A model generated the notes under the pieces. The model was not told the origin of the DNA. It saw nothing but the letters and a program-made list of their open reading frames with translations, and did no database searches. The position numbers and the translations under genes were made by a program. This document shows, piece after piece, positions 1-64,000 of a DNA stretch of 64,000 nucleotides (positions within the stretch are counted from its first letter, which is position 1; every line of letters begins with the position of its first letter). This DNA is from Ralstonia sp. 25mfcol4.1 (GTDB lineage: Bacteria > Pseudomonadota > Gammaproteobacteria > Burkholderiales > Burkholderiaceae). The stretch covers positions 1 through 64,000 of the forward strand of contig NZ_FNJO01000002.1 of assembly GCF_900104095.1 (NCBI RefSeq). Reading direction: 5' to 3'.

Positions 1-288
1 GATTCGGCAGGCTTCATCGCCCAGCGCATCATCGGCTGCATCGTGAACATCGCCAGCGACATCGCGCAGCAGCGCATCGCCACGCCGACCGATATTGACC
101 TGGCCGTGAACCTGGGCCTGGGCTATCCGAAGGGTCCGCTGGCGCTGGGCGACACGATCGGCGCCGCTGTGATCCTGGAAGTGCTGCGCAACATGAACCG
201 CCTGACCGGCGACATGCGCTACCGTCCGAGCCCGTGGCTGTGGCGCCGCGCCGGCCTGGGCCTGTCGCTGCTGACCGAAGAAGCCTGA
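1..288 (+). CDS. 3-hydroxyacyl-CoA dehydrogenase, C-terminal end (5' truncated by window)
   Basis: Only the last 95 codons are present; the frame is open from base 1 to a TGA at 286-288. The visible protein matches the helical C-terminal 3HCDH domain: an Ala-Gly-Phe-Ile-Ala-Gln-Arg start, the segment NLGLGYPKGPLALGD, and the closing Tyr-Arg-Pro-Ser-Pro-Trp-Leu. This domain helps form the active site and dimer interface of the enzyme that oxidises 3-hydroxyacyl-CoA with NAD+ in beta-oxidation. Its position directly before an enoyl-CoA hydratase-family gene fits. The NAD-binding half lies outside the window, so I cannot say whether it is a PaaH-like single enzyme or a longer two-domain form. 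Confidence 0.85.
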   Translation, partial: DSAGFIAQRIIGCIVNIASDIAQQRIATPTDIDLAVNLGLGYPKGPLALGDTIGAAVILEVLRNMNRLTGDMRYRPSPWLWRRAGLGLSLLTEEA

Positions 289-292
289 TCGA

Positions 293-331
293 GTGGGCGC
301 CCCGCGAAACAGACACCGGGCGCCCTTTTTG
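293..331 (+). terminator. Rho-independent terminator after the 3HCDH gene
   Basis: GGGCGCCC at 295-302 can pair with GGGCGCCC at 318-325 (the octamer is self-complementary). It is followed at once by TTTTT at 326-330. It lies seven bases after the dehydrogenase stop and before the next start at 372. Confidence 0.75.
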
Positions 332-371
332 CATTTGCATCAAGAATTCGTTTCGAGATAACGAGGCTGCC

Positions 372-1151
372 ATGACTGCCCAGTTGCTGTCCGAACGCGT
401 CGACGCGACGCTCGTGCTGACCATCTCCAACCCGGAGGCGCGCAACGCGCTGCATCCGGACATCTACGCCGCATCGCAGGAAGCCCTCGAAGTGGCCGCC
501 CGCGACGACTCGATCCGCGCCGTGGTGCTGACCGGGGCCAACGGTGTGTTCTGCGCCGGCGGCAACCTGAACCGCCTGCTGGGCAACCGTTCGCAACCGC
601 CGTCGGTGCAGGCCGAGAGCATCGATACGCTGCACCAGTGGATCGAATCGTTCCACGCCTTTCCCAAGCCGATCATCGCCGCCGTGGAAGGCCCCGCCGC
701 CGGCGCCGGCTTTTCGCTGGTGCTGGCCTGCGACTACGTGGTGGCCGCCAGCGACGCCAAGTTCGTGATGGCCTACGTCAAGGTCGGCCTGACCCCCGAC
801 GGCGGTGGTTCGTATGAAATCGCGCGGATGCTGCCGCGCCAGCTGGCCAGCGAAATCCTGATGGAAGGCAAGCCGGTGGACCCGGCCCGGCTGGCACACT
901 TCGGCATCGTCAATCGCGTGGTGCAGCCGGGCCATGCCCTGACCGAGGCACTGCGCATCGCCGAAAACCTGGCCAAGGAATCCCCCAACGCCGTGCGCGG
1001 CATGAAATCGCTGATCAACCATGCCGGCACTGCAACGCTGACCGAACACCTTGCCGCCGAGCGCGACAGCTTCGTGGCCGCGCTTCATCACAAGGACGGC
1101 GGTGAAGGCATCACGGCGTTCCTTGAGAAGCGCAAGCCGAATTACAGGTAA
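372..1151 (+). CDS. Enoyl-CoA hydratase/isomerase family protein, PaaG-like
   Basis: A 259-residue crotonase-fold protein of normal family length. The oxyanion-hole segment CAGGNLN is near residues 61-67 and the second, PAAGAGF, near 108-114. Aligned by eye with mitochondrial enoyl-CoA hydratase, the two catalytic glutamates are replaced: Ser in GAGFSLVLACD and Tyr in KFVMAY. An aspartate (D143) sits in GLTPDGGGS, the place used by PaaG and delta3-delta2 enoyl-CoA isomerases. I therefore infer isomerase-type chemistry rather than simple hydration. I chose the ATG at 372, which begins the family alignment; a longer in-frame start at 234 would overlap the preceding gene. It probably acts on CoA intermediates with the neighbouring dehydrogenase. 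Confidence 0.85.
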   Translation: MTAQLLSERVDATLVLTISNPEARNALHPDIYAASQEALEVAARDDSIRAVVLTGANGVFCAGGNLNRLLGNRSQPPSVQAESIDTLHQWIESFHAFPKPIIAAVEGPAAGAGFSLVLACDYVVAASDAKFVMAYVKVGLTPDGGGSYEIARMLPRQLASEILMEGKPVDPARLAHFGIVNRVVQPGHALTEALRIAENLAKESPNAVRGMKSLINHAGTATLTEHLAAERDSFVAALHHKDGGEGITAFLEKRKPNYR

Positions 1152-1217
1152 TCGCCACACCTGTAACGCACCTTCGACAACGATCACAAAATAAAGACAC
1201 TGCGGAGAGAGACAAAG

Positions 1218-2294
1218 ATGAGCAGCAACGTATCGCACTTTGAAGGTACACGCCCCGTGGCAGACCAGCAGCGTTTCGATGTGGGCGCGCTGGAAGCCTG
1301 GATGCGCGAGCATGTCGAGGGCTTTGCCGGCCCGCTGACCGTCGAGCAGTTCAAGGGCGGCCAGTCCAACCCCACGTTCAAGCTGATCACGCCGGGCCAG
1401 ACCTACGTGATGCGCGCCAAGCCGGGCCCGAAGTCGAAGCTGCTGCCGTCCGCCCACGCCATCGAACGCGAATACCGCGTGATGAAGGCGCTGGCCGGCA
1501 CGGACGTCCCGGTGGCTCACATGTACGCGCTGTGCGAGGACGAAGACGTGATCGGCCGTGCGTTCTACATCATGGAATTCGTCAGCGGCCGCGTGCTGTG
1601 GGACCAGTCGCTGCCCGACATGACCGCGACCGAACGCGGCGCGATCTATGACGAGATGAACCGCGTCATCGCCGCGCTGCACTCGGTGGACTACAAGGCC
1701 ATCGGCCTGGCCGACTACGGCAAGCCCGGCAACTACTTCCAGCGCCAGATCGAACGCTGGAGCAAGCAGTACAAGCTGTCGGAGACCGAATCGATCCCGG
1801 CCATGGACCAGCTGATCGCCTGGCTGCCCGATCATATTCCGCAGGAAGACCTGGACCTGACCAGCATCGTCCATGGTGACTACCGGCTCGACAACCTGAT
1901 GTTCCACCCGACCGAGCCGCGCGTGCTGGCGGTGCTGGACTGGGAACTGTCGACGCTGGGCCACCCGATGGCCGACTTCGGCTACCACTGCATGAGCTGG
2001 CATATCGCGCCGGGCCAGTTCCGCGGCATCGCCGGCCTGGACCACAAGGGGCTGGGCATTCCCGACGAGGCCGCCTATCGCCGCCTGTACGAGCAGCGCA
2101 CCGGCCGCCAGATCACCGGCGACTGGAATTTCTACCTCGCCTTCAGCATGTTCCGGATCGCCGGCATCCTGCAGGGCATCATGAAGCGCGTGGTGGACGG
2201 CACGGCATCGTCGGCGCAGGCCCTCGACGCCGGCAAGCGCGCACGCCCGATGGCGGAGATGGGCTGGGAGTACGCGAAGAAGTCGGCGGCTTGA
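1218..2294 (+). CDS. Acyl-CoA-associated phosphotransferase (APH / ACAD10-11 kinase-domain family)
   Basis: A 358-residue protein of the aminoglycoside-phosphotransferase (choline-kinase-like) fold. The catalytic loop HGDYRLDN is at 219-226 (base D221), the metal-binding DWE at 241-243, and the N-lobe has a QSNPTF loop near 49-54 and a VMRAKPG strand near 64-70. This branch equals the kinase domain that is fused to an acyl-CoA dehydrogenase in animal ACAD10/11, and the LvaA kinase of levulinate catabolism, which phosphorylates 4-hydroxyacyl-CoA. It follows two beta-oxidation-type genes, and an ACAD11-like dehydrogenase lies at 10725, so 4-hydroxy fatty acid use is plausible. That substrate is inference. 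GGAGAGA precedes the ATG. Confidence 0.85.
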   Translation: MSSNVSHFEGTRPVADQQRFDVGALEAWMREHVEGFAGPLTVEQFKGGQSNPTFKLITPGQTYVMRAKPGPKSKLLPSAHAIEREYRVMKALAGTDVPVAHMYALCEDEDVIGRAFYIMEFVSGRVLWDQSLPDMTATERGAIYDEMNRVIAALHSVDYKAIGLADYGKPGNYFQRQIERWSKQYKLSETESIPAMDQLIAWLPDHIPQEDLDLTSIVHGDYRLDNLMFHPTEPRVLAVLDWELSTLGHPMADFGYHCMSWHIAPGQFRGIAGLDHKGLGIPDEAAYRRLYEQRTGRQITGDWNFYLAFSMFRIAGILQGIMKRVVDGTASSAQALDAGKRARPMAEMGWEYAKKSAA

Positions 2295-2321
2295 GCAAGG
2301 CCGCCTCCGATGTGATGTGTT

Positions 2322-2353
2322 GCTCCCCCTGCCCGCCCGTTGGAAGGGGGAGC
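2322..2353. repeat. Stem-loop GCTCCCCCT/AGGGGGAGC
   Basis: A perfect 9-bp inverted repeat (2322-2330 with 2345-2353) around a 14-base loop, 28 bases after the phosphotransferase stop. There is no T-run, so it is a weak terminator candidate. Its TGCTCCCC edge resembles the CTCTCCC-type palindromes at 15041 and 24399, so it may be a decayed copy of that repeat. The rest of 2295-2586 shows nothing else I can support. Confidence 0.5.
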
Positions 2354-2586
2354 GAAGATCACATATTGATGACGTCATCAGACAACTGAGCACCAACCCG
2401 CACCTCACCCGCGCTCGTCTGCCATCTGCCCTGGCGCCGCACCTCCCTCCCTGACGGCCGCATTGTTGCTACATTTAGCGGCATCCGACTACGTGTTTTC
2501 CCGATAGACCCAACCTCAAAGCGGGCCTACACTCCCATCCAATCGTTGTACGACGACTGATGATAAGTGTTGACTGGAGACACAGC

Positions 2587-3591
2587 ATGACCTCTTCTCG
2601 CCGCCAATTCCTTGGCCAGCTTCCGGGCCTCGCGGCTCTTGGTGCCGTTGGTACGTCCGGCATCCTGGCGCCCGCTTCGGCGTGGGCGCAGGACAAGTGG
2701 CCGAGCCGCCCAATCCGCCTGGTAGTGCCCTATCCCGCCGGCGGCTCGTCCGACATCATCGCGCGCCTGATCAGCAAGCAGCTGGGCGAAGCACTGGGCC
2801 AGCCAATCGTGGTGGACAACCGCCCGGGTGCCAACGGCAACATCGGCGCCGCCATGGTGGCGCAGGCCGGCACGGAAAACCACACGCTGCTGCTGTGCGA
2901 CGTTGGCGCGCTGGCGATCACCCCGTCGGTCTATACCAAGCTCACGTTCAACCCTGATAAGGATCTCAAGGGCGTGGCCATGCTGGCCTATTCGCCGCAC
3001 CTGCTGGTCGTGCATCCGTCCGTGCCCGCGAACAACCTCAAGGAACTGGTCGAACTGTCGCACAAGCAGGCGCTCAACTTCGCCGTCACGGCCATCGGCA
3101 GCGCTCCGCACCTGGCAGGCGTGGCCGTGCAGCAGGCCACCAAGGCCGGCTGGCAGTACGTGCCTTACAAGGGCGGCGCGCAGGCGATTGCCGATACGGT
3201 TGGCGGTACCGCCCAGGTGCTGATGAACGGCATGCTGGCGACCTATCCGCACGTGCAATCGGGCAAGCTCAAGCTGCTGGCCGTGTCCAAACGCACCCGC
3301 ATGGCGCTGGTCAGCCAGACGCCGACGATTGCCGAAAGCGGCGTGCCGAACTTCGAATCCGGGACGTGGCAAGGCGTGATGGCGCCGGCCGGCATGCCCG
3401 ATGCGCTGGTCCAGCGCATCAACACCGAGCTGGTGAAGATCATCCGCACGCCGGAGATCCGCGCCAACCTGGCCGGCCAGGGCGCCGAGGTCGTAACGAT
3501 GTCCCCGGCCGACACCACCAAGTGGTTCCAGGCCGAGGAAAAACGCTGGGCACAAGTCGTGAAGGCGGCTGGGGTCAAGCTGGACGCATAA
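2587..3591 (+). CDS. Tripartite tricarboxylate transporter substrate-binding protein (Bug/TctC family)
   Basis: A 334-residue periplasmic solute receptor. The N-terminus SSRRQFLGQ followed by a hydrophobic stretch and ASAWAQD looks like a twin-arginine signal peptide cleaved near residue 36. The mature part has the family marks: WPSRPIRLVVPYPAGGSSD, the diphosphate-like loop DNRPGANGNIG, and PYKGGAQAI. Bug proteins bind organic acids such as carboxylates; the ligand cannot be read here. No TctA/TctB membrane genes are adjacent, which is common for the many orphan Bug genes in Bordetella and Cupriavidus. The ATG at 2587 is preferred over an in-frame ATG at 2560 because CTGGAGAC lies just upstream and the signal peptide then starts properly. 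Confidence 0.9.
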   Translation: MTSSRRQFLGQLPGLAALGAVGTSGILAPASAWAQDKWPSRPIRLVVPYPAGGSSDIIARLISKQLGEALGQPIVVDNRPGANGNIGAAMVAQAGTENHTLLLCDVGALAITPSVYTKLTFNPDKDLKGVAMLAYSPHLLVVHPSVPANNLKELVELSHKQALNFAVTAIGSAPHLAGVAVQQATKAGWQYVPYKGGAQAIADTVGGTAQVLMNGMLATYPHVQSGKLKLLAVSKRTRMALVSQTPTIAESGVPNFESGTWQGVMAPAGMPDALVQRINTELVKIIRTPEIRANLAGQGAEVVTMSPADTTKWFQAEEKRWAQVVKAAGVKLDA

Positions 3592-3619
3592 ATCCGGCAG
3601 TCACAAGAAGCAGAACTGA

Positions 3620-3651
3620 AACGGGCGCGAATTTCGCGCCCGTTCTTTATT
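3620..3651 (+). terminator. Terminator after the Bug-family gene
   Basis: AACGGGCGCG (3620-3629) pairs with CGCGCCCGTT (3635-3644) around AATTT, followed by CTTTATT. It separates this gene from the convergent ggt gene. Confidence 0.8.
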
Positions 3652-3699
3652 GCTGGCCGGCTGGGGCTGCCGTGGCAGCCGCGCGGCCTGCCACGCGAC

Positions 3700-5613
3700 T
3701 CAGTCGCCCAGTGCCACGCCCTCGCGGCGCGGGTCCGCGCCACCGGCCCAGACTGCCCTGCCGTTGACAGTCTTGCGCATGATGGCCTGCGTGCCGCTGG
3801 TCATCTCGATCTCGGCCACCTGATGGCCTTGCTGCTTCAGCGCCTGCACCAGCTGCGGCGTGACCAGGCCACGCTCCACCTCGGTGGGGCCATTGCGGCT
3901 GCCGAAGTTGGCCATGCCCACGGCCTGCTGCACATCCATGTCCCAATCGAGCAGGCCCACCAGCGTCTTCGACACGTACTCGATGATCTGCGAGCCGCCC
4001 GGCGAACCGAGCGCGGCCACCAGCTTGCCGCTCTGGCGGTCGAACACCAGCGTCGGCGCCATCGACGAACGCGGACGCTTGCCCGGCTGCACGCGGTTGG
4101 CCACCGGCTTGCCATTTTCGGTCGGCGTGAACGAGAAGTCGGTCAGCTGGTTGTTGAGCATGAAGCCGCGCACCATGATGTGCGAGCCGAAATACGACTC
4201 GATGGTGGTCGTCATCGACAACGCACCGCCACGGTTGTCCACGGCCACGATCTGCGACGTGGAAATACGCGGCGGCGAGCGATCCGGCGCGAACGACACC
4301 TTCACGCCCGGCGGCGTGCCCGGCTGCGCCTTGCCCATGCTCTGGTCGCCGATCAACGCCGCGCGCTCGGCAAGGTAGCCCGGACTGACCATCGCGGCCA
4401 CGTCCACCGGCACGAAATCGGCGTCGGCCACATAGAGGCCCCGGTCCGCATAGGCCAGCCGGTCGGCTTCGGCGATGGCGTGGACGGCCAGCGGATTTGG
4501 CTCCATCAGCGACGGCAGGTCGACCTTCGTCGGCTTCAGGCTGGCCAGCGCATAGCGCGGGTCACGCTTTTCCAGCGCCTCCAGCGTGCCGAGGATCTGC
4601 GCAATGGCAATGCCGCCCGACGACGGCGGCGGCATGCCGCAGATCTTGTACTGCCGGTAGTCGGTACACACCGGCACGCGCACCTTGGCCTTGTAGCCCT
4701 TCAGGTCCGCCTCCGACAGGCTGCCCGGGTTCTGATGGCCGTTGACCCTGGCCGCGATATCGCGCGCGATCGGCCCGTTGTAGAACACGTTCGGACCACT
4801 CTTCGCAATCTCGCGCAGCGTCTGCGCCAGTTGCGGATTCCTGACGATCGTGCCGACCGGCTTCGCCTTGCCCTGCGCGTCCAGGAAGTAGGCCGTCATC
4901 TCGGGCGACCCGCCCATGAACTTGTCTGCCGCCACCTGCGTGTAAAGCCGCTGCGACATCGGGAAGCCCTTGTCCGCCAGCCGGATGGCCGGCTGGAACA
5001 GGCGCGCCCAGGGCAGCCGCCCGTGCTCGCGATGGGCCATCTCCAGCGCGCGCAGCACGCCGGGCACACCCACCGACCGGCCGCCAATCTGGCCTTCCGA
5101 GAATTCCATCGGCTTGCCATCGGCACGCATGAACAGGTTTTCGGTGGCACCGGCCGGCGCGGTTTCGCGGCCGTCGTAGGCCTGCACGCGCTTGCCATCC
5201 CAGTACATGATGAACGCGCCGCCGCCGATGCCCGTGGCTTGCGGCTCCACCAGCGTGAGGACGGCCTGCATCGCCACGGCGGCGTCGATGGCCGACCCGC
5301 CGGCCCGCAGGATCTCGCGGCCCGCCTCGGTGGCCAGCGGATTCGCGGCCGCCGCCATGTGCTTCTGCGCGTAGGTGGTAGTCATGTCCGGGCGATAGCC
5401 CGACGACACTTCGGGCGCCGGCGGCATCGCCGCCTGCGCGGGGGGCGCAGAGGCCGGCGTGGCCGAGGCGGCGGGTGTGCCGGCGCCCTTGTCCGGCGTT
5501 CCGCAGGCCGCCAGCAACGCGGTCAGCGCCACGGCCAGCGCGCCACGCCAGCGCAGTGAATCGGAATGATGCGCGGTCGGGTCCGCGGAACGGGGTGCCA
5601 CTGCTTCAGTCAT
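3700..5613 (-). CDS. ggt: Gamma-glutamyltransferase precursor, predicted lipoprotein
   Basis: A 637-residue proenzyme that removes gamma-glutamyl groups from glutathione and related peptides. After self-cleavage the new N-terminal threonine is the nucleophile; by alignment with E. coli GGT (TTHYSVVD) this is T452 in STSQIVAVD. Other family marks are TGIGGGAF near 127-134, PPPSSGGIA near 328-336, RPRSSMAPT and GSPGGSQI. The N-terminus has a short hydrophobic segment ending LLAAC, so Cys37 is a likely lipid-anchor site, followed by an Ala/Pro-rich linker to about residue 70. The ATG at 5613 has AGGAG upstream, which rules out longer in-frame starts. The enzyme would be anchored on the periplasmic side, probably of the outer membrane. 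Confidence 0.92.
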   Translation of the reverse strand: MTEAVAPRSADPTAHHSDSLRWRGALAVALTALLAACGTPDKGAGTPAASATPASAPPAQAAMPPAPEVSSGYRPDMTTTYAQKHMAAAANPLATEAGREILRAGGSAIDAAVAMQAVLTLVEPQATGIGGGAFIMYWDGKRVQAYDGRETAPAGATENLFMRADGKPMEFSEGQIGGRSVGVPGVLRALEMAHREHGRLPWARLFQPAIRLADKGFPMSQRLYTQVAADKFMGGSPEMTAYFLDAQGKAKPVGTIVRNPQLAQTLREIAKSGPNVFYNGPIARDIAARVNGHQNPGSLSEADLKGYKAKVRVPVCTDYRQYKICGMPPPSSGGIAIAQILGTLEALEKRDPRYALASLKPTKVDLPSLMEPNPLAVHAIAEADRLAYADRGLYVADADFVPVDVAAMVSPGYLAERAALIGDQSMGKAQPGTPPGVKVSFAPDRSPPRISTSQIVAVDNRGGALSMTTTIESYFGSHIMVRGFMLNNQLTDFSFTPTENGKPVANRVQPGKRPRSSMAPTLVFDRQSGKLVAALGSPGGSQIIEYVSKTLVGLLDWDMDVQQAVGMANFGSRNGPTEVERGLVTPQLVQALKQQGHQVAEIEMTSGTQAIMRKTVNGRAVWAGGADPRREGVALGD

Positions 5614-5864
5614 GCCGTGTCTCCTGGTGGAAATCTCCGGCGATTGTAGCGGCGAAAAAGGCTGACGGCGGTGCGAATCGTCTGAAAGCCGGTCTTGCGT
5701 TTCGGGGCATTTTTTCCTATGCGGCCGACGCCAGCCGGCGCGGCGGCGTGGCATGTCCAGCGGGGCACCATATTTTGTCCATTTAGCTCAACCCCATCTG
5801 CCCGCCTGCGCCGTTTCATGGCCAGGGCGCACCTCGCGCCGGTTGCATGCCACAGGAGAACACC

Positions 5865-6104
5865 ATGCGCAACGGGCTTTCCGCATTCCTCACGCCGGGA
5901 ACGGCCGCGCTGTGCGCCGTCCTGGTACTGGTCGCATGCAGCGGACTGCCGCCCGCCGGGCCCGCAGCGCATCCGGCAGAGCCGTCGCCGCCCCCGGTGC
6001 CCGCGCCCACGCCGCCGTACATCCTGCAGCCCCCGGCGGACAAGCCCGGCAAGCCGGCGGCATCGCAGGACTGCAGCCAGTTGCGCGAGGCCGCCGTGCG
6101 CTGA
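5865..6104 (+). CDS. Small Pro-rich lipoprotein, hypothetical
   Basis: A 79-residue peptide starting at an ATG with AGGAGA nine bases upstream. Residues 5-24 form a hydrophobic signal ending VLVAC, a good lipobox with Cys25 as the lipidation site. The mature part is mostly Pro and Ala (PSPPPVPAPTPP), which suggests an unstructured tether, and ends in a short tail with one Cys. I recognise no family. It sits 22 bases before the sigma-factor start and on the same strand, so it may be co-transcribed with the sigma/anti-sigma pair. It could be an envelope sensor partner, but nothing in the sequence proves that. Confidence 0.6.
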   Translation: MRNGLSAFLTPGTAALCAVLVLVACSGLPPAGPAAHPAEPSPPPVPAPTPPYILQPPADKPGKPAASQDCSQLREAAVR

Positions 6105-6126
6105 GCGGCGATCTATACTCGATGCC

Positions 6127-6732
6127 ATGACGCCTGCCAGCCCCGCCCCCGATATCGCTGCGCTGCCCGACGCCGACCTGATGCGCTTGGTGGCCGGCGG
6201 CGTCATCGAGGCCCCGATCGGCGAACTGTTCCGCCGCCACAACGGCGGCCTCTTCAACTATGTTGCCTGGCTGTGCCGGGGCGACACCGGCGAGGCCGAG
6301 GATATCGCGCAGAAGACGTGGATCCAGCTGATGACCCGCTGCGGCGACTACACGCCCACCGCCGCATTCCGCACCTTCCTGTTCCAGATCGCACGCAATG
6401 CCTGGCTGGATCAGGTGCGCAGCGCGCATGCCCGGCTGCGTGAATCGATCGACGAACACGAACCGGCCATGCCGGTCGACGACCTGACACCCGAGACCGA
6501 GGCGCAATTGCGCGAGCATCTGGCCAGCGTACGCCAGGCACTGCTGCAGTTGCCCGTGGCACAGCGCGAGGTGGTGGTGCTGCGCTTCTTCAGCGAGATG
6601 AGCGTCGAGGAGATCGCCGCGATGCTGGGCGAGAAGTTCGAGACGGTGAAGAGCCGGCTGCGCTATGCGTTTGCCCGGCTGCGCACGGTGCTGGCCGATG
6701 GCAGCATGGTGCCCGGGGAGCCCCGGCCATGA
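6127..6732 (+). CDS. ECF-type RNA polymerase sigma factor
   Basis: A 201-residue sigma-70-family protein with only regions 2 and 4, the layout of extracytoplasmic-function sigma factors. Region 2 spans about 25-75, with LFRRHNGGLFNYV and the core-binding EAEDIAQKTWIQL. Region 4 spans about 130-190, with LPVAQREVVVLRFF and the recognition helix region MSVEEIAAMLG followed by ETVKSRLRYAFARL. The ATG at 6127 is chosen because the homology starts soon after it; no strong ribosome-binding site is visible. Its stop overlaps the start of the next gene in ATGA, a coupling typical of sigma/anti-sigma pairs. The target promoters are unknown. Confidence 0.85.
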   Translation: MTPASPAPDIAALPDADLMRLVAGGVIEAPIGELFRRHNGGLFNYVAWLCRGDTGEAEDIAQKTWIQLMTRCGDYTPTAAFRTFLFQIARNAWLDQVRSAHARLRESIDEHEPAMPVDDLTPETEAQLREHLASVRQALLQLPVAQREVVVLRFFSEMSVEEIAAMLGEKFETVKSRLRYAFARLRTVLADGSMVPGEPRP

Positions 6733-8123
6733 CGACACGGCAACCCGGCCAATCTGGCCACGGCGCCGCCGAACGTTTTATCGCTGGCGAAGACCGGCTG
6801 TCCGCGCTGTTGCGCGACGTGCCGCGCTTTGGCGCGCCCGCAAGCCTGGCCAGCGCCGTGACCACCGCCGCCCGCGCGGTGCAGGCGCGCATGGCGGCCG
6901 AGGCCGAACGCGATGCGGTGCGGGCATCCGCGCCGCCACCCACTTTTACCGCGCCGCCCACGCTGTCCGGCAGCGTGCTGCGCGAGGCCGCGCGATTGCA
7001 GGCCGCACAGGCCGCGCGCCGCGATGTCGTGTTCGATCAGGTGTTGCAGGGCAAGCCCGCCGACGATGTCCTGGGTGCGCCGGTCTCCGCGCCGACCGAG
7101 GCATGGTTGCAGACGCAGGCCGCACAGCATCGTGACGGTGCGGCTTCCGCGGCGGCCGTCGCGCCGCCACCTGCCGCGCGCGCCACTGCCGTGTCGCGCT
7201 GGTGGCGGTCGCTCGGCGTCGCGGCCACCGCGTTTGCCGTGGCGGGACTGGCCACCAGGATCGTGCTGAGCCAGCTCGATGACGGCACGCCAACGACGGC
7301 CTCGCTATCGTCGAATGTCGTCATCGCCGACAACGCAGAACCCGCAACCCGAGACGACCCGGCGCTGGCGTCCGCACCTTCGTCGAGCGCCGCGCCTGCA
7401 ATCGGAGCACCGCCCCCCGCTGCCGCGCAGCACACGCAGACCGCGGAAGCGCCGCCGGCTGCCGCCCCGGAGCGCGCGGCACCACACGCGGCGCCTGTGC
7501 GTCGGCCGACCACGCCATCGCCCACGGCCCGCAAGGAACCCGCACCGGCGCCGGCGCCTGATCCAGCGCCCGCTTTTGCACCTTTGCCCGCACCGGCAGC
7601 CGCCGCTGCGGAATCCATGCCTCCGGCACCGGCTGCCCCTGCCGCACCGGCTATCCTGGCCGCGCCGCCGCCGATGGCATCCGCGCAGGTCCAGACCGAC
7701 GTTGCACCGGCACCCCCGTCCGCAGCCGCACCGGCCCCCGCACCGGGCGGGGGCGCTGAAGCACGCGCACGGCGCGTGCCGCAGTCGGCGTACATGGCGG
7801 CGCCTGCGCCGGCGCCGGCCGAATCGCCCGCCGCTTCAACGGCCACGGCAAAGGCGGCTGTGCCGGAAGCGCGAAAAGCGGCCATCGTCACGCTGGAGGA
7901 CGATCCCGCTTCGGTCGCCATGCAGTGGCGCCCCGGCAATGGTCTGCACGTCTGGAGCGCCGAGCCCGACAATGCGGCCGTGCGCGACTGGGTGGCACGG
8001 CTGTGGGCGGCCATGCCGGCCGATGTGCGTCCCGTGGCGCCTTACGATATCCAGCGCGACGACGCACTCGCGCGCGGCCAGTTGCGCATCGAACCGGGCG
8101 CCGACCCGCCTGGCGTCAAATAG
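6729..8123 (+). CDS. Single-pass membrane protein with Pro/Ala-rich periplasmic region, probable anti-sigma factor
   Basis: A 464-residue protein whose ATG overlaps the sigma-factor stop by four bases. Residues 1-155 are predicted cytoplasmic and partly helical, one membrane segment lies near 160-180 (SLGVAATAFAVAGLA), then a very Pro/Ala-rich low-complexity stretch runs from about 190 to 385. A compact C-terminal part of about 75 residues starts near TLEDDPASVAMQW and contains HVWSAEPDNAAVRDW. No ZAS-type Cys/His motif is visible in the cytoplasmic part, so the anti-sigma role is inferred from coupling and topology only. The Pro-rich part would span the periplasm and hold the C-terminal domain away from the inner membrane. 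Confidence 0.65.
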   Translation: MTTRQPGQSGHGAAERFIAGEDRLSALLRDVPRFGAPASLASAVTTAARAVQARMAAEAERDAVRASAPPPTFTAPPTLSGSVLREAARLQAAQAARRDVVFDQVLQGKPADDVLGAPVSAPTEAWLQTQAAQHRDGAASAAAVAPPPAARATAVSRWWRSLGVAATAFAVAGLATRIVLSQLDDGTPTTASLSSNVVIADNAEPATRDDPALASAPSSSAAPAIGAPPPAAAQHTQTAEAPPAAAPERAAPHAAPVRRPTTPSPTARKEPAPAPAPDPAPAFAPLPAPAAAAAESMPPAPAAPAAPAILAAPPPMASAQVQTDVAPAPPSAAAPAPAPGGGAEARARRVPQSAYMAAPAPAPAESPAASTATAKAAVPEARKAAIVTLEDDPASVAMQWRPGNGLHVWSAEPDNAAVRDWVARLWAAMPADVRPVAPYDIQRDDALARGQLRIEPGADPPGVK

Positions 8124-8139
8124 GCGCTGAAACGAAAAA

Positions 8140-8163
8140 CGGGAGGCCGATGCCTCCCGTCTT
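8140..8163. terminator. Terminator hairpin between convergent genes
   Basis: CGGGAGGC (8140-8147) and GCCTCCCG (8152-8159) enclose CGAT. T-rich sequence follows on the + side and an A-run (AAACGAAAAA) precedes it, so it can stop transcription in both directions. Confidence 0.8.
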
Positions 8164-8213
8164 CCTTTCCGGCCGCGCATCGGGGCGCGTTCCGGGCCCG
8201 ATGGACCACCGCG

Positions 8214-9383
8214 TTACAGCGTGGTGAACGACCAGTTCAGGTTCACGCCCTGCCCGTTCAGCGTACCGCTGACGGTCACGTTGTAGCGCGTCTTGCCGGC
8301 CAGCGGCGCGGTCGGCGTGCAGATCGCCAGGCCGCCCGCAGCGCTGGACATGCCCGAGGTGCGCGCATCCACCTTCTCGCACGGCACGCTGTTGCCTGCT
8401 GCATCGGTGATCGAGAACGTGTCGGCATTGAACGCCAGCGACGTGTTCACCGCCTGCACCGTCACCGGATAGCCCATGGTCTTGCCCGCGTAGGCCGGCG
8501 CCGGATTCGGGCTTTCGTTGTTGACCCAGCTGACCGGCACATCGGCCTGGCCGTTGTACGGGTACGCCACCATCTGGTTGTCGGCGCCGCCCTGTCTGCG
8601 GTCGGCCAGGTCGATGGTCTGGAAGTAGTACGCCTGCGTGCCGCCGCTGCTGCCCGCGCCCACGCTTTCGGCAAACCCGCTGCCGGCCGATCCGTAGCTG
8701 CCCAGCAGGGCCGCGCGATGGAACGGGGCATCGACCAGATCGATCACGAGCTGATCCTTCGGCGTCATCGACAGGCTGGCGCCCGCCTGCGACGTCCAGC
8801 GATTGGCGCCGGCCACCACTTCGGCCGTGGCGTTGCTCGGGTACGCGGCCTGGATGCGGTCGTTCGGGGCCGCGCCGGTATAGCCGGTCTTGCCCGATTG
8901 CTCATCGTGCGTCAGCGTGTTGTTGGCCAGCATGTAGGCCGTGTGGTTCTGGGCCACGGTGTTGAGCGGGTCGCGCGCGGTCAGCGGGGCCAGGCCCACC
9001 TGCTCGCGGCGATAGTTGGCGTAGCACAGGCCGGCGCTGCGCGCATCGGCCAGCACCTTGTAGCCGGATACGCCCGTGCCACGCGCGGGCAGCAGCGCGA
9101 CCGAGCCGGTCACCGGTGCCGGCGCGGCGCCGGTCACGGTGTAGCAGGCGCGGTCGGTGCCGCCGGCAGTCGGCGCGGCGGCGGCCTGGCCGCTGGCGGC
9201 CGACGGGGCGGCGGCCCCCGATTGGGCCGCGCTGCCGCTGCCGCTGCCGCCCGAAGCGGTTGCCGAGCCGCCGCCGTCACCGCCGCCGCAGGCGGCCAGT
9301 GTCAGGGCCGCACAGGCGGCGATGGCGCCGAGTGCAATGGGCCGTCCGTTGATGAAAGCAGTGCGCAAGAGTTTCCCTGGCAT
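8214..9383 (-). CDS. CAP-domain (SCP/PR-1-like) lipoprotein
   Basis: A 389-residue secreted protein. The N-terminus has a hydrophobic segment ending LTLAAC, so the following Gly-rich tail is lipid-anchored, then an Ala/Ser/Gly linker to about residue 80. The CAP domain follows, recognised by LCYANYRREQVGLAPL, the helix QNHTAYMLANNTLTHDE with its likely active-site His, and PFHRAALL. The last 100 residues form a separate beta-rich domain (PYNGQADVPVSW, then a Cys-containing strand region ending in NWSFTTL) found after CAP domains in several beta-proteobacterial proteins. The molecular role of bacterial CAP lipoproteins is mostly unknown. I used the ATG at 9383 because it starts the signal peptide; longer in-frame starts add unlikely basic sequence. 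Confidence 0.8.
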   Translation of the reverse strand: MPGKLLRTAFINGRPIALGAIAACAALTLAACGGGDGGGSATASGGSGSGSAAQSGAAAPSAASGQAAAAPTAGGTDRACYTVTGAAPAPVTGSVALLPARGTGVSGYKVLADARSAGLCYANYRREQVGLAPLTARDPLNTVAQNHTAYMLANNTLTHDEQSGKTGYTGAAPNDRIQAAYPSNATAEVVAGANRWTSQAGASLSMTPKDQLVIDLVDAPFHRAALLGSYGSAGSGFAESVGAGSSGGTQAYYFQTIDLADRRQGGADNQMVAYPYNGQADVPVSWVNNESPNPAPAYAGKTMGYPVTVQAVNTSLAFNADTFSITDAAGNSVPCEKVDARTSGMSSAAGGLAICTPTAPLAGKTRYNVTVSGTLNGQGVNLNWSFTTL

Positions 9384-9606
9384 GTCAGCGTGCCTCGATG
9401 TGATAGGTCTGGATTGGGGAAACTGCCCGCATCCCGGTGTGTGGGCCGGGACGACGCCTGGGCGCTGCTGCGCCGCCATATGAGGCGTCGGGGACAGATG
9501 GAACGCAGTGATGGTAGGGACGCCCGCCACCATCGTCCACCTTTCGAACACTTTCTTACGCTGTGATCCGAGCGCGCTGCACGCGCGCGGCGCCGCCAGT
9601 GGTGAA

Positions 9607-10551
9607 TCAGGCCGCGGGCGCGGTCGAGACATCGCCCATGCCGCTGCCGAGCGACGTCATGACCGCCATCAGCTGTTCGCGCAGCCAGCGGTTGGCGCCA
9701 TCGTTTTCGCCGCCCGCATGCCAGTACAGGTGCAGTTCCAGCGACGGCACCTTGAACGGCAGCGACAGCAGCCGGTTGGCATAGGGCTCGTTGGCGATGC
9801 GCGCGTAGCGCAGCGGCAGCGTGGCCAGCAGGTCCGTGCAGCTGACCACGCGGCAGGCGGCCGCATAGTGCTGGCAGCGCAGCCGCACACGGCGCGTCAG
9901 GCCCATGCGGTGCAACGCCTGGTCCTCCAGCCCCGCCCCGCGCCGGCGCGACGACACGTGCACGTGTTCGGCCGCCAGATAGCGTTCCAGCGTCAGTTCC
10001 TTCTTCACCAAGGGATGGTCACGGCGGGCCAGCACCACCATCGGGTCAGACATGAAGGCGCTGTGATGGATGGCCGGCGACACCGGCAGCAGGATGTCGA
10101 TGGCGGTATCCAGCGTGCCGGCCAGCAGTTCGGACTCCATCTCGCGGCGGTCGAAGCGGATTGCCGCGATTTCCACGTGCGGCGCCATGGCGGTCACGCG
10201 CGCCATCAGCGGCGGCAGCAGCGTGCTTTCCAGCGCGTCGCGCATGCCGATGGTGAAGCGCCGCGTGGTGTTGGCGGGATCGAAGTGCGGGGTGTCCTGC
10301 AGTGTCCGCGCAAACGACTGCAGCGCGCCGCGCACCTCGCCCGCCAGCGACCGCGCGAGCGGCGTGGGCGCCATGCCCTGCCCGCGCCGCTCGAACAGCG
10401 GATCGTCGAACAGCGTGCGCAGCCGCCCAAGCGCATGGCTCACGGCCGGCTGCGTCAGGTTCAGCTGCCGCGCCGCAGCCGTGATGCTGCCTTCGCTGTA
10501 GATGGCGTCGAACACGACGAAGAGATTGAGGTCGATCCGGCTGAGTTGCAT
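9607..10551 (-). CDS. LysR-family transcriptional regulator
   Basis: A 314-residue regulator with the winged helix-turn-helix at about 5-65 (SITAAARQLNLTQPAVSHA, RTLFDDPLFERRGQGMAPT) and a periplasmic-binding-protein-like effector domain from about 90. The start at 10551 has GGAAGG just upstream; an ATG five codons earlier (10566) is less well placed. It is divergent from the acyl-CoA dehydrogenase at 10725, and the 173-base gap holds a good T-N11-A dyad at 10595-10613, so it probably controls that gene and its own. The NodD/PbpR-like recognition helix and the low conservation of the effector domain give no ligand. Confidence 0.9.
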   Translation of the reverse strand: MQLSRIDLNLFVVFDAIYSEGSITAAARQLNLTQPAVSHALGRLRTLFDDPLFERRGQGMAPTPLARSLAGEVRGALQSFARTLQDTPHFDPANTTRRFTIGMRDALESTLLPPLMARVTAMAPHVEIAAIRFDRREMESELLAGTLDTAIDILLPVSPAIHHSAFMSDPMVVLARRDHPLVKKELTLERYLAAEHVHVSSRRRGAGLEDQALHRMGLTRRVRLRCQHYAAACRVVSCTDLLATLPLRYARIANEPYANRLLSLPFKVPSLELHLYWHAGGENDGANRWLREQLMAVMTSLGSGMGDVSTAPAA

Positions 10552-10594
10552 GGCACCTTCCCGCACGCGTGCTTTACTGAGGCATCAATGTCGC

Positions 10595-10613
10595 GCATTC
10601 TGGCACGGAATGC
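10595..10613. promoter_or_regulatory. LysR-type operator candidate
   Basis: GCATTC (10595-10600) and GAATGC (10608-10613) are perfect inverted repeats around seven bases, giving TTC-N7-GAA, the classical T-N11-A form. It is 44 bases upstream of the LysR start and 112 bases upstream of the divergent acyl-CoA dehydrogenase start. Confidence 0.6.
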
Positions 10614-10724
10614 ACAAGATTGATACTGACCAATCCAGAAAATTCATTTTTCTTATTAGTCACGTTCCGATAGAGTAGCCACAGTCGGCACGGCGTGCCT
10701 ATCGAACAACCCCGAGGAGACCCC

Positions 10725-11987
<1,263 letters not shown>

Positions 11988-12014
11988 CAGGCCCGGCGGC
12001 CTGCCCCGAGCGAC

Positions 12015-12042
12015 AAGCCCGGCCTCGTGCCGGGCTTTTTCA
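12015..12042 (+). terminator. Terminator after the acyl-CoA dehydrogenase
   Basis: AAGCCCGGC (12015-12023) pairs with GCCGGGCTT (12029-12037) around CTCGT and is followed by a T-run ending at 12040. Confidence 0.9.
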
Positions 12043-12112
12043 TGTGCTGCCAGCAGGGTTATTCACTCTGTGCTTAAATGCCCCGGCCAATCTTCCATGG
12101 AGAGCGTTGCAC

Positions 12113-12805
12113 ATGATCGACGTCTACACCTGGGCCACTCCGAACGGCCACAAGGTCCATATCATGCTTGAGGAATGCGGCCTGGCGTACAAGGTCCATC
12201 CCATCAATATCGGTGCCGGCGACCAGTTCGGCGCCGATTTTCTCAAGATCAGCCCCAACAACAAGATTCCGGCGATCGTCGACAGCGACGGCCCCGACGG
12301 CCAGCCGATCTCGCTGTTCGAATCGGGCGCGATCCTGCTGTACCTGGCCGGCAAGACCGGCAAGTTCCTGCCCGACGACGTACGCGGCAAGTACGACGCG
12401 CTGCAGTGGCTGATGTTCCAGATGGGTGGGGTCGGCCCCATGCTCGGCCAGGCGCACCACTTCCGGATCTATGCACCGGAAAAGATCGAGTACGCGGTGA
12501 ACCGCTATACCAACGAGGCCAGGCGACTGTACGGCGTGATCGACAAGCAGCTGTCGGCACACGCCTGGCTGGCCGGCGACAGCTATTCGATCGCCGACAT
12601 TGCCACGTTCCCGTGGCTGCGCAGCTGGCAGAACCAGGGCGTGGAACTGGACGACTATCCGCACCTCAAACGCTGGTTCAACGAAATTGCAGAGCGTCCG
12701 GCCGTGAAGCGCGGCGTGGAGGTGCTGGCCAAGGAGCGCAAGCCGCTGCAGTCGGACAAGGAACGCGAGATCCTGTTCGGTGCCACGCAGTACCAGCGGC
12801 GCTAG
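12113..12805 (+). CDS. yfcG: Nu-class glutathione transferase / disulfide-bond oxidoreductase, YfcG-like
   Basis: A 230-residue protein close to E. coli YfcG along its whole length. The N-terminal thioredoxin fold has MIDVYTWATPNGHK, with T9 and N11 at the positions YfcG uses to bind glutathione, and KISPNNKIPAIVD with the cis-Pro, then SLFESGAILLYLA. The helical C-terminal domain has GGVGPMLGQAHHF and YSIADIATFPW. YfcG-type enzymes show little classical GST activity and act as glutathione-dependent disulfide reductases in the cytoplasm. The ATG at 12113 starts the alignment; the upstream ribosome site is a weak GGAGAG some 12 bases away. Transcription probably starts after the terminator at 12015. 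Confidence 0.92.
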   Translation: MIDVYTWATPNGHKVHIMLEECGLAYKVHPINIGAGDQFGADFLKISPNNKIPAIVDSDGPDGQPISLFESGAILLYLAGKTGKFLPDDVRGKYDALQWLMFQMGGVGPMLGQAHHFRIYAPEKIEYAVNRYTNEARRLYGVIDKQLSAHAWLAGDSYSIADIATFPWLRSWQNQGVELDDYPHLKRWFNEIAERPAVKRGVEVLAKERKPLQSDKEREILFGATQYQRR

Positions 12806-13251
12806 GGACATGGCGTCACCCGTACGGGTGGCGTGTCCGGCACGGATTCACGCCACCCGACGGGTCCGGCCGTTGCCGGAATGACACAGAAATGAGAATC
12901 GATGCCGCATATGGCATCGGGTGTCGGGCTCGGGTGACAACGCCCGTCCCGGCAGGGGCGCGCGAATATCGGTATCGCAATGGGTGGAAACCGGAGCGTG
13001 CGCTGAAGGCTGGCCGGATGCCCAATGGACCGCGTGGCGCGGATTTCCGCCCACGGACGGATTTTGGGCATCCCGTGGGAGGGCGTCTGTGGTGACTGCC
13101 CGGCGCCGCAACTGTGCCGCATTGGCGACAGGTGTATCGCTTACGATGAGGAACTGGCACCGATAGAACGACCAACTATAAGTTGTCGTTCCGCATAGAT
13201 CGAGCCCTTAGTCTCGATCGACTTAGCGACTTAGTATCCACACAGCAGCAT
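12806..13251. other. 446-base intergenic region with a compound palindrome
   Basis: Between the GST and XRE genes. The first part holds three overlapping dyads: CACCCGTACGGGTG at 12817-12830; GGGTGGCGTG (12826-12835) with CACGCCACCC (12849-12858); and ACCCG-A-CGGGT just after. They can form alternative stem-loops, but there is no T-run. The remainder, 12880-13251, has no gene I can support; it becomes more AT-rich before the XRE start, where its promoter probably lies. Confidence 0.5.
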
Positions 13252-13629
13252 ATGACAGCAGACCCACTCAAGCTGTTCGGGCGACATTTGACCTGGTTGC
13301 GCAAGCAGCGCGGCTGGTCTCAGGAAGCGCTGTCGCTGGAAAGCGGCCTGGCCCGATCCTACCTCAGCGGCATCGAGCGCGGCACGCGCAATGTTGCGCT
13401 CTATAACATTTGTACCCTCGCAGACACGCTCGGTGTTTCGCCAACCGAGATGCTTGACTTTTCGAAGCATCGACCGGAAGAGGCGCAGGAAGCCGCCCGC
13501 TCGCCGTTCGACGCCGAGCAGTCACCCTCGGTACAGGCAACGCTGCGCTATATGGCAGACCTCAGCGATGTCGATCGCGATGTCGTGGCTGGCGTGGCAC
13601 GGGCGCTGGCGCGGCGGCACGCTCGCTGA
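13252..13629 (+). CDS. Small XRE-family helix-turn-helix regulator
   Basis: A 125-residue protein with one Cro/CI-type DNA-binding domain at about 8-62: LFGRHLTWLRKQRGWSQEAL, then LESGLARSYLSGIERG with the SYLSGIERG motif of this fold, then NICTLADTLGVSPTEML. The C-terminal 60 residues are acidic then Arg-rich and carry no recognised ligand domain. The ATG at 13252 is chosen because it sits right before the domain; an in-frame TTG at 13183 would add 23 residues. It faces the end of ureG and is not part of that operon. Target genes are unknown. Confidence 0.8.
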   Translation: MTADPLKLFGRHLTWLRKQRGWSQEALSLESGLARSYLSGIERGTRNVALYNICTLADTLGVSPTEMLDFSKHRPEEAQEAARSPFDAEQSPSVQATLRYMADLSDVDRDVVAGVARALARRHAR

Positions 13630-13631
13630 AA

Positions 13632-13652
13632 CGCCCCGCCCAGGGCGGGGCG
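13632..13652. terminator. GC-rich hairpin between XRE gene and ureG
   Basis: CGCCCCGCC (13632-13640) pairs with GGCGGGGCG (13644-13652) around CAG, exactly between two convergent genes. There is no T-run, so termination is likely but not certain. Confidence 0.55.
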
Positions 13653-13661
13653 CACGCAGGC

Positions 13662-14285
13662 TCAGACGTTGAGCATGCCCTGCTGCTCGATAAAGGCAAT
13701 CACCTGGTCCAGGCCCTGCCCTGACTTCACGCTGCCCATCACGAACGGACGATCGCCACGCATCTTGCGCGTATCGCTTTCCATGATGTCGAGCGACGCC
13801 CCCACGTAGGGCGCCAGGTCGGTCTTGTTGACCACCAGCAGGTCGGACTTCGTAATCCCCGGTCCGCCCTTGCGAGGAATCTTCTCCCCCCCCGCCACAT
13901 CGATCACATAGATCGTCAGATCGGACAGTTCCGGGCTGAAGGTCGCGGCCAGGTTGTCGCCGCCCGATTCGATGAACACCACGTCGGCATCCGGAAACCT
14001 GGCCAGCATGCGGTCCACGGCCTCCAGGTTGATCGAAGCGTCCTCGCGGATGGCCGTATGCGGGCAGCCGCCCGTTTCCACGCCCATGATGCGCTCGGCC
14101 GGCAAGGCGCCCGAGATGGTCAGCAGGCGCTGGTCTTCCTTGGTGTAGATGTCGTTGGTGATGGCCACCAGGTCATAGCGGTCGCGCATGGCCTTGCAGA
14201 GCATTTCCAGCAAGGTGGTCTTGCCGGAGCCCACGGGGCCGCCCACGCCAACGCGCAGCGGAGGATTCTTCTTGGTACGGGTCAT
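13662..14285 (-). CDS. ureG: Urease accessory GTPase UreG
   Basis: A 207-residue SIMIBI-class GTPase that drives nickel insertion into urease in complex with UreD and UreF. The P-loop [11 protein letters not shown] is at about 12-22, the metal-binding Cys-Pro-His motif lies in [13 protein letters not shown], switch regions include [11 protein letters not shown], and the guanine-specificity motif is NKTD in [14 protein letters not shown]. Length is standard. It is the last gene of the ure string, 17 bases after ureF; the ATG at 14285 is fixed by homology, with only a weak ribosome site. Confidence 0.97.
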
Positions 14286-14302
14286 GATTCGGTCCAGGAA
14301 CG

Positions 14303-14995
14303 CTAGGAGCGGAAAAGCCGGGAATACTGGGTTTCGTGTCGCGCGGACAGCAGGCCCAGCATGGGAGAAAACGTGGAAAGCTGCGGCGGGTCGGCATCGG
14401 CGCGACGGGCCGCCTCGTCCACGGTGTCGAGCACATGGCGGTGCAGGCCGCGCAGGATCTGCTGGCCGGCCACCTGGCCCAGCGGCACCGCCTTGAGCGC
14501 GGCGGCCACCTGGTTCTCGGCCCAATTGAAGGCGTAGGCGGCCAGCCCTTCGCGGGCATCGATATCCAGCGCCACGCACGCCGCGGCAAAGGCCGTGGGC
14601 AGGCACAGCGGCGACAGGCTGCGCAGGGTGTCGCGCAGCGCCGCATCGCCCCATTCCATCTGGCCGATCAGCCTGGCCAGCGACCAGCCCATCTGCTCGG
14701 TTTCGAGCCGCAATTCGGACGTTTCGCGGGTCACGTGGAACCAGTCGTTCCAGCGGGCGACCTCCGCCGCGTCCCGCTGCCGCCAGGCACGATGCAACAG
14801 CAGCCAGACCGGCGCCTCGCATTGGGCCTGCACCTGCACGAGGTTGTCGCGAATCCAGTGCTCGGCCGTTGCCGCGTCGCTGACGAGCCCGCAATCGATG
14901 GCCGCCTCAAGCCCTTGCGAATAGCTGAACCCGCCAATGGGCAATGCCGGCGATGCCAGGTGCAGCAGGGAGATCAGTTGGTGGAGCGCGGTCAT
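14303..14995 (-). CDS. ureF: Urease accessory protein UreF
   Basis: A 230-residue all-helical protein that links UreD to UreG and gates GTP hydrolysis during nickel delivery to UreC. Typical features are the N-terminal [17 protein letters not shown] and the C-terminal [20 protein letters not shown], whose end contacts UreG in known complexes. The ATG at 14995 is preferred to one at 15016 because CGGAGCC lies at the right distance only for 14995. It is separated from ureE by about 210 bases that hold a pair of REP-like palindromes, so its translation level may be set apart from ureE. Confidence 0.95.
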
Positions 14996-15040
14996 GGCGA
15001 ATGGCTCCGTTTGCATGTTGTTGGCAACGTGGCGGGCTTA

Positions 15041-15176
15041 CCCTCTCCCCCAGCCCCTCTCCCGCCCGCGGGAGGGGGGAGAGAACCCGCAGCGGTGGCA
15101 TCGGGGACCGCTGCGCTGGCATGGCAGCCGGTCGGCTCCCTTCTCCCGCGCGCGGGAGAGGGGTCGGGGCAGAGGG
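15041..15176. repeat. Paired CTCTCCC-type REP-like palindromes between ureE and ureF
   Basis: Two stem-loop cores in opposite orientation. The first, 15041-15084, has CCCTCTCC...CCCCTCTCCCGCC with a CGGGAGGGG arm. The second, 15136-15176, has TTCTCCCGCG and CGCGGGAGAGGGG. The same kind of pair occurs between urtA and urtB at 24399-24525. Such palindromes are common extragenic repeats in high-GC proteobacteria. Confidence 0.8.
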
Positions 15177-15204
15177 CAAGCGTCTGATTCACGATGCCAT
15201 CCGG

Positions 15205-15843
15205 TTAATGCTTGTGCCCGCAGTGTTCGTCATGCACATGGCCGTGGTCGTGACCGTGCCCGTGATCGTGCCCGTGAGCGTGGTCGTGCCCGTGGTCGTG
15301 GTCGTGGTCGTGGTCGTGACCATGCCCGTGATGCTCGTGGAACACCGCCTGGGCCGCCGCGTAGTCTTCGGCGAAGGTCGCGTCGTGGCCGTGCTTGTGG
15401 CCCCCGCCGTAGGCGCCCGCCTCGGGCTCGAATGGCTGTTCGGCGCGTTCGATCTGCACGCCCAGGCGCGTCAGCATGTCGGCCAGCACCGGATCGTATT
15501 CCAGGCGCAGGTAGTCGCGCCCCACTTCCACCGGCGTGTGGCGGTTGCCGAGGTGATACGCGGCGCGCATCAGGGCGAGTGGGTCGGTGGCCGTCACCTG
15601 CAGCACCGATTCCGGCGCGGCCTGCACCTCGACGAAGGTACCGTCTTCGGCCACCAGCAGGTCGCCGCCGCGCAGTACGGTGCCGCGCGGCAGGAACAGC
15701 GCCGCTTCGGCGCCGTTGTCGAGCGCCGCGCGCAGGCGGCTCTTGCTGCGGTCGCCGAACGGCAGGACCAGCTTGGGGGCGCGCCGCACCAGCACGGGTG
15801 CGATACCGTGCGGCGCGGGCAGGACTTTGTCGATCTTGATCAC
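15205..15843 (-). CDS. ureE: Urease nickel metallochaperone UreE with long His-rich tail
   Basis: A 212-residue chaperone that binds nickel and hands it to UreG. The N-terminal domain (about 1-75) and the metallochaperone domain follow, with [15 protein letters not shown] holding the conserved His of the dimer nickel site. The last 67 residues contain about 25 histidines, mostly as HGHD/HDHD repeats, which is a nickel store. The start is a GTG at 15843, ten bases after the ureC stop; no ATG fits the family start. The tail is encoded by short GTG/GTC-type repeats (15235-15330) that could change length by slippage. Confidence 0.95.
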
Positions 15844-15853
15844 GGCTTCAGCT

Positions 15854-17572
15854 TCAGAACAGGAAGTAGCGTTGCGCCATCGGCAGCACCGTGGCGGGCT
15901 CGCACATCAGCAACTGGCCGTCGGCCACCACCTGGTAGGTTTCGGGGTCCACGGTCACGTGCGGCTGCCAGTCATTGTGAACCATATCGCGTTTGCTGAC
16001 CGTGCGGCATCCGCGCACGGCGGCCAGTGTCTTGGCCAGACCGTAGCGCCCGCCCACATCGGCCGCCAGTGCCGCCTGCGAGACAAACGTCAGCGACGAC
16101 TTCGGCAGTGCACCGCCGGCCGACGCGAACATGGGCCGGTAATGCACCGGCTGCGGCGTCGGAATCGACGCATTGGGGTCGCCCATGGCCGCCGCCGCGA
16201 TCATGCCGCCCTTCATGATCAGGCTCGGCTTCACGCCGAAGAACGCCGGCTTCCACAGCACCAGGTCGGCCCACTTACCCACCTCGATCGAGCCCACCTC
16301 GTGCGCGATGCCGTGCGTCAGCGCCGGGTTGATCGTGTACTTGGCGATATAGCGCCGCACGCGGAAATTGTCGTGGCCACCGCGCGCGTCGTGCGGGTCG
16401 CCGGGCAGCTTGCCGCGCTGGGCCGCCATCTTGTGCGCGGTCTGCCAGGTGCGGATGATGACCTCGCCCACGCGGCCCATGGCCTGGGAATCGCTGGAAA
16501 TCATCGAGAACGCGCCCAGGTCGTGCAGGATGTCCTCGGCGGCGATGGTCTCGCGCCGGATGCGCGATTCGGCAAACGCGATGTCCTCGGCGATGGCCGG
16601 ATCCAGGTGATGGCAGACCATCAGCATGTCCAGGTGCTCGTCCAGCGTGTTCACCGTGTACGGCCGCGTGGGGTTGGTCGACGACGGCAGCACGTTCGAT
16701 TCCCCGCACACCTTGATGATGTCCGGCGCATGGCCGCCGCCCGCGCCCTCGGTGTGGTACGTATGGATCGTGCGGCCCTTGAATGCGGCGATGGTCGCCT
16801 CGACGAATCCGCCTTCGTTGAGCGTGTCGGTGTGGATGGCCACCTGCGTGTCGGTATCGTCCGCCACGGACAGGCAGGTGTCGATGGCCTGCGGCGTGGT
16901 GCCCCAGTCCTCGTGCAGCTTCAGGCCGATGGCGCCCGCTTCCACCTGTTCGGTCAGCGGCCCCGGCTGGCTGGCGTTGCCCTTGCCCAGGAAGCCGATG
17001 TTCATCGGGTAGGCATCGGCCGCCTGCAGCATGCGCTCCATGTACCACGGCCCCGGCGTGACGGTGGTGGCAAACGTGCCTGTGGCCGGCCCGGTGCCGC
17101 CGCCGATCATCGTGGTCACGCCGCTCATCAGCGCCTCGTCGATCTGCTGCGGGCAGATGAAGTGGATGTGCGTGTCGATGCCGCCCGCCGTGACGATCAT
17201 GCCCTCGCCCGCGATCACCTCGGTGCCGGGGCCCACGACGATGGTCACGCCCGGCTGGATGTCGGGGTTGCCGGCCTTGCCGATACCCGCGATGCGGCCG
17301 TGCTTGAGGCCGATGTCAGCCTTGACGATGCCCCAGTGGTCGATGATCAACGCATTGGTGATGACGGTGTCCACGCAATCCTTCGACATGCGCTGGCTCT
17401 GGCCCATGCCGTCGCGAATCACCTTGCCGCCGCCGAACTTCACCTCCTCGCCATAGATCGTGAAGTCCTTTTCCACCTCGATGACCAGGCCGGTGTCGGC
17501 CAGCCGCAGGCGGTCGCCGGTGGTGGGGCCGAACATCTCGGCGTAGGCCTGCCGTGAAATCTTCACGCTCAT
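15854..17572 (-). CDS. ureC: Urease subunit alpha UreC
   Basis: The 572-residue catalytic subunit that hydrolyses urea to ammonia and carbamate in the cytoplasm. All nickel and catalytic residues are present, each one position later than in Klebsiella urease: H135 and H137 in GGIDTHIHF, carbamylated K218 in [10 protein letters not shown]247 and H273 as ligands, and the flap C320-H321 in [19 protein letters not shown] holds the last Asp region. The ATG at 17572 overlaps the ureB stop by one base (TGATG), so translation is coupled; the GTG one codon earlier is less likely. Length is normal and the enzyme should be active. Confidence 0.98.
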
Positions 17573-17877
17573 CACAGTGCTCCCATGATCTTGCCGTTGA
17601 AGCCGTAGACGATGCGATCGCCGTCGAGCGCCACCAGCTGCACCGTGCGCGACTGGCCCGGCTCGAAGCGCACCGCCGTGCCGGCCGCGATGTCGAGCCG
17701 GAAACCGCGCGCGGCCTCGCGGTCGAACGACAGCGCCGCATTGGTTTCGTAGAAGTGGAAGTGCGACCCGACCTGTACCGGACGGTCGCCCGTATTGGCC
17801 ACGGTCACGCTGACCGTGGCGCGGCCTGCGTTCAGTTCGATCTCGCCGTCCAGCGGCATCAGTTCACCGGGAATCAT
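17572..17877 (-). CDS. ureB: Urease subunit beta UreB
   Basis: A 101-residue beta-barrel subunit that packs against UreC in the (UreABC)3 complex. It starts [18 protein letters not shown] and has the family segment [10 protein letters not shown] near 37-46, then [13 protein letters not shown] and the closing [14 protein letters not shown] sits eight bases before the ATG. The gene is separate from ureA, as in most bacteria other than Helicobacter, but here hupE lies between ureA and ureB. Confidence 0.97.
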
Positions 17878-17898
17878 CGCCTGGCTCCTTTGCGAACG

Positions 17899-18537
17899 TC
17901 AGGCCACCAGCAGGCCAACGCCGTACAGCGCCACGCCCGCCCCGGCCACGCGCGCCATCCAGCCCGCATGGCGACGCAGGAACGCGCCAACGCCGATACC
18001 CATCACATGCAGCGTCATGGTGCTGACGGCAAAGCCGCCAACATAGGCCAGCACGCCGGCCAGCGCGGCCGCAGTGGCCGGCAGCTCCGCACCGTGCGCG
18101 TAGCCGTGGAACAGCGCAAAGCCGCCGACGATGGCCATGCCGGACAGCGCCGACAGCTTCGCGCGCATCGCCACCAGCAGGCCGATCACGAGCAGCGAGA
18201 CGGCGATCATCGGCTCCACGGCCGGCAGCGTCACGCCGGCCAGCCCCAGCGCGGCACCCACCAGCATCATCGCGACGAAGGCCAGCGGCAGGCGCAGCAT
18301 GTCCAGCTTCGACGCCCCCTGGCCGAAGGCACCTTTCGGCGTGGCGATCAGTGCGCTCCAGACACCTACGGCCGCCATCGCGAGCAGGTGGTCGGCGCCC
18401 GTGAACGGATGGGCCAGGCCCGCGAACAGGCTGGCGCCCACCGTGGCTGCGTCGTGACCGGGATGGGCGAAGGCGGAGACGGCGGCCAGCGAGAGCGTGG
18501 CGCCGGTCAATACGCGGGCGAAAGTCGGGCGTTGCAT
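17899..18537 (-). CDS. hupE: HupE/UreJ-family membrane protein, probable nickel permease
   Basis: A 212-residue inner-membrane protein with a cleavable signal peptide (about 1-24, ending SAFAHPGHD) and six predicted membrane segments. The family signatures are HPGHD at the mature N-terminus, HPFTGADHLLAM near 43-54 and FHGYAHG near 142-148, whose His and Asp side chains are thought to carry nickel. Its place between ureA and ureB, 21 bases before ureB, supports the nickel-supply role for urease; cobalt is possible for other members. AGAGGA precedes the ATG. Confidence 0.9.
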   Translation of the reverse strand: MQRPTFARVLTGATLSLAAVSAFAHPGHDAATVGASLFAGLAHPFTGADHLLAMAAVGVWSALIATPKGAFGQGASKLDMLRLPLAFVAMMLVGAALGLAGVTLPAVEPMIAVSLLVIGLLVAMRAKLSALSGMAIVGGFALFHGYAHGAELPATAAALAGVLAYVGGFAVSTMTLHVMGIGVGAFLRRHAGWMARVAGAGVALYGVGLLVA

Positions 18538-18594
18538 AGGGTTGGTCCTCTTCTTGTTGAACGTTCGGTTCGGGCGATGGGCCGGGTAATGGAT

Positions 18595-18897
18595 TCAGAC
18601 GATCGGGTGATGCACGGTGACCAGCTTGGTGCCGTCCGGGAACGTGGCTTCCACCTGGATTTCCGGAATCATCTCGGCCACGCCATCCATGACATCCTCG
18701 CGGCGCAGCACCGTGGTGCCTTCGTGCATCAGCTCGGCCACGGTGCGGCCGTCGCGGGCCCCTTCCATGATGGCGGCGGTGATCAGCGCCACCGACTCGG
18801 GGTAGTTGAGCTTGAGCCCGCGCGCCCGGCGGCGCTCGGCCAGCAGGGCGGCGGTGAAGATCAGCAGCTTGTCTTTCTCGCGCGGCGTCAGTTCCAT
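18595..18897 (-). CDS. ureA: Urease subunit gamma UreA
   Basis: A 100-residue structural subunit of urease, full length, starting [19 protein letters not shown] and ending VTVHHPIV. Internal marks are [10 protein letters not shown] and the [13 protein letters not shown] helix. The ATG at 18897 is fixed by homology; GGAAAAG lies just upstream. Directly before the gene are four and a half copies of a 12-base repeat (18918-18976), so its leader is unusual. Downstream there is a 57-base gap to hupE. Confidence 0.97.
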
Positions 18898-18917
18898 GTT
18901 GGCTTTTCCGTTCTGGT

Positions 18918-18976
18918 GTTCTTGTTGGCGTTCTTGTTGGCGTTCTTGTTGGCGTTCTTGTTGGCGTTCTTGTTGA
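18918..18976. repeat. 12-bp tandem repeat between ureD and ureA
   Basis: Four perfect head-to-tail copies of GTTCTTGTTGGC (18918-18965) plus an 11-base partial fifth copy (18966-18976). They fill most of the 86-base gap between the ureD stop and the ureA start. Transcribed from the minus strand, the mRNA reads GCCAACAAGAAC repeats. Confidence 0.95.
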
Positions 18977-18983
18977 TGTGCCG

Positions 18984-19865
18984 TCAGGTGGCCCAGAGCC
19001 GCAGGGGGCGGGCCGGCACGCCGTGGATCGGCATGCGCAGGGTGTTCCAGCAATCGATCATCACGTGGCGCACCGCCTCCATGTCGCGGCCCAGCACGCG
19101 GACCAGCAGCATCGACTGGCTCGCCGGTTGCCCACGGCCCGCCAGGCAGGTCACGCCGGCCCGGAGGTCGGGGCGATACGGCAACCGCTCGGCCAGCGAT
19201 TCGGCCAGTTCCTGCGTGGCGCCCTGCCCCACGGCCCACAGCGTGGCCATAATGGGCAGGCCGTCCATGCCGGCCAGCGCGCCGCGCAACGGCGACGCGG
19301 CGTCGAGATGCGACTGCTCGATCCACAGCGCGCGATCCGGGCCGGCAATACGCGTATCGAGCCACAGCGAGCCGCGGGCCCAGTGTTCGCCTGAAGCCAG
19401 CCGGCCGAGCACCACCGCGTCCCAGCCGATGGCGCTGCCGCCGGGCGCCACCACCACGTCGGTAGCAAGGCGCGCGCGGGCATCGTCGAACACGATGTTC
19501 TCCTGCGGCAGCCAGTCCAGCTGCGCCCCTTCGGCCACTTCGATACGCACCTGCTGCGCCGCGTCACGGCCCTGCGACTTGTACCACTTGGTGGCGCCAG
19601 GCGTCGCCAGCACGGCGTGCGCACCGGCTTCCACGGCGATGTCGATATCGAGCAGGTCGCCCCCGGCCACGCCGGCCGGCGGGTGCAGCACCACGCCATG
19701 GCAGATGGCCCCTTCCGGGTAGAGCGGCTTCTGCACGCGCAGCGGACCCTCGTGCCGGCGCTCGACCATGGCGGTGCGGCCCGCGCGTTCGGCAAAGCGC
19801 AGGCGCAGGCTGGCGTGCCAACCCACGGGCATGGCGAGTGACGAAGGAAAATCCGGATGACGCAT
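18984..19865 (-). CDS. ureD: Urease accessory protein UreD
   Basis: A 293-residue scaffold protein that binds the UreABC apoenzyme and recruits UreF and UreG; nickel is thought to pass through a tunnel in it. Family segments include [42 protein letters not shown] near 70-83, [10 protein letters not shown] near 97-106 and [11 protein letters not shown] chose the ATG at 19865 because the family alignment begins MRHPDFPSS; a GTG at 19958 would add 31 residues with no support. With this start the gap after urtE is about 100 bases, and the string urt-ure continues on one strand. Confidence 0.93.
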
Positions 19866-19967
19866 GATGAAAGAGGCAGGCGCGGGGCGCGCGGAGGTAT
19901 CCCACGGATCATAGCGCGCGGCCGCCGTCACCGGAAGGCGCGGCAGCACGCATGCCACTGGCAGGCA

Positions 19968-20660
19968 TCACACCGCGATCAGTTCCCGCACGCCGTCCTG
20001 TTCCATCGTCGCGCCCGCGCCCTTGGCCACCACTTCGCCCCGGCTCATCACCACGTAGTGATCGGCCAGATGGCGCGCGAATTCGTAGTACTGCTCCACC
20101 AGCAGCACGGTCATGCCGAACTCGTCCACCAGCAGGCGCAGCGCGCGGCCGATGTCCTGGATGATCGACGGCTGGATGCCCTCGGTCGGCTCGTCAAGAA
20201 TCAGCAGCTGGGGCTCGCTCATCAGCGCGCGGCCGATGGCCAGCTGTTGCTGCTGCCCGCCCGACAGGTCGCCGCCCCGACGCTGGCGCATCGTGCGCAG
20301 CACGGGAAACAGTTCGTAGATGCGGTCGGGCACGCCGGCCGGCTTGCCACGGCTGGCGGCGCCGATCAGCAGGTTTTCCTCGACGGTCAGGCGCGGGAAA
20401 ATCTCCCGTCCCTGCGGCACGTAGGCCAGCCCGGCCGACACGCGCTCATAGGGCGCCTTCTTCTCCAGCGCCTTGCCGTCCCAGCTGACGCTGCCGCTGC
20501 GTGTGGGCACCACGCCCATCAGGCATTTGAGCAGCGTGCTCTTGCCCACGCCGTTGCGGCCCAGCAGCGTTGTCAGCTTGCCGTGCGGCACTTCGAACGA
20601 CACATCGCGCAGGATATGGCTGCCGCCGTAGAACTGGTTCAGTACATTGACCTGCAGCAT
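19968..20660 (-). CDS. urtE: Urea ABC transporter ATP-binding protein UrtE
   Basis: A 230-residue LivF-like ATPase of the high-affinity urea importer. Walker A is GRNGVGKST near 34-42, the ABC signature LSGGQQQQLAIGRAL near 132-146, Walker B LLILDEPTEGIQP near 152-164, and the switch His region is replaced by LLVEQYYEFA as in other branched-chain-type LivF proteins. It pairs with UrtD to power the UrtBC channel. Two bases separate it from the urtD stop, and GGGAAG precedes the ATG, so it belongs to the urt transcript. Confidence 0.96.
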   Translation of the reverse strand: MLQVNVLNQFYGGSHILRDVSFEVPHGKLTTLLGRNGVGKSTLLKCLMGVVPTRSGSVSWDGKALEKKAPYERVSAGLAYVPQGREIFPRLTVEENLLIGAASRGKPAGVPDRIYELFPVLRTMRQRRGGDLSGGQQQQLAIGRALMSEPQLLILDEPTEGIQPSIIQDIGRALRLLVDEFGMTVLLVEQYYEFARHLADHYVVMSRGEVVAKGAGATMEQDGVRELIAV

Positions 20661-20662
20661 GG

Positions 20663-21511
20663 TTATCTTCCCAGGTAGGATTCGATCACGCGCTCGTCGC
20701 GCTTGACGGCGTCGAGTGTGCCCTCGGCCAGCAAACTGCCTTCGGCCAGCACCGTCACGCGGCCGGCGTCGCCCGCCAGCGCGGCCACGAACTCCATGTC
20801 GTGCTCCACGACCATCATCGAGCAGCTGCCGCGCAGGCTGTTGAGCAGCGCCGCCAGTTGCATGGTTTCCTCGTCGGTCATGCCGGCCACGGGTTCATCG
20901 AGCAGCAGCAGCTGCGGCTGCTGCATCAGCAGCATGCCGATCTCCAGACGCTGCTTCTGGCCGTGCGACAGCAGGCCGGCGGGCCGGTAGGCCTCGTCCT
21001 CCAGGCCGGTCAGCGCCAGGGTTTCCTCGATCCGGCGGTGCCCTTCGCCGGTCAGCCGCGCACGCAGCGACGACCACCAGCGCTTGTCGGCCTTCATCGC
21101 CAGTTCCAGGTTCTCCCACACCGCGTGCTGCTCGAACACGGTGGGCTTCTGGAATTTGCGGCCGATGCCGGTCTGGGCGATCTTCGGCTCGGTCATCCGC
21201 ATCAGGTCGATGGTCTGGCCCAGGAACACGCGCCCCGTGACGTTGGCGTTGCGCGGGCCGGTCTTGCCGGTGATGACGTCCATCATGGTCGTCTTGCCGG
21301 CGCCGTTCGGGCCGATCACGCAGCGCAGTTCGCCATGGTCGATCGACAGCGACAGCTTGTTCAGCGCGCGGAAGCCGTCGAATTGCACGGTCAGGTCCTC
21401 GATGTAGAGGATGGGCCCGTGCGTGGTGTCGATGACACCGGGTTCGACGATGCGGCCCAGGCCGGTGGCGTCTCCGCTCTCTGCCTGTTGCAGTCCCAGC
21501 GCGGCGTTCAT
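20663..21511 (-). CDS. urtD: Urea ABC transporter ATP-binding protein UrtD
   Basis: A 282-residue LivG-like ATPase. An N-terminal extension of about 32 residues precedes ILYIEDLTVQFDGF. Walker A is GPNGAGKTT near 68-76, the signature region LSHGQKQRLEIGMLL has His in place of the usual Gly, which is normal for UrtD, and Walker B is LLLLDEPVAGM with VVEHDMEFV holding the switch His. The ATG overlaps the urtC stop (ATGA), giving coupled translation. Works with UrtE under the UrtBC permease. Confidence 0.96.
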   Translation of the reverse strand: MNAALGLQQAESGDATGLGRIVEPGVIDTTHGPILYIEDLTVQFDGFRALNKLSLSIDHGELRCVIGPNGAGKTTMMDVITGKTGPRNANVTGRVFLGQTIDLMRMTEPKIAQTGIGRKFQKPTVFEQHAVWENLELAMKADKRWWSSLRARLTGEGHRRIEETLALTGLEDEAYRPAGLLSHGQKQRLEIGMLLMQQPQLLLLDEPVAGMTDEETMQLAALLNSLRGSCSMMVVEHDMEFVAALAGDAGRVTVLAEGSLLAEGTLDAVKRDERVIESYLGR

Positions 21512-22707
21512 GCGTTGCTCCCTTGTTGCGGCGCCACCGCCGGTTCCTCGGCGGCCGCCTCGATCTTTTCAGCGGCGGTGCGCTCGCCGCGAAGGCGCCG
21601 GATCAGGCCCACCACGCCATCGGGCAGGTACAGCGTCACCAGCACGAACATCGCGCCGAGCAGGAACAGCCAGTACTCGGCAAAGTAGGCCGTGAACATG
21701 GTCTTGGCGCCATTCACCAGGAATGCGCCGATGATGGGGCCGATCAGCGTGCCGCGGCCGCCCACGGCCACCCACACCGCCATCTCGATCGAGTTCGCCG
21801 GCGACATCTCGCCCGGATTGATGATGCCCACCTGCGGCACGTACAGCGCGCCGGCAATGCCGCACAGCACGGCCGAGAACGTCCAGACGAACAGCTTGTA
21901 GCCCAGCGGGTTGTAGCCCGAGAACATCACGCGGGTTTCGGCATCGCGCACGGCGGTCACCACGCGGCCCAGCTTCGACGTGACGATGTAGCGGCACGCA
22001 ACGAAGCCGGCCACCAATGCCAGGAACGTCAGCACGAACAGGGCGGCGCGGGTCTGCGGCGCGGCCACCGCGAAGCCGGCGATGCGCTTGAAGTCCGTGA
22101 AGCCGTTGTTGCCCCCGAAACCCGTCTCGTTGCGGAAGAACAGCAGCATCGCGGCGTAGGTCATGGCCTGGGTGATGATCGACAGGTACACGCCCTTGAT
22201 GCGCGACCGGAACGCGAAGAACCCGAACAGCCACGCCAGCACGCCGGGCACCAGCACCACCAGCAGCAGCGCATACGGCAGGTGCTCGGTGCCATGCCAG
22301 AACCAGGGCAGTTCCTTCCAGTCCAGGAACACCATGAAGTCGGGCAGGTCGCTCTTGTAGACACCCTCGCGGCCGATCGAGCGCATCAGGTACATGCCCA
22401 TCGCATAGCCGCCCAGCGCGAAGAACAGGCCGTGGCCCAGGCTCAGGATGCCGCAGTAGCCCCACACCAGGTCCAGCGCGATGGCCGCCAGCGCAAAGCA
22501 CATGATCTTGCCGAACAGCGTCAGCGCGTAGGCCGACAGGTGCAGCGGATGGGACTCCGGCAGCACCAGCGCGCAGATGGGCACGCCGATGGCCACGACC
22601 ACGGTCAGCAGCACCAGCAGCGTCCATACGCGGCCCGAGAACAGCGGCTGGCGCTCCGGCACCGACAGCTTGAACGCCTTGCGGGATGAAGAAGAAAAGC
22701 TGCTCAT
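21508..22707 (-). CDS. urtC: Urea ABC transporter permease UrtC
   Basis: A 399-residue LivM-like inner-membrane protein with about ten hydrophobic segments starting near residue 28. Recognised by GYCGILSLGHGLFFALGGYAM, the long periplasmic loop with MRSIGREGVYKSDLP that marks UrtC, the cytoplasmic coupling segment AVRDAETRVMFSGYNP, and GGRGTLIGPIIGAF. The C-terminus is a charged Ala/Glu-rich tail. One base separates it from the urtB stop and its own stop overlaps urtD. Confidence 0.95.
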   Translation of the reverse strand: MSSFSSSSRKAFKLSVPERQPLFSGRVWTLLVLLTVVVAIGVPICALVLPESHPLHLSAYALTLFGKIMCFALAAIALDLVWGYCGILSLGHGLFFALGGYAMGMYLMRSIGREGVYKSDLPDFMVFLDWKELPWFWHGTEHLPYALLLVVLVPGVLAWLFGFFAFRSRIKGVYLSIITQAMTYAAMLLFFRNETGFGGNNGFTDFKRIAGFAVAAPQTRAALFVLTFLALVAGFVACRYIVTSKLGRVVTAVRDAETRVMFSGYNPLGYKLFVWTFSAVLCGIAGALYVPQVGIINPGEMSPANSIEMAVWVAVGGRGTLIGPIIGAFLVNGAKTMFTAYFAEYWLFLLGAMFVLVTLYLPDGVVGLIRRLRGERTAAEKIEAAAEEPAVAPQQGSNA

Positions 22708-22708
22708 G

Positions 22709-24346
22709 TCAGGCCTCCGCGCTGCGCCCCTTGAGCGCGAAAAGTCCCTGCGGCCGCTTCTGGATGAACAGCACGATCAGCACGAGGACGAAGATTTTGG
22801 CCAGCACCGCGCCGTAGAACGGCTCGATGAACTTGTTGATGATGCCGAGGCCGAACGCCCCGACGATGGTCCCGGCCAGCTGCCCCACCCCGCCGAGCAC
22901 CACGACCATGAACGAATCGATGATGTACGCCTGCCCGAGGTCGGGGCCCACGTTGCCGATCTGCGACAGCGCGCAGCCGCCCAGCCCGGCGATGCCGGCG
23001 CCAAAGGCAAACGCGTAGCTATCCACCTTCCACGTGCGCACGCCCACGCACGCTGCCATGGTTCGGTTCTGCGTGGTGGCGCGCACGAACAGCCCCAGAC
23101 GGGTACGGTTCAGCACGGCCCACGCCACGGCCACCACGGCCAGCGCGAACAGGATGATGACCACGCGGTTGTACGGGATCACGAGCCCGGCCATGGCATC
23201 GAAGCCGCCGCTCATCCACACCGGATTGGCCACCTCCACGTTCTGCGCGCCGAAGATCGTGCGCACGGCCTGCATCAGCAGCAGGCTGATACCAAACGTG
23301 GCCAGCAGCGTTTCGAGCGGACGGCCGTACAGGTGCCGCAGCACGATGCGCTCCAGCGCGAAGCCGACCACACCAGCCGCCAGGAACGACGCCGGGAGCG
23401 CCGCCACCAGGTACCAGTCGAACGCGTTCGGCGCATAGGCGCGGAACAGCGTCTGCACCACGTACGTGGCATAGGCGCCGATCATCAGAAACTCGCCGTG
23501 CGCCATGTTGATGACGCCGATCAAGCCATACGTGATGGCCAGGCCCAGCGCCGCCAGCAGCAGCACGCTGCCCAGGCTCAGGCCGGCGAACAGGTTGCCC
23601 AGCAGTTCGGCGCGGCGCTGTTCGCTGCGCAACTGGTCGATGGCCTGCTGGGCGGCCACGCGCACGTCTTCGTCGGGCTCCTTGTACTTGCCGGCATCGT
23701 CCTTTTCCATCAGCGGCATCAGCTTCTGGCGCGACTGCGGGTTGCGGTCGCTGCCCAGGATGCGGATGGCATCGAGCCGTGCATCGCGTGTGGCCTCGGT
23801 GCCCTGCGCCAGTACGGTATTGGCCCAGATCACATCCAGGCGGGCGCGCAGCCCGGCATCGGCCTCGGCCTTGCGGGCCGCTTCGACCGCCTCGCGCGAC
23901 GCGTTCTCGGGCTGGTCGAACAGCGTGTTGATGGCCTGCGTGCGTACCGCGATGTCCGGCGACTGCAGCAGCAGGCTGCTGGCGGCACTGTCGACGATGG
24001 TGCGCAGGCTGTTGTTCAGCGTCAGCGATTCCAGCGCGTCGCTCTTGACGGCGACGGGCTTGCCGCTGATCGCATCGAGATATTTGTCACCGTCCTGGCG
24101 CACCATGCCGACCGATGGCTCGTACTGCAGCGCATCGTCCTGCAGTGCCTTCAGGATCGGGCCGGCCTGGTCGGCCGGTGCCTGCGTGACTTTGGCGAGC
24201 GCGGCGGTCTTGGCGTCGAAGTCGTCTTCGGCCAGTGGCTTCAGGTCGGCCTGCGTGAGCGGCGTGGCGGCCCAGAGCGGGGCAGCGGCCAGCAGCAACG
24301 CGGCGAGCATGGCGCTCAGCCATGAACGGATATGGGGTCGGTGCAT
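22709..24346 (-). CDS. urtB: Urea ABC transporter permease UrtB
   Basis: A 545-residue LivH-like permease. Residues 1-27 look like a signal peptide (AALLLAAAPLWAA), then about 220 residues of helical, HEAT-like soluble domain that is special to UrtB, then eight or so membrane segments from about 245 (GLAITYGLIGVINMAHGEF, TTQNRTMAACVGVRT, GGVGQLAGTIVGAFGLG). The soluble domain would lie in the periplasm and could contact UrtA. The ATG at 24346 begins the signal peptide; the ribosome site is weak. A pair of REP-like palindromes fills the 200-base gap to urtA. Confidence 0.94.
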   Translation of the reverse strand: MHRPHIRSWLSAMLAALLLAAAPLWAATPLTQADLKPLAEDDFDAKTAALAKVTQAPADQAGPILKALQDDALQYEPSVGMVRQDGDKYLDAISGKPVAVKSDALESLTLNNSLRTIVDSAASSLLLQSPDIAVRTQAINTLFDQPENASREAVEAARKAEADAGLRARLDVIWANTVLAQGTEATRDARLDAIRILGSDRNPQSRQKLMPLMEKDDAGKYKEPDEDVRVAAQQAIDQLRSEQRRAELLGNLFAGLSLGSVLLLAALGLAITYGLIGVINMAHGEFLMIGAYATYVVQTLFRAYAPNAFDWYLVAALPASFLAAGVVGFALERIVLRHLYGRPLETLLATFGISLLLMQAVRTIFGAQNVEVANPVWMSGGFDAMAGLVIPYNRVVIILFALAVVAVAWAVLNRTRLGLFVRATTQNRTMAACVGVRTWKVDSYAFAFGAGIAGLGGCALSQIGNVGPDLGQAYIIDSFMVVVLGGVGQLAGTIVGAFGLGIINKFIEPFYGAVLAKIFVLVLIVLFIQKRPQGLFALKGRSAEA

Positions 24347-24398
24347 TCAGGAGCCTGGTTCGCGCGATGGATCGCGTCTTGGGGTTGTTCTGGCCTTG

Positions 24399-24525
24399 CT
24401 CCCCTCTCCCGCTTGCGGGAGAGGGGCTGGGGGAGAGGGCTCGACGGTTCAAACCGGCACATGACACAACTTGAACCTCAACGCCCTCTCCCCCACCCCT
24501 CCCCCATTTCATGGGAGAGGGGAGC
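24399..24525. repeat. Paired CTCTCCC-type REP-like palindromes between urtA and urtB
   Basis: Two cores in inverted orientation: 24399-24439 (CCCCTCTCCCGC, then GCGGGAGAGGGG and a GGGGGAGAGGG tail) and 24484-24525 (CCCTCTCCCCCACCCC, then GGGAGAGGGGAGC). The layout matches the pair at 15041-15176 with the core order reversed. The hairpins lie 23 bases past the urtA stop. Confidence 0.85.
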
Positions 24526-24548
24526 GCATATCCGCGGAAAGCAGCAAA

Positions 24549-25808
24549 TCAATTCCCGCCGACCTTGTCGGCCTTGCCTTCGTTACCCGCGATGAACGGG
24601 CTCCACGGCTGGGCGCGGATCGGCTTCGGCGTCTTCCAGACCACGTTGAACTGGCCGTCGCCCTTGACTTCGCCGATCATCACAGGCTTGAACAGGTGAT
24701 GGTTGTCGCCCATGGTCAGCGTGAAGCCGTCCGGCGCCTTGAAGGTCTGGCCGTACATGGCGGCGCGCACCTTGTCCACGTCGGTGGTGCCGGCCTTCTT
24801 CACGGCCTGGGCCCACATGTGGATACCAACGTAGGTAGCTTCCATCGGGTCGTTGGTCACGCGCTTGTCGCCGCCGGGCAGGTTGTTGGCCTTGACCCAT
24901 GCCGCCCACTGCTTCTTGAACGCGTCGTTCTCGCCGTTCTTGACCGACATGAAGTAGTTCCAGGCGGCCAGGTGGCCCACCAGCGGCTTGGTATCGATGC
25001 CGCGCAGTTCTTCCTCGCCCACCGAGAAGGCCACCACCGGCACGTCCTTGGCCTTCAGGCCGGCGTTGCCCAGTTCCTTGTAAAACGGCACGTTGGAGTC
25101 GCCGTTGATCGTCGAGATCACGGCCGTCTTGCCGCCCTGGGAGAACTTCTTGATGTTGGCGACGATGGTTTGGTAGTCGCTATGGCCGAACGGGGTGTAG
25201 ACCTCTTCGATGTCCTTGTCGGCCACGCCCTTGCTCTTCAGGAACGCGCGCAGGATCTTGTTGGTGGTGCGCGGATACACGTAGTCGGTGCCCAGCAGGA
25301 AGAAGCGCTTGGCACCGCCGCCTTCCTTGCTCATCAGGTATTCCACGGCCGGGATGGCCTGCTGGTTCGGCGCGGCGCCCGTGTAGAACACGTTCTTGGA
25401 CATTTCCTCGCCTTCGTACTGCACCGGGTAGAACAGCAGCGCGTTGGTCTCTTCATAGACCGGCAGCACCGACTTGCGCGACACCGACGTCCAGCAGCCA
25501 AACGTGACAGCCACCTTGTCCTTGGTGATCAGCTGACGGGCCTTTTCGGCGAACAGCGGCCAGTTGGAAGCGGGGTCGACCACCACGGGCTCGAGCTTGC
25601 GGCCCAGCACGCCACCGCTCTTGTTGATCTCGTCGATCGTCATCAGCGCCACGTCCTTGAGCGAAGTCTCGGAGATGGCCATGGTGCCCGACAGCGAATG
25701 CAGGATGCCGACCTTGATCGGTTCCTTCGTCTGCGCCATCAGCGGGCTGGTACCGATCATCGCCGCGGCGGCTACCGCCGACAGCTTCAGCATGTCACGT
25801 CGTTTCAT
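24549..25808 (-). CDS. urtA: Urea ABC transporter substrate-binding protein UrtA
   Basis: A 419-residue periplasmic urea receptor, first gene of the urt-ure string. The N-terminus MKRRDMLKLSAVAAAA is a twin-arginine-like signal cleaved near AQT. The mature protein has the UrtA marks KVGILHSLSGTMAISETSL, FGCWTSVSRKSVLPV, LFYPVQYEGEE, FLLGTDYVYPRTTN and DPMEATYVGIHMW. GGGAGC precedes the ATG at 25808; longer in-frame ATGs at 25829 and 25820 lie further up and lack this. A sigma-54 promoter lies 66-81 bases upstream. The palindromes after its stop may let more UrtA than permease be made. Confidence 0.96.
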   Translation of the reverse strand: MKRRDMLKLSAVAAAAMIGTSPLMAQTKEPIKVGILHSLSGTMAISETSLKDVALMTIDEINKSGGVLGRKLEPVVVDPASNWPLFAEKARQLITKDKVAVTFGCWTSVSRKSVLPVYEETNALLFYPVQYEGEEMSKNVFYTGAAPNQQAIPAVEYLMSKEGGGAKRFFLLGTDYVYPRTTNKILRAFLKSKGVADKDIEEVYTPFGHSDYQTIVANIKKFSQGGKTAVISTINGDSNVPFYKELGNAGLKAKDVPVVAFSVGEEELRGIDTKPLVGHLAAWNYFMSVKNGENDAFKKQWAAWVKANNLPGGDKRVTNDPMEATYVGIHMWAQAVKKAGTTDVDKVRAAMYGQTFKAPDGFTLTMGDNHHLFKPVMIGEVKGDGQFNVVWKTPKPIRAQPWSPFIAGNEGKADKVGGN

Positions 25809-25873
25809 TGCAGCTCCCATTTTGTCCAATTTGTCGTATGTGGTCAGGGACTACGCACCCCGGGTAACGCTTC

Positions 25874-25889
25874 TGCAACTAGCGTGCCA
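25874..25889 (-). promoter_or_regulatory. Sigma-54 (RpoN) promoter of the urt-ure locus
   Basis: On the minus strand the sequence TGGCACG-CTAG-TTGCA matches the -24/-12 consensus at every fixed position, with the GG at 25888-25887 and the GC at 25876-25875. Transcription would start near 25863, giving a leader of about 55 bases before urtA. Confidence 0.85.
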
Positions 25890-25960
25890 AGGGCAGAGAC
25901 GACCGCAGACCGTTGCCGGGCAACGGCGGCAAGACAAATCGGATGGGACGGTTCGGAGGC

Positions 25961-25975
25961 GCACCAGTTAGGTGC
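25961..25975. promoter_or_regulatory. NtrC-type enhancer site 1
   Basis: GCACC-AGTTA-GGTGC is a perfect dyad that fits the NtrC consensus core. Its centre is about 105 bases upstream of the predicted sigma-54 start. Confidence 0.75.
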
Positions 25976-26005
25976 CAGGCTTGCGGAGGGGCAGGAACGG
26001 ACGCA

Positions 26006-26022
26006 TGCACCGGCGTCGTGCA
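26006..26022. promoter_or_regulatory. NtrC-type enhancer site 2
   Basis: TGCAC-N7-GTGCA, a perfect outer dyad, matching 11 of 12 bases of TGCACC-N5-GGTGCA. It is centred 46 bases upstream of site 1. A further dyad, GGTGCGC-A-GCGCACC at 26056-26070, has the half-sites turned the other way. The rest of 25809-26142 shows nothing else I can support. Confidence 0.65.
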
Positions 26023-26142
26023 TCGGCCCGATGCGGTGCATGGCTGGAAGGGATCGGTGCGCAGCGCACCAGAGGCAAGATTCCGGGCTGGGCCGCGTGG
26101 GGTCGCCCACGCGCCGGGGGTTGGGGCCACCCCAGGACAATG

Positions 26143-26174
26143 CAATAAAAAACGGGGCCGCAGGGGCCCCGTTT
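26143..26174 (-). terminator. Terminator of the cyoABCD operon
   Basis: AAACGGGGCC (26150-26159) pairs with GGCCCCGTTT (26165-26174). On the minus strand it is followed by TTTTTTATT. It lies right after cyoD, so no cyoE is co-transcribed. Confidence 0.9.
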
Positions 26175-26196
26175 CTTCAGATACCGGTGACGACGG

Positions 26197-26547
26197 TCAC
26201 TTGCTCATCCACGGCATCATGTTGGCGTTCATGTTGTGCATGATCCAGAGCGAACCGGCGAGCACGATGAACAGGATCAGGACAGTGAACAGCAGTGCCA
26301 TCACGTTCCACTTCTGGCCATCCGAGCCGTCCAGGTGCAGGAAGTACTTCAGGTGCACGATGATCTGGACAACCGCCATGCCCAGGATGATCCAGAGCGT
26401 GGTGGCGCGGTCGATCGAGCCGTCCATCACGATCTTGAACGGGATCACGGTCAGGATCACCGCCAGGACGAAGCCGATCACATACGACTTGACGCTGCTG
26501 TGGCCGTGCGACGCGCCATGGGCGGCGCTTGCGTGTTGCTGTGCCAT
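26197..26547 (-). CDS. cyoD: Cytochrome o ubiquinol oxidase subunit IV
   Basis: A 116-residue inner-membrane subunit with three hydrophobic segments (from about 22, 52 and 83), after a His-rich N-terminus (MAQQHASAAHGASHGHSS). The segment VQIIVHLKYFLHLDGS is the family mark. Subunit IV is not catalytic and is thought to help assemble the binuclear centre of subunit I. Its ATG follows the cyoC stop with no gap at all, so the two are translationally coupled. It is the last gene of the operon. Confidence 0.95.
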   Translation of the reverse strand: MAQQHASAAHGASHGHSSVKSYVIGFVLAVILTVIPFKIVMDGSIDRATTLWIILGMAVVQIIVHLKYFLHLDGSDGQKWNVMALLFTVLILFIVLAGSLWIMHNMNANMMPWMSK

Positions 26548-27192
26548 TTACATTGCTCCCATCAGGTAGACCACGGTGAACACACCGATCCAGACCACGT
26601 CCAGGAAGTGCCAGAACAGGCTGAGGCAGTTCAGGCGCTTGGCCACTGCCGGGGTCAGGCCCTTCTTCGACAGCTGGTACATCAGCACGAGCATCCACAG
26701 CATGCCGCTGGCCACGTGCAGGCCGTGGGTGCCCACGAGCGTGAAGAACGACGACAGGAAGGCGCTGCGGCTCGGGCCGGCACCTTCATGGATCAGGTGC
26801 GCGAACTCGTTGATTTCCATCGCCATGAAGCCTGCGCCCAGCAGGAACGTCACGGCCAGCCAGAACATCACGCGGCCGCGCTGCTGGTTCTGCATCGACA
26901 CCATGGCAAAGCCGTAGGTGATCGACGAGAACAGCAGGATTGCCGTTTCCACGAGCACGTAGTTGAGCTCGAACAGCTCCTTGCCCGACGGGCCACCCGC
27001 CACTTCGCCGCGCAGGACGGCGAACGCGGCGAACAGGCACGCGAACAGGATGCAGTCGCTCATCAGGTACAGCCAGAAACCGAAGATGGTGTTCTCGCTG
27101 GTGTCGTGATGGGCGTGGTCGTGCGACTCGTCGTGCGAGTGCGCATGCGCGGGGGCTTGCGCCCCAAAGCGGTCAAGAACTTCTGTCGACAT
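26548..27192 (-). CDS. cyoC: Cytochrome o ubiquinol oxidase subunit III
   Basis: A 214-residue subunit with five predicted membrane helices, starting near residue 38 ([18 protein letters not shown]) and ending with the pair around [18 protein letters not shown]. The His-rich N-terminus ([15 protein letters not shown]) is soluble. It is a heme-copper oxidase subunit III without the extra N-terminal helices of mitochondrial forms, as expected for quinol oxidases. It follows cyoB closely and abuts cyoD. Confidence 0.95.
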
Positions 27193-27197
27193 CGTTA

Positions 27198-29171
27198 TCA
27201 GCCCTGTGCAGCCACACGCTGCTGGTAGCGGGTTTCGATCTGCTCGACCTCGGCGGCCGGCACGTAATAGTCGATGTGGTCATCGTTGGCGCGGCGGATG
27301 AACGCCACCACCATGCCGACCAGGCCAACGGCGGCAAGCCACCAGATGTGCCAGATCAGCGCGAAGCCCAGCGCCAGGCTCCAGGCACCCATGTAGAAGC
27401 CGGCAGCTGTGTTCTTCGGCATGTGGATCTGCTCGAAGCCGCTGGTCGGCAGCTTCTCGCCACGGGCCTTCATGTCGGCGAACGCGTCCAGGTCACGCAC
27501 CACCGGGGTGTGTGCGAAGTTGTAGAACGGCGGCGGCGACGACGTAGCCCATTCCAGCGTGCGGCCACCCCATGGGTCGCCCGTCACGTCGGCCAGCTTC
27601 TTGCGGTCGCGGATCGATACGACGATCTGCAGCACCTGGAAGAAGATGCCCAGCGCCACGAACACCACGCCCACCACGGCCAGATGCAGCCAAGGCGTCC
27701 ATTCCGGGTTGTTCGTGTGGTTCAGACGACGGGTCATGCCCATCAGGCCCAGCACGTACAGCGGCATGAAGGCGAAGTAGAAACCGACGATCCAGCACCA
27801 GAAGGCGCACTTGCCCAGACGCTCGTTCAGCTTGAAGCCGAACGCCTTCGGCCACCAGTAGGTGATGCCGGCCAGGTATCCGAACAGCACGCCGCCGATG
27901 ATCACGTTGTGGAAGTGGGCGATCAGGAACAGGCTGTTATGCAGCACGAAGTCGGCTGCCGGCACGGCCATCAGCACGCCGGTCATGCCGCCGATCACGA
28001 ACGTGATCATGAAGCCCAGCGTCCACAGCACCGGCGACGTGAACTGCACGCGGCCACGGTACATCGTGAACAGCCAGTTGAAGATCTTCACGCCCGTCGG
28101 GATCGAGATGATCATCGTCGTGATGCCGAAGAACGCATTCACGTTGGCGCCGGAGCCCATCGTGAAGAAGTGGTGCAGCCACACGATGAACGACAGCACC
28201 ATGATCGCGCTCGTTGCATAAACCATCGACTTGTAGCCGAACAGCTTCTTGCCCGAGAACGTGGCGATGATTTCCGAGAAGATACCGAATGCCGGCAGCA
28301 CCAGGATGTAGACCTCGGGGTGGCCCCAGATCCAGATCAGGTTCACGTACATCATGGCGTTGCCGCCACCGTCGTTCGTGAAGAAGTGCATGTCGAAGTA
28401 ACGGTCCAGACCCAGCAGGGCCAGCGACACCGTCAGCACCGGGAAGGCGGCCACGATCAGCACGTTCGTGCAGAAGACCGTCCACGTGAACACCGGCATG
28501 CGCATCAGGGTCATGCCCGGGGCGCGCATCTTCAGGATCGTCACCAGGAAGTTCACGCCGGTCAGCAGCGTGCCCAACCCTGAAATCTGCAAGGACCAGA
28601 GGTAGTAGTCCACCCCCACGCCCGGGCTGTAGTCCAGGCCCGACAGCGGCGGATAGGCCAGCCAGCCCGTACGCGCGAATTCGCCGACCCCCAGCGAGAT
28701 GTTGACCAGCAGCGCGCCGGCCACGAACAGCCAGAAGCTCAGCGTGTTCAGGAACGGGAACGCCACGTCGCGCGCGCCGATCTGCAGCGGCACCACGAGG
28801 TTCATCAGGCCCGTCATCAGCGGCATGGCCACGAAGAAGATCATGATCACGCCGTGGGCCGTGAACACCTGGTCATAGTGCTCGGGCGGCAGGAAGCCGG
28901 TGGCGCCGTTGGTGGCAACCGCCAGCTGGGTACGCATCATGATGGCGTCGGCAAAGCCGCGCAGCAGCATGATCAGCGCCACCAGCGAGTACATCACGCC
29001 GATGCGCTTGTGGTCGACCGAGGTAATCCACTCGACCCACAGGTAATTCCACTTCTTGAAATACGTGATCGCACCGAGCAGCCCCAGCCCGCCAAGGGCC
29101 ACGCAGCTCAGCGTGATCATGATGATCGGCTCATGAAACGGAATCGCCGACAAACTCAATTTGCCAAACAT
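27198..29171 (-). CDS. cyoB: Cytochrome o ubiquinol oxidase subunit I
   Basis: The 657-residue catalytic subunit, with about fifteen membrane segments. It reduces O2 to water with electrons from ubiquinol and pumps protons. The CuB/heme region is [15 protein letters not shown] (the His-Tyr pair of the active site), followed by WLHHFFTMG with the two further CuB histidines; [14 protein letters not shown] supplies the heme ligands. Length matches E. coli CyoB (663). Two ATGs lie in tandem at 29174 and 29171; AGGAG is better spaced for 29171. It begins nine bases after the cyoA stop. Confidence 0.96.
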
Positions 29172-29179
29172 CATTGCTC

Positions 29180-30148
29180 CTAGATTTGCGCGCCCACGGC
29201 CGGCTTGGCCGGCGTGGTCATGGATACACGCTCTTCGCCAAGCGTGTTACGCGACGTGCAGACCGGACCGCCATCGAAACCTTCGCGGGCCATGGCACGG
29301 CCGTCGTGCCCCATGTATTGATGCAGGATGCCGGTGAACAGGCCGTCTTCGATCTTGCCGAAGTACGTCACCGGATCTGCTTCGCTCGGCTTGGCCAGGA
29401 CCTTGTAGTCCTCGGCGCCGAGCTGCTTGCTGGACGCGCGCACCTGTTCCACCCACTTGTCGAAATCGAAATTCGACATGGCGATGGTCTTGAACTTCAT
29501 GCCCGAGAAGCCGCCGCCGCTGTAGTTGGCGGACATGCCGTCGTACGTGCCGGCTTCATTGGCGATGAGGTGCAGCTTGGTCTCCATCCCGGCCATGGCG
29601 TACACCTGGCTGCCCAGTTGGGGGATGAAGAACGAATTCATGATCGAATCCGACGTGATCTTGAAGTTCACCGGCGTGTTCACCGGCAGCGCCAGCTGGT
29701 TGACCGTCGCGATCTTCAGTTCCGGATAGATGAACAGCCATTTCCAGTTCATCGCCACGGCTTCGACCTGCACAGGCTTGACGTTCGACTCAAGCGGCTT
29801 GTAGGGGTCGAGATCGTGCGACGACTTCCAGGTGATGATGCCCAGCGCAATGATGATCAGGCAGGGAATCAGCCAGACCACGACTTCGATCTTGGTCGAG
29901 TGCGACCAGTCGGGGTCGTACGTGGCCGACGTGTTGCTGGCGCGATACTTCCACGCGAACACGATCGTCAGGATGATCACCGGCACCACGACCAGCAGCA
30001 TCAGCCAGGTGGCAATCAGGATGATGCCCTTGATGTCGACGCCGACTTGCCCTTTCGGGTTCATCAGCGCGTAGTCGCAGCCAGCCAGCAGGAGCAGGCC
30101 AAGGCAAGGCAGGTACCGCATCAGGCGCGGCATTGTTGATGTGTTCAT
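29180..30148 (-). CDS. cyoA: Cytochrome o ubiquinol oxidase subunit II
   Basis: A 322-residue lipoprotein subunit. The N-terminus ends LLLLAGC, so it is lipidated at Cys, followed by two membrane helices ([36 protein letters not shown]) and a cupredoxin-like periplasmic domain. The CuA ligands of cytochrome c oxidases are missing, which fits a quinol oxidase; [30 protein letters not shown] and [11 protein letters not shown] are family marks. Either ATG, 30148 or 30133, is possible, neither with a clear ribosome site. It is the first gene of cyoABCD. Confidence 0.93.
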
Positions 30149-30682
30149 GTCACGACGGTCTGGTTGCGCCACGCCTGTGCACAAGCGAGGCACTGCCGCC
30201 TGCTGCACGAGGCAACGGGCTGGCTGGGCTGGGAAAAACCGGGGACGTGTCCAAAGCAGGCGCAAGCGTTGATGGGGCGAGCAAGCACCGGCGGACCATG
30301 CGGCCGGGCAACGCCGTGAGCGCGGCTGGACAGCAACTGACGACTGCGTGCGCGAAACGCCGGGGGCGGAAGCGTGCGCTGAGGTAACCGACTGCCTGAA
30401 CTGCGATCGTTCCCGGTTCGGAGCAGCCACCGGGACAAGCGTTGTGTCACGATGCTCACGCGATTTCCGCCTGCTTTTGACCGACCCGCCAGCGCAGCGA
30501 GCACGGTCTCCGAGCGGATATCGCATTACTTAAAACATCGTTGGGCGCGAATGTACCGCAACGCAACATTGCGGGTAAACCCAAACACAACGGAAACACT
30601 GTTCTTTTAACCGGACAATGTTTTTGATGTCGCGCAAAGGAAACAGATCACGCCGTGAACGTATTTGTCATGCGATTCTTCT
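30149..30682. other. Long upstream region of cyoA without genes
   Basis: This stretch and the terminator at 30683 leave 592 bases between cyoA and the next gene. No ORF here is supported by homology. It contains an inverted repeat CCGCAA-N7-TTGCGG at 30556-30574 and a palindrome GGGTAAACCC at 30573-30582 in an AT-richer part (30530-30640), the likely control region for cyoABCD. I could not assign a -35/-10 pair. Confidence 0.5.
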
Positions 30683-30717
30683 GGACAAAAGAAAGGGGCC
30701 GCGTTCTAGCGGCCCCT
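30683..30717 (-). terminator. Terminator after the MaoC-like gene at 30741
   Basis: AGGGGCCGC (30694-30702) pairs with GCGGCCCCT (30709-30717) around GTTCTA. On the minus strand it is followed by TTTCTTTTG. Confidence 0.85.
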
Positions 30718-30740
30718 CTGCCCTGCCCACCTGCCAGGCG

Positions 30741-31214
30741 CTACGAGTAGCGCCGGCTGATCGATTCCGCCACGCAGACCGGCCGATCGCTGCCCTCGCG
30801 TTCGATAGTAACCTCCCAGGTCGACTGCGCGCCGAGCAGGCCGTTCGGCAACGGATCGAGCCGCTCGACCTTGAGCAGCTTCACGCGCGCGCGCAGCTTG
30901 CTGCCGACCGGCACCGGCGAGGTGAATCGCACACGGTTCAGCCCATAGTTGACGCCCATCTTGACGCCTTCCATGTGGATGGCGTTCTGCATGAACTGGG
31001 GCAGCAGCGACAGCGTCAGGAAACCATGCGCCACTGGGGCGCCAAACGGCGACTCCCGCTTGGCGCGCTCGACATCGACGTGGATCCACTGATGATCGCC
31101 CGTCGCCTCGGCAAACAGGTTCACCTGCTGCTGCGTGATTTCGGACCAGTCGCTGACGGCCACTTCCTGGCCCTGGAGGGACTCCAGCTCTTCCAGCGAT
31201 GCAATGGTGCGCAT
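30741..31214 (-). CDS. MaoC-like (R)-specific enoyl-CoA hydratase
   Basis: A 157-residue single hot-dog-fold protein. The hydratase-2 motif is intact: FAEATGDHQWIHVD places catalytic Asp40 and His45, and PFGAPVAHGFLTLSL follows. Proteins of this type hydrate 2-enoyl-CoA to (R)-3-hydroxyacyl-CoA, which can feed polyhydroxyalkanoate synthesis or side beta-oxidation routes. It ends the four-gene acyl-CoA cluster transcribed from 34130, but a 64-base gap and its own AGGAGA ribosome site separate it from the next MaoC gene. The exact chain-length preference cannot be read. Confidence 0.9.
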   Translation of the reverse strand: MRTIASLEELESLQGQEVAVSDWSEITQQQVNLFAEATGDHQWIHVDVERAKRESPFGAPVAHGFLTLSLLPQFMQNAIHMEGVKMGVNYGLNRVRFTSPVPVGSKLRARVKLLKVERLDPLPNGLLGAQSTWEVTIEREGSDRPVCVAESISRRYS

Positions 31215-31278
31215 ATGACTTGTCTCCTAATGTCTTATCGTCTTGTTGCCACGGCTTGCTGCCGCGCTTGCACGGGCC

Positions 31279-31731
31279 TCAGGCCGGGCGGCGCTTGTAC
31301 ATGCCCATGCCCTTGACCGTACACACGACCTCGCCCTTCTGGTTCGTGCCAACCCACTGGGTCAGCACCACGCCGCGGTCGGGCTTCGAACTCGACGGAC
31401 GCGTCTCCAGGATCTTCAGCACGGCGGTCAGCGTGTCGCCGGCATAGACCGGCTTGATCCAGCGCACCTCGTCCACGCCCGGAGACCCCATGCTGGTGGA
31501 ACGGTCGCCCATCGACTGTACCAGCAGCCGCATGATGATGCCGCAGGTCATCCAGCCGCTTGAAATCAGGCCGCCGTAGATGCTGCTTTCCGCCGCGGCC
31601 TTGTCGATATGGAATGGCTGCGGATCGTATTGGCGCGCAAACGTGAGGATCTCCTCCTCGGTGACGTGGTAGCTACCGAGCGGGATCTCGCTGCCGACGA
31701 CATAGTCTTCGAAGTACATCTTGTTGGACAT
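31279..31731 (-). CDS. MaoC-like dehydratase
   Basis: A 150-residue hot-dog protein, shorter and more divergent than its neighbour at 30741. The motif YDPQPFHID places an Asp-His pair at D36 and H41, the expected catalytic spacing, followed by SIYGGLISSGWMT and DEVRWIKPVYAGDTL. It probably acts on an acyl-CoA, as a hydratase or dehydratase. TGGAGCC precedes the ATG at 31731. A terminator-like hairpin just upstream (31747-31778) could lower expression relative to the dehydrogenase genes. Confidence 0.88.
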   Translation of the reverse strand: MSNKMYFEDYVVGSEIPLGSYHVTEEEILTFARQYDPQPFHIDKAAAESSIYGGLISSGWMTCGIIMRLLVQSMGDRSTSMGSPGVDEVRWIKPVYAGDTLTAVLKILETRPSSSKPDRGVVLTQWVGTNQKGEVVCTVKGMGMYKRRPA

Positions 31732-31746
31732 CGTGGGCTCCAAAGC

Positions 31747-31778
31747 AAAAAACCGCGCTCGGGGTCGCCGGCGCGGTT
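31747..31778 (-). terminator. Terminator-like hairpin inside the acyl-CoA cluster
   Basis: AACCGCGC (31751-31758) pairs with GCGCGGTT (31771-31778); the minus strand then reads TTTTTTGC. It lies between the acyl-CoA dehydrogenase stop at 31796 and the MaoC start at 31731. Confidence 0.65.
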
Positions 31779-31795
31779 CAGGTCAAACGCTACGA

Positions 31796-32914
31796 TCAGG
31801 CGGCTTCCTGGAAGCCCGGCTGGCTCGCGAAGCGGCCCAGGTGATGGTCCACGTCGCCGAACGTCGTGTTGATCAGCGTCAGTCGCTTGAACATGTGCGC
31901 GGCCGGCAGTTCGTCGGTCACGCCCATGCCGCCGTGGATCTGTACGGCCTCCTGACCGACCGAGCGAGCCGCCTGACCCACACGCGCCTTGGCAGCCGAC
32001 ACGTAGCGGCGGCGGTCTTCCGGCGACGATTCCTCGAAGCGGGCCGCAGCCAGCAGCGTGATCGAACGCGACTGCTCGGCGTGGATGAACATTTCCACCA
32101 TGCGGTGCTGCAGCGCCTGGAAGCGCGCGATGGGCACGCCGAACTGCTGGCGCGTCTTGGCGTACTCGAGCGTGGCGGCGTTCAGCGTATCCATCACGCC
32201 AACGGCCTCGGCGCACAGCAGCACGGCGGCGTAGTCGGCCGTCGCCTCCAGCACGTCGAAGCCCTTGCCCTCGGCGCCCAGCAGCGTGGCCGGGGCGTCG
32301 GCAAACGTTACGTCGGCGGCGCGCAGGTTGTCGATCGTGCGGTAGTCCTTGACGCTGACGCCGGCCCCATTCGTATCGACCAGGAACAGCGAGATGCCAT
32401 CACGATCGGACTGGGCGCCGCTGGTGCGGGCCGACACCACCAGCTTGTCAGCCTGGGCACCGTGGATCACCACCACCTTGCGACCGTTGAGCTTGCCGCC
32501 CTTGGCCGTCACCGTCACGTTGTTCAGTTCGTAGCGCGCCTGGGGCTCGTTGAACGCCGTGGCCAGCTTCACCTCGCCGCCGGCCACCTGTTCCAGCACC
32601 GCCTCCTGGCCACCGGCCAGCTTCAGCGCTTGCGCGGCCACCACGGTGGCGAAGTACGGCTCGACGACCAGGCCACGGCCCAGTTTCTCCTGCACCACCA
32701 TCATGTCGACGGCCGTGCCCGAGAAACCGCCCTGCGCTTCCGGCACCGGCAGCGCGGTCAGGCCCAGTTCCACCAGGGCGCCCCAGGCCTGCTCACCGTA
32801 CCCGGCATCGGTCTTGATATTCTTCCTGCGCGATTCGAAGTCGTAGCTTTTTTCGACAAAACGGCGAATCGCGTCGGCCAGTTGCTTCTGTTCGTCGCTG
32901 AGATTGAAGTTCAT
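31796..32914 (-). CDS. Acyl-CoA dehydrogenase (smaller partner)
   Basis: A 372-residue acyl-CoA dehydrogenase-fold protein starting NFNLSDEQKQLADAIRRF. The middle domain is divergent (ATAFNEPQARYELNNVTV), and the C-terminal helical domain has YAKTRQQFGVPIARFQALQHRM and VQIHGGMGVTDE. The usual catalytic Glu loop is not obvious by eye. With the larger dehydrogenase 13 bases upstream it probably forms a heteromeric pair, as in FadE-type steroid or side-chain dehydrogenases of other bacteria. That pairing is inference from adjacency and similar size. GAGGAGAC precedes the ATG. Confidence 0.88.
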   Translation of the reverse strand: MNFNLSDEQKQLADAIRRFVEKSYDFESRRKNIKTDAGYGEQAWGALVELGLTALPVPEAQGGFSGTAVDMMVVQEKLGRGLVVEPYFATVVAAQALKLAGGQEAVLEQVAGGEVKLATAFNEPQARYELNNVTVTAKGGKLNGRKVVVIHGAQADKLVVSARTSGAQSDRDGISLFLVDTNGAGVSVKDYRTIDNLRAADVTFADAPATLLGAEGKGFDVLEATADYAAVLLCAEAVGVMDTLNAATLEYAKTRQQFGVPIARFQALQHRMVEMFIHAEQSRSITLLAAARFEESSPEDRRRYVSAAKARVGQAARSVGQEAVQIHGGMGVTDELPAAHMFKRLTLINTTFGDVDHHLGRFASQPGFQEAA

Positions 32915-32927
32915 GTCGCGTGTCTCC

Positions 32928-34130
32928 TCACAGCCCCAGAATCATCTGGCTGATGATGTTCTTTTGAATTTCGTTGGAACCACCGTAGATCGACGTCTTG
33001 CGGTAGTTGAAGTAGTAGGCGGCCAGCGGCGCGGCATCGTCGTAGCCGGTCACGGCATGGTCGTGCTCGCATTCGAGGTAGGCGGTGTCGAACGGCTGGG
33101 CGTACGGGCCCACGGCCTCCACCATCAGCTCGGTCAGCATCTGCTGGATCTCGGTACCCTTGATCTTGAGCATCGAGGCTTCCGGACCGGGACCCTTGCC
33201 GGCGGCTTCGCTGGACACCACGCGCAGCACCGTGATTTCCAGCGCCATCAACTCGATTTCCAGCGCGGCCACCTTGGCGCCGAACACGGGATCGGCCAGC
33301 AGCGGCTTGCCGTTCTTCTGCTGCTGACGCGCCACGCGCTTCAGGAAGCCCAGTTCGCGCTTGGAGTTGCCGACGCGGGCGATGCCGGTGCGCTCGTGGC
33401 CCAGCAGGTATTTCGCGTAAGTCCAGCCGCGGTTCTCTTCGCCCACGCGGTTTTCGACCGGCACCTTCACGTTGTCGAAGAAGACTTCGTTCACCTCATG
33501 CTCTTCATCGAGCATGATGATCGGTCGCACGGTGATACCGGGCGTCTTCATGTCGATCAGCAGGAACGAGATGCCTTCCTGTTTCTTGGCTTCAGGGTCG
33601 GTGCGCACCAGGCAGAAGATCATGTCGGCGTGCTGGCCCAGCGTGGTCCAGGTCTTCTGGCCATTCACGATGTAGTGCTTGCCGTCCGACGTCAGTTCGG
33701 CGCGCGTCTTCAGCGACGCAAGGTCAGAACCGGAGCCAGGCTCGGAATAGCCCTGGCACCACCAGTCGGTGCAATCGAGGATACGCGGCAGGTAGTACGA
33801 CTTCTGCTCGGCATTGCCGTACTTCATGATCACGGGCGCGACCATCGCCACACCGAACGGCAGTACGCCGGGTGCGCCGACGCGGGCATTTTCCTCGTCC
33901 CAGATATGGCGTTGCGTGGCGTTCCAGCCCGTACCGCCGAACTCCACCGGCCAGTGCGGCACCGACCAGCCCTTGCCGGCCAGGATCTTGTGCCAGCGCA
34001 CCAGATCGTCGCGGTTGGGGCGGCGGTGGTTGAGCACCTTTTCGCTGATTTCCGCCGGCAGGTTGGCTTCGAGCCAGCTGCGCACTTCCTGACGGAAGGC
34101 GTTGTCCGCCGCCGAGTAGTTGAGATCCAT
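32928..34130 (-). CDS. Acyl-CoA dehydrogenase (larger partner)
   Basis: A 400-residue FAD-dependent acyl-CoA dehydrogenase. It has GYSEPGSGSDLASLKTRA, the flavin-binding region of this family, the substrate strand GQKTWTTLGQHADMIF, and a C-terminal SIYGGSNEIQKNIISQMI that binds FAD of the partner chain. The ATG at 34130 is preferred to 34142 because TGGAGAC is placed for it. It opens the cluster with the smaller dehydrogenase and two MaoC hydratases, so this set can carry out at least two steps of a beta-oxidation-like pathway. The substrate is unknown. Confidence 0.9.
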   Translation of the reverse strand: MDLNYSAADNAFRQEVRSWLEANLPAEISEKVLNHRRPNRDDLVRWHKILAGKGWSVPHWPVEFGGTGWNATQRHIWDEENARVGAPGVLPFGVAMVAPVIMKYGNAEQKSYYLPRILDCTDWWCQGYSEPGSGSDLASLKTRAELTSDGKHYIVNGQKTWTTLGQHADMIFCLVRTDPEAKKQEGISFLLIDMKTPGITVRPIIMLDEEHEVNEVFFDNVKVPVENRVGEENRGWTYAKYLLGHERTGIARVGNSKRELGFLKRVARQQQKNGKPLLADPVFGAKVAALEIELMALEITVLRVVSSEAAGKGPGPEASMLKIKGTEIQQMLTELMVEAVGPYAQPFDTAYLECEHDHAVTGYDDAAPLAAYYFNYRKTSIYGGSNEIQKNIISQMILGL

Positions 34131-34220
34131 GCCCGTCTCCATAGGTGGTGCCGGCGGGCGCCGGCCGATTGTTTTACCTGCGCATCGCTGCGCTGGTAAA
34201 ACCGGGCACAGGATGCTTGT

Positions 34221-34688
34221 TCAGTGGGCCGTCTGCTTCAATGCGTCCGGCACGATGAGCGGAAAGGTGTCGATGCCTTCTTCAGCCAGCGCCTGCACTT
34301 CCTCGGCGGTGGCCGAACCGCGAATGCCGCGTTCGGGCGCCTCCTCGTAATGCATGCGCCGCGCTTCCTCCACGAAGCGGTCTCCCACGTCCTCGGTCTG
34401 CGCCAGCACCCGCCGCACGGCCTTCAGGTAGTGGGCCTGCAGCGCCTGCATCATCTGCTGGGCTTCGGCCTTGCCTGGCTCGCCATCGCGGCCCTGCGTC
34501 AGCGCCGGCTTCGCGGTAGCACCTGAGAGATTCAGGCGCGGCGCGCTGGGCAGGCGGCTGACCGCATGGTCGCCACAGACCGGGCATTGGACGAGGTCGC
34601 GTGAAATCTGCGATTGCGCATCTTCCTCCGAGGCAAACCAGCCCTCGAAACGATGGTCTTGCGCACAGCGCAGGTCGAGCACCTTCAT
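34221..34688 (-). CDS. DUF1178 family protein
   Basis: A 155-residue cytoplasmic protein of unknown function, found widely in alpha- and beta-proteobacteria. The N-terminus MKVLDLRCAQDHRFEGWF and the pair CPVCG near residues 35-39 suggest a small zinc-ribbon-like head; the C-terminal half (RFVEEARRMHYEEAPERGI, then EEVQALAEEGIDTFPL) is helical and strongly conserved in the family. GGAAAGA precedes the ATG. It stands between the acyl-CoA cluster and the NUDIX gene with about 90-200-base gaps each side. Confidence 0.9.
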   Translation of the reverse strand: MKVLDLRCAQDHRFEGWFASEEDAQSQISRDLVQCPVCGDHAVSRLPSAPRLNLSGATAKPALTQGRDGEPGKAEAQQMMQALQAHYLKAVRRVLAQTEDVGDRFVEEARRMHYEEAPERGIRGSATAEEVQALAEEGIDTFPLIVPDALKQTAH

Positions 34689-34894
34689 GATCTTTCCAGC
34701 CCGTCGGGGCAATGTTAGCTGTGAATCGAAATTTTGTGAACGGTCGTGCTAATTTTTTTGCAGCCGTTTTTGCCTGGCAGGATGCGTCGGAAACACAATC
34801 CCGCCGATAGCCGCCTATTTGGGCGCAGGGCCCTGAAAAATCAAGGGAAAACCCGCGGGTCGCGCCTCGCCAAGCTTAGCAGCAAAGCGACGTT

Positions 34895-35539
34895 CTAGCC
34901 CGCCGCCCGGGCTGCCGGGAACGGTGGCTCGGCCTGTTCACCGGGTTGCCAGATGCCCGAGACGATCTTCTCCAGCCAGAATGCGCCGATGATCGTCTTC
35001 ACATCGGTAATACGGCCTTGCCGCACCCAGTCAATGACCTGGCCGACAGGCGTGACGAAGGTTTCAAGGAACTCGCCGTCATCGAGCTTCGACTCGCCGG
35101 CCGTCAGATCGCGAGCCAGGAACAGGTCGATGAATTCCGTCGAATAGGAAATTACCGGGTGGATGCGTGTCAGGTAGTCCCAGCGCGTCGCCGTGTAGCC
35201 GGTTTCTTCCAGCAGTTCGCGTTTGCCGCACACCAGCGCGCCCTCTTCCGGGTCGAGCTTGCCGGCCGGGAATTCGAGCATGACTTCGCCCACCGGGTAG
35301 CGGAACTGGCGCTCCATCAGCACGGTGCCATCGTCGAACAGCGGGATCATCATGACCGCGCCCGGATGCAGCACGTACTCGCGCCCGGTCTGCTTGCCGT
35401 CGGGCAGACGCACGATGTCTTGCTTGAGGGTCAGGAATTTGCCGCGGTGGATGGTTGCCGAAGCGACCGGCGTTTCGCGGAGATGGTCGTCCGAGACTTC
35501 GGATGACTGGGAGGAAACGGGAAGAGTCTTGTCGGTCAT
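34895..35539 (-). CDS. NUDIX hydrolase, ADP-ribose pyrophosphatase type
   Basis: A 214-residue protein. The Nudix box is complete: GKLDPEEGALVCGKRELLEE followed by TGY fits Gx5Ex7REUxEExGU. The preceding strand GREYVLHPGAVMMIPL and the E-rich helix are typical of ADP-ribose/NUDT5-type enzymes that cut ADP-ribose to AMP and ribose 5-phosphate. Substrate assignment is by family resemblance. It comes 40 bases after the DUF2818 gene, at the tail of the nuo region, where it occurs in many Burkholderiales. The start at 35539 (MTDKTLP) has CGGAGCG upstream. Confidence 0.88.
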   Translation of the reverse strand: MTDKTLPVSSQSSEVSDDHLRETPVASATIHRGKFLTLKQDIVRLPDGKQTGREYVLHPGAVMMIPLFDDGTVLMERQFRYPVGEVMLEFPAGKLDPEEGALVCGKRELLEETGYTATRWDYLTRIHPVISYSTEFIDLFLARDLTAGESKLDDGEFLETFVTPVGQVIDWVRQGRITDVKTIIGAFWLEKIVSGIWQPGEQAEPPFPAARAAG

Positions 35540-35579
35540 ACGCGCTCCGGAGATGACACGGACCGGAGCAGGCAAGCCC

Positions 35580-35888
35580 TCAGGCCGTGCGATGTTTGAC
35601 CAGGTATTGCCAGGTGAAGCCAGGGAAGGCAAACACCAGCATCATGCAGGCCGTGATGGCGTAGAACTGCCAGCCCTGCGGGAATGCGTTGCCAAGGCCC
35701 GCTTCCACCGCAAAGCCGGCAACACCGGCCACCACGTACCAGACGAACAGTTCCACGGCCCGCAGCCACAGCGGCTTGCGAGCCCATTTCAGGCCCACCG
35801 CCGCGAACAGGCGCTGGTTGACGAACGGCAGGTTGGCACAAACCAGTGCCAGCAAAATGACAAACCAACCGCCCGCCGAGGAACTCAT
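35580..35888 (-). CDS. DUF2818 inner-membrane protein
   Basis: A 102-residue protein with three hydrophobic segments (about 7-24, 40-62, 68-90). It starts MSSSAGGWFVILLALVCANL and has NQRLFAAVG and the Arg-rich KWARKPLW turn typical of DUF2818. The gene follows nuoN by only 17 bases and is known to keep this place in beta-proteobacteria, which suggests a link to complex I assembly or function, but none is shown in the sequence. Confidence 0.9.
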   Translation of the reverse strand: MSSSAGGWFVILLALVCANLPFVNQRLFAAVGLKWARKPLWLRAVELFVWYVVAGVAGFAVEAGLGNAFPQGWQFYAITACMMLVFAFPGFTWQYLVKHRTA

Positions 35889-35905
35889 TTCGTCACCTTA
35901 TTACG

Positions 35906-37381
35906 TTACGAAGCCAGCGTGGCGCGGATGGCCTGGTAGCACAGGTTCATCAGCGCAGCTGGGAACAGGCCCAGCAGGATCACGGCCAGGCCGTTCAGGC
36001 TCAGGAACGAGCGCACGCCAACCGACGCTTCCAGCGGCTCTTCGCCAGCCGGCGTATCAAAGTACATCAGCTTCACGATGCGCAGGTAGTAGAACGCGCC
36101 GATCAGCGAGAACACCACGGCCACCACCGCCAGCCAGCTCATGCCGGCCTTGACCACGGCCGACAGCACGGCCAGCTTGGCGTAGAAGCCGACGGTCGGG
36201 GGGATGCCGGCCATCGAGAACATCATCACCAGCATCAGCAGCGCAAACCACGGATGACGGCGCGACATGCCCTTCAGGTCGTCCAGCGTCTCGGCCTCGA
36301 AACCCTTGCGCGTACGGATGAGGATCAGGCCGAACGTGCCGAGCGTGGTCAGCATGTAGGTGATCGAATAGAACATCGACGCGCTGTAGGCGTTGGCCGC
36401 GCCGTCCGCCTTGTTCGCCACCACGCCGGACAGCATGCCCAGCAGGATGAAGCCCATGTGCGAGATGGTCGAGTACGCCAGCATCCGCTTCAGGTTGGTC
36501 TGCACGATCGCGGTCAGGTTGCCGATCAGCAGCGACACGACCGACAGCACCACCAGCATCATCTGCCAGTCACCGGCCAGCGGCAGCAGGCCTTCGACCA
36601 GCAGGCGCATGATCAGCGCGAACGCGGCAACCTTCGGGCCGGCTGCGATCAGCAGCGTCACCGCGGTCGGCGAGCCCTGGTAGATGTCCGGAATCCACAT
36701 GTGGAACGGTGCGGCGCCGAGCTTGAACGACACGCCGGCGACGATGAACACCACGCCGAAGGCCAGCATCGTCGTGTTGACGCGACCCGACTCCACCACG
36801 CGGAACACTTCACCCAGGTTCAGCGAACCGGTGGCGCCGTACATCATCGACATGCCATAGAGCAGGAAGCCCGAGGCCAGCGCACCCAGCACGAAGTACT
36901 TGATGGCCGATTCCGACGTCACGCGCGAGTCGCGGCGCAGTGCCACCAGGGCGTACGACGACAGCGACAGCAGTTCCAGGCCCAGATACAGGGTCAGGAA
37001 GTTGTTGCCGGTGATCATCACGAGCTGCCCGCCGAGCGTGAACAGCGCGAGCATGTAGAACTCGCCCGCGAACATGTCGCGGTTGCTCAGGTAGGTGCGC
37101 GTGTAGATCAGCGTCAGGAACATGCCCAGCGAGCAGAACGCCGACAGCACGTTGGCCATCGGATCCACGACCACCAGGTTGGCGAACACGTAGTGCGTCT
37201 CGCCATTGGCGGCGTCCAGCGCGAACCAGAAGGTCAGCACCAGCGTCGTCAGCAGTGCCAGCGGGTATGCCACGCTGGTGCGGCCCTTGCCGCGCGCTAG
37301 GTCGATCCAGTTGATCGCCGCGATGGCGACCGCCAGGAAAATGATTGGCGCCACCGGGGCCAGGCTAGAGGACGATTGCAT
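35906..37381 (-). CDS. nuoN: NADH-quinone oxidoreductase subunit N
   Basis: A 491-residue antiporter-like membrane subunit with about fourteen helices. NuoL, M and N form the proton-pumping row of complex I. Marks are GLELLSLSSYALVAL, with the conserved Glu, the broken-helix region SFKLGAAPFHMWIPD with a key Lys, and AYSTISHMGF. It is the last nuo gene; the DUF2818 gene follows 17 bases later. It begins 19 bases after the nuoM stop. Confidence 0.97.
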   Translation of the reverse strand: MQSSSSLAPVAPIIFLAVAIAAINWIDLARGKGRTSVAYPLALLTTLVLTFWFALDAANGETHYVFANLVVVDPMANVLSAFCSLGMFLTLIYTRTYLSNRDMFAGEFYMLALFTLGGQLVMITGNNFLTLYLGLELLSLSSYALVALRRDSRVTSESAIKYFVLGALASGFLLYGMSMMYGATGSLNLGEVFRVVESGRVNTTMLAFGVVFIVAGVSFKLGAAPFHMWIPDIYQGSPTAVTLLIAAGPKVAAFALIMRLLVEGLLPLAGDWQMMLVVLSVVSLLIGNLTAIVQTNLKRMLAYSTISHMGFILLGMLSGVVANKADGAANAYSASMFYSITYMLTTLGTFGLILIRTRKGFEAETLDDLKGMSRRHPWFALLMLVMMFSMAGIPPTVGFYAKLAVLSAVVKAGMSWLAVVAVVFSLIGAFYYLRIVKLMYFDTPAGEEPLEASVGVRSFLSLNGLAVILLGLFPAALMNLCYQAIRATLAS

Positions 37382-37400
37382 GTTGATTTCTCTCCCCCGC

Positions 37401-38867
37401 TTACAGCTTGGACTGTGCCACGTGGGACAGCAGGTTCACCACCGAGGCGTGCATCACATCGGTGAAGGGTTTCGGGTAAAGACCCATGTACAGCGTCAGG
37501 ATGGCCAGCAGGCCGAACATCAGGAATTCGCGCTTGTTCAGGTCCACCAGTTCGCGCACGTGCTGATGCACGATATCGCCAAAGATCACGCGCTTGACCA
37601 TCCACAGCGAGTAGGCCGCGCCCAGGATCAGGGCCGTAGCAGCCAGCAGGCCGATCCAGAAGTTGAACTTGACCGATGCCAGGATGACCATGAATTCGCC
37701 GACGAAACCGGAGGTAGCCGGCAGGCCGCAGTTTGCCATGGCGAAGAACACCGAGAACGCGGCGAACTTCGGCATCACGTTCACAACACCGCCGTAGTCG
37801 GCGATCTGGCGCGAATGCACGCGGTCGTACAGCACGCCGATGCCAAGGAACATGGCGCCCGACACGAAGCCGTGCGAGATCATCTGGATGATGCCGCCTT
37901 CAACGCCCAGATCGTTGAAGATGAAGAAGCCCAGCGTCACGAAGCCCATGTGGGCGATCGACGAGTACGCCACCAGCTTCTTCATGTCGGCCTGGACCAG
38001 CGCCACGAGGCCGATGTAGATCACCGCGACCAGCGAGATCGTGATGATGAACGGTGCCATGTAGTGACTGGCGTCCGGGGCGATCGGCAGCGAGAACCGG
38101 AGGAAACCGTAGGCGCCCAGCTTCAGCATGATCGCGGCCAGCACCACGGAGCCCCCGGTCGGCGCTTCCACGTGGGCGTCCGGCAGCCAGGTGTGCACCG
38201 GCCACATCGGCACCTTCACGGCGAAGGCCATGAAGAACGCCAGGAAGATCAGCACCTGCTCTTCGAACGACAGCTTGGCCTGGTGCCACGACAGGATGTC
38301 GAACGTACCGGTCTTGTTGTACAGGTACAGCAGCGCAACCAGCGTCAGCAGCGAGCCCAGCAGCGTGTAGAGGAAGAACTTGAACGCAGCGTACACGCGG
38401 TTCGGGCCACCCCAGACACCGATGATGATGTACATCGGGATCAGCGTGGCTTCGAAGAACACGTAGAACAGCATGCCGTCCAGCGCGCAGAACACGCCCA
38501 CCATCAGACCCGACAGGATCAGGAACGCGGCCATGTACTCGGCCACCCGCTCGGTGATCACTTCCCAGGCCGAGATCACGACGATCACGGTGATGAACGA
38601 CGTCAGCACGACGAACCACATCGAGATGCCATCAACGCCCAGGTGATAGGCGATGTTGAAACGCTCGATCCAGTTCGCCTGCTCGACAAACTGCATCGCA
38701 GCCGTCGAGGTATCGAAATGGAAGACCAGCGGCAGCGTCACGACGAAGCTGGCGATGGCACCGAACAGCGCCATCCAGCGCACGAAGCACTTGCTGTTGT
38801 CGGAGCCGAACATCAATACCAGCAGGCCGAAGAAGATAGGCAGCCAGATTGCGAGAGACAGAACCAT
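37401..38867 (-). CDS. nuoM: NADH-quinone oxidoreductase subunit M
   Basis: A 488-residue antiporter-like subunit. The broken helix AFAVKVPMWPVHTWLPDAH holds the conserved Lys, FFEATLIPMYIIIG the conserved Glu of the proton path, and VAYSSIAHMGFV the next Ser/His helix. Predicted fourteen membrane segments fit the family. It lies 27 bases after nuoL, with no terminator between. Confidence 0.97.
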   Translation of the reverse strand: MVLSLAIWLPIFFGLLVLMFGSDNSKCFVRWMALFGAIASFVVTLPLVFHFDTSTAAMQFVEQANWIERFNIAYHLGVDGISMWFVVLTSFITVIVVISAWEVITERVAEYMAAFLILSGLMVGVFCALDGMLFYVFFEATLIPMYIIIGVWGGPNRVYAAFKFFLYTLLGSLLTLVALLYLYNKTGTFDILSWHQAKLSFEEQVLIFLAFFMAFAVKVPMWPVHTWLPDAHVEAPTGGSVVLAAIMLKLGAYGFLRFSLPIAPDASHYMAPFIITISLVAVIYIGLVALVQADMKKLVAYSSIAHMGFVTLGFFIFNDLGVEGGIIQMISHGFVSGAMFLGIGVLYDRVHSRQIADYGGVVNVMPKFAAFSVFFAMANCGLPATSGFVGEFMVILASVKFNFWIGLLAATALILGAAYSLWMVKRVIFGDIVHQHVRELVDLNKREFLMFGLLAILTLYMGLYPKPFTDVMHASVVNLLSHVAQSKL

Positions 38868-38894
38868 TTGTTTGTTTTCCTTACTCGGTGCCTA

Positions 38895-40979
38895 TCACTT
38901 GGTGCCTATCACGCCAGTGATCGTCAGCGTCAAAAGCACCAGCATGCCGATGATCATCGCGAAAGCGTAATGGTAGATGTAGCCGGACTGCAGGTAACGG
39001 CTGGCCGCGGCAAACGACGCCACCACGCGGGCCGAACCATTGACGAACAGGCCGTCGATGAAGCTCTGGTCACCGCCCTTCCACAGGCCGGTACCCAGCA
39101 GGCGCGCACCACGGGCAAACACGGCCTCGTTGATCGCGTCCATGTAGTACTTGTTCTCGAGCAGGTTGTAGAGACCCGAGCAGCGTTGCTTGATGGCGGC
39201 CGGAATATCCGGGCGCTTCATGTAGAAGAACCAAGACAGCACCACACCGGCAATGGCCAGCCACAGCACCGGAGTCGTCAGCGAGTGAATCGCCATCGGC
39301 ACCCAGCCGTGGAACGCTTCCTTCAGTTCTTCCATGGCGTGATGGTTTTCGCCGACGAAGATCACGTCCTTGAACGCCAGGCCATGCTTGAAGAAGTCGC
39401 CGAACAGCATCGGCTCGATGGCGATGGCGCCAACTATCACCGACGGGATGGCCAGCAGCACCAGCGGCAGCGTCACGACCCACGGCGACTCGTGCGGCTT
39501 CTGACCCGGGGCCAGACCATGGTGATGGTCGTCGCCGTGCGATTCCTCTTCTTCCTCGTGGTGGTCGTGGTGCGCGTGCGGCTTGCCGAAACGCTCTTCA
39601 CCGTGGAACACCAGGAAGTACATGCGGAACGAATAGAAGGCGGTGACGAACACGCCAGCCAGCACAGCGAAGTACGCAAAGCCCGAACCCGCCAGGTGCG
39701 ACTCGGCCACGGCCTCGATGATCGAGTCCTTCGAGTAGAAGCCCGAGAAGAACGGCGTACCGATCAGCGCCAGCGAGCCCACGAGCGACGTGATCCAGGT
39801 GATCGGCATGTACTTGCGCAGGCCGCCCATGTTGCGGATGTCCTGGTCGTGGTGCATGCCGATGATGACCGAACCGGCCGCAAGGAACAGCAGAGCCTTG
39901 AAGAACGCGTGGGTCATCAGATGGAACACGGCCACCGAGTAGGCCGAAGCGCCCAGCGCCACGGTCATGTAGCCCAGCTGCGACAGCGTGGAGTACGCCA
40001 CCACGCGCTTGATGTCGTTCTGGATGATGCCCAGAAAGCCCATGAACAGTGCGGTGATCCCGCCGATGATCATCACGAACGACAGCGCGGTGTCCGACAG
40101 CTCGAACAGCGGAGACATGCGCGACACCATGAAGATGCCTGCCGTCACCATGGTTGCCGCGTGGATCAGTGCCGAGATCGGGGTCGGGCCTTCCATCGAG
40201 TCAGGCAGCCACACGTGCAGCGGGAACTGCGCCGACTTGCCCATCGCGCCGATGAACAGGCAGATGCAGGCCACGGTGATCATCAGCCAGTCGGTACCCG
40301 GGAAGATCACGGTTGCCAGCTGCTCGCGCTGGGCGAACACGTCCGTGTAGTTCATGCTGCCGCTGTACGCCAGCAGCAGGCCGATACCGAGGATGAAGCC
40401 GAAGTCGCCCACCCGGTTGACCAGGAACGCCTTCAGGTTGGCGAAGATCGCGGTCGGACGCGTGTACCAGAAGCCGATCAGCAGGTACGACACCAGGCCC
40501 ACGGCTTCCCAACCGAAGAACAGCTGCAGGAAGTTGTTGCTCATCACCAGCATCAGCATCGAGAAGGTGAAGAGCGAGATGTAGGCGAAGAAGCGGTTGT
40601 AACCGGGGTCCCCGTCCATGTAGCCGACGGTGTAGATGTGCACCATCAGCGAGACGAAGGTCACCACGACCATCATCATCGCGGTCAGGGAATCGACCAG
40701 GAAGCCGACTTCCATCTTCAGCGAGCCGATGGCCATCCATTCATACACGGTGGCGTTGTAGCCGGCGCCGTTCATCACGTCGAGCAGCACCATCACCGAG
40801 AGGACGAACGAGATGGCGACACCGAGGATCGTTGCCGAGTGGGCCACGATGCGGCCGCCGCGCGTCTCCGAGGAGAACGTGCCGAAGAACTTGGTACCGA
40901 ACAGACCGGCTATCGCGGCACCGGCGAGCGGTGCCAGCGCGATCGCCAGCAGCAGGTTGGGGTTGAGCGTGGTTGCCAT
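38895..40979 (-). CDS. nuoL: NADH-quinone oxidoreductase subunit L
   Basis: A 694-residue subunit, the longest antiporter-like one. Helices include FGWEAVGLVSYLLIGFW with the conserved Glu, AMGKSAQFPLHVWLPDSM with the key Lys, and AYSTLSQLGYM. A His-rich cytoplasmic insertion (HAHHDHHEEEEESHGDDHHH near residue 475) sits before the C-terminal region, whose long lateral helix braces NuoM and NuoN. The His/Glu insertion is common in Burkholderiales NuoL and could bind metal by chance. It starts with a 59-base gap after nuoK. Confidence 0.97.
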   Translation of the reverse strand: MATTLNPNLLLAIALAPLAGAAIAGLFGTKFFGTFSSETRGGRIVAHSATILGVAISFVLSVMVLLDVMNGAGYNATVYEWMAIGSLKMEVGFLVDSLTAMMMVVVTFVSLMVHIYTVGYMDGDPGYNRFFAYISLFTFSMLMLVMSNNFLQLFFGWEAVGLVSYLLIGFWYTRPTAIFANLKAFLVNRVGDFGFILGIGLLLAYSGSMNYTDVFAQREQLATVIFPGTDWLMITVACICLFIGAMGKSAQFPLHVWLPDSMEGPTPISALIHAATMVTAGIFMVSRMSPLFELSDTALSFVMIIGGITALFMGFLGIIQNDIKRVVAYSTLSQLGYMTVALGASAYSVAVFHLMTHAFFKALLFLAAGSVIIGMHHDQDIRNMGGLRKYMPITWITSLVGSLALIGTPFFSGFYSKDSIIEAVAESHLAGSGFAYFAVLAGVFVTAFYSFRMYFLVFHGEERFGKPHAHHDHHEEEEESHGDDHHHGLAPGQKPHESPWVVTLPLVLLAIPSVIVGAIAIEPMLFGDFFKHGLAFKDVIFVGENHHAMEELKEAFHGWVPMAIHSLTTPVLWLAIAGVVLSWFFYMKRPDIPAAIKQRCSGLYNLLENKYYMDAINEAVFARGARLLGTGLWKGGDQSFIDGLFVNGSARVVASFAAASRYLQSGYIYHYAFAMIIGMLVLLTLTITGVIGTK

Positions 40980-41038
40980 AGGACGCTTATTGGTGTGCGG
41001 TCGGGATGCAGTCTTGGTTCATGTCGTGAGCGTTCATG

Positions 41039-41344
41039 TCAGCCCTTGAGGGTATCCATGTCGTCCACGTTGATCGTGTCCAGGTTACGGAACAGCACGA
41101 CCAGGATTGCCAGACCGATTGCCGACTCGGCGGCGGCCACCGTAAGGATGAAGAAAACGAAAACCTGTCCGGCCAGGTCGCCCATGTAGTGCGAGAAGGC
41201 GACGAAATTCATGTTCACCGCAAGCAGCATCAGTTCGAGCGCCATCAGCAGCACGATGACGTTCTTGCGGTTCAGGAAGATGCCAACGATGCTGATCGCG
41301 AACAGGATGGCACCGAGGACGAGAAAGTGAGCGAGAGACAGCAC
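41039..41344 (-). CDS. nuoK: NADH-quinone oxidoreductase subunit K
   Basis: A 101-residue three-helix subunit in the E-channel of complex [15 protein letters not shown]-like sequence here reads [14 protein letters not shown] and holds the Glu of the proton path; [15 protein letters not shown] holds the second Glu. The start is a GTG at 41344 with CGGAGAA upstream, giving the normal family length; an ATG 15 codons earlier overlaps nuoJ and is unlikely. Confidence 0.96.
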
Positions 41345-41360
41345 AGCGGGTTCTCCGGGC

Positions 41361-42002
41361 TTAGTTCTTGTTGGCGGACGCAGCAGCATCCGCTTCGGCC
41401 CGGCCCTCGGCCGGCATCTTCACCATGCGCACGCGCTCGTCGCGGCGCACACGCAGCTGGGCACCCACGTCCTGCGCCTTGACGTCCTTGCGGCGGCGCA
41501 GCGTCAGGGCCACGGCGGCCACGATTGCCACCAGCAGGATGATGCCCGCCACTTCGAAGGCGTACACGTAGTCGGTGTAGATCAGCTTGCCCAGTGCGGC
41601 GGTGTTCGAGTAGTTCGGCTCCTGCGCGCCCGGCGGCAGCACGGCGTTGGTGGTGCCGATGAAGTTGCGCACCAGCACGATGGCCATTTCGGCGATGATC
41701 AGCGCGCCAACGATCGACGCCATCGGCACGTATGTCCAGAAGTCGCGGCGCAGATGCTCGATGTCAATATCGATCATCATCACCACGAACAGGAACAGCA
41801 CCATGACCGCGCCTACGTAGACCAGCACGAGCAGGATGGCGAGGAACTCGGCCTTCAGGATCATCCAGATCGCCGCGGCGGTGAAAAATGCCAGCACGAG
41901 AAACAGTGCCGAATGCACCGGGTTCTTTGCCGTGATGACTTTCAGTGCGGAGAGCACCAGCACCAGGGCAAAGGCATAGAAGATGGCTGTCGTGAGTTCC
42001 AT
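41361..42002 (-). CDS. nuoJ: NADH-quinone oxidoreductase subunit J
   Basis: A 213-residue membrane subunit with five helices in the first 165 residues ([39 protein letters not shown] with the pi-bulge helix near [11 protein letters not shown]). The C-terminal 45 residues are charged and soluble. It forms part of the path that links quinone chemistry to proton pumping. A 163-base gap with a stem-loop separates it from nuoI; nuoK follows after 16 bases. Confidence 0.96.
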
Positions 42003-42120
42003 GGTCCCTATCGGATCCTCTTTGGGCCGCGCCGGTCCGGACTGCCCATCGGGGCAGCCGCCCTTGCGCGACTTGCTTCTCTTGGTTGTGCCCCTTGCGG
42101 GGCCACTTCAAATTCATTGC

Positions 42121-42151
42121 CGGGAACAGCACACCGGGTGCCCTGTTCCCG
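42121..42151. repeat. Stem-loop in the nuoI-nuoJ gap
   Basis: CGGGAACAG (42121-42129) and CTGTTCCCG (42143-42151) are perfect 9-bp arms around 13 bases. No T-run follows on either strand, so it is unlikely to stop transcription. Confidence 0.7.
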
Positions 42152-42165
42152 TCCTGCCGGTCCGC

Positions 42166-42657
42166 TTAGCGGTACTTCGCGTCCGCGGCCTTGGCTGCGG
42201 CGATCTGCGGCTCGTAGCGGTCGCCCACTGCCAGCAGCATGTCCTTGGTGAAGTACAGGTCGCCGCGCTTTTCGCCGTGGTATTCGAAGATATGCGTTTC
42301 GACGACCGCGTCGACCGGGCAGGCTTCTTCGCAGAAGCCGCAGAAAATGCACTTGGTCAGATCGATGTCGTAGCGCGTGGTGCGGCGGGTGCCGTCGTTA
42401 CGCACATCCGATTCGATCGTAATGGCCATTGCCGGGCACACCGCTTCGCACAGCTTGCACGCGATGCAACGCTCTTCCCCGTTCGGGTAGCGGCGCAGTG
42501 CGTGCAGGCCGCGGAAACGCGGCGACATCGGCGTCTTCTCTTCCGGGAACTGGACAGTCACCTTCCGGGCGAAGAGATAGCGGCCGGTAAGTGCCATGCC
42601 CTTGAAGAGTTCCTTCAGGAGCAGGCTGTTGAAGAAGTCCTTGATGGCGATCAGCAT
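42166..42657 (-). CDS. nuoI: NADH-quinone oxidoreductase subunit I
   Basis: A 163-residue ferredoxin-like subunit that carries clusters N6a and N6b. Two complete CxxCxxCxxxCP motifs are present: [12 protein letters not shown] (C64, C67, C70, C74) and [12 protein letters not shown] (C103, C106, C109, C113). An amphipathic N-terminal helix ([19 protein letters not shown]) lies along the membrane next to NuoH. Length is normal. Gaps on both sides of this gene carry strong stem-loops. Confidence 0.98.
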
Positions 42658-42685
42658 GACGATTGCTTCCTAAGTATTTCCGCGC

Positions 42686-42715
42686 GGCGCGCCCTGCCCG
42701 TCCGGGCGGCGCGCC
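42686..42715. repeat. Stem-loop in the nuoH-nuoI gap
   Basis: GGCGCGCC (42686-42693) pairs with GGCGCGCC (42708-42715), and inside GCCCG pairs with CGGGC around TC; only a CT bulge breaks the stem. It is followed by no T-run and lies between nuoH and nuoI. Confidence 0.7.
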
Positions 42716-42728
42716 ATCGCCTGGCCTC

Positions 42729-43793
42729 TTAGTGCCAGATGTTCCACGGCGACTTGATCCAGATCGCCACAATGATCAGCCACGCCACGGTCAGCGGAAT
42801 GAAGATCTTCCAGCCCAGACGCATGATCTGGTCATAGCGGTAACGCGGGAACGAGGCACGAATCCAGATGAACACCGACAGCAGCAGGAAAACCTTGATC
42901 ACCAGCCAGAAGAAGCCCGGGATCGCATTCGTGATCGCGCTCGAGAACGGCGGCGCCCAGCCACCGAGGAACATCAGCGAGGTCATCGTCGAGATGATGA
43001 TCATGTTGATGTACTCGGCCAGGAAGAACAGCGCGAACGTCATGCCCGAATATTCGATCATGTGACCGGCCACGATTTCCGACTCGCCTTCCACCACGTC
43101 GAACGGATGGCGGTTGGTTTCTGCCACGCCCGAGATGAAGTACACGGCGAACATCGGCAGCAGCGGCAGCCAGTTCCACGACAGGATATTGATGCCCATG
43201 TCCGCGAAGTAGCCCACGTTCTGGCTGTTCACGATGGTCGACAGGTTCAGGCTGCCGGCCACCATCAGCACGGTCACCAGCGCGAAGCCCATCGCGATTT
43301 CATACGACACCATCTGCGCCGCGGCACGCATGGCGCCGATGAACGCGTACTTCGAGTTCGATGCCCAGCCAGCCAGGATCACGCCATACACGCCCACCGA
43401 GCTGATGGCCATCACGTACAGCAGACCGGCGTTGACGTCCGCCATCACCACTTCGGGCTGGAACGGAATCACGGCCCAGACGGCCACTGCCGGCACCAGC
43501 ACCATCAGCGGCGCAACCAGATACATCATCCGGTTGATCTGCGACGGGAACATCACTTCCTTGAGCAGCAGCTTCAGCACGTCGGCAATCGGCTGCAGCA
43601 GGCCCAGCGGGCCCACACGGTTCGGGCCGATACGGACGTGCATCCAGCCGATCAGCTTCCGTTCCCACAGAATCAGGTAGGCCACGCACAGCAGCACCGG
43701 CACCACAATGACCACGGCACGGATCAGGATCCAGATCAGCGTCCAAGCGCTGCCGAAGATGGCCTGGCCCTGCGAGGTAATGAGATCGATCAT
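42729..43793 (-). CDS. nuoH: NADH-quinone oxidoreductase subunit H
   Basis: A 354-residue membrane subunit that forms most of the quinone chamber. It has eight or nine helices. Conserved loops are [20 protein letters not shown], with Arg/Glu residues lining the chamber, [20 protein letters not shown], and a C-terminal [18 protein letters not shown]. Start ATG at 43793 lies 18 bases after the nuoG stop. Confidence 0.97.
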
Positions 43794-43811
43794 GTTGCTA
43801 TCTCGCTCTTC

Positions 43812-46184
43812 TTATACGGTGGCCGTCGCGGCGGCACCCTGGCCGGCCGACAGGTCGATGGCTTTCTCAACGGTGACGGTACCGAACAGCGCGCCCAGCG
43901 TTGCGGCGGCCACGGTGGCGGCCGGCACGCGCACGGCATTGGCCGGCAGCGTCTTTTCCAGCGCCGCAGGCAGCACCACGCTGGCACCGTCCTGCGTCAC
44001 CCGTACCGGGTCGCCAGCCTGCACGCCCAGCTTGGCGAACAGTTCCGACGACAGGCCCACCGTCATCGCGCGGCGCGCGGCAGCAGTCAGCTGCAGCGAA
44101 TCGGCACGACGCACGATCGGATCGGCGTGGTAGATCGGCACATCGGCGATACGCTCGATACCGCTGGCGGCGGCTGCCGTCACGCGGATCGGGGCGTCCG
44201 TAGCGTTGTTCAGCTGCGCCGGGGCCAGCTTGACCAGCGCGGCATCGCGCACGGCCTCGGCGGTTTCGAAGTCGAAGCCCGGCACGTCGAGCAGGTTACC
44301 CAGCACGCGCAGCACCTTCCAGCCCGGACGCGACTCACCGAGCGCGCGCACCACGCCGTTGAAGCTCTGCGCACGGCCCTCGGCGTTCACGAACGTACCA
44401 GCGGTCTCGGTGAACGGCGTGATCGGCAGGATCACGTCGGCGTATTGCATGGCCGCCTCCGAGCGGAACGGCGACAGCACCACGACGGTACCGGCCTGCT
44501 GCAGCGCGGCCAAGGCCTTGCGCGCATCGGCGGTATCGAATTCGGCCTCGGCGTTCAGGACGATGTAGGCCTTGCGCGGCGCGTCGAACATCGCCTGGGC
44601 ATTGGCACCGCCCTGCTGGGGCAGCGCGCCGGCGATATAGCCGCCGACGGTGTTGGCCGCTTCGGTCAGGAAGCCAAGCGTCGCGCCCGTTTCCGTGGCG
44701 ATCCACTGAGCCAGCGCGTGCAGTGCCGAGAACTGCGGGTGACGCACGGCTTCGTTGCCGAGGAACACGGCACGGCGCTCGCCCGACAGCAGCGCATCGG
44801 CCACGGCCTTGGCGGCAGCGCCACCGTCGAAACCATCGGTGCCCGCCGGAGCGGCCACGCCCTTGGCGGCGGCCACGGCACGGGCCACGCCGGCCAGGGC
44901 GGCAGCCCAGCCCGACGGCACCACGTCGATACGTGCGGCCAGCGGCATCAGCAGGTCTTCACCGCCGGTACCGATCACGGCCACGCGGGCACCCTTCTTG
45001 GCGGCCTGACGCAGGCGGGAGGCCAGCAGCGGCTGATCCTTGCGCAGCGAAGCGCCAATCACCAGCGCGCGTTGCAGCGTGGTGACGTCGGCAATCGGCA
45101 TGCCCAGCCACGGCGCGCCCTTCAGCGCGGCCGAGAAATCGGTCTGGCGCAGGCGGAAGTCCACGTTGTCGCTGCCCAGGCCACGCACGAGCTTGCCCAG
45201 CAGGAACAGTTCTTCCAGCGTGCTGTGCGGGCTGGCGATGGCGGCGATCTGGTCGGCGCCATGGTCACGCTTGATGCTCGCCAGGCCATTGGCCACGTAT
45301 TCCAGGGCAGTCTGCCAGTCGGTTTCCATCCACTGGTTGCCCTGCTTGAGCATCGGGCGGGTCAGGCGGTCGGCACTGTTCACGCCTTCGTACGAGAAGC
45401 GGTCCTTGTCGGAAATCCAGCACTCGTTGACGTCTTCGTTTTCCAGCGGCACCACGCGCATCACGCGCTGGTTCTTGGTCTGGACGACGAGGTTGGCGCC
45501 GACGCCGTCGTGCGGCGACACCGACTTGCGACGGCCCAGTTCCCACGTACGGGCCGAATAGCGGAACGGCTTGCTGGTCAGCGCGCCCACCGGGCACAGG
45601 TCGATCATGTTGCCGGACAGTTCCGAATCCACGGTCTGACCGACGAACGTCGTGATTTCCGAGTGCTCGCCGCGGTTCAGCATGCCCAGCTCCATCACCC
45701 CGGCCACTTCCTGGCCAAAGCGCACGCAGCGGGTGCAGTGGATGCAGCGGGTCATTTCCTCCATGGAGATCAGCGGGCCCACGTTCTTGTGGAACACCAC
45801 GCGCTTTTCTTCCTTGTAGCGCGACTCCGAGGCACCGTAGCCCACCGCCAGATCCTGCAGCTGGCACTCGCCGCCCTGATCGCAGATCGGGCAGTCAAGC
45901 GGGTGATTGATCAGCAGGAATTCCATCACGGACTTCTGGGCCTTGACGGCCTTTTCGGAGTTCGTGAAGACCTTCATGCCGGGCGTCACCGGGGTGGCGC
46001 AGGCGGGGAGCGCCTTCGGCGCCTTTTCCACTTCGACCAGGCACATGCGGCAGTTCGCCGCGATGGACAGTTTGCGGTGGTAGCAGAAGTGCGGGATGTA
46101 GGTGCCCAGCTTGCGGGCCGCTTCCATCACGAGGCTGCCTTCCGCAACCTCTACCTTCTTGCCGTCGATCTCGAGTTCAACCAT
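43812..46184 (-). CDS. nuoG: NADH-quinone oxidoreductase subunit G
   Basis: A 790-residue peripheral-arm subunit with several Fe-S clusters. The N-terminal 2Fe-2S ferredoxin fold has CYHRKLSIAANCRMC and a later CATPV; next come HPLDCPICDQGGECQLQD and a CIHCTRCVRFGQEVAG 4Fe-4S motif, then a molybdopterin-oxidoreductase-like domain without cofactor. Cluster ligands all look present. The ATG at 46184 is given by MVELEIDGKKVEV, the family start; it lies 13 bases after the nuoF stop. The C-terminal third is Ala-rich and divergent, as usual in this group. Confidence 0.96.
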   Translation of the reverse strand: MVELEIDGKKVEVAEGSLVMEAARKLGTYIPHFCYHRKLSIAANCRMCLVEVEKAPKALPACATPVTPGMKVFTNSEKAVKAQKSVMEFLLINHPLDCPICDQGGECQLQDLAVGYGASESRYKEEKRVVFHKNVGPLISMEEMTRCIHCTRCVRFGQEVAGVMELGMLNRGEHSEITTFVGQTVDSELSGNMIDLCPVGALTSKPFRYSARTWELGRRKSVSPHDGVGANLVVQTKNQRVMRVVPLENEDVNECWISDKDRFSYEGVNSADRLTRPMLKQGNQWMETDWQTALEYVANGLASIKRDHGADQIAAIASPHSTLEELFLLGKLVRGLGSDNVDFRLRQTDFSAALKGAPWLGMPIADVTTLQRALVIGASLRKDQPLLASRLRQAAKKGARVAVIGTGGEDLLMPLAARIDVVPSGWAAALAGVARAVAAAKGVAAPAGTDGFDGGAAAKAVADALLSGERRAVFLGNEAVRHPQFSALHALAQWIATETGATLGFLTEAANTVGGYIAGALPQQGGANAQAMFDAPRKAYIVLNAEAEFDTADARKALAALQQAGTVVVLSPFRSEAAMQYADVILPITPFTETAGTFVNAEGRAQSFNGVVRALGESRPGWKVLRVLGNLLDVPGFDFETAEAVRDAALVKLAPAQLNNATDAPIRVTAAAASGIERIADVPIYHADPIVRRADSLQLTAAARRAMTVGLSSELFAKLGVQAGDPVRVTQDGASVVLPAALEKTLPANAVRVPAATVAAATLGALFGTVTVEKAIDLSAGQGAAATATV

Positions 46185-46197
46185 GTTCTGCCACGCT

Positions 46198-47493
46198 TCA
46201 GGAATGGGCCGGGACCATGCACTGCTTGTGTTCGACGTGATATTCGAACTCTTTCCAGTAGTGCTTGAGCATGCCGCGTACCGGCATCGCCGCGGCATCG
46301 CCGAGCGCGCAAATCGTGCGACCCATGATGTTTTCCGCGACGTTATTGAGCAGGTCCAGGTCTTCCTGGCGGCCTTCTCCGTGTTCAATACGATTCACCA
46401 TGCGATAGAGCCAGCCGGTGCCTTCACGGCACGGCGTGCACTGGCCGCACGATTCTTCAAAGTAGAAATACGACAGGCGCAGCAGCGAGCGCACCATGCA
46501 GCGCGTTTCGTCCATGACGATCACGGCGCCCGAGCCCAGCATCGAGCCGGCCTTGGCGATCGAGTCGTAGTCCATGGTCGACGCCATCATGAGGTCTGCC
46601 GGCACCACCGGTGCCGACGAACCGCCAGGAATCACCGCCTTGAGCGCCTTGCCACCGCGCATGCCACCCGCCAGCTCCAGCAGCGTCGAGAACGGCGTGC
46701 CCAGCGGGATTTCGTAGTTGCCCGGACGCTCGACGTCGCCAGAGATCGAGAAGATCTTGGTGCCGCCGTTGTTCGGCTTGCCCATCTTCAGGTATTCGTC
46801 CGGGCCTACGGCCAGGAGGAACGGCACCGCGGCGAACGTCTCGGTGTTATTGATCGTGGTCGGCTTGCCGTACAGGCCGAAGCTGGCCGGGAAAGGCGGC
46901 TTGAAACGCGGCTGGCCTTTCTTGCCTTCCAGCGATTCGAGCAGCGCGGTTTCCTCGCCGCAGATGTATGCGCCGTAGCCGTGGTGGGCGTGCAACTGGA
47001 AGTTGAAGCCCGAACCCAGGATGTTGTCGCCCAGGAAACCGGCGCGGCGTGCCTCTTCGAGGGCTTCCTCGAAGATCTTGTACTCGTTCCAGATTTCGCC
47101 GTGGATGTAGTTGTAACCCACGGTGATACCCATCGCGTACGCCCCGATGGCCATGCCTTCGATCAGCGCATGCGGGTTGTAGCGGATGATGTCACGGTCC
47201 TTGAACGTGCCCGGCTCACCCTCGTCGGTATTGCAGACCAGGTACTTCTGGCCCGGGAACGAACGCGGCATGAAGCTCCACTTCAGGCCGGTCGGAAAGC
47301 CGGCACCGCCACGGCCACGCAGACCCGAGGCCTTGACGTCGGCGATGACCTGCTCGGGCGTTACCTTCTGTTCGAGGATACGGCGCAGCTGGGTGTAGCC
47401 GCCGCGCTTGACGTAGTCCTCGAGGTGCCAGTTCTTGCCGTCCAGGCCGGCCAGGATCAGCGGCTTGATGTGACGGTCGTGCAGAGAGGTCAT
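46198..47493 (-). CDS. nuoF: NADH-quinone oxidoreductase subunit F
   Basis: A 431-residue NADH- and FMN-binding subunit. [13 protein letters not shown] near 55-67 is the NADH site, and [14 protein letters not shown] and [19 protein letters not shown] follow in the FMN fold. [14 protein letters not shown] supplies three ligands of cluster N3, with the fourth Cys in TICALGDAA. It accepts hydride from NADH. Its ATG lies one base from the nuoE stop, so translation is coupled. Confidence 0.98.
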
Positions 47494-47494
47494 G

Positions 47495-47995
47495 TTACTT
47501 GTCCCCCTTGGCGGCGGCTTCGGCCTTGAGCTCGTCGACCAGGGCGTCGAGCTTCTGGTCGCTCATGAAGCTGCACATGCGGGTGTTGTTGACGATCATC
47601 ACCGGTGCGTCGCCGCAAGCGCCCATGCACTCGCCTTCCTTCAGCGTGAAGCAGCCATCAGCGGTGGTTTCGTTGTAGTCGATCCCGAGCTTGCGCTTCA
47701 GGTATTCGCCAGCCCGGTCGCCGCCCGACAGCGCGCACGGCAGGTTGGTGCAGACGGTGAGCTTGTACTTGCCCACCGGCTTGGTGTCATACATGTTGTA
47801 GAACGTGGCCACCTCTTCCACCCACACGGGCGGCATTTCCAGGTAGCTGGCGACGAACTGCATGACTTCGGGGGAAACCCAGCCCACCTCGCCCTGTGCC
47901 ACGGCGAGTGCCGCCATCACGGCCGACTGCTTCTGGTCGGCCGGATACTTCGCGATCGCGCGATCGATTTCCTTGAGAGCTTCTGCTGATAGCAT
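47495..47995 (-). CDS. nuoE: NADH-quinone oxidoreductase subunit E
   Basis: A 166-residue thioredoxin-like subunit holding 2Fe-2S cluster N1a. The ligands are the Cys pair in CTNLPCAL (CxxxxC) and those in [10 protein letters not shown] (CxxxC). [15 protein letters not shown] is a typical family segment. I use the ATG at 47995 ([11 protein letters not shown]); another ATG two codons upstream at 48001 is equally possible, and neither has a strong ribosome site. The 218 bases before it, up to nuoD, contain the stem-loop at 48196. Confidence 0.95.
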
Positions 47996-48195
47996 GGTCA
48001 TTGCAGTAATACGGCGAAGCCCTGCCCTTGTATGCCGGGCTTCGCTGGTTTGCAGCCGTCGCTGCCATGTTCTGCCGGCCCGGAACGCTCCAGCGCATTC
48101 CTTGCCAGTCCGTCGCAGGCCGGAGCCTGCTGCCACCATTACCGCCGGGGCCGGCCGAACACGCCCGGATCGTCGTCCGGACAACGGCCTGTGAC

Positions 48196-48219
48196 GGGAT
48201 ACCCTTCTGCCGGTATCCC
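48196..48219. repeat. Stem-loop directly after nuoD
   Basis: GGGATACC (48196-48203) and GGTATCCC (48212-48219) form a perfect 8-bp stem that abuts the nuoD stop at 48220. No T-run follows. The rest of the 218-base nuoD-nuoE gap has no gene I can support. Confidence 0.7.
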
Positions 48220-49473
48220 TTAGCGGTCGATCTCGCCGAACACGATGTCCTGTGTCCCGATGATCGTGACCGCATCCGCAATCATGTGTCCCTTGGCCAT
48301 TTCGTCGAGCGCGGCCAGGTGGGCAAAGCCGGGTGCACGGATCTTCAGGCGGTACGGCTTGTTCGCACCATCCGAGATCGCGTAGATACCGAACTCGCCC
48401 TTCGGGTGTTCCACTGCCGCGTAAGCTTCGCCCGGCGGTACGTGGATGCCTTCCGTGAAGAGCTTGAAGTGGTGAATCAGCTCTTCCATGTTCGACTTCA
48501 TGTCCACGCGCGAGGGCGGTGCCACCTTGTGGTTTTCGGAAATCACCGGACCCGGATTGCGGCGCAGCCAGTCGACGCACTGCTTGATGATGCGGTTCGA
48601 CTGGCGCATTTCTTCCACGCGCACCAGGTAGCGGGAATAGCAGTCGCCCGCCGTGCCCACCGGGATGTCGAAGTCCATCTTGTCGTAGACCTCGTACGGC
48701 TGCTTCTTGCGCAGATCCCACTCGATGCCCGAACCTCGCAGCATCGGGCCCGTGAAACCCATTTGCAGCGCACGCTCCGGAGTGACCACGCCGATATCCA
48801 CAAGACGTTGCTTCCAGATACGGTTATCGGTCAGCAGCGTCTCATATTCATCCACGTACGTCGGAAAACGGTTCGTGAAGTCCTCGATGAAGTCCAGCAG
48901 CGAGCCCGAACGGTTTTCGTTCATGACCTTGATGGCCTTCTCGTTGTGGATCTTCGACGCACGGTACTGCGGCATCGTGTCCGGCAGGTCGCGGTAGACG
49001 CCGCCCGGACGGTAGTAGGCCGCGTGCATGCGCGCACCCGACACCGCCTCGTACATGTCGAACATGTCCTCGCGCTCGCGGAACGCGTACAGGAACACGG
49101 CCATCGCCCCGACGTCCAGCGCGTGGGCGCCGATCCACATCAGGTGGTTCAGCAGCCGGGTGATCTCGTCGAACATCACGCGGATGTACTGCGCGCGGAT
49201 CGGCACCTCGATGCCGAGCATCCGTTCGATCGCCATCACGTAGGCGTGTTCGTTGACCATCATCGACACGTAGTCGAGACGGTCCATGTAGGGAACGCTC
49301 TGGATCCAGCTCTTCTGCTCGGCCAGCTTTTCGGTGGCGCGGTGCAGCAGGCCGATGTGGGGATCGGCACGCTGGATGACTTCGCCGTCCAGCTCGAGCA
49401 CCAGACGCAGCACGCCGTGTGCCGCAGGGTGCTGGGGACCGAAGTTGAGGGTGTAGTTCTTGATATCTGCCAT
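48220..49473 (-). CDS. nuoD: NADH-quinone oxidoreductase subunit D
   Basis: A 417-residue 49-kDa-type subunit related to NiFe-hydrogenase large subunits but without the metal-binding cysteines. It forms the quinone site with Nuo[18 protein letters not shown] supplies the conserved His loop, [12 protein letters not shown] follows, and [12 protein letters not shown] includes the Tyr/Asp region. The C-terminus VFGEIDR is fixed in the family. It begins ten bases after nuoC. Confidence 0.98.
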
Positions 49474-49483
49474 GACGCCGTTC

Positions 49484-50083
49484 TCAGTGCTTCGTGCCGC
49501 CGTAGTTTTCCTCGCGAATCACGCGCGGCGTGATTTCGCGCGGCTCGATCGTCACCGGCTGGTAGATGACCCGCTTCTGCTCGGGGTCGTAACGCATTTC
49601 CACGTAGCCCGAGACCGGGAAGTCCTTGCGGAACGGATGGCCCACGAAGCCGTAGTCCGTCAGCAGACGGCGCAGGTCGGGGTGGCCTTCGAACACGATG
49701 CCGTAGAAGTCGAACGCTTCGCGCTCGAACCAGTTCACCGAGTTCCACACGTCGATCAGCGAGGGCACCACAGGCATGTCGTCGTCCGGCGCGAACACGC
49801 GCAGGCGCAGGCGCCAGTTGTGCTTGACCGATAGCAGGTGCGTGACCGCCGCGAAGCGGGGGCCGTCCCAGGTGCCTTCGGCGTAGTCGGAATAGTCGAC
49901 GCCGCAGACGTCGATGGCCTGCTCGAAATGCAGCGACGGATCGTCGCGCAGCAGGCGTGCAGCGTCGAGGTAGTCGGCAACCTTGACGATCAGCGTCAGT
50001 TCGCCGTTGGCCTCGGTCAGGTTCTGCACGCGCTTGCCCAGAACTTTTTCGAGGGCGGCCTTGAGGGTATCGAGGTTCGCCAT
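49484..50083 (-). CDS. nuoC: NADH-quinone oxidoreductase subunit C
   Basis: A 199-residue 30-kDa-type subunit, separate from nuoD (not fused as in E. coli). The conserved core is [19 protein letters not shown], followed by [14 protein letters not shown]. The ATG at 50083 is one base after the nuoB stop and starts [11 protein letters not shown], the family start. NuoC packs on NuoD in the peripheral arm and carries no cofactor. Confidence 0.97.
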
Positions 50084-50084
50084 G

Positions 50085-50567
50085 TCAGCCCTTGCGCGCA
50101 ATGGTGTTGGTACGCTTGATCTTGTTCTGGAGCTGGATCACGCCGTAGATCAGCGCCTCCGCGGTCGGCGGGCAGCCCGGAACATAGATGTCGACCGGCA
50201 CGATACGGTCGCAGCCACGCACCACCGAATACGAGTAGTGATAGTAGCCGCCGCCATTGGCGCACGAGCCCATCGAGATCACCCAGCGCGGTTCTGCCAT
50301 CTGGTCGTAGACCTTGCGCAGCGCGGGGGCCATCTTGTTGCAGAGCGTGCCTGCCACGATCATCACGTCGGACTGACGCGGCGACGGGCGGAAGATCACG
50401 CCGAAACGGTCCATGTCGTAGCGTGCGGCGCCGGCGTGCATCATTTCCACTGCACAGCAGGCCAGACCGAACGTCATGGGCCACAGGGAACCCGTACGGG
50501 TCCAGTTGATCAGCTTGTCAGCGGTCGTCGTGACAAAGCCTTCGTTGAGAACGCCTTCGATTGCCAT
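50085..50567 (-). CDS. nuoB: NADH-quinone oxidoreductase subunit B
   Basis: A 160-residue subunit holding cluster N2, the last Fe-S centre before quinone. The four ligands are C37 and C38 in [11 protein letters not shown]102 in GSCANGG and C132 in [11 protein letters not shown]. The double-Cys feature is diagnostic. It begins six bases after nuoA and abuts nuoC. Confidence 0.98.
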
Positions 50568-50573
50568 TTCACA

Positions 50574-50933
50574 TCACTCCCAATCGAGCGCGCCCTTTTT
50601 CCAGATGTAGACGAAGCCCACGATGAATTCCAGCAGAAACACGCCCATGGCGATGAATCCCGGCCAACCGATGTCCTTGAGGGCAACACCCCACGGAAAC
50701 AGGAAGGCAGTTTCGAGATCGAACAGGATAAAGAGGATGGCGATGAGGTAGTAGCGCACGTCGAACTTCATGCGCGCATCCTCAAATGCCTCGAAGCCGC
50801 ACTCGTACGGCGACAGCTTCGCTGCGTCAGGATTGTTGGGACCGAGAATCCGACCAATGGACATCAGTGCCACACCGAGCACGATGCCAAAGAGGATGAA
50901 GACGAGGACGGGGAAGTAGGCTTCGAGTGTCAA
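50574..50933 (-). CDS. nuoA: NADH-quinone oxidoreductase subunit A
   Basis: A 119-residue three-helix subunit, first gene of nuoA-N. The conserved loop [23 protein letters not shown] (shown here in part: [17 protein letters not shown]) contacts the quinone chamber, and [11 protein letters not shown] follows. I place the start at a TTG (50933), which yields the usual [12 protein letters not shown] opening; an ATG at 51008 would add 25 unusual residues. Neither start has a clear ribosome site, so this choice rests on homology. Confidence 0.88.
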
Positions 50934-51059
50934 GGTACGGCCAGCCTTATCTGGAATGTTGTCAACAGCACCAGCTAGCGGCGACCTGTTGCCCACCCCA
51001 GGCGCCATCCCGTCTTAGCACGGCGCCGCCTTGCGGACTGCCGGAGAACCAATGATGCG

Positions 51060-51078
51060 ATCCGTGCATGACACGGAT
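51060..51078. repeat. Hairpin between tRNA-Leu and nuoA
   Basis: ATCCGTG (51060-51066) pairs with CACGGAT (51072-51078) around CATGA. It has no T-run, so the tRNA transcript may continue into nuoA. It could also guide 3' processing of the tRNA. Confidence 0.5.
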
Positions 51079-51104
51079 GCGACATTGACTTCCGATCAAT
51101 TGTT

Positions 51105-51189
51105 TGGTGCCGACGGCGAGACTCGAACTCGCACAGCTTTCGCCACTACCCCCTCAAGATAGCGTGTCTACCAATTTCACCACGTCGGC
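51105..51189 (-). tRNA. tRNA-Leu (anticodon GAG)
   Basis: An 85-base tRNA including an encoded CCA end. The acceptor stem pairs GCCGACG with CGTCGGC, then discriminator A. The D-arm has TGGTGAAATTGGTAGAC, the anticodon arm CTATC-TTGAGGG-GGTAG puts GAG at 34-36, the long variable arm of class II leucine tRNAs is present, and the T-loop is GTTCGAGTC. It reads CUC and CUU codons. Confidence 0.95.
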
Positions 51190-51301
51190 TGGGGGAGAAA
51201 CAATATTGCCTTGCGCCGGGTTTTTACACCCTACGAAGCGTTGCCAGGGGAGTCTGTCCTCTGGCTTTCGCCCCGCGCTGGGGAATCGTTTCAAGCCTTG
51301 C

Positions 51302-51331
51302 ATTCTAACTCATGATTCCTGATTTGTTCAA
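51302..51331 (-). promoter_or_regulatory. Sigma-70 promoter candidate for tRNA-Leu (and possibly nuo)
   Basis: On the minus strand TTGAAC (51331-51326) and TAGAAT (51307-51302) are 18 bases apart. The start would be near 51295, about 105 bases before the tRNA. One arm of the 12-bp inverted repeat at 51314-51359 lies inside the spacer. Confidence 0.5.
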
Positions 51332-51359
51332 TGCACAACTACAAATTAAATCAGGAATC
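51314..51359. repeat. 12-bp inverted repeat upstream of tRNA-Leu
   Basis: GATTCCTGATTT (51314-51325) and AAATCAGGAATC (51348-51359) are perfect inverse copies, 22 bases apart, in AT-rich sequence 40 bases after the secG stop. It may be an operator over the promoter above, or a hairpin at the end of the secG transcript. Confidence 0.65.
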
Positions 51360-51398
51360 CGTGAACACACTGTTCGATTATTGCGTCAATGCCGCAGC

Positions 51399-51767
51399 TT
51401 ACTTCGGCACTGCGGGGGCGGCGGGCGCCGACGCGGCAGCGGCTGCCGGTGCCGATGCGGACGATGCCGAAGCCGGGGCAGGCTGAGACTGCTGGCTTGC
51501 GCCCATCACGCCCAGCGAAGCCTGCGGCTTGTAGTTGCCCAGCAACGTCAGGCCGAGCGTGCAAGCGAAGAACAGCGCCGCCAGAACGGCCGTGGTGCGC
51601 GACAGGAAGTTTGCCGAGCCCGATGCACCGAACAGGCTGCCCGACGCGCCAGAGCCGAACGCCGCCCCAACGTCGGCGCCCTTGCCGTGCTGCAGCAGGA
51701 CCAGGCCGATCACGCCCAGCGCGGACAGAACCTGCACGACGACCAACAGAGTCTTGAAAATTGCCAT
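51399..51767 (-). CDS. secG: Preprotein translocase subunit SecG
   Basis: A 122-residue inner-membrane subunit of the SecYEG channel. Two helices (about 5-23 and 58-78) flank the cytoplasmic loop VLLQHGKGADVGAAFG, GASGSANFLSRTTA, which is the family signature. The C-terminal 45 residues are an Ala/Ser/Pro-rich tail that is common in beta-proteobacteria and has no known role. It follows tpiA by 50 bases, the usual partner. Confidence 0.96.
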   Translation of the reverse strand: MAIFKTLLVVVQVLSALGVIGLVLLQHGKGADVGAAFGSGASGSLFGASGSANFLSRTTAVLAALFFACTLGLTLLGNYKPQASLGVMGASQQSQPAPASASSASAPAAAAASAPAAPAVPK

Positions 51768-51817
51768 TTGGTTAAATTCGTTTCGTACTTGCCTGATCAG
51801 ACAGTCGCATCCGGCAT

Positions 51818-52555
51818 TCAGGCGTTGCCGATCGCGAGGAAATCATCCGCTTTCAGCGAGGCGCCGCCAATCAGCCCCCCGTCGATATCGGACATGGAAA
51901 ACAGTTCCGCCGCATTGTCCGGCTTCACGCTGCCGCCGTACAGGATGGCGATACGCTGCGCCACGCCCGCATCCTTGGCGGCGACCTGCGCACGCAGCGC
52001 GGCGTGCACGGCCTGGGCCTGCTCGCTGGTGGCCGTCTTCCCGGTGCCAATGGCCCAGACCGGTTCATAGGCCAGAACAATGCGATTCAGCTGTTCGATA
52101 GACAGTGCATCAAGCACAGCCTGCAGCTGACGGCCCACCACCGCCTCGGTCTGCCCGGCCTCGCGTTCGGCCAGCGTTTCGCCGACGCAAACCACGGGGA
52201 CCAGACCCGATTCCAGCGCGCGCAGCGCCTTCGCGGCTACCGTCGCATCGGTCTCGGCGTGGTACGTACGGCGCTCGGAGTGACCCACCAGCACATACGC
52301 GCAGCCGAACTCGGCCAGCATCGGCGCCGCGACTTCGCCCGTGAAGGCGCCGCGCGCTTCGGCGGACGTGTCCTGGGCGCCCCACGACACCTGGGTACCG
52401 GTGAGCAGCGACTGGCACTGGGCAAGATAGGGGAACGGTGCACAGACGGCCAGTTTCGCCTTGGCCGGCGCTGCCTTGATGCCTTCCAGCAGGGCCGCGT
52501 TGGCGGCGAGGCTGCCGTGCATCTTCCAGTTGCCGATGACCAGCTTTTGTCTCAC
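51818..52555 (-). CDS. tpiA: Triosephosphate isomerase
   Basis: A 245-residue TIM barrel that interconverts dihydroxyacetone phosphate and glyceraldehyde 3-phosphate in the cytoplasm. N and K of the active site are in [10 protein letters not shown] (residues 6-15), catalytic His in VGHSERR, catalytic Glu in [13 protein letters not shown], and GGSVKPDN binds phosphate. The start codon is a GTG at 52555 with AGGGGA upstream. It is followed by secG in the same direction. Confidence 0.97.
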
Positions 52556-52622
52556 AAGGGTCCCCTCTTAAATCAAACCGGCTATTGTAGCGTGGTCAAG
52601 GGGGGCCCGCCAGCGCACGGCG

Positions 52623-52683
52623 GACAATTGCGGAAGGCCAGTGGTGGTCGGCCCACAATTGCACCGGCAATGGCGCAATTGTG
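52623..52683. repeat. Three ACAATTGC elements upstream of tpiA
   Basis: CACAATTGC (52654-52662) and GCAATTGTG (52675-52683) form a perfect 9-bp inverted repeat, and a third copy, GACAATTGCGG, begins at 52623. They lie in the 144-base gap between tpiA and the quinone oxidoreductase gene. Confidence 0.65.
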
Positions 52684-52699
52684 CGGCCGGCGAACCCGA

Positions 52700-53704
52700 T
52701 TACCAGGTCAGTACGATCTTGCCGGTGTGCTCGCTCGATTCCATCAGGCGATGGGCATCGGCGGCCTGCGCGGCGGGGAAGACCTTGTAGATCACGGGCT
52801 TGATCTTGCCCGATGCCAGCAGCGGCCAGACGTTCTGGTGCAGCGCCTGCGCAATCGCGCCCTTGAACGATGCCGGACGCGGACGCAGCGTCGAACCTGT
52901 CACGGTGATGCGCCGGCGCAGGATATCGCCCAGCGGAATCTCGGCCTTGCCTCCGCCCAGCAGCGCGATGATGACGATGCGGCCGTCGTCAGCGATGCAC
53001 GACAGTTCGCGAGCCAGGTAGGAACCGGCCACCATGTCGAGAATCACGTCAACGCCCTTGCCTTCGGTCAAAGCCTTGACCTCGGCGGCGAAGTCCTGCG
53101 TCTTGTAGTTGATCGCGCGATCGGCACCCAACGCCTCGCAGGCCTTGCACTTGTCGTCGCTGCCCGCCGTCACGAACACCTTGAATCCCATCGCCTTGGC
53201 GATCTGGATGGCCGTGGTACCGATGCCGCTCGACCCACCCTGGATCAGCAGCGTCTCCGCCGCGCCGCGCGGGCCCTTGCCCAGTTGGCCACGGTCAAAC
53301 ACGTTGCTCCACACGGTGAAGAACGTTTCCGGCAGTGCCGCCGCCTCGATATCGCTGAGGCCCTCCGGCACCGGCAGGCATTGTTCGATCGGCGCCGTGC
53401 AAAGCTCGGCGTAGCCGCCGCCCTGCACCAGCGCGCAAACCCGGTCGCCCGCTTTCAGGCCGAAGCGGTTCGCCGGATTCGACAGATCGCCAGCCACCAC
53501 CACGCCGGCCACTTCCAGGCCCGGCAGGTCCGACGCGCCCGGCGGAACCGGATAGTTGCCGGTACGCTGGAATACGTCGGGGCGATTGATGCCCGCAGCC
53601 GCCACGCGGATCAGGATCTCTCCGGCCTTCGGCTCCGGGTCGGGACGCTTCGTTTCCTGCAGAACTTCAGGGCCGCCGTATTCACGGATCTCGATGGCTT
53701 TCAT
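52700..53704 (-). CDS. NAD(P)H quinone oxidoreductase, medium-chain (PIG3/Qor-like)
   Basis: A 334-residue zinc-free medium-chain dehydrogenase/reductase. It starts MKAIEIREYGGPEVL, has PDVFQRTGNYPVPPGASDLPG in the substrate half (PVPPGASDLPGLEVAGVV is the family mark), ALPETFFTVWSNVF, and the nucleotide site IQGGSSGIGTTAIQIAKAMG near 155-174. TAGSDDK after it is consistent with NADPH. It would reduce quinones or activated alkenes in the cytoplasm; the real substrate is unknown. GAGGAG precedes the ATG. The pnp terminator lies just upstream. Confidence 0.92.
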   Translation of the reverse strand: MKAIEIREYGGPEVLQETKRPDPEPKAGEILIRVAAAGINRPDVFQRTGNYPVPPGASDLPGLEVAGVVVAGDLSNPANRFGLKAGDRVCALVQGGGYAELCTAPIEQCLPVPEGLSDIEAAALPETFFTVWSNVFDRGQLGKGPRGAAETLLIQGGSSGIGTTAIQIAKAMGFKVFVTAGSDDKCKACEALGADRAINYKTQDFAAEVKALTEGKGVDVILDMVAGSYLARELSCIADDGRIVIIALLGGGKAEIPLGDILRRRITVTGSTLRPRPASFKGAIAQALHQNVWPLLASGKIKPVIYKVFPAAQAADAHRLMESSEHTGKIVLTW

Positions 53705-53786
53705 GATCGCTCCTCATCAATGTCGTATGTCGCATCGCGCGCGGCAAGAATGCGCGCGCCGCGCAGGTAAAAGACTGACCGGCAGT

Positions 53787-53823
53787 GTAAACAAAAAAGC
53801 GGCTGGACATCGCCAGCCGCTTT
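53787..53823 (-). terminator. Terminator of pnp
   Basis: AAAGCGGCTGG (53796-53806) pairs with CCAGCCGCTTT (53813-53823); on the minus strand TTTTTTGTTT follows. Confidence 0.93.
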
Positions 53824-53859
53824 CGCAGGTACTGCTATCGTTACTGCCTGCCGTTCAGC

Positions 53860-56028
53860 TTACTGCTGCTGTTCCGGCGAGGTCGTTGCAGCCGGCGCAT
53901 CGCCTTGCGGAGCGATCGGGCTGATGCTGCCGCCCTCTTCGGCCAGCGCAGCCTTCAGCGACAGACGCAGACGACCCTTCTCGTCCGCCTGGATCAGCTT
54001 CACGCGCACCTGCTGGCCTTCCTTCAGCCAGTCCTTGATGTCCTTGACGCGCTCGTTGACGATCTCGGAGATATGCAGCAGACCGTCCTTGCCCGGCAGG
54101 ATGTTCACGATGGCACCGAAGTCCAGCAGCTTCAGCACGGTGCCGGCGTAGATCTTGCCCACTTCGGCTTCGGCGGTGATGCCTTCGATGCGGCGCTTGG
54201 CTTCGGCCATGCCATCGGTCGAGGTCGAGGCGATCGTGATCGTGCCGTCTTCCTGGATGTCGATGGTCGTGCCCGTTTCCTTGGTCAGCGCCTGGATGGT
54301 CGAACCGCCCTTGCCGATCACTTCACGAATCTTGTCCGGATGGATCTTCATCGTGATCATGCGCGGAGCGTGCTCCGACAGCTCGGTACGGGCGTGGCCC
54401 ATCGCTTCCTGCATCTTACCCAGGATGTGCATGCGGCCTTCACGGGCTTGCGCCAGTGCCACCTGCATGATTTCCTTGGTGATGCCCTGCACCTTGATGT
54501 CCATCTGCAGTGCCGTGATACCCGTATCGGTACCGGCCACCTTGAAGTCCATGTCGCCCAGGTGATCTTCGTCGCCCAGGATGTCGGTCAGCACGGCAAA
54601 CTTGTTGCCTTCCAGGATCAGGCCCATGGCCACGCCGGCCACGTGCGCCTTCACCGGAACGCCAGCGTCCATCAGTGCCAGGCAGCCGCCGCACACCGAT
54701 GCCATCGACGACGAGCCGTTGGATTCGGTGATTTCCGAAACCAGGCGGATCGTGTAGGCGAATTCGTCTTCCTTCGGCAGCACCGGGATCAGTGCGCGCT
54801 TGGCCAGACGGCCGTGACCGATTTCACGACGCTTCGGGCTGCCCACGCGGCCCGTTTCGCCGGTGGCGAACGGAGGCATGTTGTAGTGGAGCATGAAGCG
54901 GTCGCGGTACTCGCCGGCCAGCGCGTCGATGATCTGCTCGTCGCTCTTGGTGCCCAGCGTGGCCACGGCCAGTGCCTGCGTTTCGCCACGCGTGAACAGC
55001 GACGAACCGTGGGCGCGCGGCAGCACCGACGAACGGATCTCGATCGGGCGCACGGTGCGCGTGTCGCGGCCGTCGATACGCGGCTCGCCGGCCAGGATCT
55101 GGCCACGCACGATCTTGGCTTCCAGGTCGAAGAGGACGTTGCCGACTTCCACCTTGTCGGCTTCCACGCCGGCTTCGGCCAGTTGGGCCTGCACGGTTGC
55201 GTAGATTTCCTTGAGCTTGGTGCTGCGTGCCGACTTCTGACGCAGTTGGTACGCTTGCTGCAGCAGCGGCAGGCCGATCTCGCTCACCTTGGCGATCAGC
55301 GCCTCGTTCTTGGCGGCGGGCGCCCAGTCCCATTCCGGCTTGCCGCCTTCACGGACCAGTTCGTGGATCGCGTTGATGGCGGTCTGCATCTGCTCGTGGC
55401 CATAGACCACGGCACCCAGCATCACGTCTTCCGACAGCTGGTTGGCTTCCGATTCCACCATCAGCACGGCACGCTCGGTACCGGCGACGACGAGATCCAG
55501 CTCCGACGCGGTGATCTGCGAACGGGTCGGGTTCAGCAGGTACTGGCCGTCCTTGTAGCCGACGCGGGCGGCGCCCACCGGGCCGCTGAACGGGATGCCC
55601 GACACGGCCAGCGCGGCCGACGAGGCGATCAGGGCCGGAATGTCGGCCGGCACTTCCGGGTTGATCGACAGCACGTGGATGACCACCTGCACGTCGTTGT
55701 AGAAGCCTTCCGGGAACAGCGGACGCAGCGGACGATCGATCAGGCGCGAGGTCAGCGTCTCGTTTTCCGACGGACGGCCTTCACGCTTGAAGAAGCCACC
55801 CGGGATCTTGCCGGCGGCGTAGGTCTTTTCGATGTAGTCGACGGTCAGCGGGAAGAAGTCCTGGCCCGCCTTCGGGCTCTTGGCTGCCACCACGGTGGCC
55901 AGCACCACGGTATCTTCCACGTCGACGATCACGGCACCCGATGCCTGACGGGCGACTTCGCCGGTTTCCATGCGGACCGTGTGCTGGCCCCATTGGAATT
56001 CCTTGACGATCTTGTTGAACATGGTCAT
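53860..56028 (-). CDS. pnp: Polynucleotide phosphorylase
   Basis: A 722-residue 3'-5' exoribonuclease that uses phosphate to degrade RNA in the degradosome. It has two RNase PH domains (first near 10-150, second near 310-540, with [16 protein letters not shown] and [20 protein letters not shown]), a KH domain near 555-615 ([15 protein letters not shown]) and an S1 domain near 620-695 ([20 protein letters not shown]). The C-terminus is a short Gln-rich tail. AAGGAACG precedes the ATG at 56028. A leader of about 340 bases with stem-loops lies upstream, after the rpsO terminator. Confidence 0.98.
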
Positions 56029-56079
56029 GAGCGTTCCTTGATTCATGCTTGCCTGCCGTAAACAGATACAGCGGGCCGA

Positions 56080-56205
56080 CGCCTGCGCTCGCAGCGGCAG
56101 GCGGACTGCCGGAATTTGCCCGGTCCGCAGTCTCAGGGAAGTGCTATGCCATTCCATCGCGCCACCGTCCGGCCCACATGAGGACGATGCGATACGCGAT
56201 GGAAT
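56080..56205 (-). promoter_or_regulatory. Structured pnp leader (possible RNase III-type autocontrol hairpin)
   Basis: The longest stem pairs ATTCCATCGCG (56151-56161) with CGCGATGGAAT (56195-56205) and inside it CGTCC (56166-56170) with GGACG (56182-56186). Nearer the gene, CGCCTGC (56080-56086) pairs with GCAGGCG (56097-56103) and GCGGAC (56101-56106) with GTCCGC (56123-56128). 56206-56368 shows no gene; the pnp promoter probably lies there. Confidence 0.55.
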
Positions 56206-56368
56206 GACACAAAACCCCGTTTCCTTGGCCAGTTCCGGTGTCAGAAAGAGCGAGGTAACTTACTCCGTCGCACGGCATGGCGCAACGGCGTACGGGCAAA
56301 TTCGCCCGAATTTAGTGTGAAATAAACATCACATCCATCGCTGCACAGCTAAAAAATCGCCGGTGCAG

Positions 56369-56408
56369 AAAAGCAAAATGCCTGCCCCAGCAGTGCTGGC
56401 GCAGGCAT
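56369..56408 (-). terminator. Terminator of rpsO
   Basis: ATGCCTGC (56378-56385) pairs with GCAGGCAT (56401-56408), with a further CCAGCA/TGCTGG stem inside. On the minus strand TTTTGCTTTTC follows. Confidence 0.85.
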
Positions 56409-56472
56409 CGTGGCCTCACGTGAAATCGTGCTTGAACAACGCTTGCAGGATCCGTGCTGCCATCCGCAGACC

Positions 56473-56736
56473 TTACTTGCGCAGGCCCAGGGCTTCGATC
56501 AGGGCGCGGTAACGGTCAGCGTCGTTGGACTTGAGGTAGTCCAGCAGGCGACGACGGCGGCTCACCATGCGCAGCAGACCGCGGCGGCTGTGGTGATCCT
56601 TCATGTTGGCCTTGAAGTGCGGGGTCAGTTCGTTGATGCGGGTGGTCAGCAGTGCGACCTGGACTTCGGGGCTACCCGTGTCGTTGGCGCCGCGGGCGAA
56701 CTTCTGGATGACTTCGGTTTTGTTGGCAATTGCCAT
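56473..56736 (-). CDS. rpsO: 30S ribosomal protein S15
   Basis: An 87-residue helical protein that binds the three-way junction of 16S rRNA early in 30S assembly. It starts [16 protein letters not shown] and has the RNA-binding [13 protein letters not shown] and the [20 protein letters not shown] region. AAAGGAAAA precedes the ATG. rpsO and pnp are neighbours as in most proteobacteria, here with a terminator between them. Confidence 0.98.
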
Positions 56737-56903
56737 GATGTTTTCCTTTCACTTGCGAACGCTGCAGCACGGGATGCGCCGCCTGCGTCGTGCCTTGCTT
56801 TTTGACTCGGCATCCGCCTTCCGCAGCCAGGTGGCTTGCGGACGACAGCCGCGCATTATAGCCGAATTCCGTCCGGCGGCGAAGCCCGCCACCGGGCTAT
56901 GGC

Positions 56904-58199
56904 TCAATTTCGCGCCGGGCGCTCCATCCGGCACGTGGTCGGCAGCGTGGTCTGCGCCGTCTTGAGCTTCCTGACGGTCCGGAAGCCGTACCCCGACCCC
57001 TCGTTGTCGAATCGCACCTCGCCGCCCTGCTTCGCCATCATCGAGACGTAGAGCGGCTGCAGCACCTGGTGGTCGTCCGCCCGCACCGTGGCCTCGTGGA
57101 AACCGTTCGTGAAACGCATGTCCTCCAGCGCGTAGGCCACCGCCACGGCGTCCGTGCTGCCGGCCTGCTCGATCGCGCGTGCCAGCATTTCCACCATCAT
57201 CTGCATGCGCAGATGCACGTAGTCGTCGCGTGGGTCAGGATAGCGGGCGCGGAACGCCTGGTAGAACGCGTCGGACGCCGCCCCTCCGACGTTCGGATGC
57301 CATTCCGCCACGGCCAGCACACGGCCCACACCGGCGTCACCCATGGCAGCGGGAGCGCCCAGGCCGTTGCCGTAGAACGTGTAGAAGCGCGCGTTGAGGC
57401 CGCCCTCGCGCGCGGCCTTGACCATCAGCGTGAGGTCGTTGCCCCAGTTGCCGGTAATCACGGCGTCGGCGCCACTGGCCTTGATCTTGGCGATATACGG
57501 CGCGAAGTCCTTGATCTTGCCGATGGGATGGAATTCGTCGCCCACGACCTGGATATCGGGTCGCTTGGCCGCCAGCATTTCGCGCGCGGATCGGGCTACC
57601 TGGTGCCCGAAGCTGTAATCCTGGTCGATCAGGTAGACCTTGCGCACTGCGTGTTCGCTGCGGATGGCCTCGGTCAGCGCCTGCATGCGCATGTCGGCAC
57701 TCGCGTCGAAGCGGAAATGCCAGAAACTGCAACTCTCGTTGGTCAGCGTGGGATCCACCGCCGAATAGTTCAGGAACAGCACGCGCGCATCCGGCTGGCG
57801 CTGGTTCTGGCGATTGATCGCCGCCACGAGGGCGCTGGCCACGGCCGAACTGTTGCCCTGCAGGACGAACGGGATGCGTTTGTCGATCAGGCTGCGGAAC
57901 TGGATCAGGCTTTCATCGACATTACCCTTGCTGTCGAACGTCACCAGTTCCAGCGGATGGGCGCCATCGGGCAGTTTCACCCCGCCCCGGGCATTGATGC
58001 GATCGGCCGCGATCCGCAGGTTGCGCACCACGGCTTCGCCCGCGTTGGCGAAGGGGCCGGACAACCCGTCGATCATGCCGAGCCGGATCGGCGCACCAGC
58101 CGGCTGCTGTGCCGCCGCCGCGGTTGCCACGCAGCACAGCGCTACCGCCAGCCACGCCCGCAGCCGGGTCATGCGCCCGCTTGTTCGGATTCCGCCCAT
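56904..58199 (-). CDS. Branched-chain amino acid-type ABC transporter substrate-binding protein
   Basis: A 431-residue periplasmic binding protein of the LivK/type I fold. After a signal peptide of about 33 residues (WLAVALCCVATAAAAQ) come IRLGMIDGLSGPFANAGEAV, VLQGNSSAVASALVAA and YLIDQDYSFGHQVARSA; ADAVITGNWGNDLTLMVKAA is typical of the second lobe. The ligand could be a branched-chain amino acid, an amide or an aromatic acid. No permease or ATPase genes are next to it, so it is an orphan receptor. The ATG at 58199 has AAGGGAAG upstream. Confidence 0.9.
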   Translation of the reverse strand: MGGIRTSGRMTRLRAWLAVALCCVATAAAAQQPAGAPIRLGMIDGLSGPFANAGEAVVRNLRIAADRINARGGVKLPDGAHPLELVTFDSKGNVDESLIQFRSLIDKRIPFVLQGNSSAVASALVAAINRQNQRQPDARVLFLNYSAVDPTLTNESCSFWHFRFDASADMRMQALTEAIRSEHAVRKVYLIDQDYSFGHQVARSAREMLAAKRPDIQVVGDEFHPIGKIKDFAPYIAKIKASGADAVITGNWGNDLTLMVKAAREGGLNARFYTFYGNGLGAPAAMGDAGVGRVLAVAEWHPNVGGAASDAFYQAFRARYPDPRDDYVHLRMQMMVEMLARAIEQAGSTDAVAVAYALEDMRFTNGFHEATVRADDHQVLQPLYVSMMAKQGGEVRFDNEGSGYGFRTVRKLKTAQTTLPTTCRMERPARN

Positions 58200-58294
58200 T
58201 CGACTTCCCTTCTTCTGCGCAAAAGCCGCGATGGTACACACATTGCGCCGGGGCCCGCTACACTACGAGTCGTGCACTTTTTTGCAGCAAATCA

Positions 58295-58840
58295 ATGAAC
58301 ATGACGACATTTCCGAAAGTCGCCCGGCATTGGATCGCCGCCGTGACGCTGGCTGCCGGGGCCCTGGCCGGCTGCAGCAGCCTCGGGCCCGCCCTCGCAC
58401 CCGTCAACACCGGCCTGAAGCTCGTCGGCCAACCACAGAGCGCCGTGGAGGCAACCTTCGGCAAACCCACCGATGTGTACCCGCTCGAAGACGGCACCAC
58501 CCGCTGGTTCTACTCGAAACAACCGCTCGGCGAATATTCCTATGCTGCCGATTTCGATCGCGACGGCAGGCTGACCAATTTCCGGCAGATGCTCACCACG
58601 ACCGAACTCTACAAGGCCAAGGTCAACGAGTGGACCAAGAAGGATGTGCTGGAACACTTCGGCGCCCCGCGCGAGCCGATCGAGTACTACCCGCGCCTGA
58701 AACAGGAAGCCTGGAGCTACCGCTTCCTGCACGAAGACCAGTGGTATTCGATGTTCAACTTCATGTTCGACGATGCGGGCGTGCTGCGCCGCACGCTGGT
58801 CACCCCCGATCCGCTGCGCGACCGCCCGGACCCCCGCTGA
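58295..58840 (+). CDS. BamE/SmpA-like outer-membrane lipoprotein
   Basis: A 181-residue lipoprotein: the signal ends GALAGC with Cys27 (ATG at 58295) as the lipid site. Two similar units follow, one at GQPQSAVEATFGKPTDVYPL with WFYSKQPLG, the other at WTKKDVLEHFGAPREPIEYYP with WSYRFLHEDQW. Each has the helix-then-Gly-Pro-strand pattern of SmpA/OmlA (BamE) domains. A true BamE is shorter and has one unit, so this is a BamE-like paralogue of unknown role. The ribosome site is weak and a second ATG at 58301 is possible. It is divergent from the binding protein before it. Confidence 0.75.
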   Translation: MNMTTFPKVARHWIAAVTLAAGALAGCSSLGPALAPVNTGLKLVGQPQSAVEATFGKPTDVYPLEDGTTRWFYSKQPLGEYSYAADFDRDGRLTNFRQMLTTTELYKAKVNEWTKKDVLEHFGAPREPIEYYPRLKQEAWSYRFLHEDQWYSMFNFMFDDAGVLRRTLVTPDPLRDRPDPR

Positions 58841-58855
58841 GCGTGCACAAAGACA

Positions 58856-58896
58856 AACCGCCCAGCCCTGCGGGATACGCATCGGGGCGGGCGGTT
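58856..58896. terminator. Hairpin between convergent lipoprotein and leuA genes
   Basis: AACCGCCC (58856-58863) pairs with GGGCGGTT (58889-58896). The A-rich flank (AGACAAACC) gives a weak U-tract on the minus strand only; it probably ends both transcripts. Confidence 0.5.
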
Positions 58897-58957
58897 CATG
58901 ACGGTCGGGGCCTCGTGAGCCCCGCCATCGCATCGCAGGAATCAGGTCAGATAAAGG

Positions 58958-60499
58958 TCAGATCTGCGGATTGATCTTCTGCACGGCCTTGTCGTGCAGC
59001 TTGTTCAGTGCGGCCAGGTAGGCCTTGGCCGATGCGGCGACGATGTCCGGATCGGTGCCCACGCCGTTGACGATGCGGCCGGCCTTGGACAAGCGCACGG
59101 TCACTTCGCCCTGGGCCTGCGTACCGGCCGTGATGGCGTTCACCGAATACAGCACCAGTTCGGCGCCGCTGTTCACGCGGCCTTCGATGGCGTGCAGCGT
59201 CGCATCCACCGGACCATTGCCTTCTGCCTCGCCCGCCTGCTCCGCGCCATCGATGTTGAACACCACGCGGGCATGCGGACGCTCGCCGGTTTCCGACCGT
59301 TGCGACAGCGACACGAAGCGATAGTGCTCGTTGGCGTTTTCCTGCTCTTCGTCGGAAACGATCGCCAGGATGTCTTCGTCGAAGATCTCAGCCTTCTGGT
59401 CGGCCAGTTCCTTGAAGCGGGCGAATGCGGCGTTGATTTCGGCTTCGCTTTCGAGCTCGATGCCCAGTTCCTGCAGGCGCTGCTTGAATGCATTGCGGCC
59501 CGAGAGCTTGCCCAGCACGATCTTGTTGGCGGTCCAGCCCACATCTTCCGCGCGCATGATCTCGTAGGTGTCGCGCGCCTTGAGCACGCCGTCCTGGTGG
59601 ATGCCCGAGGCATGGGCAAACGCATTGGCGCCCACCACGGCCTTGTTCGGCTGCACCACGAATCCGGTGACTTGCGACACGAGCTTGGATGCCGGCACGA
59701 TCTGCGTGGTGTCGATGCCAACGTCCATATTGAAGTAGTCGCGGCGCGTCTTCACGGCCATCACCACTTCTTCCAGGCTCGTATTGCCGGCACGCTCGCC
59801 CAGGCCGTTGATGGTGCACTCGATCTGGCGCGCGCCGCCCAGCTTCACGGCAGCCAGCGAATTGGCCACGGCCATGCCCAGGTCGTTATGGCAATGCACC
59901 GACCAGACCGCCTTGTCCGAATTCGGAATCCGCTCACGCACCGAACGGATCAGTTCCGCGTAGCCTTCCGGCACGGCGTAACCCACGGTATCCGGCAGGT
60001 TGATCGTGGTCGCGCCTTCGGCAATCACGCCTTCGAGCACGCGGCACAGGAAGTCCATGTCCGAACGGCTGCCGTCTTCGGGCGAAAACTCGATATCGTC
60101 CGTGAACTGACGCGCAAAGCGCACGGCCAGGCGGGCTTGCTCGTAGACCTGGTCCGGCGTCATGCGGAGCTTCTTCTCCATATGCAGCGCGGACGTGGCG
60201 ATGAACGTGTGGATACGGAACGAGTTGGCCGGCTTCAGGGCCTCGGCCGCACGCGCGATGTCCTTGTCGTTGGCGCGGGCCAGCGAGCAGATCGTCGAAT
60301 CCTTGACGACCTGGGCAATCGAGCGGATCGCTTCGAAATCGCCATTGGAGCTGGCCGCAAAACCGGCCTCGATCACATCGACCTTCAGACGTTCCAGCTG
60401 ACGCGCAATGCGGATCTTCTCCTCGCGGGTCATGGACGCACCGGGTGACTGCTCGCCGTCGCGCAAGGTGGTGTCGAAAATGATGAGTTTGTCAGACAT
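58958..60499 (-). CDS. leuA: 2-isopropylmalate synthase
   Basis: A 513-residue enzyme that condenses acetyl-CoA with 2-oxoisovalerate, the first step of leucine synthesis, in the cytoplasm. The TIM-barrel domain has [15 protein letters not shown] near 9-23, metal-binding [12 protein letters not shown] near 200-211 and the [17 protein letters not shown] segment; the C-terminal LeuA regulatory domain from about 390 binds leucine for feedback control. AGGAGCTCC precedes the ATG. A leader peptide and attenuator hairpin lie upstream, and no other leu gene is adjacent. Confidence 0.97.
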
Positions 60500-60579
60500 T
60501 TTGTGGAGCTCCTGGGCTGTGCCTTATGTACTGGTCCGCCGTCCCGCTATCACGACACCGGGCATTCGAATCGGAATGC

Positions 60580-60619
60580 AAAACGCCCCGGCGTGCATGA
60601 ATGCAGGCCGGGGCGTTTT
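60580..60619 (-). terminator. leuA attenuator hairpin
   Basis: AAAACGCCCCGGC (60580-60592) pairs with GCCGGGGCGTTTT (60607-60619); the loop itself can pair TGCAT with ATGCA. On the minus strand it ends in TTTT and lies between the leader peptide and leuA. Confidence 0.8.
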
Positions 60620-60662
60620 CAAAATCCTGGTGATTTCCGCGCCAGGGCGGTAACCGAGTCCC

Positions 60663-60743
60663 TTAGCGCGCGCGCGTCCCGACCTGATGGCCTAGTAGGC
60701 CACCTAGGGTGGTGCGGGCGATCAGGGTCTGGTGCGAAATCAT
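60663..60743 (-). CDS. leuL: leuA leader peptide
   Basis: A 26-residue open frame read on the minus strand as MISHQTLIARTTLGGLLGHQ then VGTRAR and TAA. Four leucines are present: one CTG, then CTA, CTA and CTA in a cluster of five codons (CTA GGT GGC CTA CTA). CTA is expected to be one of the least used leucine codons in such a GC-rich genome, which is a mark of attenuation leaders. The region overlapping these codons can fold (GGCCTACTAGGCC). A hairpin with a T-run follows 43 bases later. It has no ribosome-binding site, and the promoter predicted at 60751-60779 would start transcription about one base before its ATG, so it may be translated without a leader. No protein product is needed for function. 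Confidence 0.8.
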   Translation of the reverse strand: MISHQTLIARTTLGGLLGHQVGTRAR

Positions 60744-60750
60744 GTCGGCG

Positions 60751-60779
60751 ACTATAGCTGGTTTGCTGCGCCTGCGCAA
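60751..60779 (-). promoter_or_regulatory. Sigma-70 promoter of the leuA leader
   Basis: On the minus strand TTGCGC (60779-60774) and TATAGT (60756-60751) are separated by exactly 17 bases. The predicted start is near 60744, next to the leader ATG at 60743. Confidence 0.7.
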
Positions 60780-60784
60780 CCGGG

Positions 60785-61288
60785 TTATTTCGGAGGAATG
60801 CGCAGTTTTTGGCCCGGGTAGATCTTGTCCGGGTGCGTCAGCATCGGCTTGTTGGCTTCGAAGATCTTGTTGTATTCGGCGCCATTGCCGTACGCAGCCT
60901 GGGAAATCGCCCAGAGCGTATCGCCCTTCACCACGGTGTGCCATTGCGACTCGGCGGTCTCCACATTGACCGACATCTTGTCCTCGACCGAGTCCACACC
61001 TTCCACATTGCCGCAGCACAGGATGATCTTCTCGCGCGTGGCCTGGTCCGGCGCCACGCCGAATACGGTGACCTTGCCCTGCGATCCATCCACGGTGACG
61101 GTCAAGCCCGTGGCGGACAGCCCCATCTGGGCGATATAGGCCTCGATCGCGTCGCCGGCCGCGCGGTTGGCCGCCTCGGCCTTGTCGCTTGCGGACGGAT
61201 CGGCCTTGGCAGCCTCCTGTGCCGCCTTCGCCTCACCCTTGCCGAACAGTTTCTCTCCCGCTTCCTTGATGAAGTCGAACATGCCCAT
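60785..61288 (-). CDS. kbp: BON and LysM domain protein, Kbp/YgaU-like
   Basis: A 167-residue cytoplasmic protein with a helical N-terminus (MGMFDFIKEAGEKLFGKG), an Ala-rich linker, a BON domain near 45-108 (DGSQGKVTVFGVAPDQATRE) and a C-terminal LysM domain near 115-165 (YHTV-type start HTVVKGDTLWAISQAAYG and HPDKIYPGQKLRIP). E. coli Kbp (YgaU, 149 residues) has the same order and binds potassium. It lacks a signal peptide, as Kbp does. AGGAGA precedes the ATG. It stands between pssA and leuA, after the pssA terminator. Confidence 0.92.
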   Translation of the reverse strand: MGMFDFIKEAGEKLFGKGEAKAAQEAAKADPSASDKAEAANRAAGDAIEAYIAQMGLSATGLTVTVDGSQGKVTVFGVAPDQATREKIILCCGNVEGVDSVEDKMSVNVETAESQWHTVVKGDTLWAISQAAYGNGAEYNKIFEANKPMLTHPDKIYPGQKLRIPPK

Positions 61289-61308
61289 GACATTCTCCTG
61301 AGGTTGTG

Positions 61309-61346
61309 GAACGGAAAAACAAAGGGCGCCCAATGAGCGCCCTTTT
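61309..61346 (-). terminator. Terminator of pssA
   Basis: AAGGGCGC (61322-61329) pairs with GCGCCCTT (61337-61344); on the minus strand TTTGTTTTTCC follows. Confidence 0.85.
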
Positions 61347-61359
61347 CTTCAAAATCCGG

Positions 61360-62262
61360 TCAGTTGCCGCTGCCCGCGCCGTTGCCGCTACCGCCGGCAC
61401 GCGCCTTGGCCACCCCGCCCGGCTGGCCATGCACCGCGCGCCAGGCCCATAGCAGATAGCCCGAGATCGCATAGGCCACGAACAGGCCGAACAGTGCAAC
61501 CGGTGGATCGGAGGACACGATGACGAACAGCACCAGAACCAGCACCATCATGCCGAACGGCACGCGGTAGCGCACGTCGAGCGCCTTGCCGCTGTAGAAC
61601 GGCGCATTCGACACCATCGACAGGCCCGCATAGAGCGTGATCGCAAAGGCTACCCACGGCATCCACAGTTCCTTCACGGGCAGCTTGTTGTCGATGGCCA
61701 GCCAGACGAAGCCGGCCACCAGCGCGGCCGCGGCCGGGCTCGGCAACCCCTGGAAGAAGCGCTTGTCGACCACGCCGATATTGGCGTTGAAACGCGCCAG
61801 CCGCAGCGCGGCACAGGTGCAATAGACAAAGGCTGCAATCCAGCCCCACTTGCCCAGGTCGTGCAGGATCCACTCGTACATCACCAGCGCCGGCGCCACG
61901 CCGAACGATGTCATGTCCGACAGCGAATCGTACTGCTCGCCAAATGCGCTCTGCGTATTGGTGATGCGCGCCACGCGGCCGTCCATGCCATCGAGCACCA
62001 TGGCCGCGAAGATGGCGATGGCCGCCACGTCGAAGCGCATGTTCATGGCCTGCACGATCGCGAAGAAACCCGCGAACAGCGCCGCCGTGGTGAACGCGTT
62101 GGGCAGCAGATAGATGCCGCGCCTGCGCGGACGCACGTAGTCGATGTCGTGCTCGTCTGCCTCGTAGGCGGCGTCGTTGCGCAGCTGGTTATGGCGGAAC
62201 GGACGCAGATGCGTCACGTTGCCGTTGCTCACGCGCTTGTTGCGTCGGTTGAAGGCACCCAT
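61360..62262 (-). CDS. pssA: CDP-diacylglycerol-serine O-phosphatidyltransferase
   Basis: A 300-residue membrane enzyme that makes phosphatidylserine from CDP-diacylglycerol and serine. The CDP-alcohol phosphotransferase motif D-x2-D-G-x2-A-R-x8-G-x3-D-x3-D is complete: DGMDGRVARI then FGEQYDSLSDM. Six to eight membrane helices follow an Arg-rich soluble N-terminus of about 50 residues. This is the integral-membrane type II enzyme, not the E. coli-type soluble one. CAGGAGACC precedes the ATG. psd lies 31 bases upstream in the same direction, so its product is decarboxylated at once. Confidence 0.96.
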   Translation of the reverse strand: MGAFNRRNKRVSNGNVTHLRPFRHNQLRNDAAYEADEHDIDYVRPRRRGIYLLPNAFTTAALFAGFFAIVQAMNMRFDVAAIAIFAAMVLDGMDGRVARITNTQSAFGEQYDSLSDMTSFGVAPALVMYEWILHDLGKWGWIAAFVYCTCAALRLARFNANIGVVDKRFFQGLPSPAAAALVAGFVWLAIDNKLPVKELWMPWVAFAITLYAGLSMVSNAPFYSGKALDVRYRVPFGMMVLVLVLFVIVSSDPPVALFGLFVAYAISGYLLWAWRAVHGQPGGVAKARAGGSGNGAGSGN

Positions 62263-62293
62263 GCCAGGTCTCCTGTCGCTGACCGGTCCGGCC

Positions 62294-62947
62294 TCAGACC
62301 TGGACGTCCAGCTCGGCGAGCACGGTGGACGAGGCCGACACCTTCTCGCCGATCGTCACGCGCGGGCGGGCATCGACGGGCAGATACACGTCGACACGCG
62401 AGCCGAAACGGATGAAGCCGTAACGCTGGCCGCGCGACAGCGTGTCGCCTACCCGCGTGTAGCACAGGATGCGGCGTGCCACCAGGCCGGCAACCTGCAC
62501 CAGCGTAACCAGCTGGCCGTCCGCCGCGCGACGGATCACCACTGCGTTGCGTTCGTTTTCGAGCGATGCCTTGTCCAGATCGGCATTGACGAACTTGCCC
62601 GGAAAATATTCGAGCTTCTCGACCTTGCCATCCAGCGAAGCGCGGTTCGAATGCACGTTGAACACGTTCATGAACACGCTGATCTTCAGCGCCTCGCGAC
62701 CGGCATAGGGGTCCTGGGTCTTTTCGACCACCACGATGCGGCCATCGGCCGGCGCCAGGATGGCGTTCGGGGCCGACGGAATCGGCCGCGGCGGATCACG
62801 GAAGAACTGCAGCACGAAGATCGTGATGATCCACAACGGCAACGCCCACCAGAAGCCCGCGCTGACATGCACCAGCAGCGAGATGATGAAAGCGCCGGCC
62901 AGGAACGGCCAGCCTTCACGGGCGATAAGCGGATGAGGATAGTTCAT
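62294..62947 (-). CDS. psd: Phosphatidylserine decarboxylase proenzyme
   Basis: A 217-residue proenzyme of the short, archaeal-like PSD branch. It converts phosphatidylserine to phosphatidylethanolamine. Self-cleavage should occur between G182 and S183 in FIRFGSRVD, where Ser becomes the pyruvoyl group. Two hydrophobic segments near the N-terminus ([32 protein letters not shown]) anchor it, and NVFNVHSNR carries the conserved His. The ATG at 62947 (MNYPHPLIA) is the family start. It forms a unit with pssA. Confidence 0.94.
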
Positions 62948-63093
62948 GCAAGCGTTGTTCTGTTGTTCGCACAGCGTGTGCACATCCTGTCGAAAAGCCA
63001 GCCCGCAGCGTACCGCGTGGCATGCATTCAGGATATGTCGGCGCGAGAGATAAGAAAAAATTCAGGCCGGCGCCTGAAAAAGTCCGACAAGGA

Positions 63094-63166
63094 TAACAAA
63101 AAGCCGCCCAGTCACCGCCGAAATGTCTTGTGCAATCACAAAAGACCGGCGGCCGACTGGGCGGCT
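63094..63166 (-). terminator. Terminator of ilvC
   Basis: AGCCGCCCAGTC (63102-63113) pairs with GACTGGGCGGCT (63155-63166), and CCGCCG with CGGCGG inside. On the minus strand TTTTTGTTATCC follows. The loop is long, 26 bases. Confidence 0.85.
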
Positions 63167-63225
63167 GCGGCACTGGCGAGTCACCTGGCCGCATCGGCCG
63201 GGTGCCCCGCTTCTGCCCGTATTAC

Positions 63226-64000
<775 letters not shown>

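Follow-up and report, generated by a model that had tools for sequence, protein, structure and literature searches.

A predicted leuA attenuator with a leucine leader peptide apparently translated from leaderless RNA in Cupriavidus and related bacteria

The leuA gene in the DNA analyzed here is very probably controlled by a ribosome-mediated transcription attenuator whose leader peptide is encoded on a leaderless RNA. This is the best reading of the comparative evidence, which supports what the first-pass annotation of the window (the whole stretch of DNA that was analyzed, 64,000 nucleotides) had proposed for this locus. Its basis is the sequence, the conservation of the parts, the spacing of the promoter, the lack of a Shine-Dalgarno-led alternative, and the complementarity between leader and terminator.

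The source genome is Cupriavidus or close kin as judged by LeuA, which shares 100% identity with the Cupriavidus sp. U2 protein and 98% with the C. pauculus protein (rounded values). The parts of the locus, with the evidence for each, are as follows.

60785..61333, minus strand: BON-LysM gene 5' of the leader; its stop codon lies 5 nt from the -35 element
60774..60779, minus strand: -35 element, TTGCGC (sequence)
60751..60756, minus strand: -10 element, TATAGT, 7 nt (CGCCGAC) 5' of the leader ATG (sequence)
60663..60743, minus strand: leader ORF MISHQTLIARTTLGGLLGHQVGTRAR, 26 codons plus TAA (60665-60663); a homologue is present in 22 of the 22 same-genus genomes drawn
60743-60741, minus strand: leader ATG (sequence)
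60705..60707, minus strand: CTA codon 13 (sequence)
60693..60698, minus strand: tandem CTA CTA, codons 16 (60698-60696) and 17 (60695-60693), putative stall site
60675..60684, minus strand: putative antiterminator strand GGTCGGGACG, overlapping the V-G-T codons of the leader (folding, duplex energies)
60580..60619, minus strand: predicted intrinsic terminator, 13-bp stem with an inner TGCA/TGCA extension and a U run in the 3' arm
58958..60499, minus strand: leuA, 2-isopropylmalate synthase, 513 aa, the gene under control (Pfam PF00682, PF22617, PF08502)

Three elements of this layout had been named beforehand, and each was found in the sequence: the promoter TTGCGC-N17-TATAGT at 60779-60751, minus strand, with its 17-nt spacer; a 26-codon frame that starts at 60743 and has three CTA codons in five (codons 13, 16, and 17); and a 13-bp hairpin at 60580-60619, about 80 bases before leuA. 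The stem is perfect, its arms AAAACGCCCCGGC (60619-60607) and GCCGGGGCGTTTT (60592-60580) enclose a 14-nt middle, and the distance from the terminator to the leuA ATG (60499) is 80 nt.

CTA is rare in this DNA: it makes up 27 of the 18,241 codons in the 40 long ORFs of the window, or 1.7% of Leu codons, and at least three CTA within five codons occur in three places in 64 kb, all six frames considered. The 184-nt leader RNA folds far better than its shuffles (z = -5.3). A generic promoter and terminator scanner, applied to 60300-61300, reported neither the leader promoter nor the hairpin. TTGCGC matches three of the six positions of its -35 consensus, where four are required, and by our reading of its rules the hairpin was missed because its U run is part of the stem and its 14-nt middle is longer than the loop limit allows. 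Since these features fall outside the scanner rules, its negative result was set aside. No Rfam leader family matched anywhere in the window at the gathering score. A search of 60450-60850 with E values up to 10 returned four sub-threshold matches (PtaRNA1, two microRNAs, and ncS54), none of them a leader family; all cover the terminator hairpin and were rejected. For ncS54, described as a B. cenocepacia sRNA (PMC5688073), membership was rejected at 15.1 bits against a gathering score of 43. An in-frame TTG at -36 was rejected as a start codon, as it is the -35 element itself. Elsewhere in the window, far from the leuA leader, positions 17136-17417 of the plus strand gave a strong Rfam match to 5_ureB_sRNA (RF02514, 135 bits).

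For comparative analysis, leuA regions were collected at several taxonomic levels. The family-level draw yielded LeuA in 177 of 200 genomes, including 22 of the same genus (own genome included), 16 of a sister genus (LeuA identity 90-92%), and 139 others; upstream regions were taken for all of the 22 and 16 and for 52 of the 139. At the order level, 80 of 130 matches were taken, of which 64 were readable, and 80 named loci were added. The total came to 234 readable regions, or 169 after dereplication. At the class level, 29 loci were taken from the top of a longer match list, in addition to the own genome, and 27 of them gave readable regions. We classed a leader as leaderless when an ATG frame of 10-45 codons with at least three Leu codons in eight was preceded, 6-8 nt 5' of the ATG, by a TAnnnT box (at least 4/6 positions matching); this spacing was chosen after first looks at the data. 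A stricter scan, requiring three Leu codons in six, misses loci L025-L040, which the rule of three in eight recovers. Clade groups were assigned by peptide or terminator motifs, not by taxonomy. Some of the regions selected are probably chance hits, such as L235, which resembles the tail of an upstream gene, and L306 at the class level, which looks spurious.

Close relatives keep the whole arrangement. The leaderless spacing, the leader frame, the tandem CTA-CTA, and a strong terminator were found in all 22 same-genus genomes (own included) and all 16 sister-genus genomes, and the GGTCGGG of the antiterminator strand was present in 38 of these 38. The joint retention of leader, CTA-CTA, terminator, and promoter spacing in 38 of 38 genomes speaks for an attenuator. 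The first-pass annotation had also suggested checking whether the CTA codons and a palindromic fold are kept. The tandem CTA (38 of 38) and the palindrome core CCTACTAGG (37 of 38) are, but the exact palindrome GGCCTACTAGGCC occurs in only 15 of 38.

Beyond these genera, 34 of the 52 other family regions carry a leaderless Leu frame. Eight dereplicated regions that lack one come from genus g10 or from Pandoraea, its named relative (L057, L060-L063, L066, L076, and L104), and two g10 genomes (L045 and L046) do have one. At the Pandoraea loci L101 and L104, a -10 box is followed after 7 nt by a short MISG frame in which few Leu codons cluster, and inspection of L066 (genus g10) by eye revealed a terminator-like hairpin with a T run at the leader position instead. 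The ilvI upstream region of the source genome (L283), also checked by eye, showed no leader of the leuA kind.

Across the order, a leaderless leader was detected in 104 of the 169 dereplicated regions (160 of 234 before dereplication), compared with a mean of 0.9 (range 0-3) in 30 dinucleotide shuffles; -10-like boxes at other spacings were seen in 0-9 of the 169 regions. The distance from -10 box to ATG was 7 nt in 68 leaders, 6 nt in 33, and 8 nt in 3. Among features that lie outside the selection criterion, the 104 leaders have TTGC at -36 to -33 and a C at -1 (79%). A -35 TTG at a spacer of 16-18 nt, likewise not selected for, was present in 84 of the 104 dereplicated leaders; in seven control windows the count was 1-10. 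Of the 38 families from which a region could be read, 21 contain one or more leaderless leaders. Outside the order but within the class, such a leader was found in 9 of 27 readable regions (best matches, L295-L323), and one of the nine is probably spurious.

A Shine-Dalgarno core precedes 1 of the 104 selected leaders versus 100 of the 104 leuA ATGs; the first count is depressed in part by the selection itself, since the -10 box occupies the positions concerned. A fairer test drops the -10 condition. ATG-initiated Leu frames were then found in 126 of 169 regions (shuffle mean 44.5, range 35-55), and those with a Shine-Dalgarno core in 2 of 169 versus a shuffle mean of 3.6 (range 1-8). When the 65 of 169 dereplicated regions without a leaderless leader were scanned for Leu frames with a Shine-Dalgarno core, none was found (0 of 65).

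At the locus in the window, the -10 element fits a start of transcription at the start codon, and no Shine-Dalgarno sequence precedes the leader ATG. The leader could instead be translated from a longer read-through transcript of the BON-LysM gene, with the -10-like box incidental; gene and leader share a strand, 5 nt separate the end of that gene from the -35 element, and some read-through RNA perhaps occurs as a minor species. Against this, Leu frames carry a Shine-Dalgarno core no more often than in shuffled sequence (2 of 169 versus 3.6), and both -10 and -35 spacing are conserved across the order. We consider such an origin of the leader very improbable. Because the -10-to-ATG spacing of 6-8 nt is conserved, the -35 element and the C at -1 were not selected for, and Leu frames led by a Shine-Dalgarno core are rare (2 of 169), translation of the leader from leaderless RNA, which the first-pass annotation had suspected from one sequence, is supported, short of proof, with transcription predicted to start at or next to 60743.

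The codons that the ribosome would read were examined together with the tRNAs of the genome, where 53 tRNA matches were found and 42 were identified with ARAGORN, including all 12 of at least 81 nt. The tRNA-Leu anticodons identified were CAG (three times) and UAA, UAG, CAA, and GAG (once each). The tRNA-Leu gene in the window has the GAG anticodon and, as had been noted from the sequence, is not the reader of CTA. The further inference that a different tRNA serves as sensor holds as well: one tRNA-Leu(UAG) gene, cognate to CTA, lies on another contig. ARAGORN also identified a tRNA-SeC gene in this genome (contig C20:357212-357342, L294), which would suggest selenocysteine use. The share of CTA among leader Leu codons was 0.62 in Cupriavidus/Ralstonia, 0.56 in the Burkholderia-type, and 0.50 in the Comamonadaceae-type leaders, and 0.15 in the other 47. 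With CTA at only 15% in these 47 leaders, the rare codon is not essential to the architecture; it may tune the device in some clades.

The terminators differ by clade. A terminator of at least 10 pairs was found in 15 of the 15 dereplicated Cupriavidus/Ralstonia-type leaders, the window included (mean of 0.0 over 10 shuffles). With a threshold of at least 8 pairs, terminators were found in 15 of 15 Cupriavidus/Ralstonia-type, 14 of 15 Comamonadaceae-type, and 10 of the 47 other leaders (shuffle means 0.0-0.3), and in none of the 27 dereplicated Burkholderia-type leaders. The Burkholderia-type loci (e.g., L049, L087, and L085) keep the leaderless, CTA-rich leader. The region 3' of it has a conserved hairpin with no U tract, which in many loci reads GCGTCGCC-AGC-GGTGGCGC, and a C-rich stretch. 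RNAalifold analysis of 26 Burkholderia-type leaders gave hairpins with little two-sided covariation and no clear helix that would sequester a Shine-Dalgarno sequence.

That 0 of 27 Burkholderia-type leaders have an intrinsic terminator shows that such a leader may serve another output. The leader in the window might accordingly act on leuA through translation or Rho, and the actinobacterial LEU element, for which pairing of Leu codons with the leuA Shine-Dalgarno sequence has been proposed (PMC1262725), offers an example. We regard this as unlikely for the window, as terminators of at least 10 pairs were present in all 15 Cupriavidus/Ralstonia-type leaders, that of the window among them, against a shuffle mean of 0.0. 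A broader reading, of somewhat less than even probability, is that leaderless initiation is ancestral for leucine leaders at leuA across beta-proteobacteria and some other gamma-proteobacterial orders of GTDB, and that the sensor was kept while the output was exchanged. The output would be intrinsic termination in Cupriavidus, Ralstonia, Polynucleobacter, and Comamonadaceae-type leaders; in Burkholderia and relatives it would be terminator-free, acting either through Rho or at the ribosome-binding site of leuA, and the CTA codons would sit within a palindrome resembling GCGCTAGCGCTAGCGC.

The strand at 60684-60675 is complementary to the 5' arm of the terminator. Tested on single sequences, this complementarity is of modest significance in these GC-rich leaders: for the window, the duplex has p of about 0.1, and 4.3% of shuffled tails equal it. 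Terminator arms were also swapped among groups of leaders. In three clades with different terminators, the arm pairs best on average with the leaders of its own clade. Mean duplex energies with own versus other leaders were -20.9 versus -15.0 to -16.7 kcal/mol for the Cupriavidus/Ralstonia arm, -12.0 versus -9.3 to -10.1 kcal/mol for the Comamonadaceae-type arm, and -14.8 versus -6.7 to -9.4 kcal/mol for the Polynucleobacter-type arm. A fourth, mixed group of five leaders showed no preference for its own arm (own -8.4, others -8.6 to -10.2). For Comamonadaceae-type and Polynucleobacter-type leaders, the long Cupriavidus/Ralstonia arm is an even better partner than the arm of their own group. 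Of the 34 leaders in the three clades, 29 have a pairing that reaches to within 8-13 nt of the last base of the stop codon.

These pairings also bear on whether the small frame is a chance ORF and the hairpin no more than the terminator of the BON-LysM gene, with a leuA promoter further downstream. There is room for a promoter in the 80 nt between terminator and leuA; the scanner found none there, but it also missed the leader promoter. Two findings argue against a chance ORF: all 38 close relatives, own genome included, have kept the promoter spacing, the leader frame, and CTA-CTA, and in three clades the terminator arms on average prefer own-clade leaders. We find this explanation scarcely credible.

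From the attenuator reading we infer the exact start site, ribosome loading, stalling, and a change in read-through. Transcription would begin on the A of the leader ATG or next to it, giving a 5'-terminal AUG on which a ribosome would load. With ample charged tRNA-Leu(UAG), the ribosome would reach the stop codon and cover the V-G-T codons, so that the terminator at 60619-60580 would form and leuA would be left unread. When leucine is short, the ribosome would stall at the CTA codons and leave GGUCGGGACG free to pair with the emerging 5' arm of the terminator, and the polymerase would continue into leuA. With no ribosome, the leader's own folding would, in the model, hide the antiterminator strand, and termination would be expected.

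Constrained folding of the window RNA, with the front edge of the ribosome assumed to lie 12 nt after the first A-site base, is consistent with this scheme. With the 3' arm still unsynthesized, the model has 6.9-7.9 antiterminator pairs whichever of the three CTA codons the ribosome occupies, as opposed to 0 when it has reached the stop codon and 0.04 when the RNA carries no ribosome. Among 39 dereplicated terminator-bearing leaders, 38 show at least four leader-arm pairs in the stalled state, a count that has no shuffled control, and 20 also show at least four without a ribosome (the window has 3.6 by this broad count). In the folding model, hiding of the strand in the absence of a ribosome is thus not general among these leaders. 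The whole terminator, once made, dominates at equilibrium in every modelled state of the window RNA, and the switch would therefore need kinetic trapping.

Textbook attenuators load the ribosome on a Shine-Dalgarno site, and the leu leader of E. coli and Salmonella uses a ribosome-binding site. In a large part of one bacterial order (104 of the 169 dereplicated regions), the leuA leader appears to dispense with the Shine-Dalgarno sequence, so that leaderless loading must set when the first ribosome arrives relative to RNA polymerase. The leuA leader thus offers a testable system for leaderless initiation on nascent RNA. For annotation, it provides a rule, i.e., a short Leu-rich frame with a -10 box 6-8 nt 5' of it, and the terminator-free Burkholderia-type version raises the question of how a similar sensor controls leuA.

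According to a review (PMC6123439, citing Vitreschak et al. 2004), various Gram-negative bacteria have putative leader peptides and terminators in front of genes for branched-chain amino acids, and the 2004 survey may already list leuA attenuators of this group. Transcription start studies of B. cenocepacia and C. metallidurans report many leaderless mRNAs (PMC4603805, PMC7563307), with one mention in PMC9045368; the main texts of these three articles yielded no leuA or leader peptide, and leuA and leucine are both absent from the main text of a 2010 survey of premature terminators (PMC2965389). In the literature searched, mostly by title and abstract, we found no description of a leaderless leucine leader at a beta-proteobacterial leuA. 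Leaderless leucine leaders are known elsewhere, and it is the conserved leaderless leuA design in this order for which these sources gave no description.

Among leaders at leuA, one has been described in Corynebacterium (PMC4046766). The actinobacterial LEU element (PMC1262725) resembles the window in having an upstream ORF with a run of Leu codons before leuA; it is described as not classical attenuation and differs in its proposed base stem, formed by Leu codons and the leuA Shine-Dalgarno sequence, and pseudoknot. The leu operon attenuator of E. coli and Salmonella, with a 28-aa peptide containing 4 Leu (PMC6123439), shares with the window the Leu codons in a leader peptide and the attenuation of leu genes, whereas the window matches no Rfam leader family. 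The alpha-proteobacterial leaderless trp leader to which the leuA leader had been likened is a real precedent: the trpL/rnTrpL transcript of Sinorhizobium meliloti is stated to have its 5' end at the leader ATG (PMC7298713). It is likewise a proteobacterial attenuator with a choice between terminator and antiterminator on an RNA that begins at the leader ATG, as predicted for the window, but it senses tryptophan, precedes trpE(G), and belongs to an alpha-proteobacterium. Leaderless leader peptides have also been reported for leuL1 (at leuA) and leuL2 (at leuS) of Streptomyces lividans (PMC8079986). Both are Leu-rich like that of the window, and leuL2 is followed by a hairpin and a U stretch, whereas leuL1 lacks the typical intrinsic terminator that leuA of the window has; they belong to another phylum and encode other peptides, and the codons of the window are CTA.
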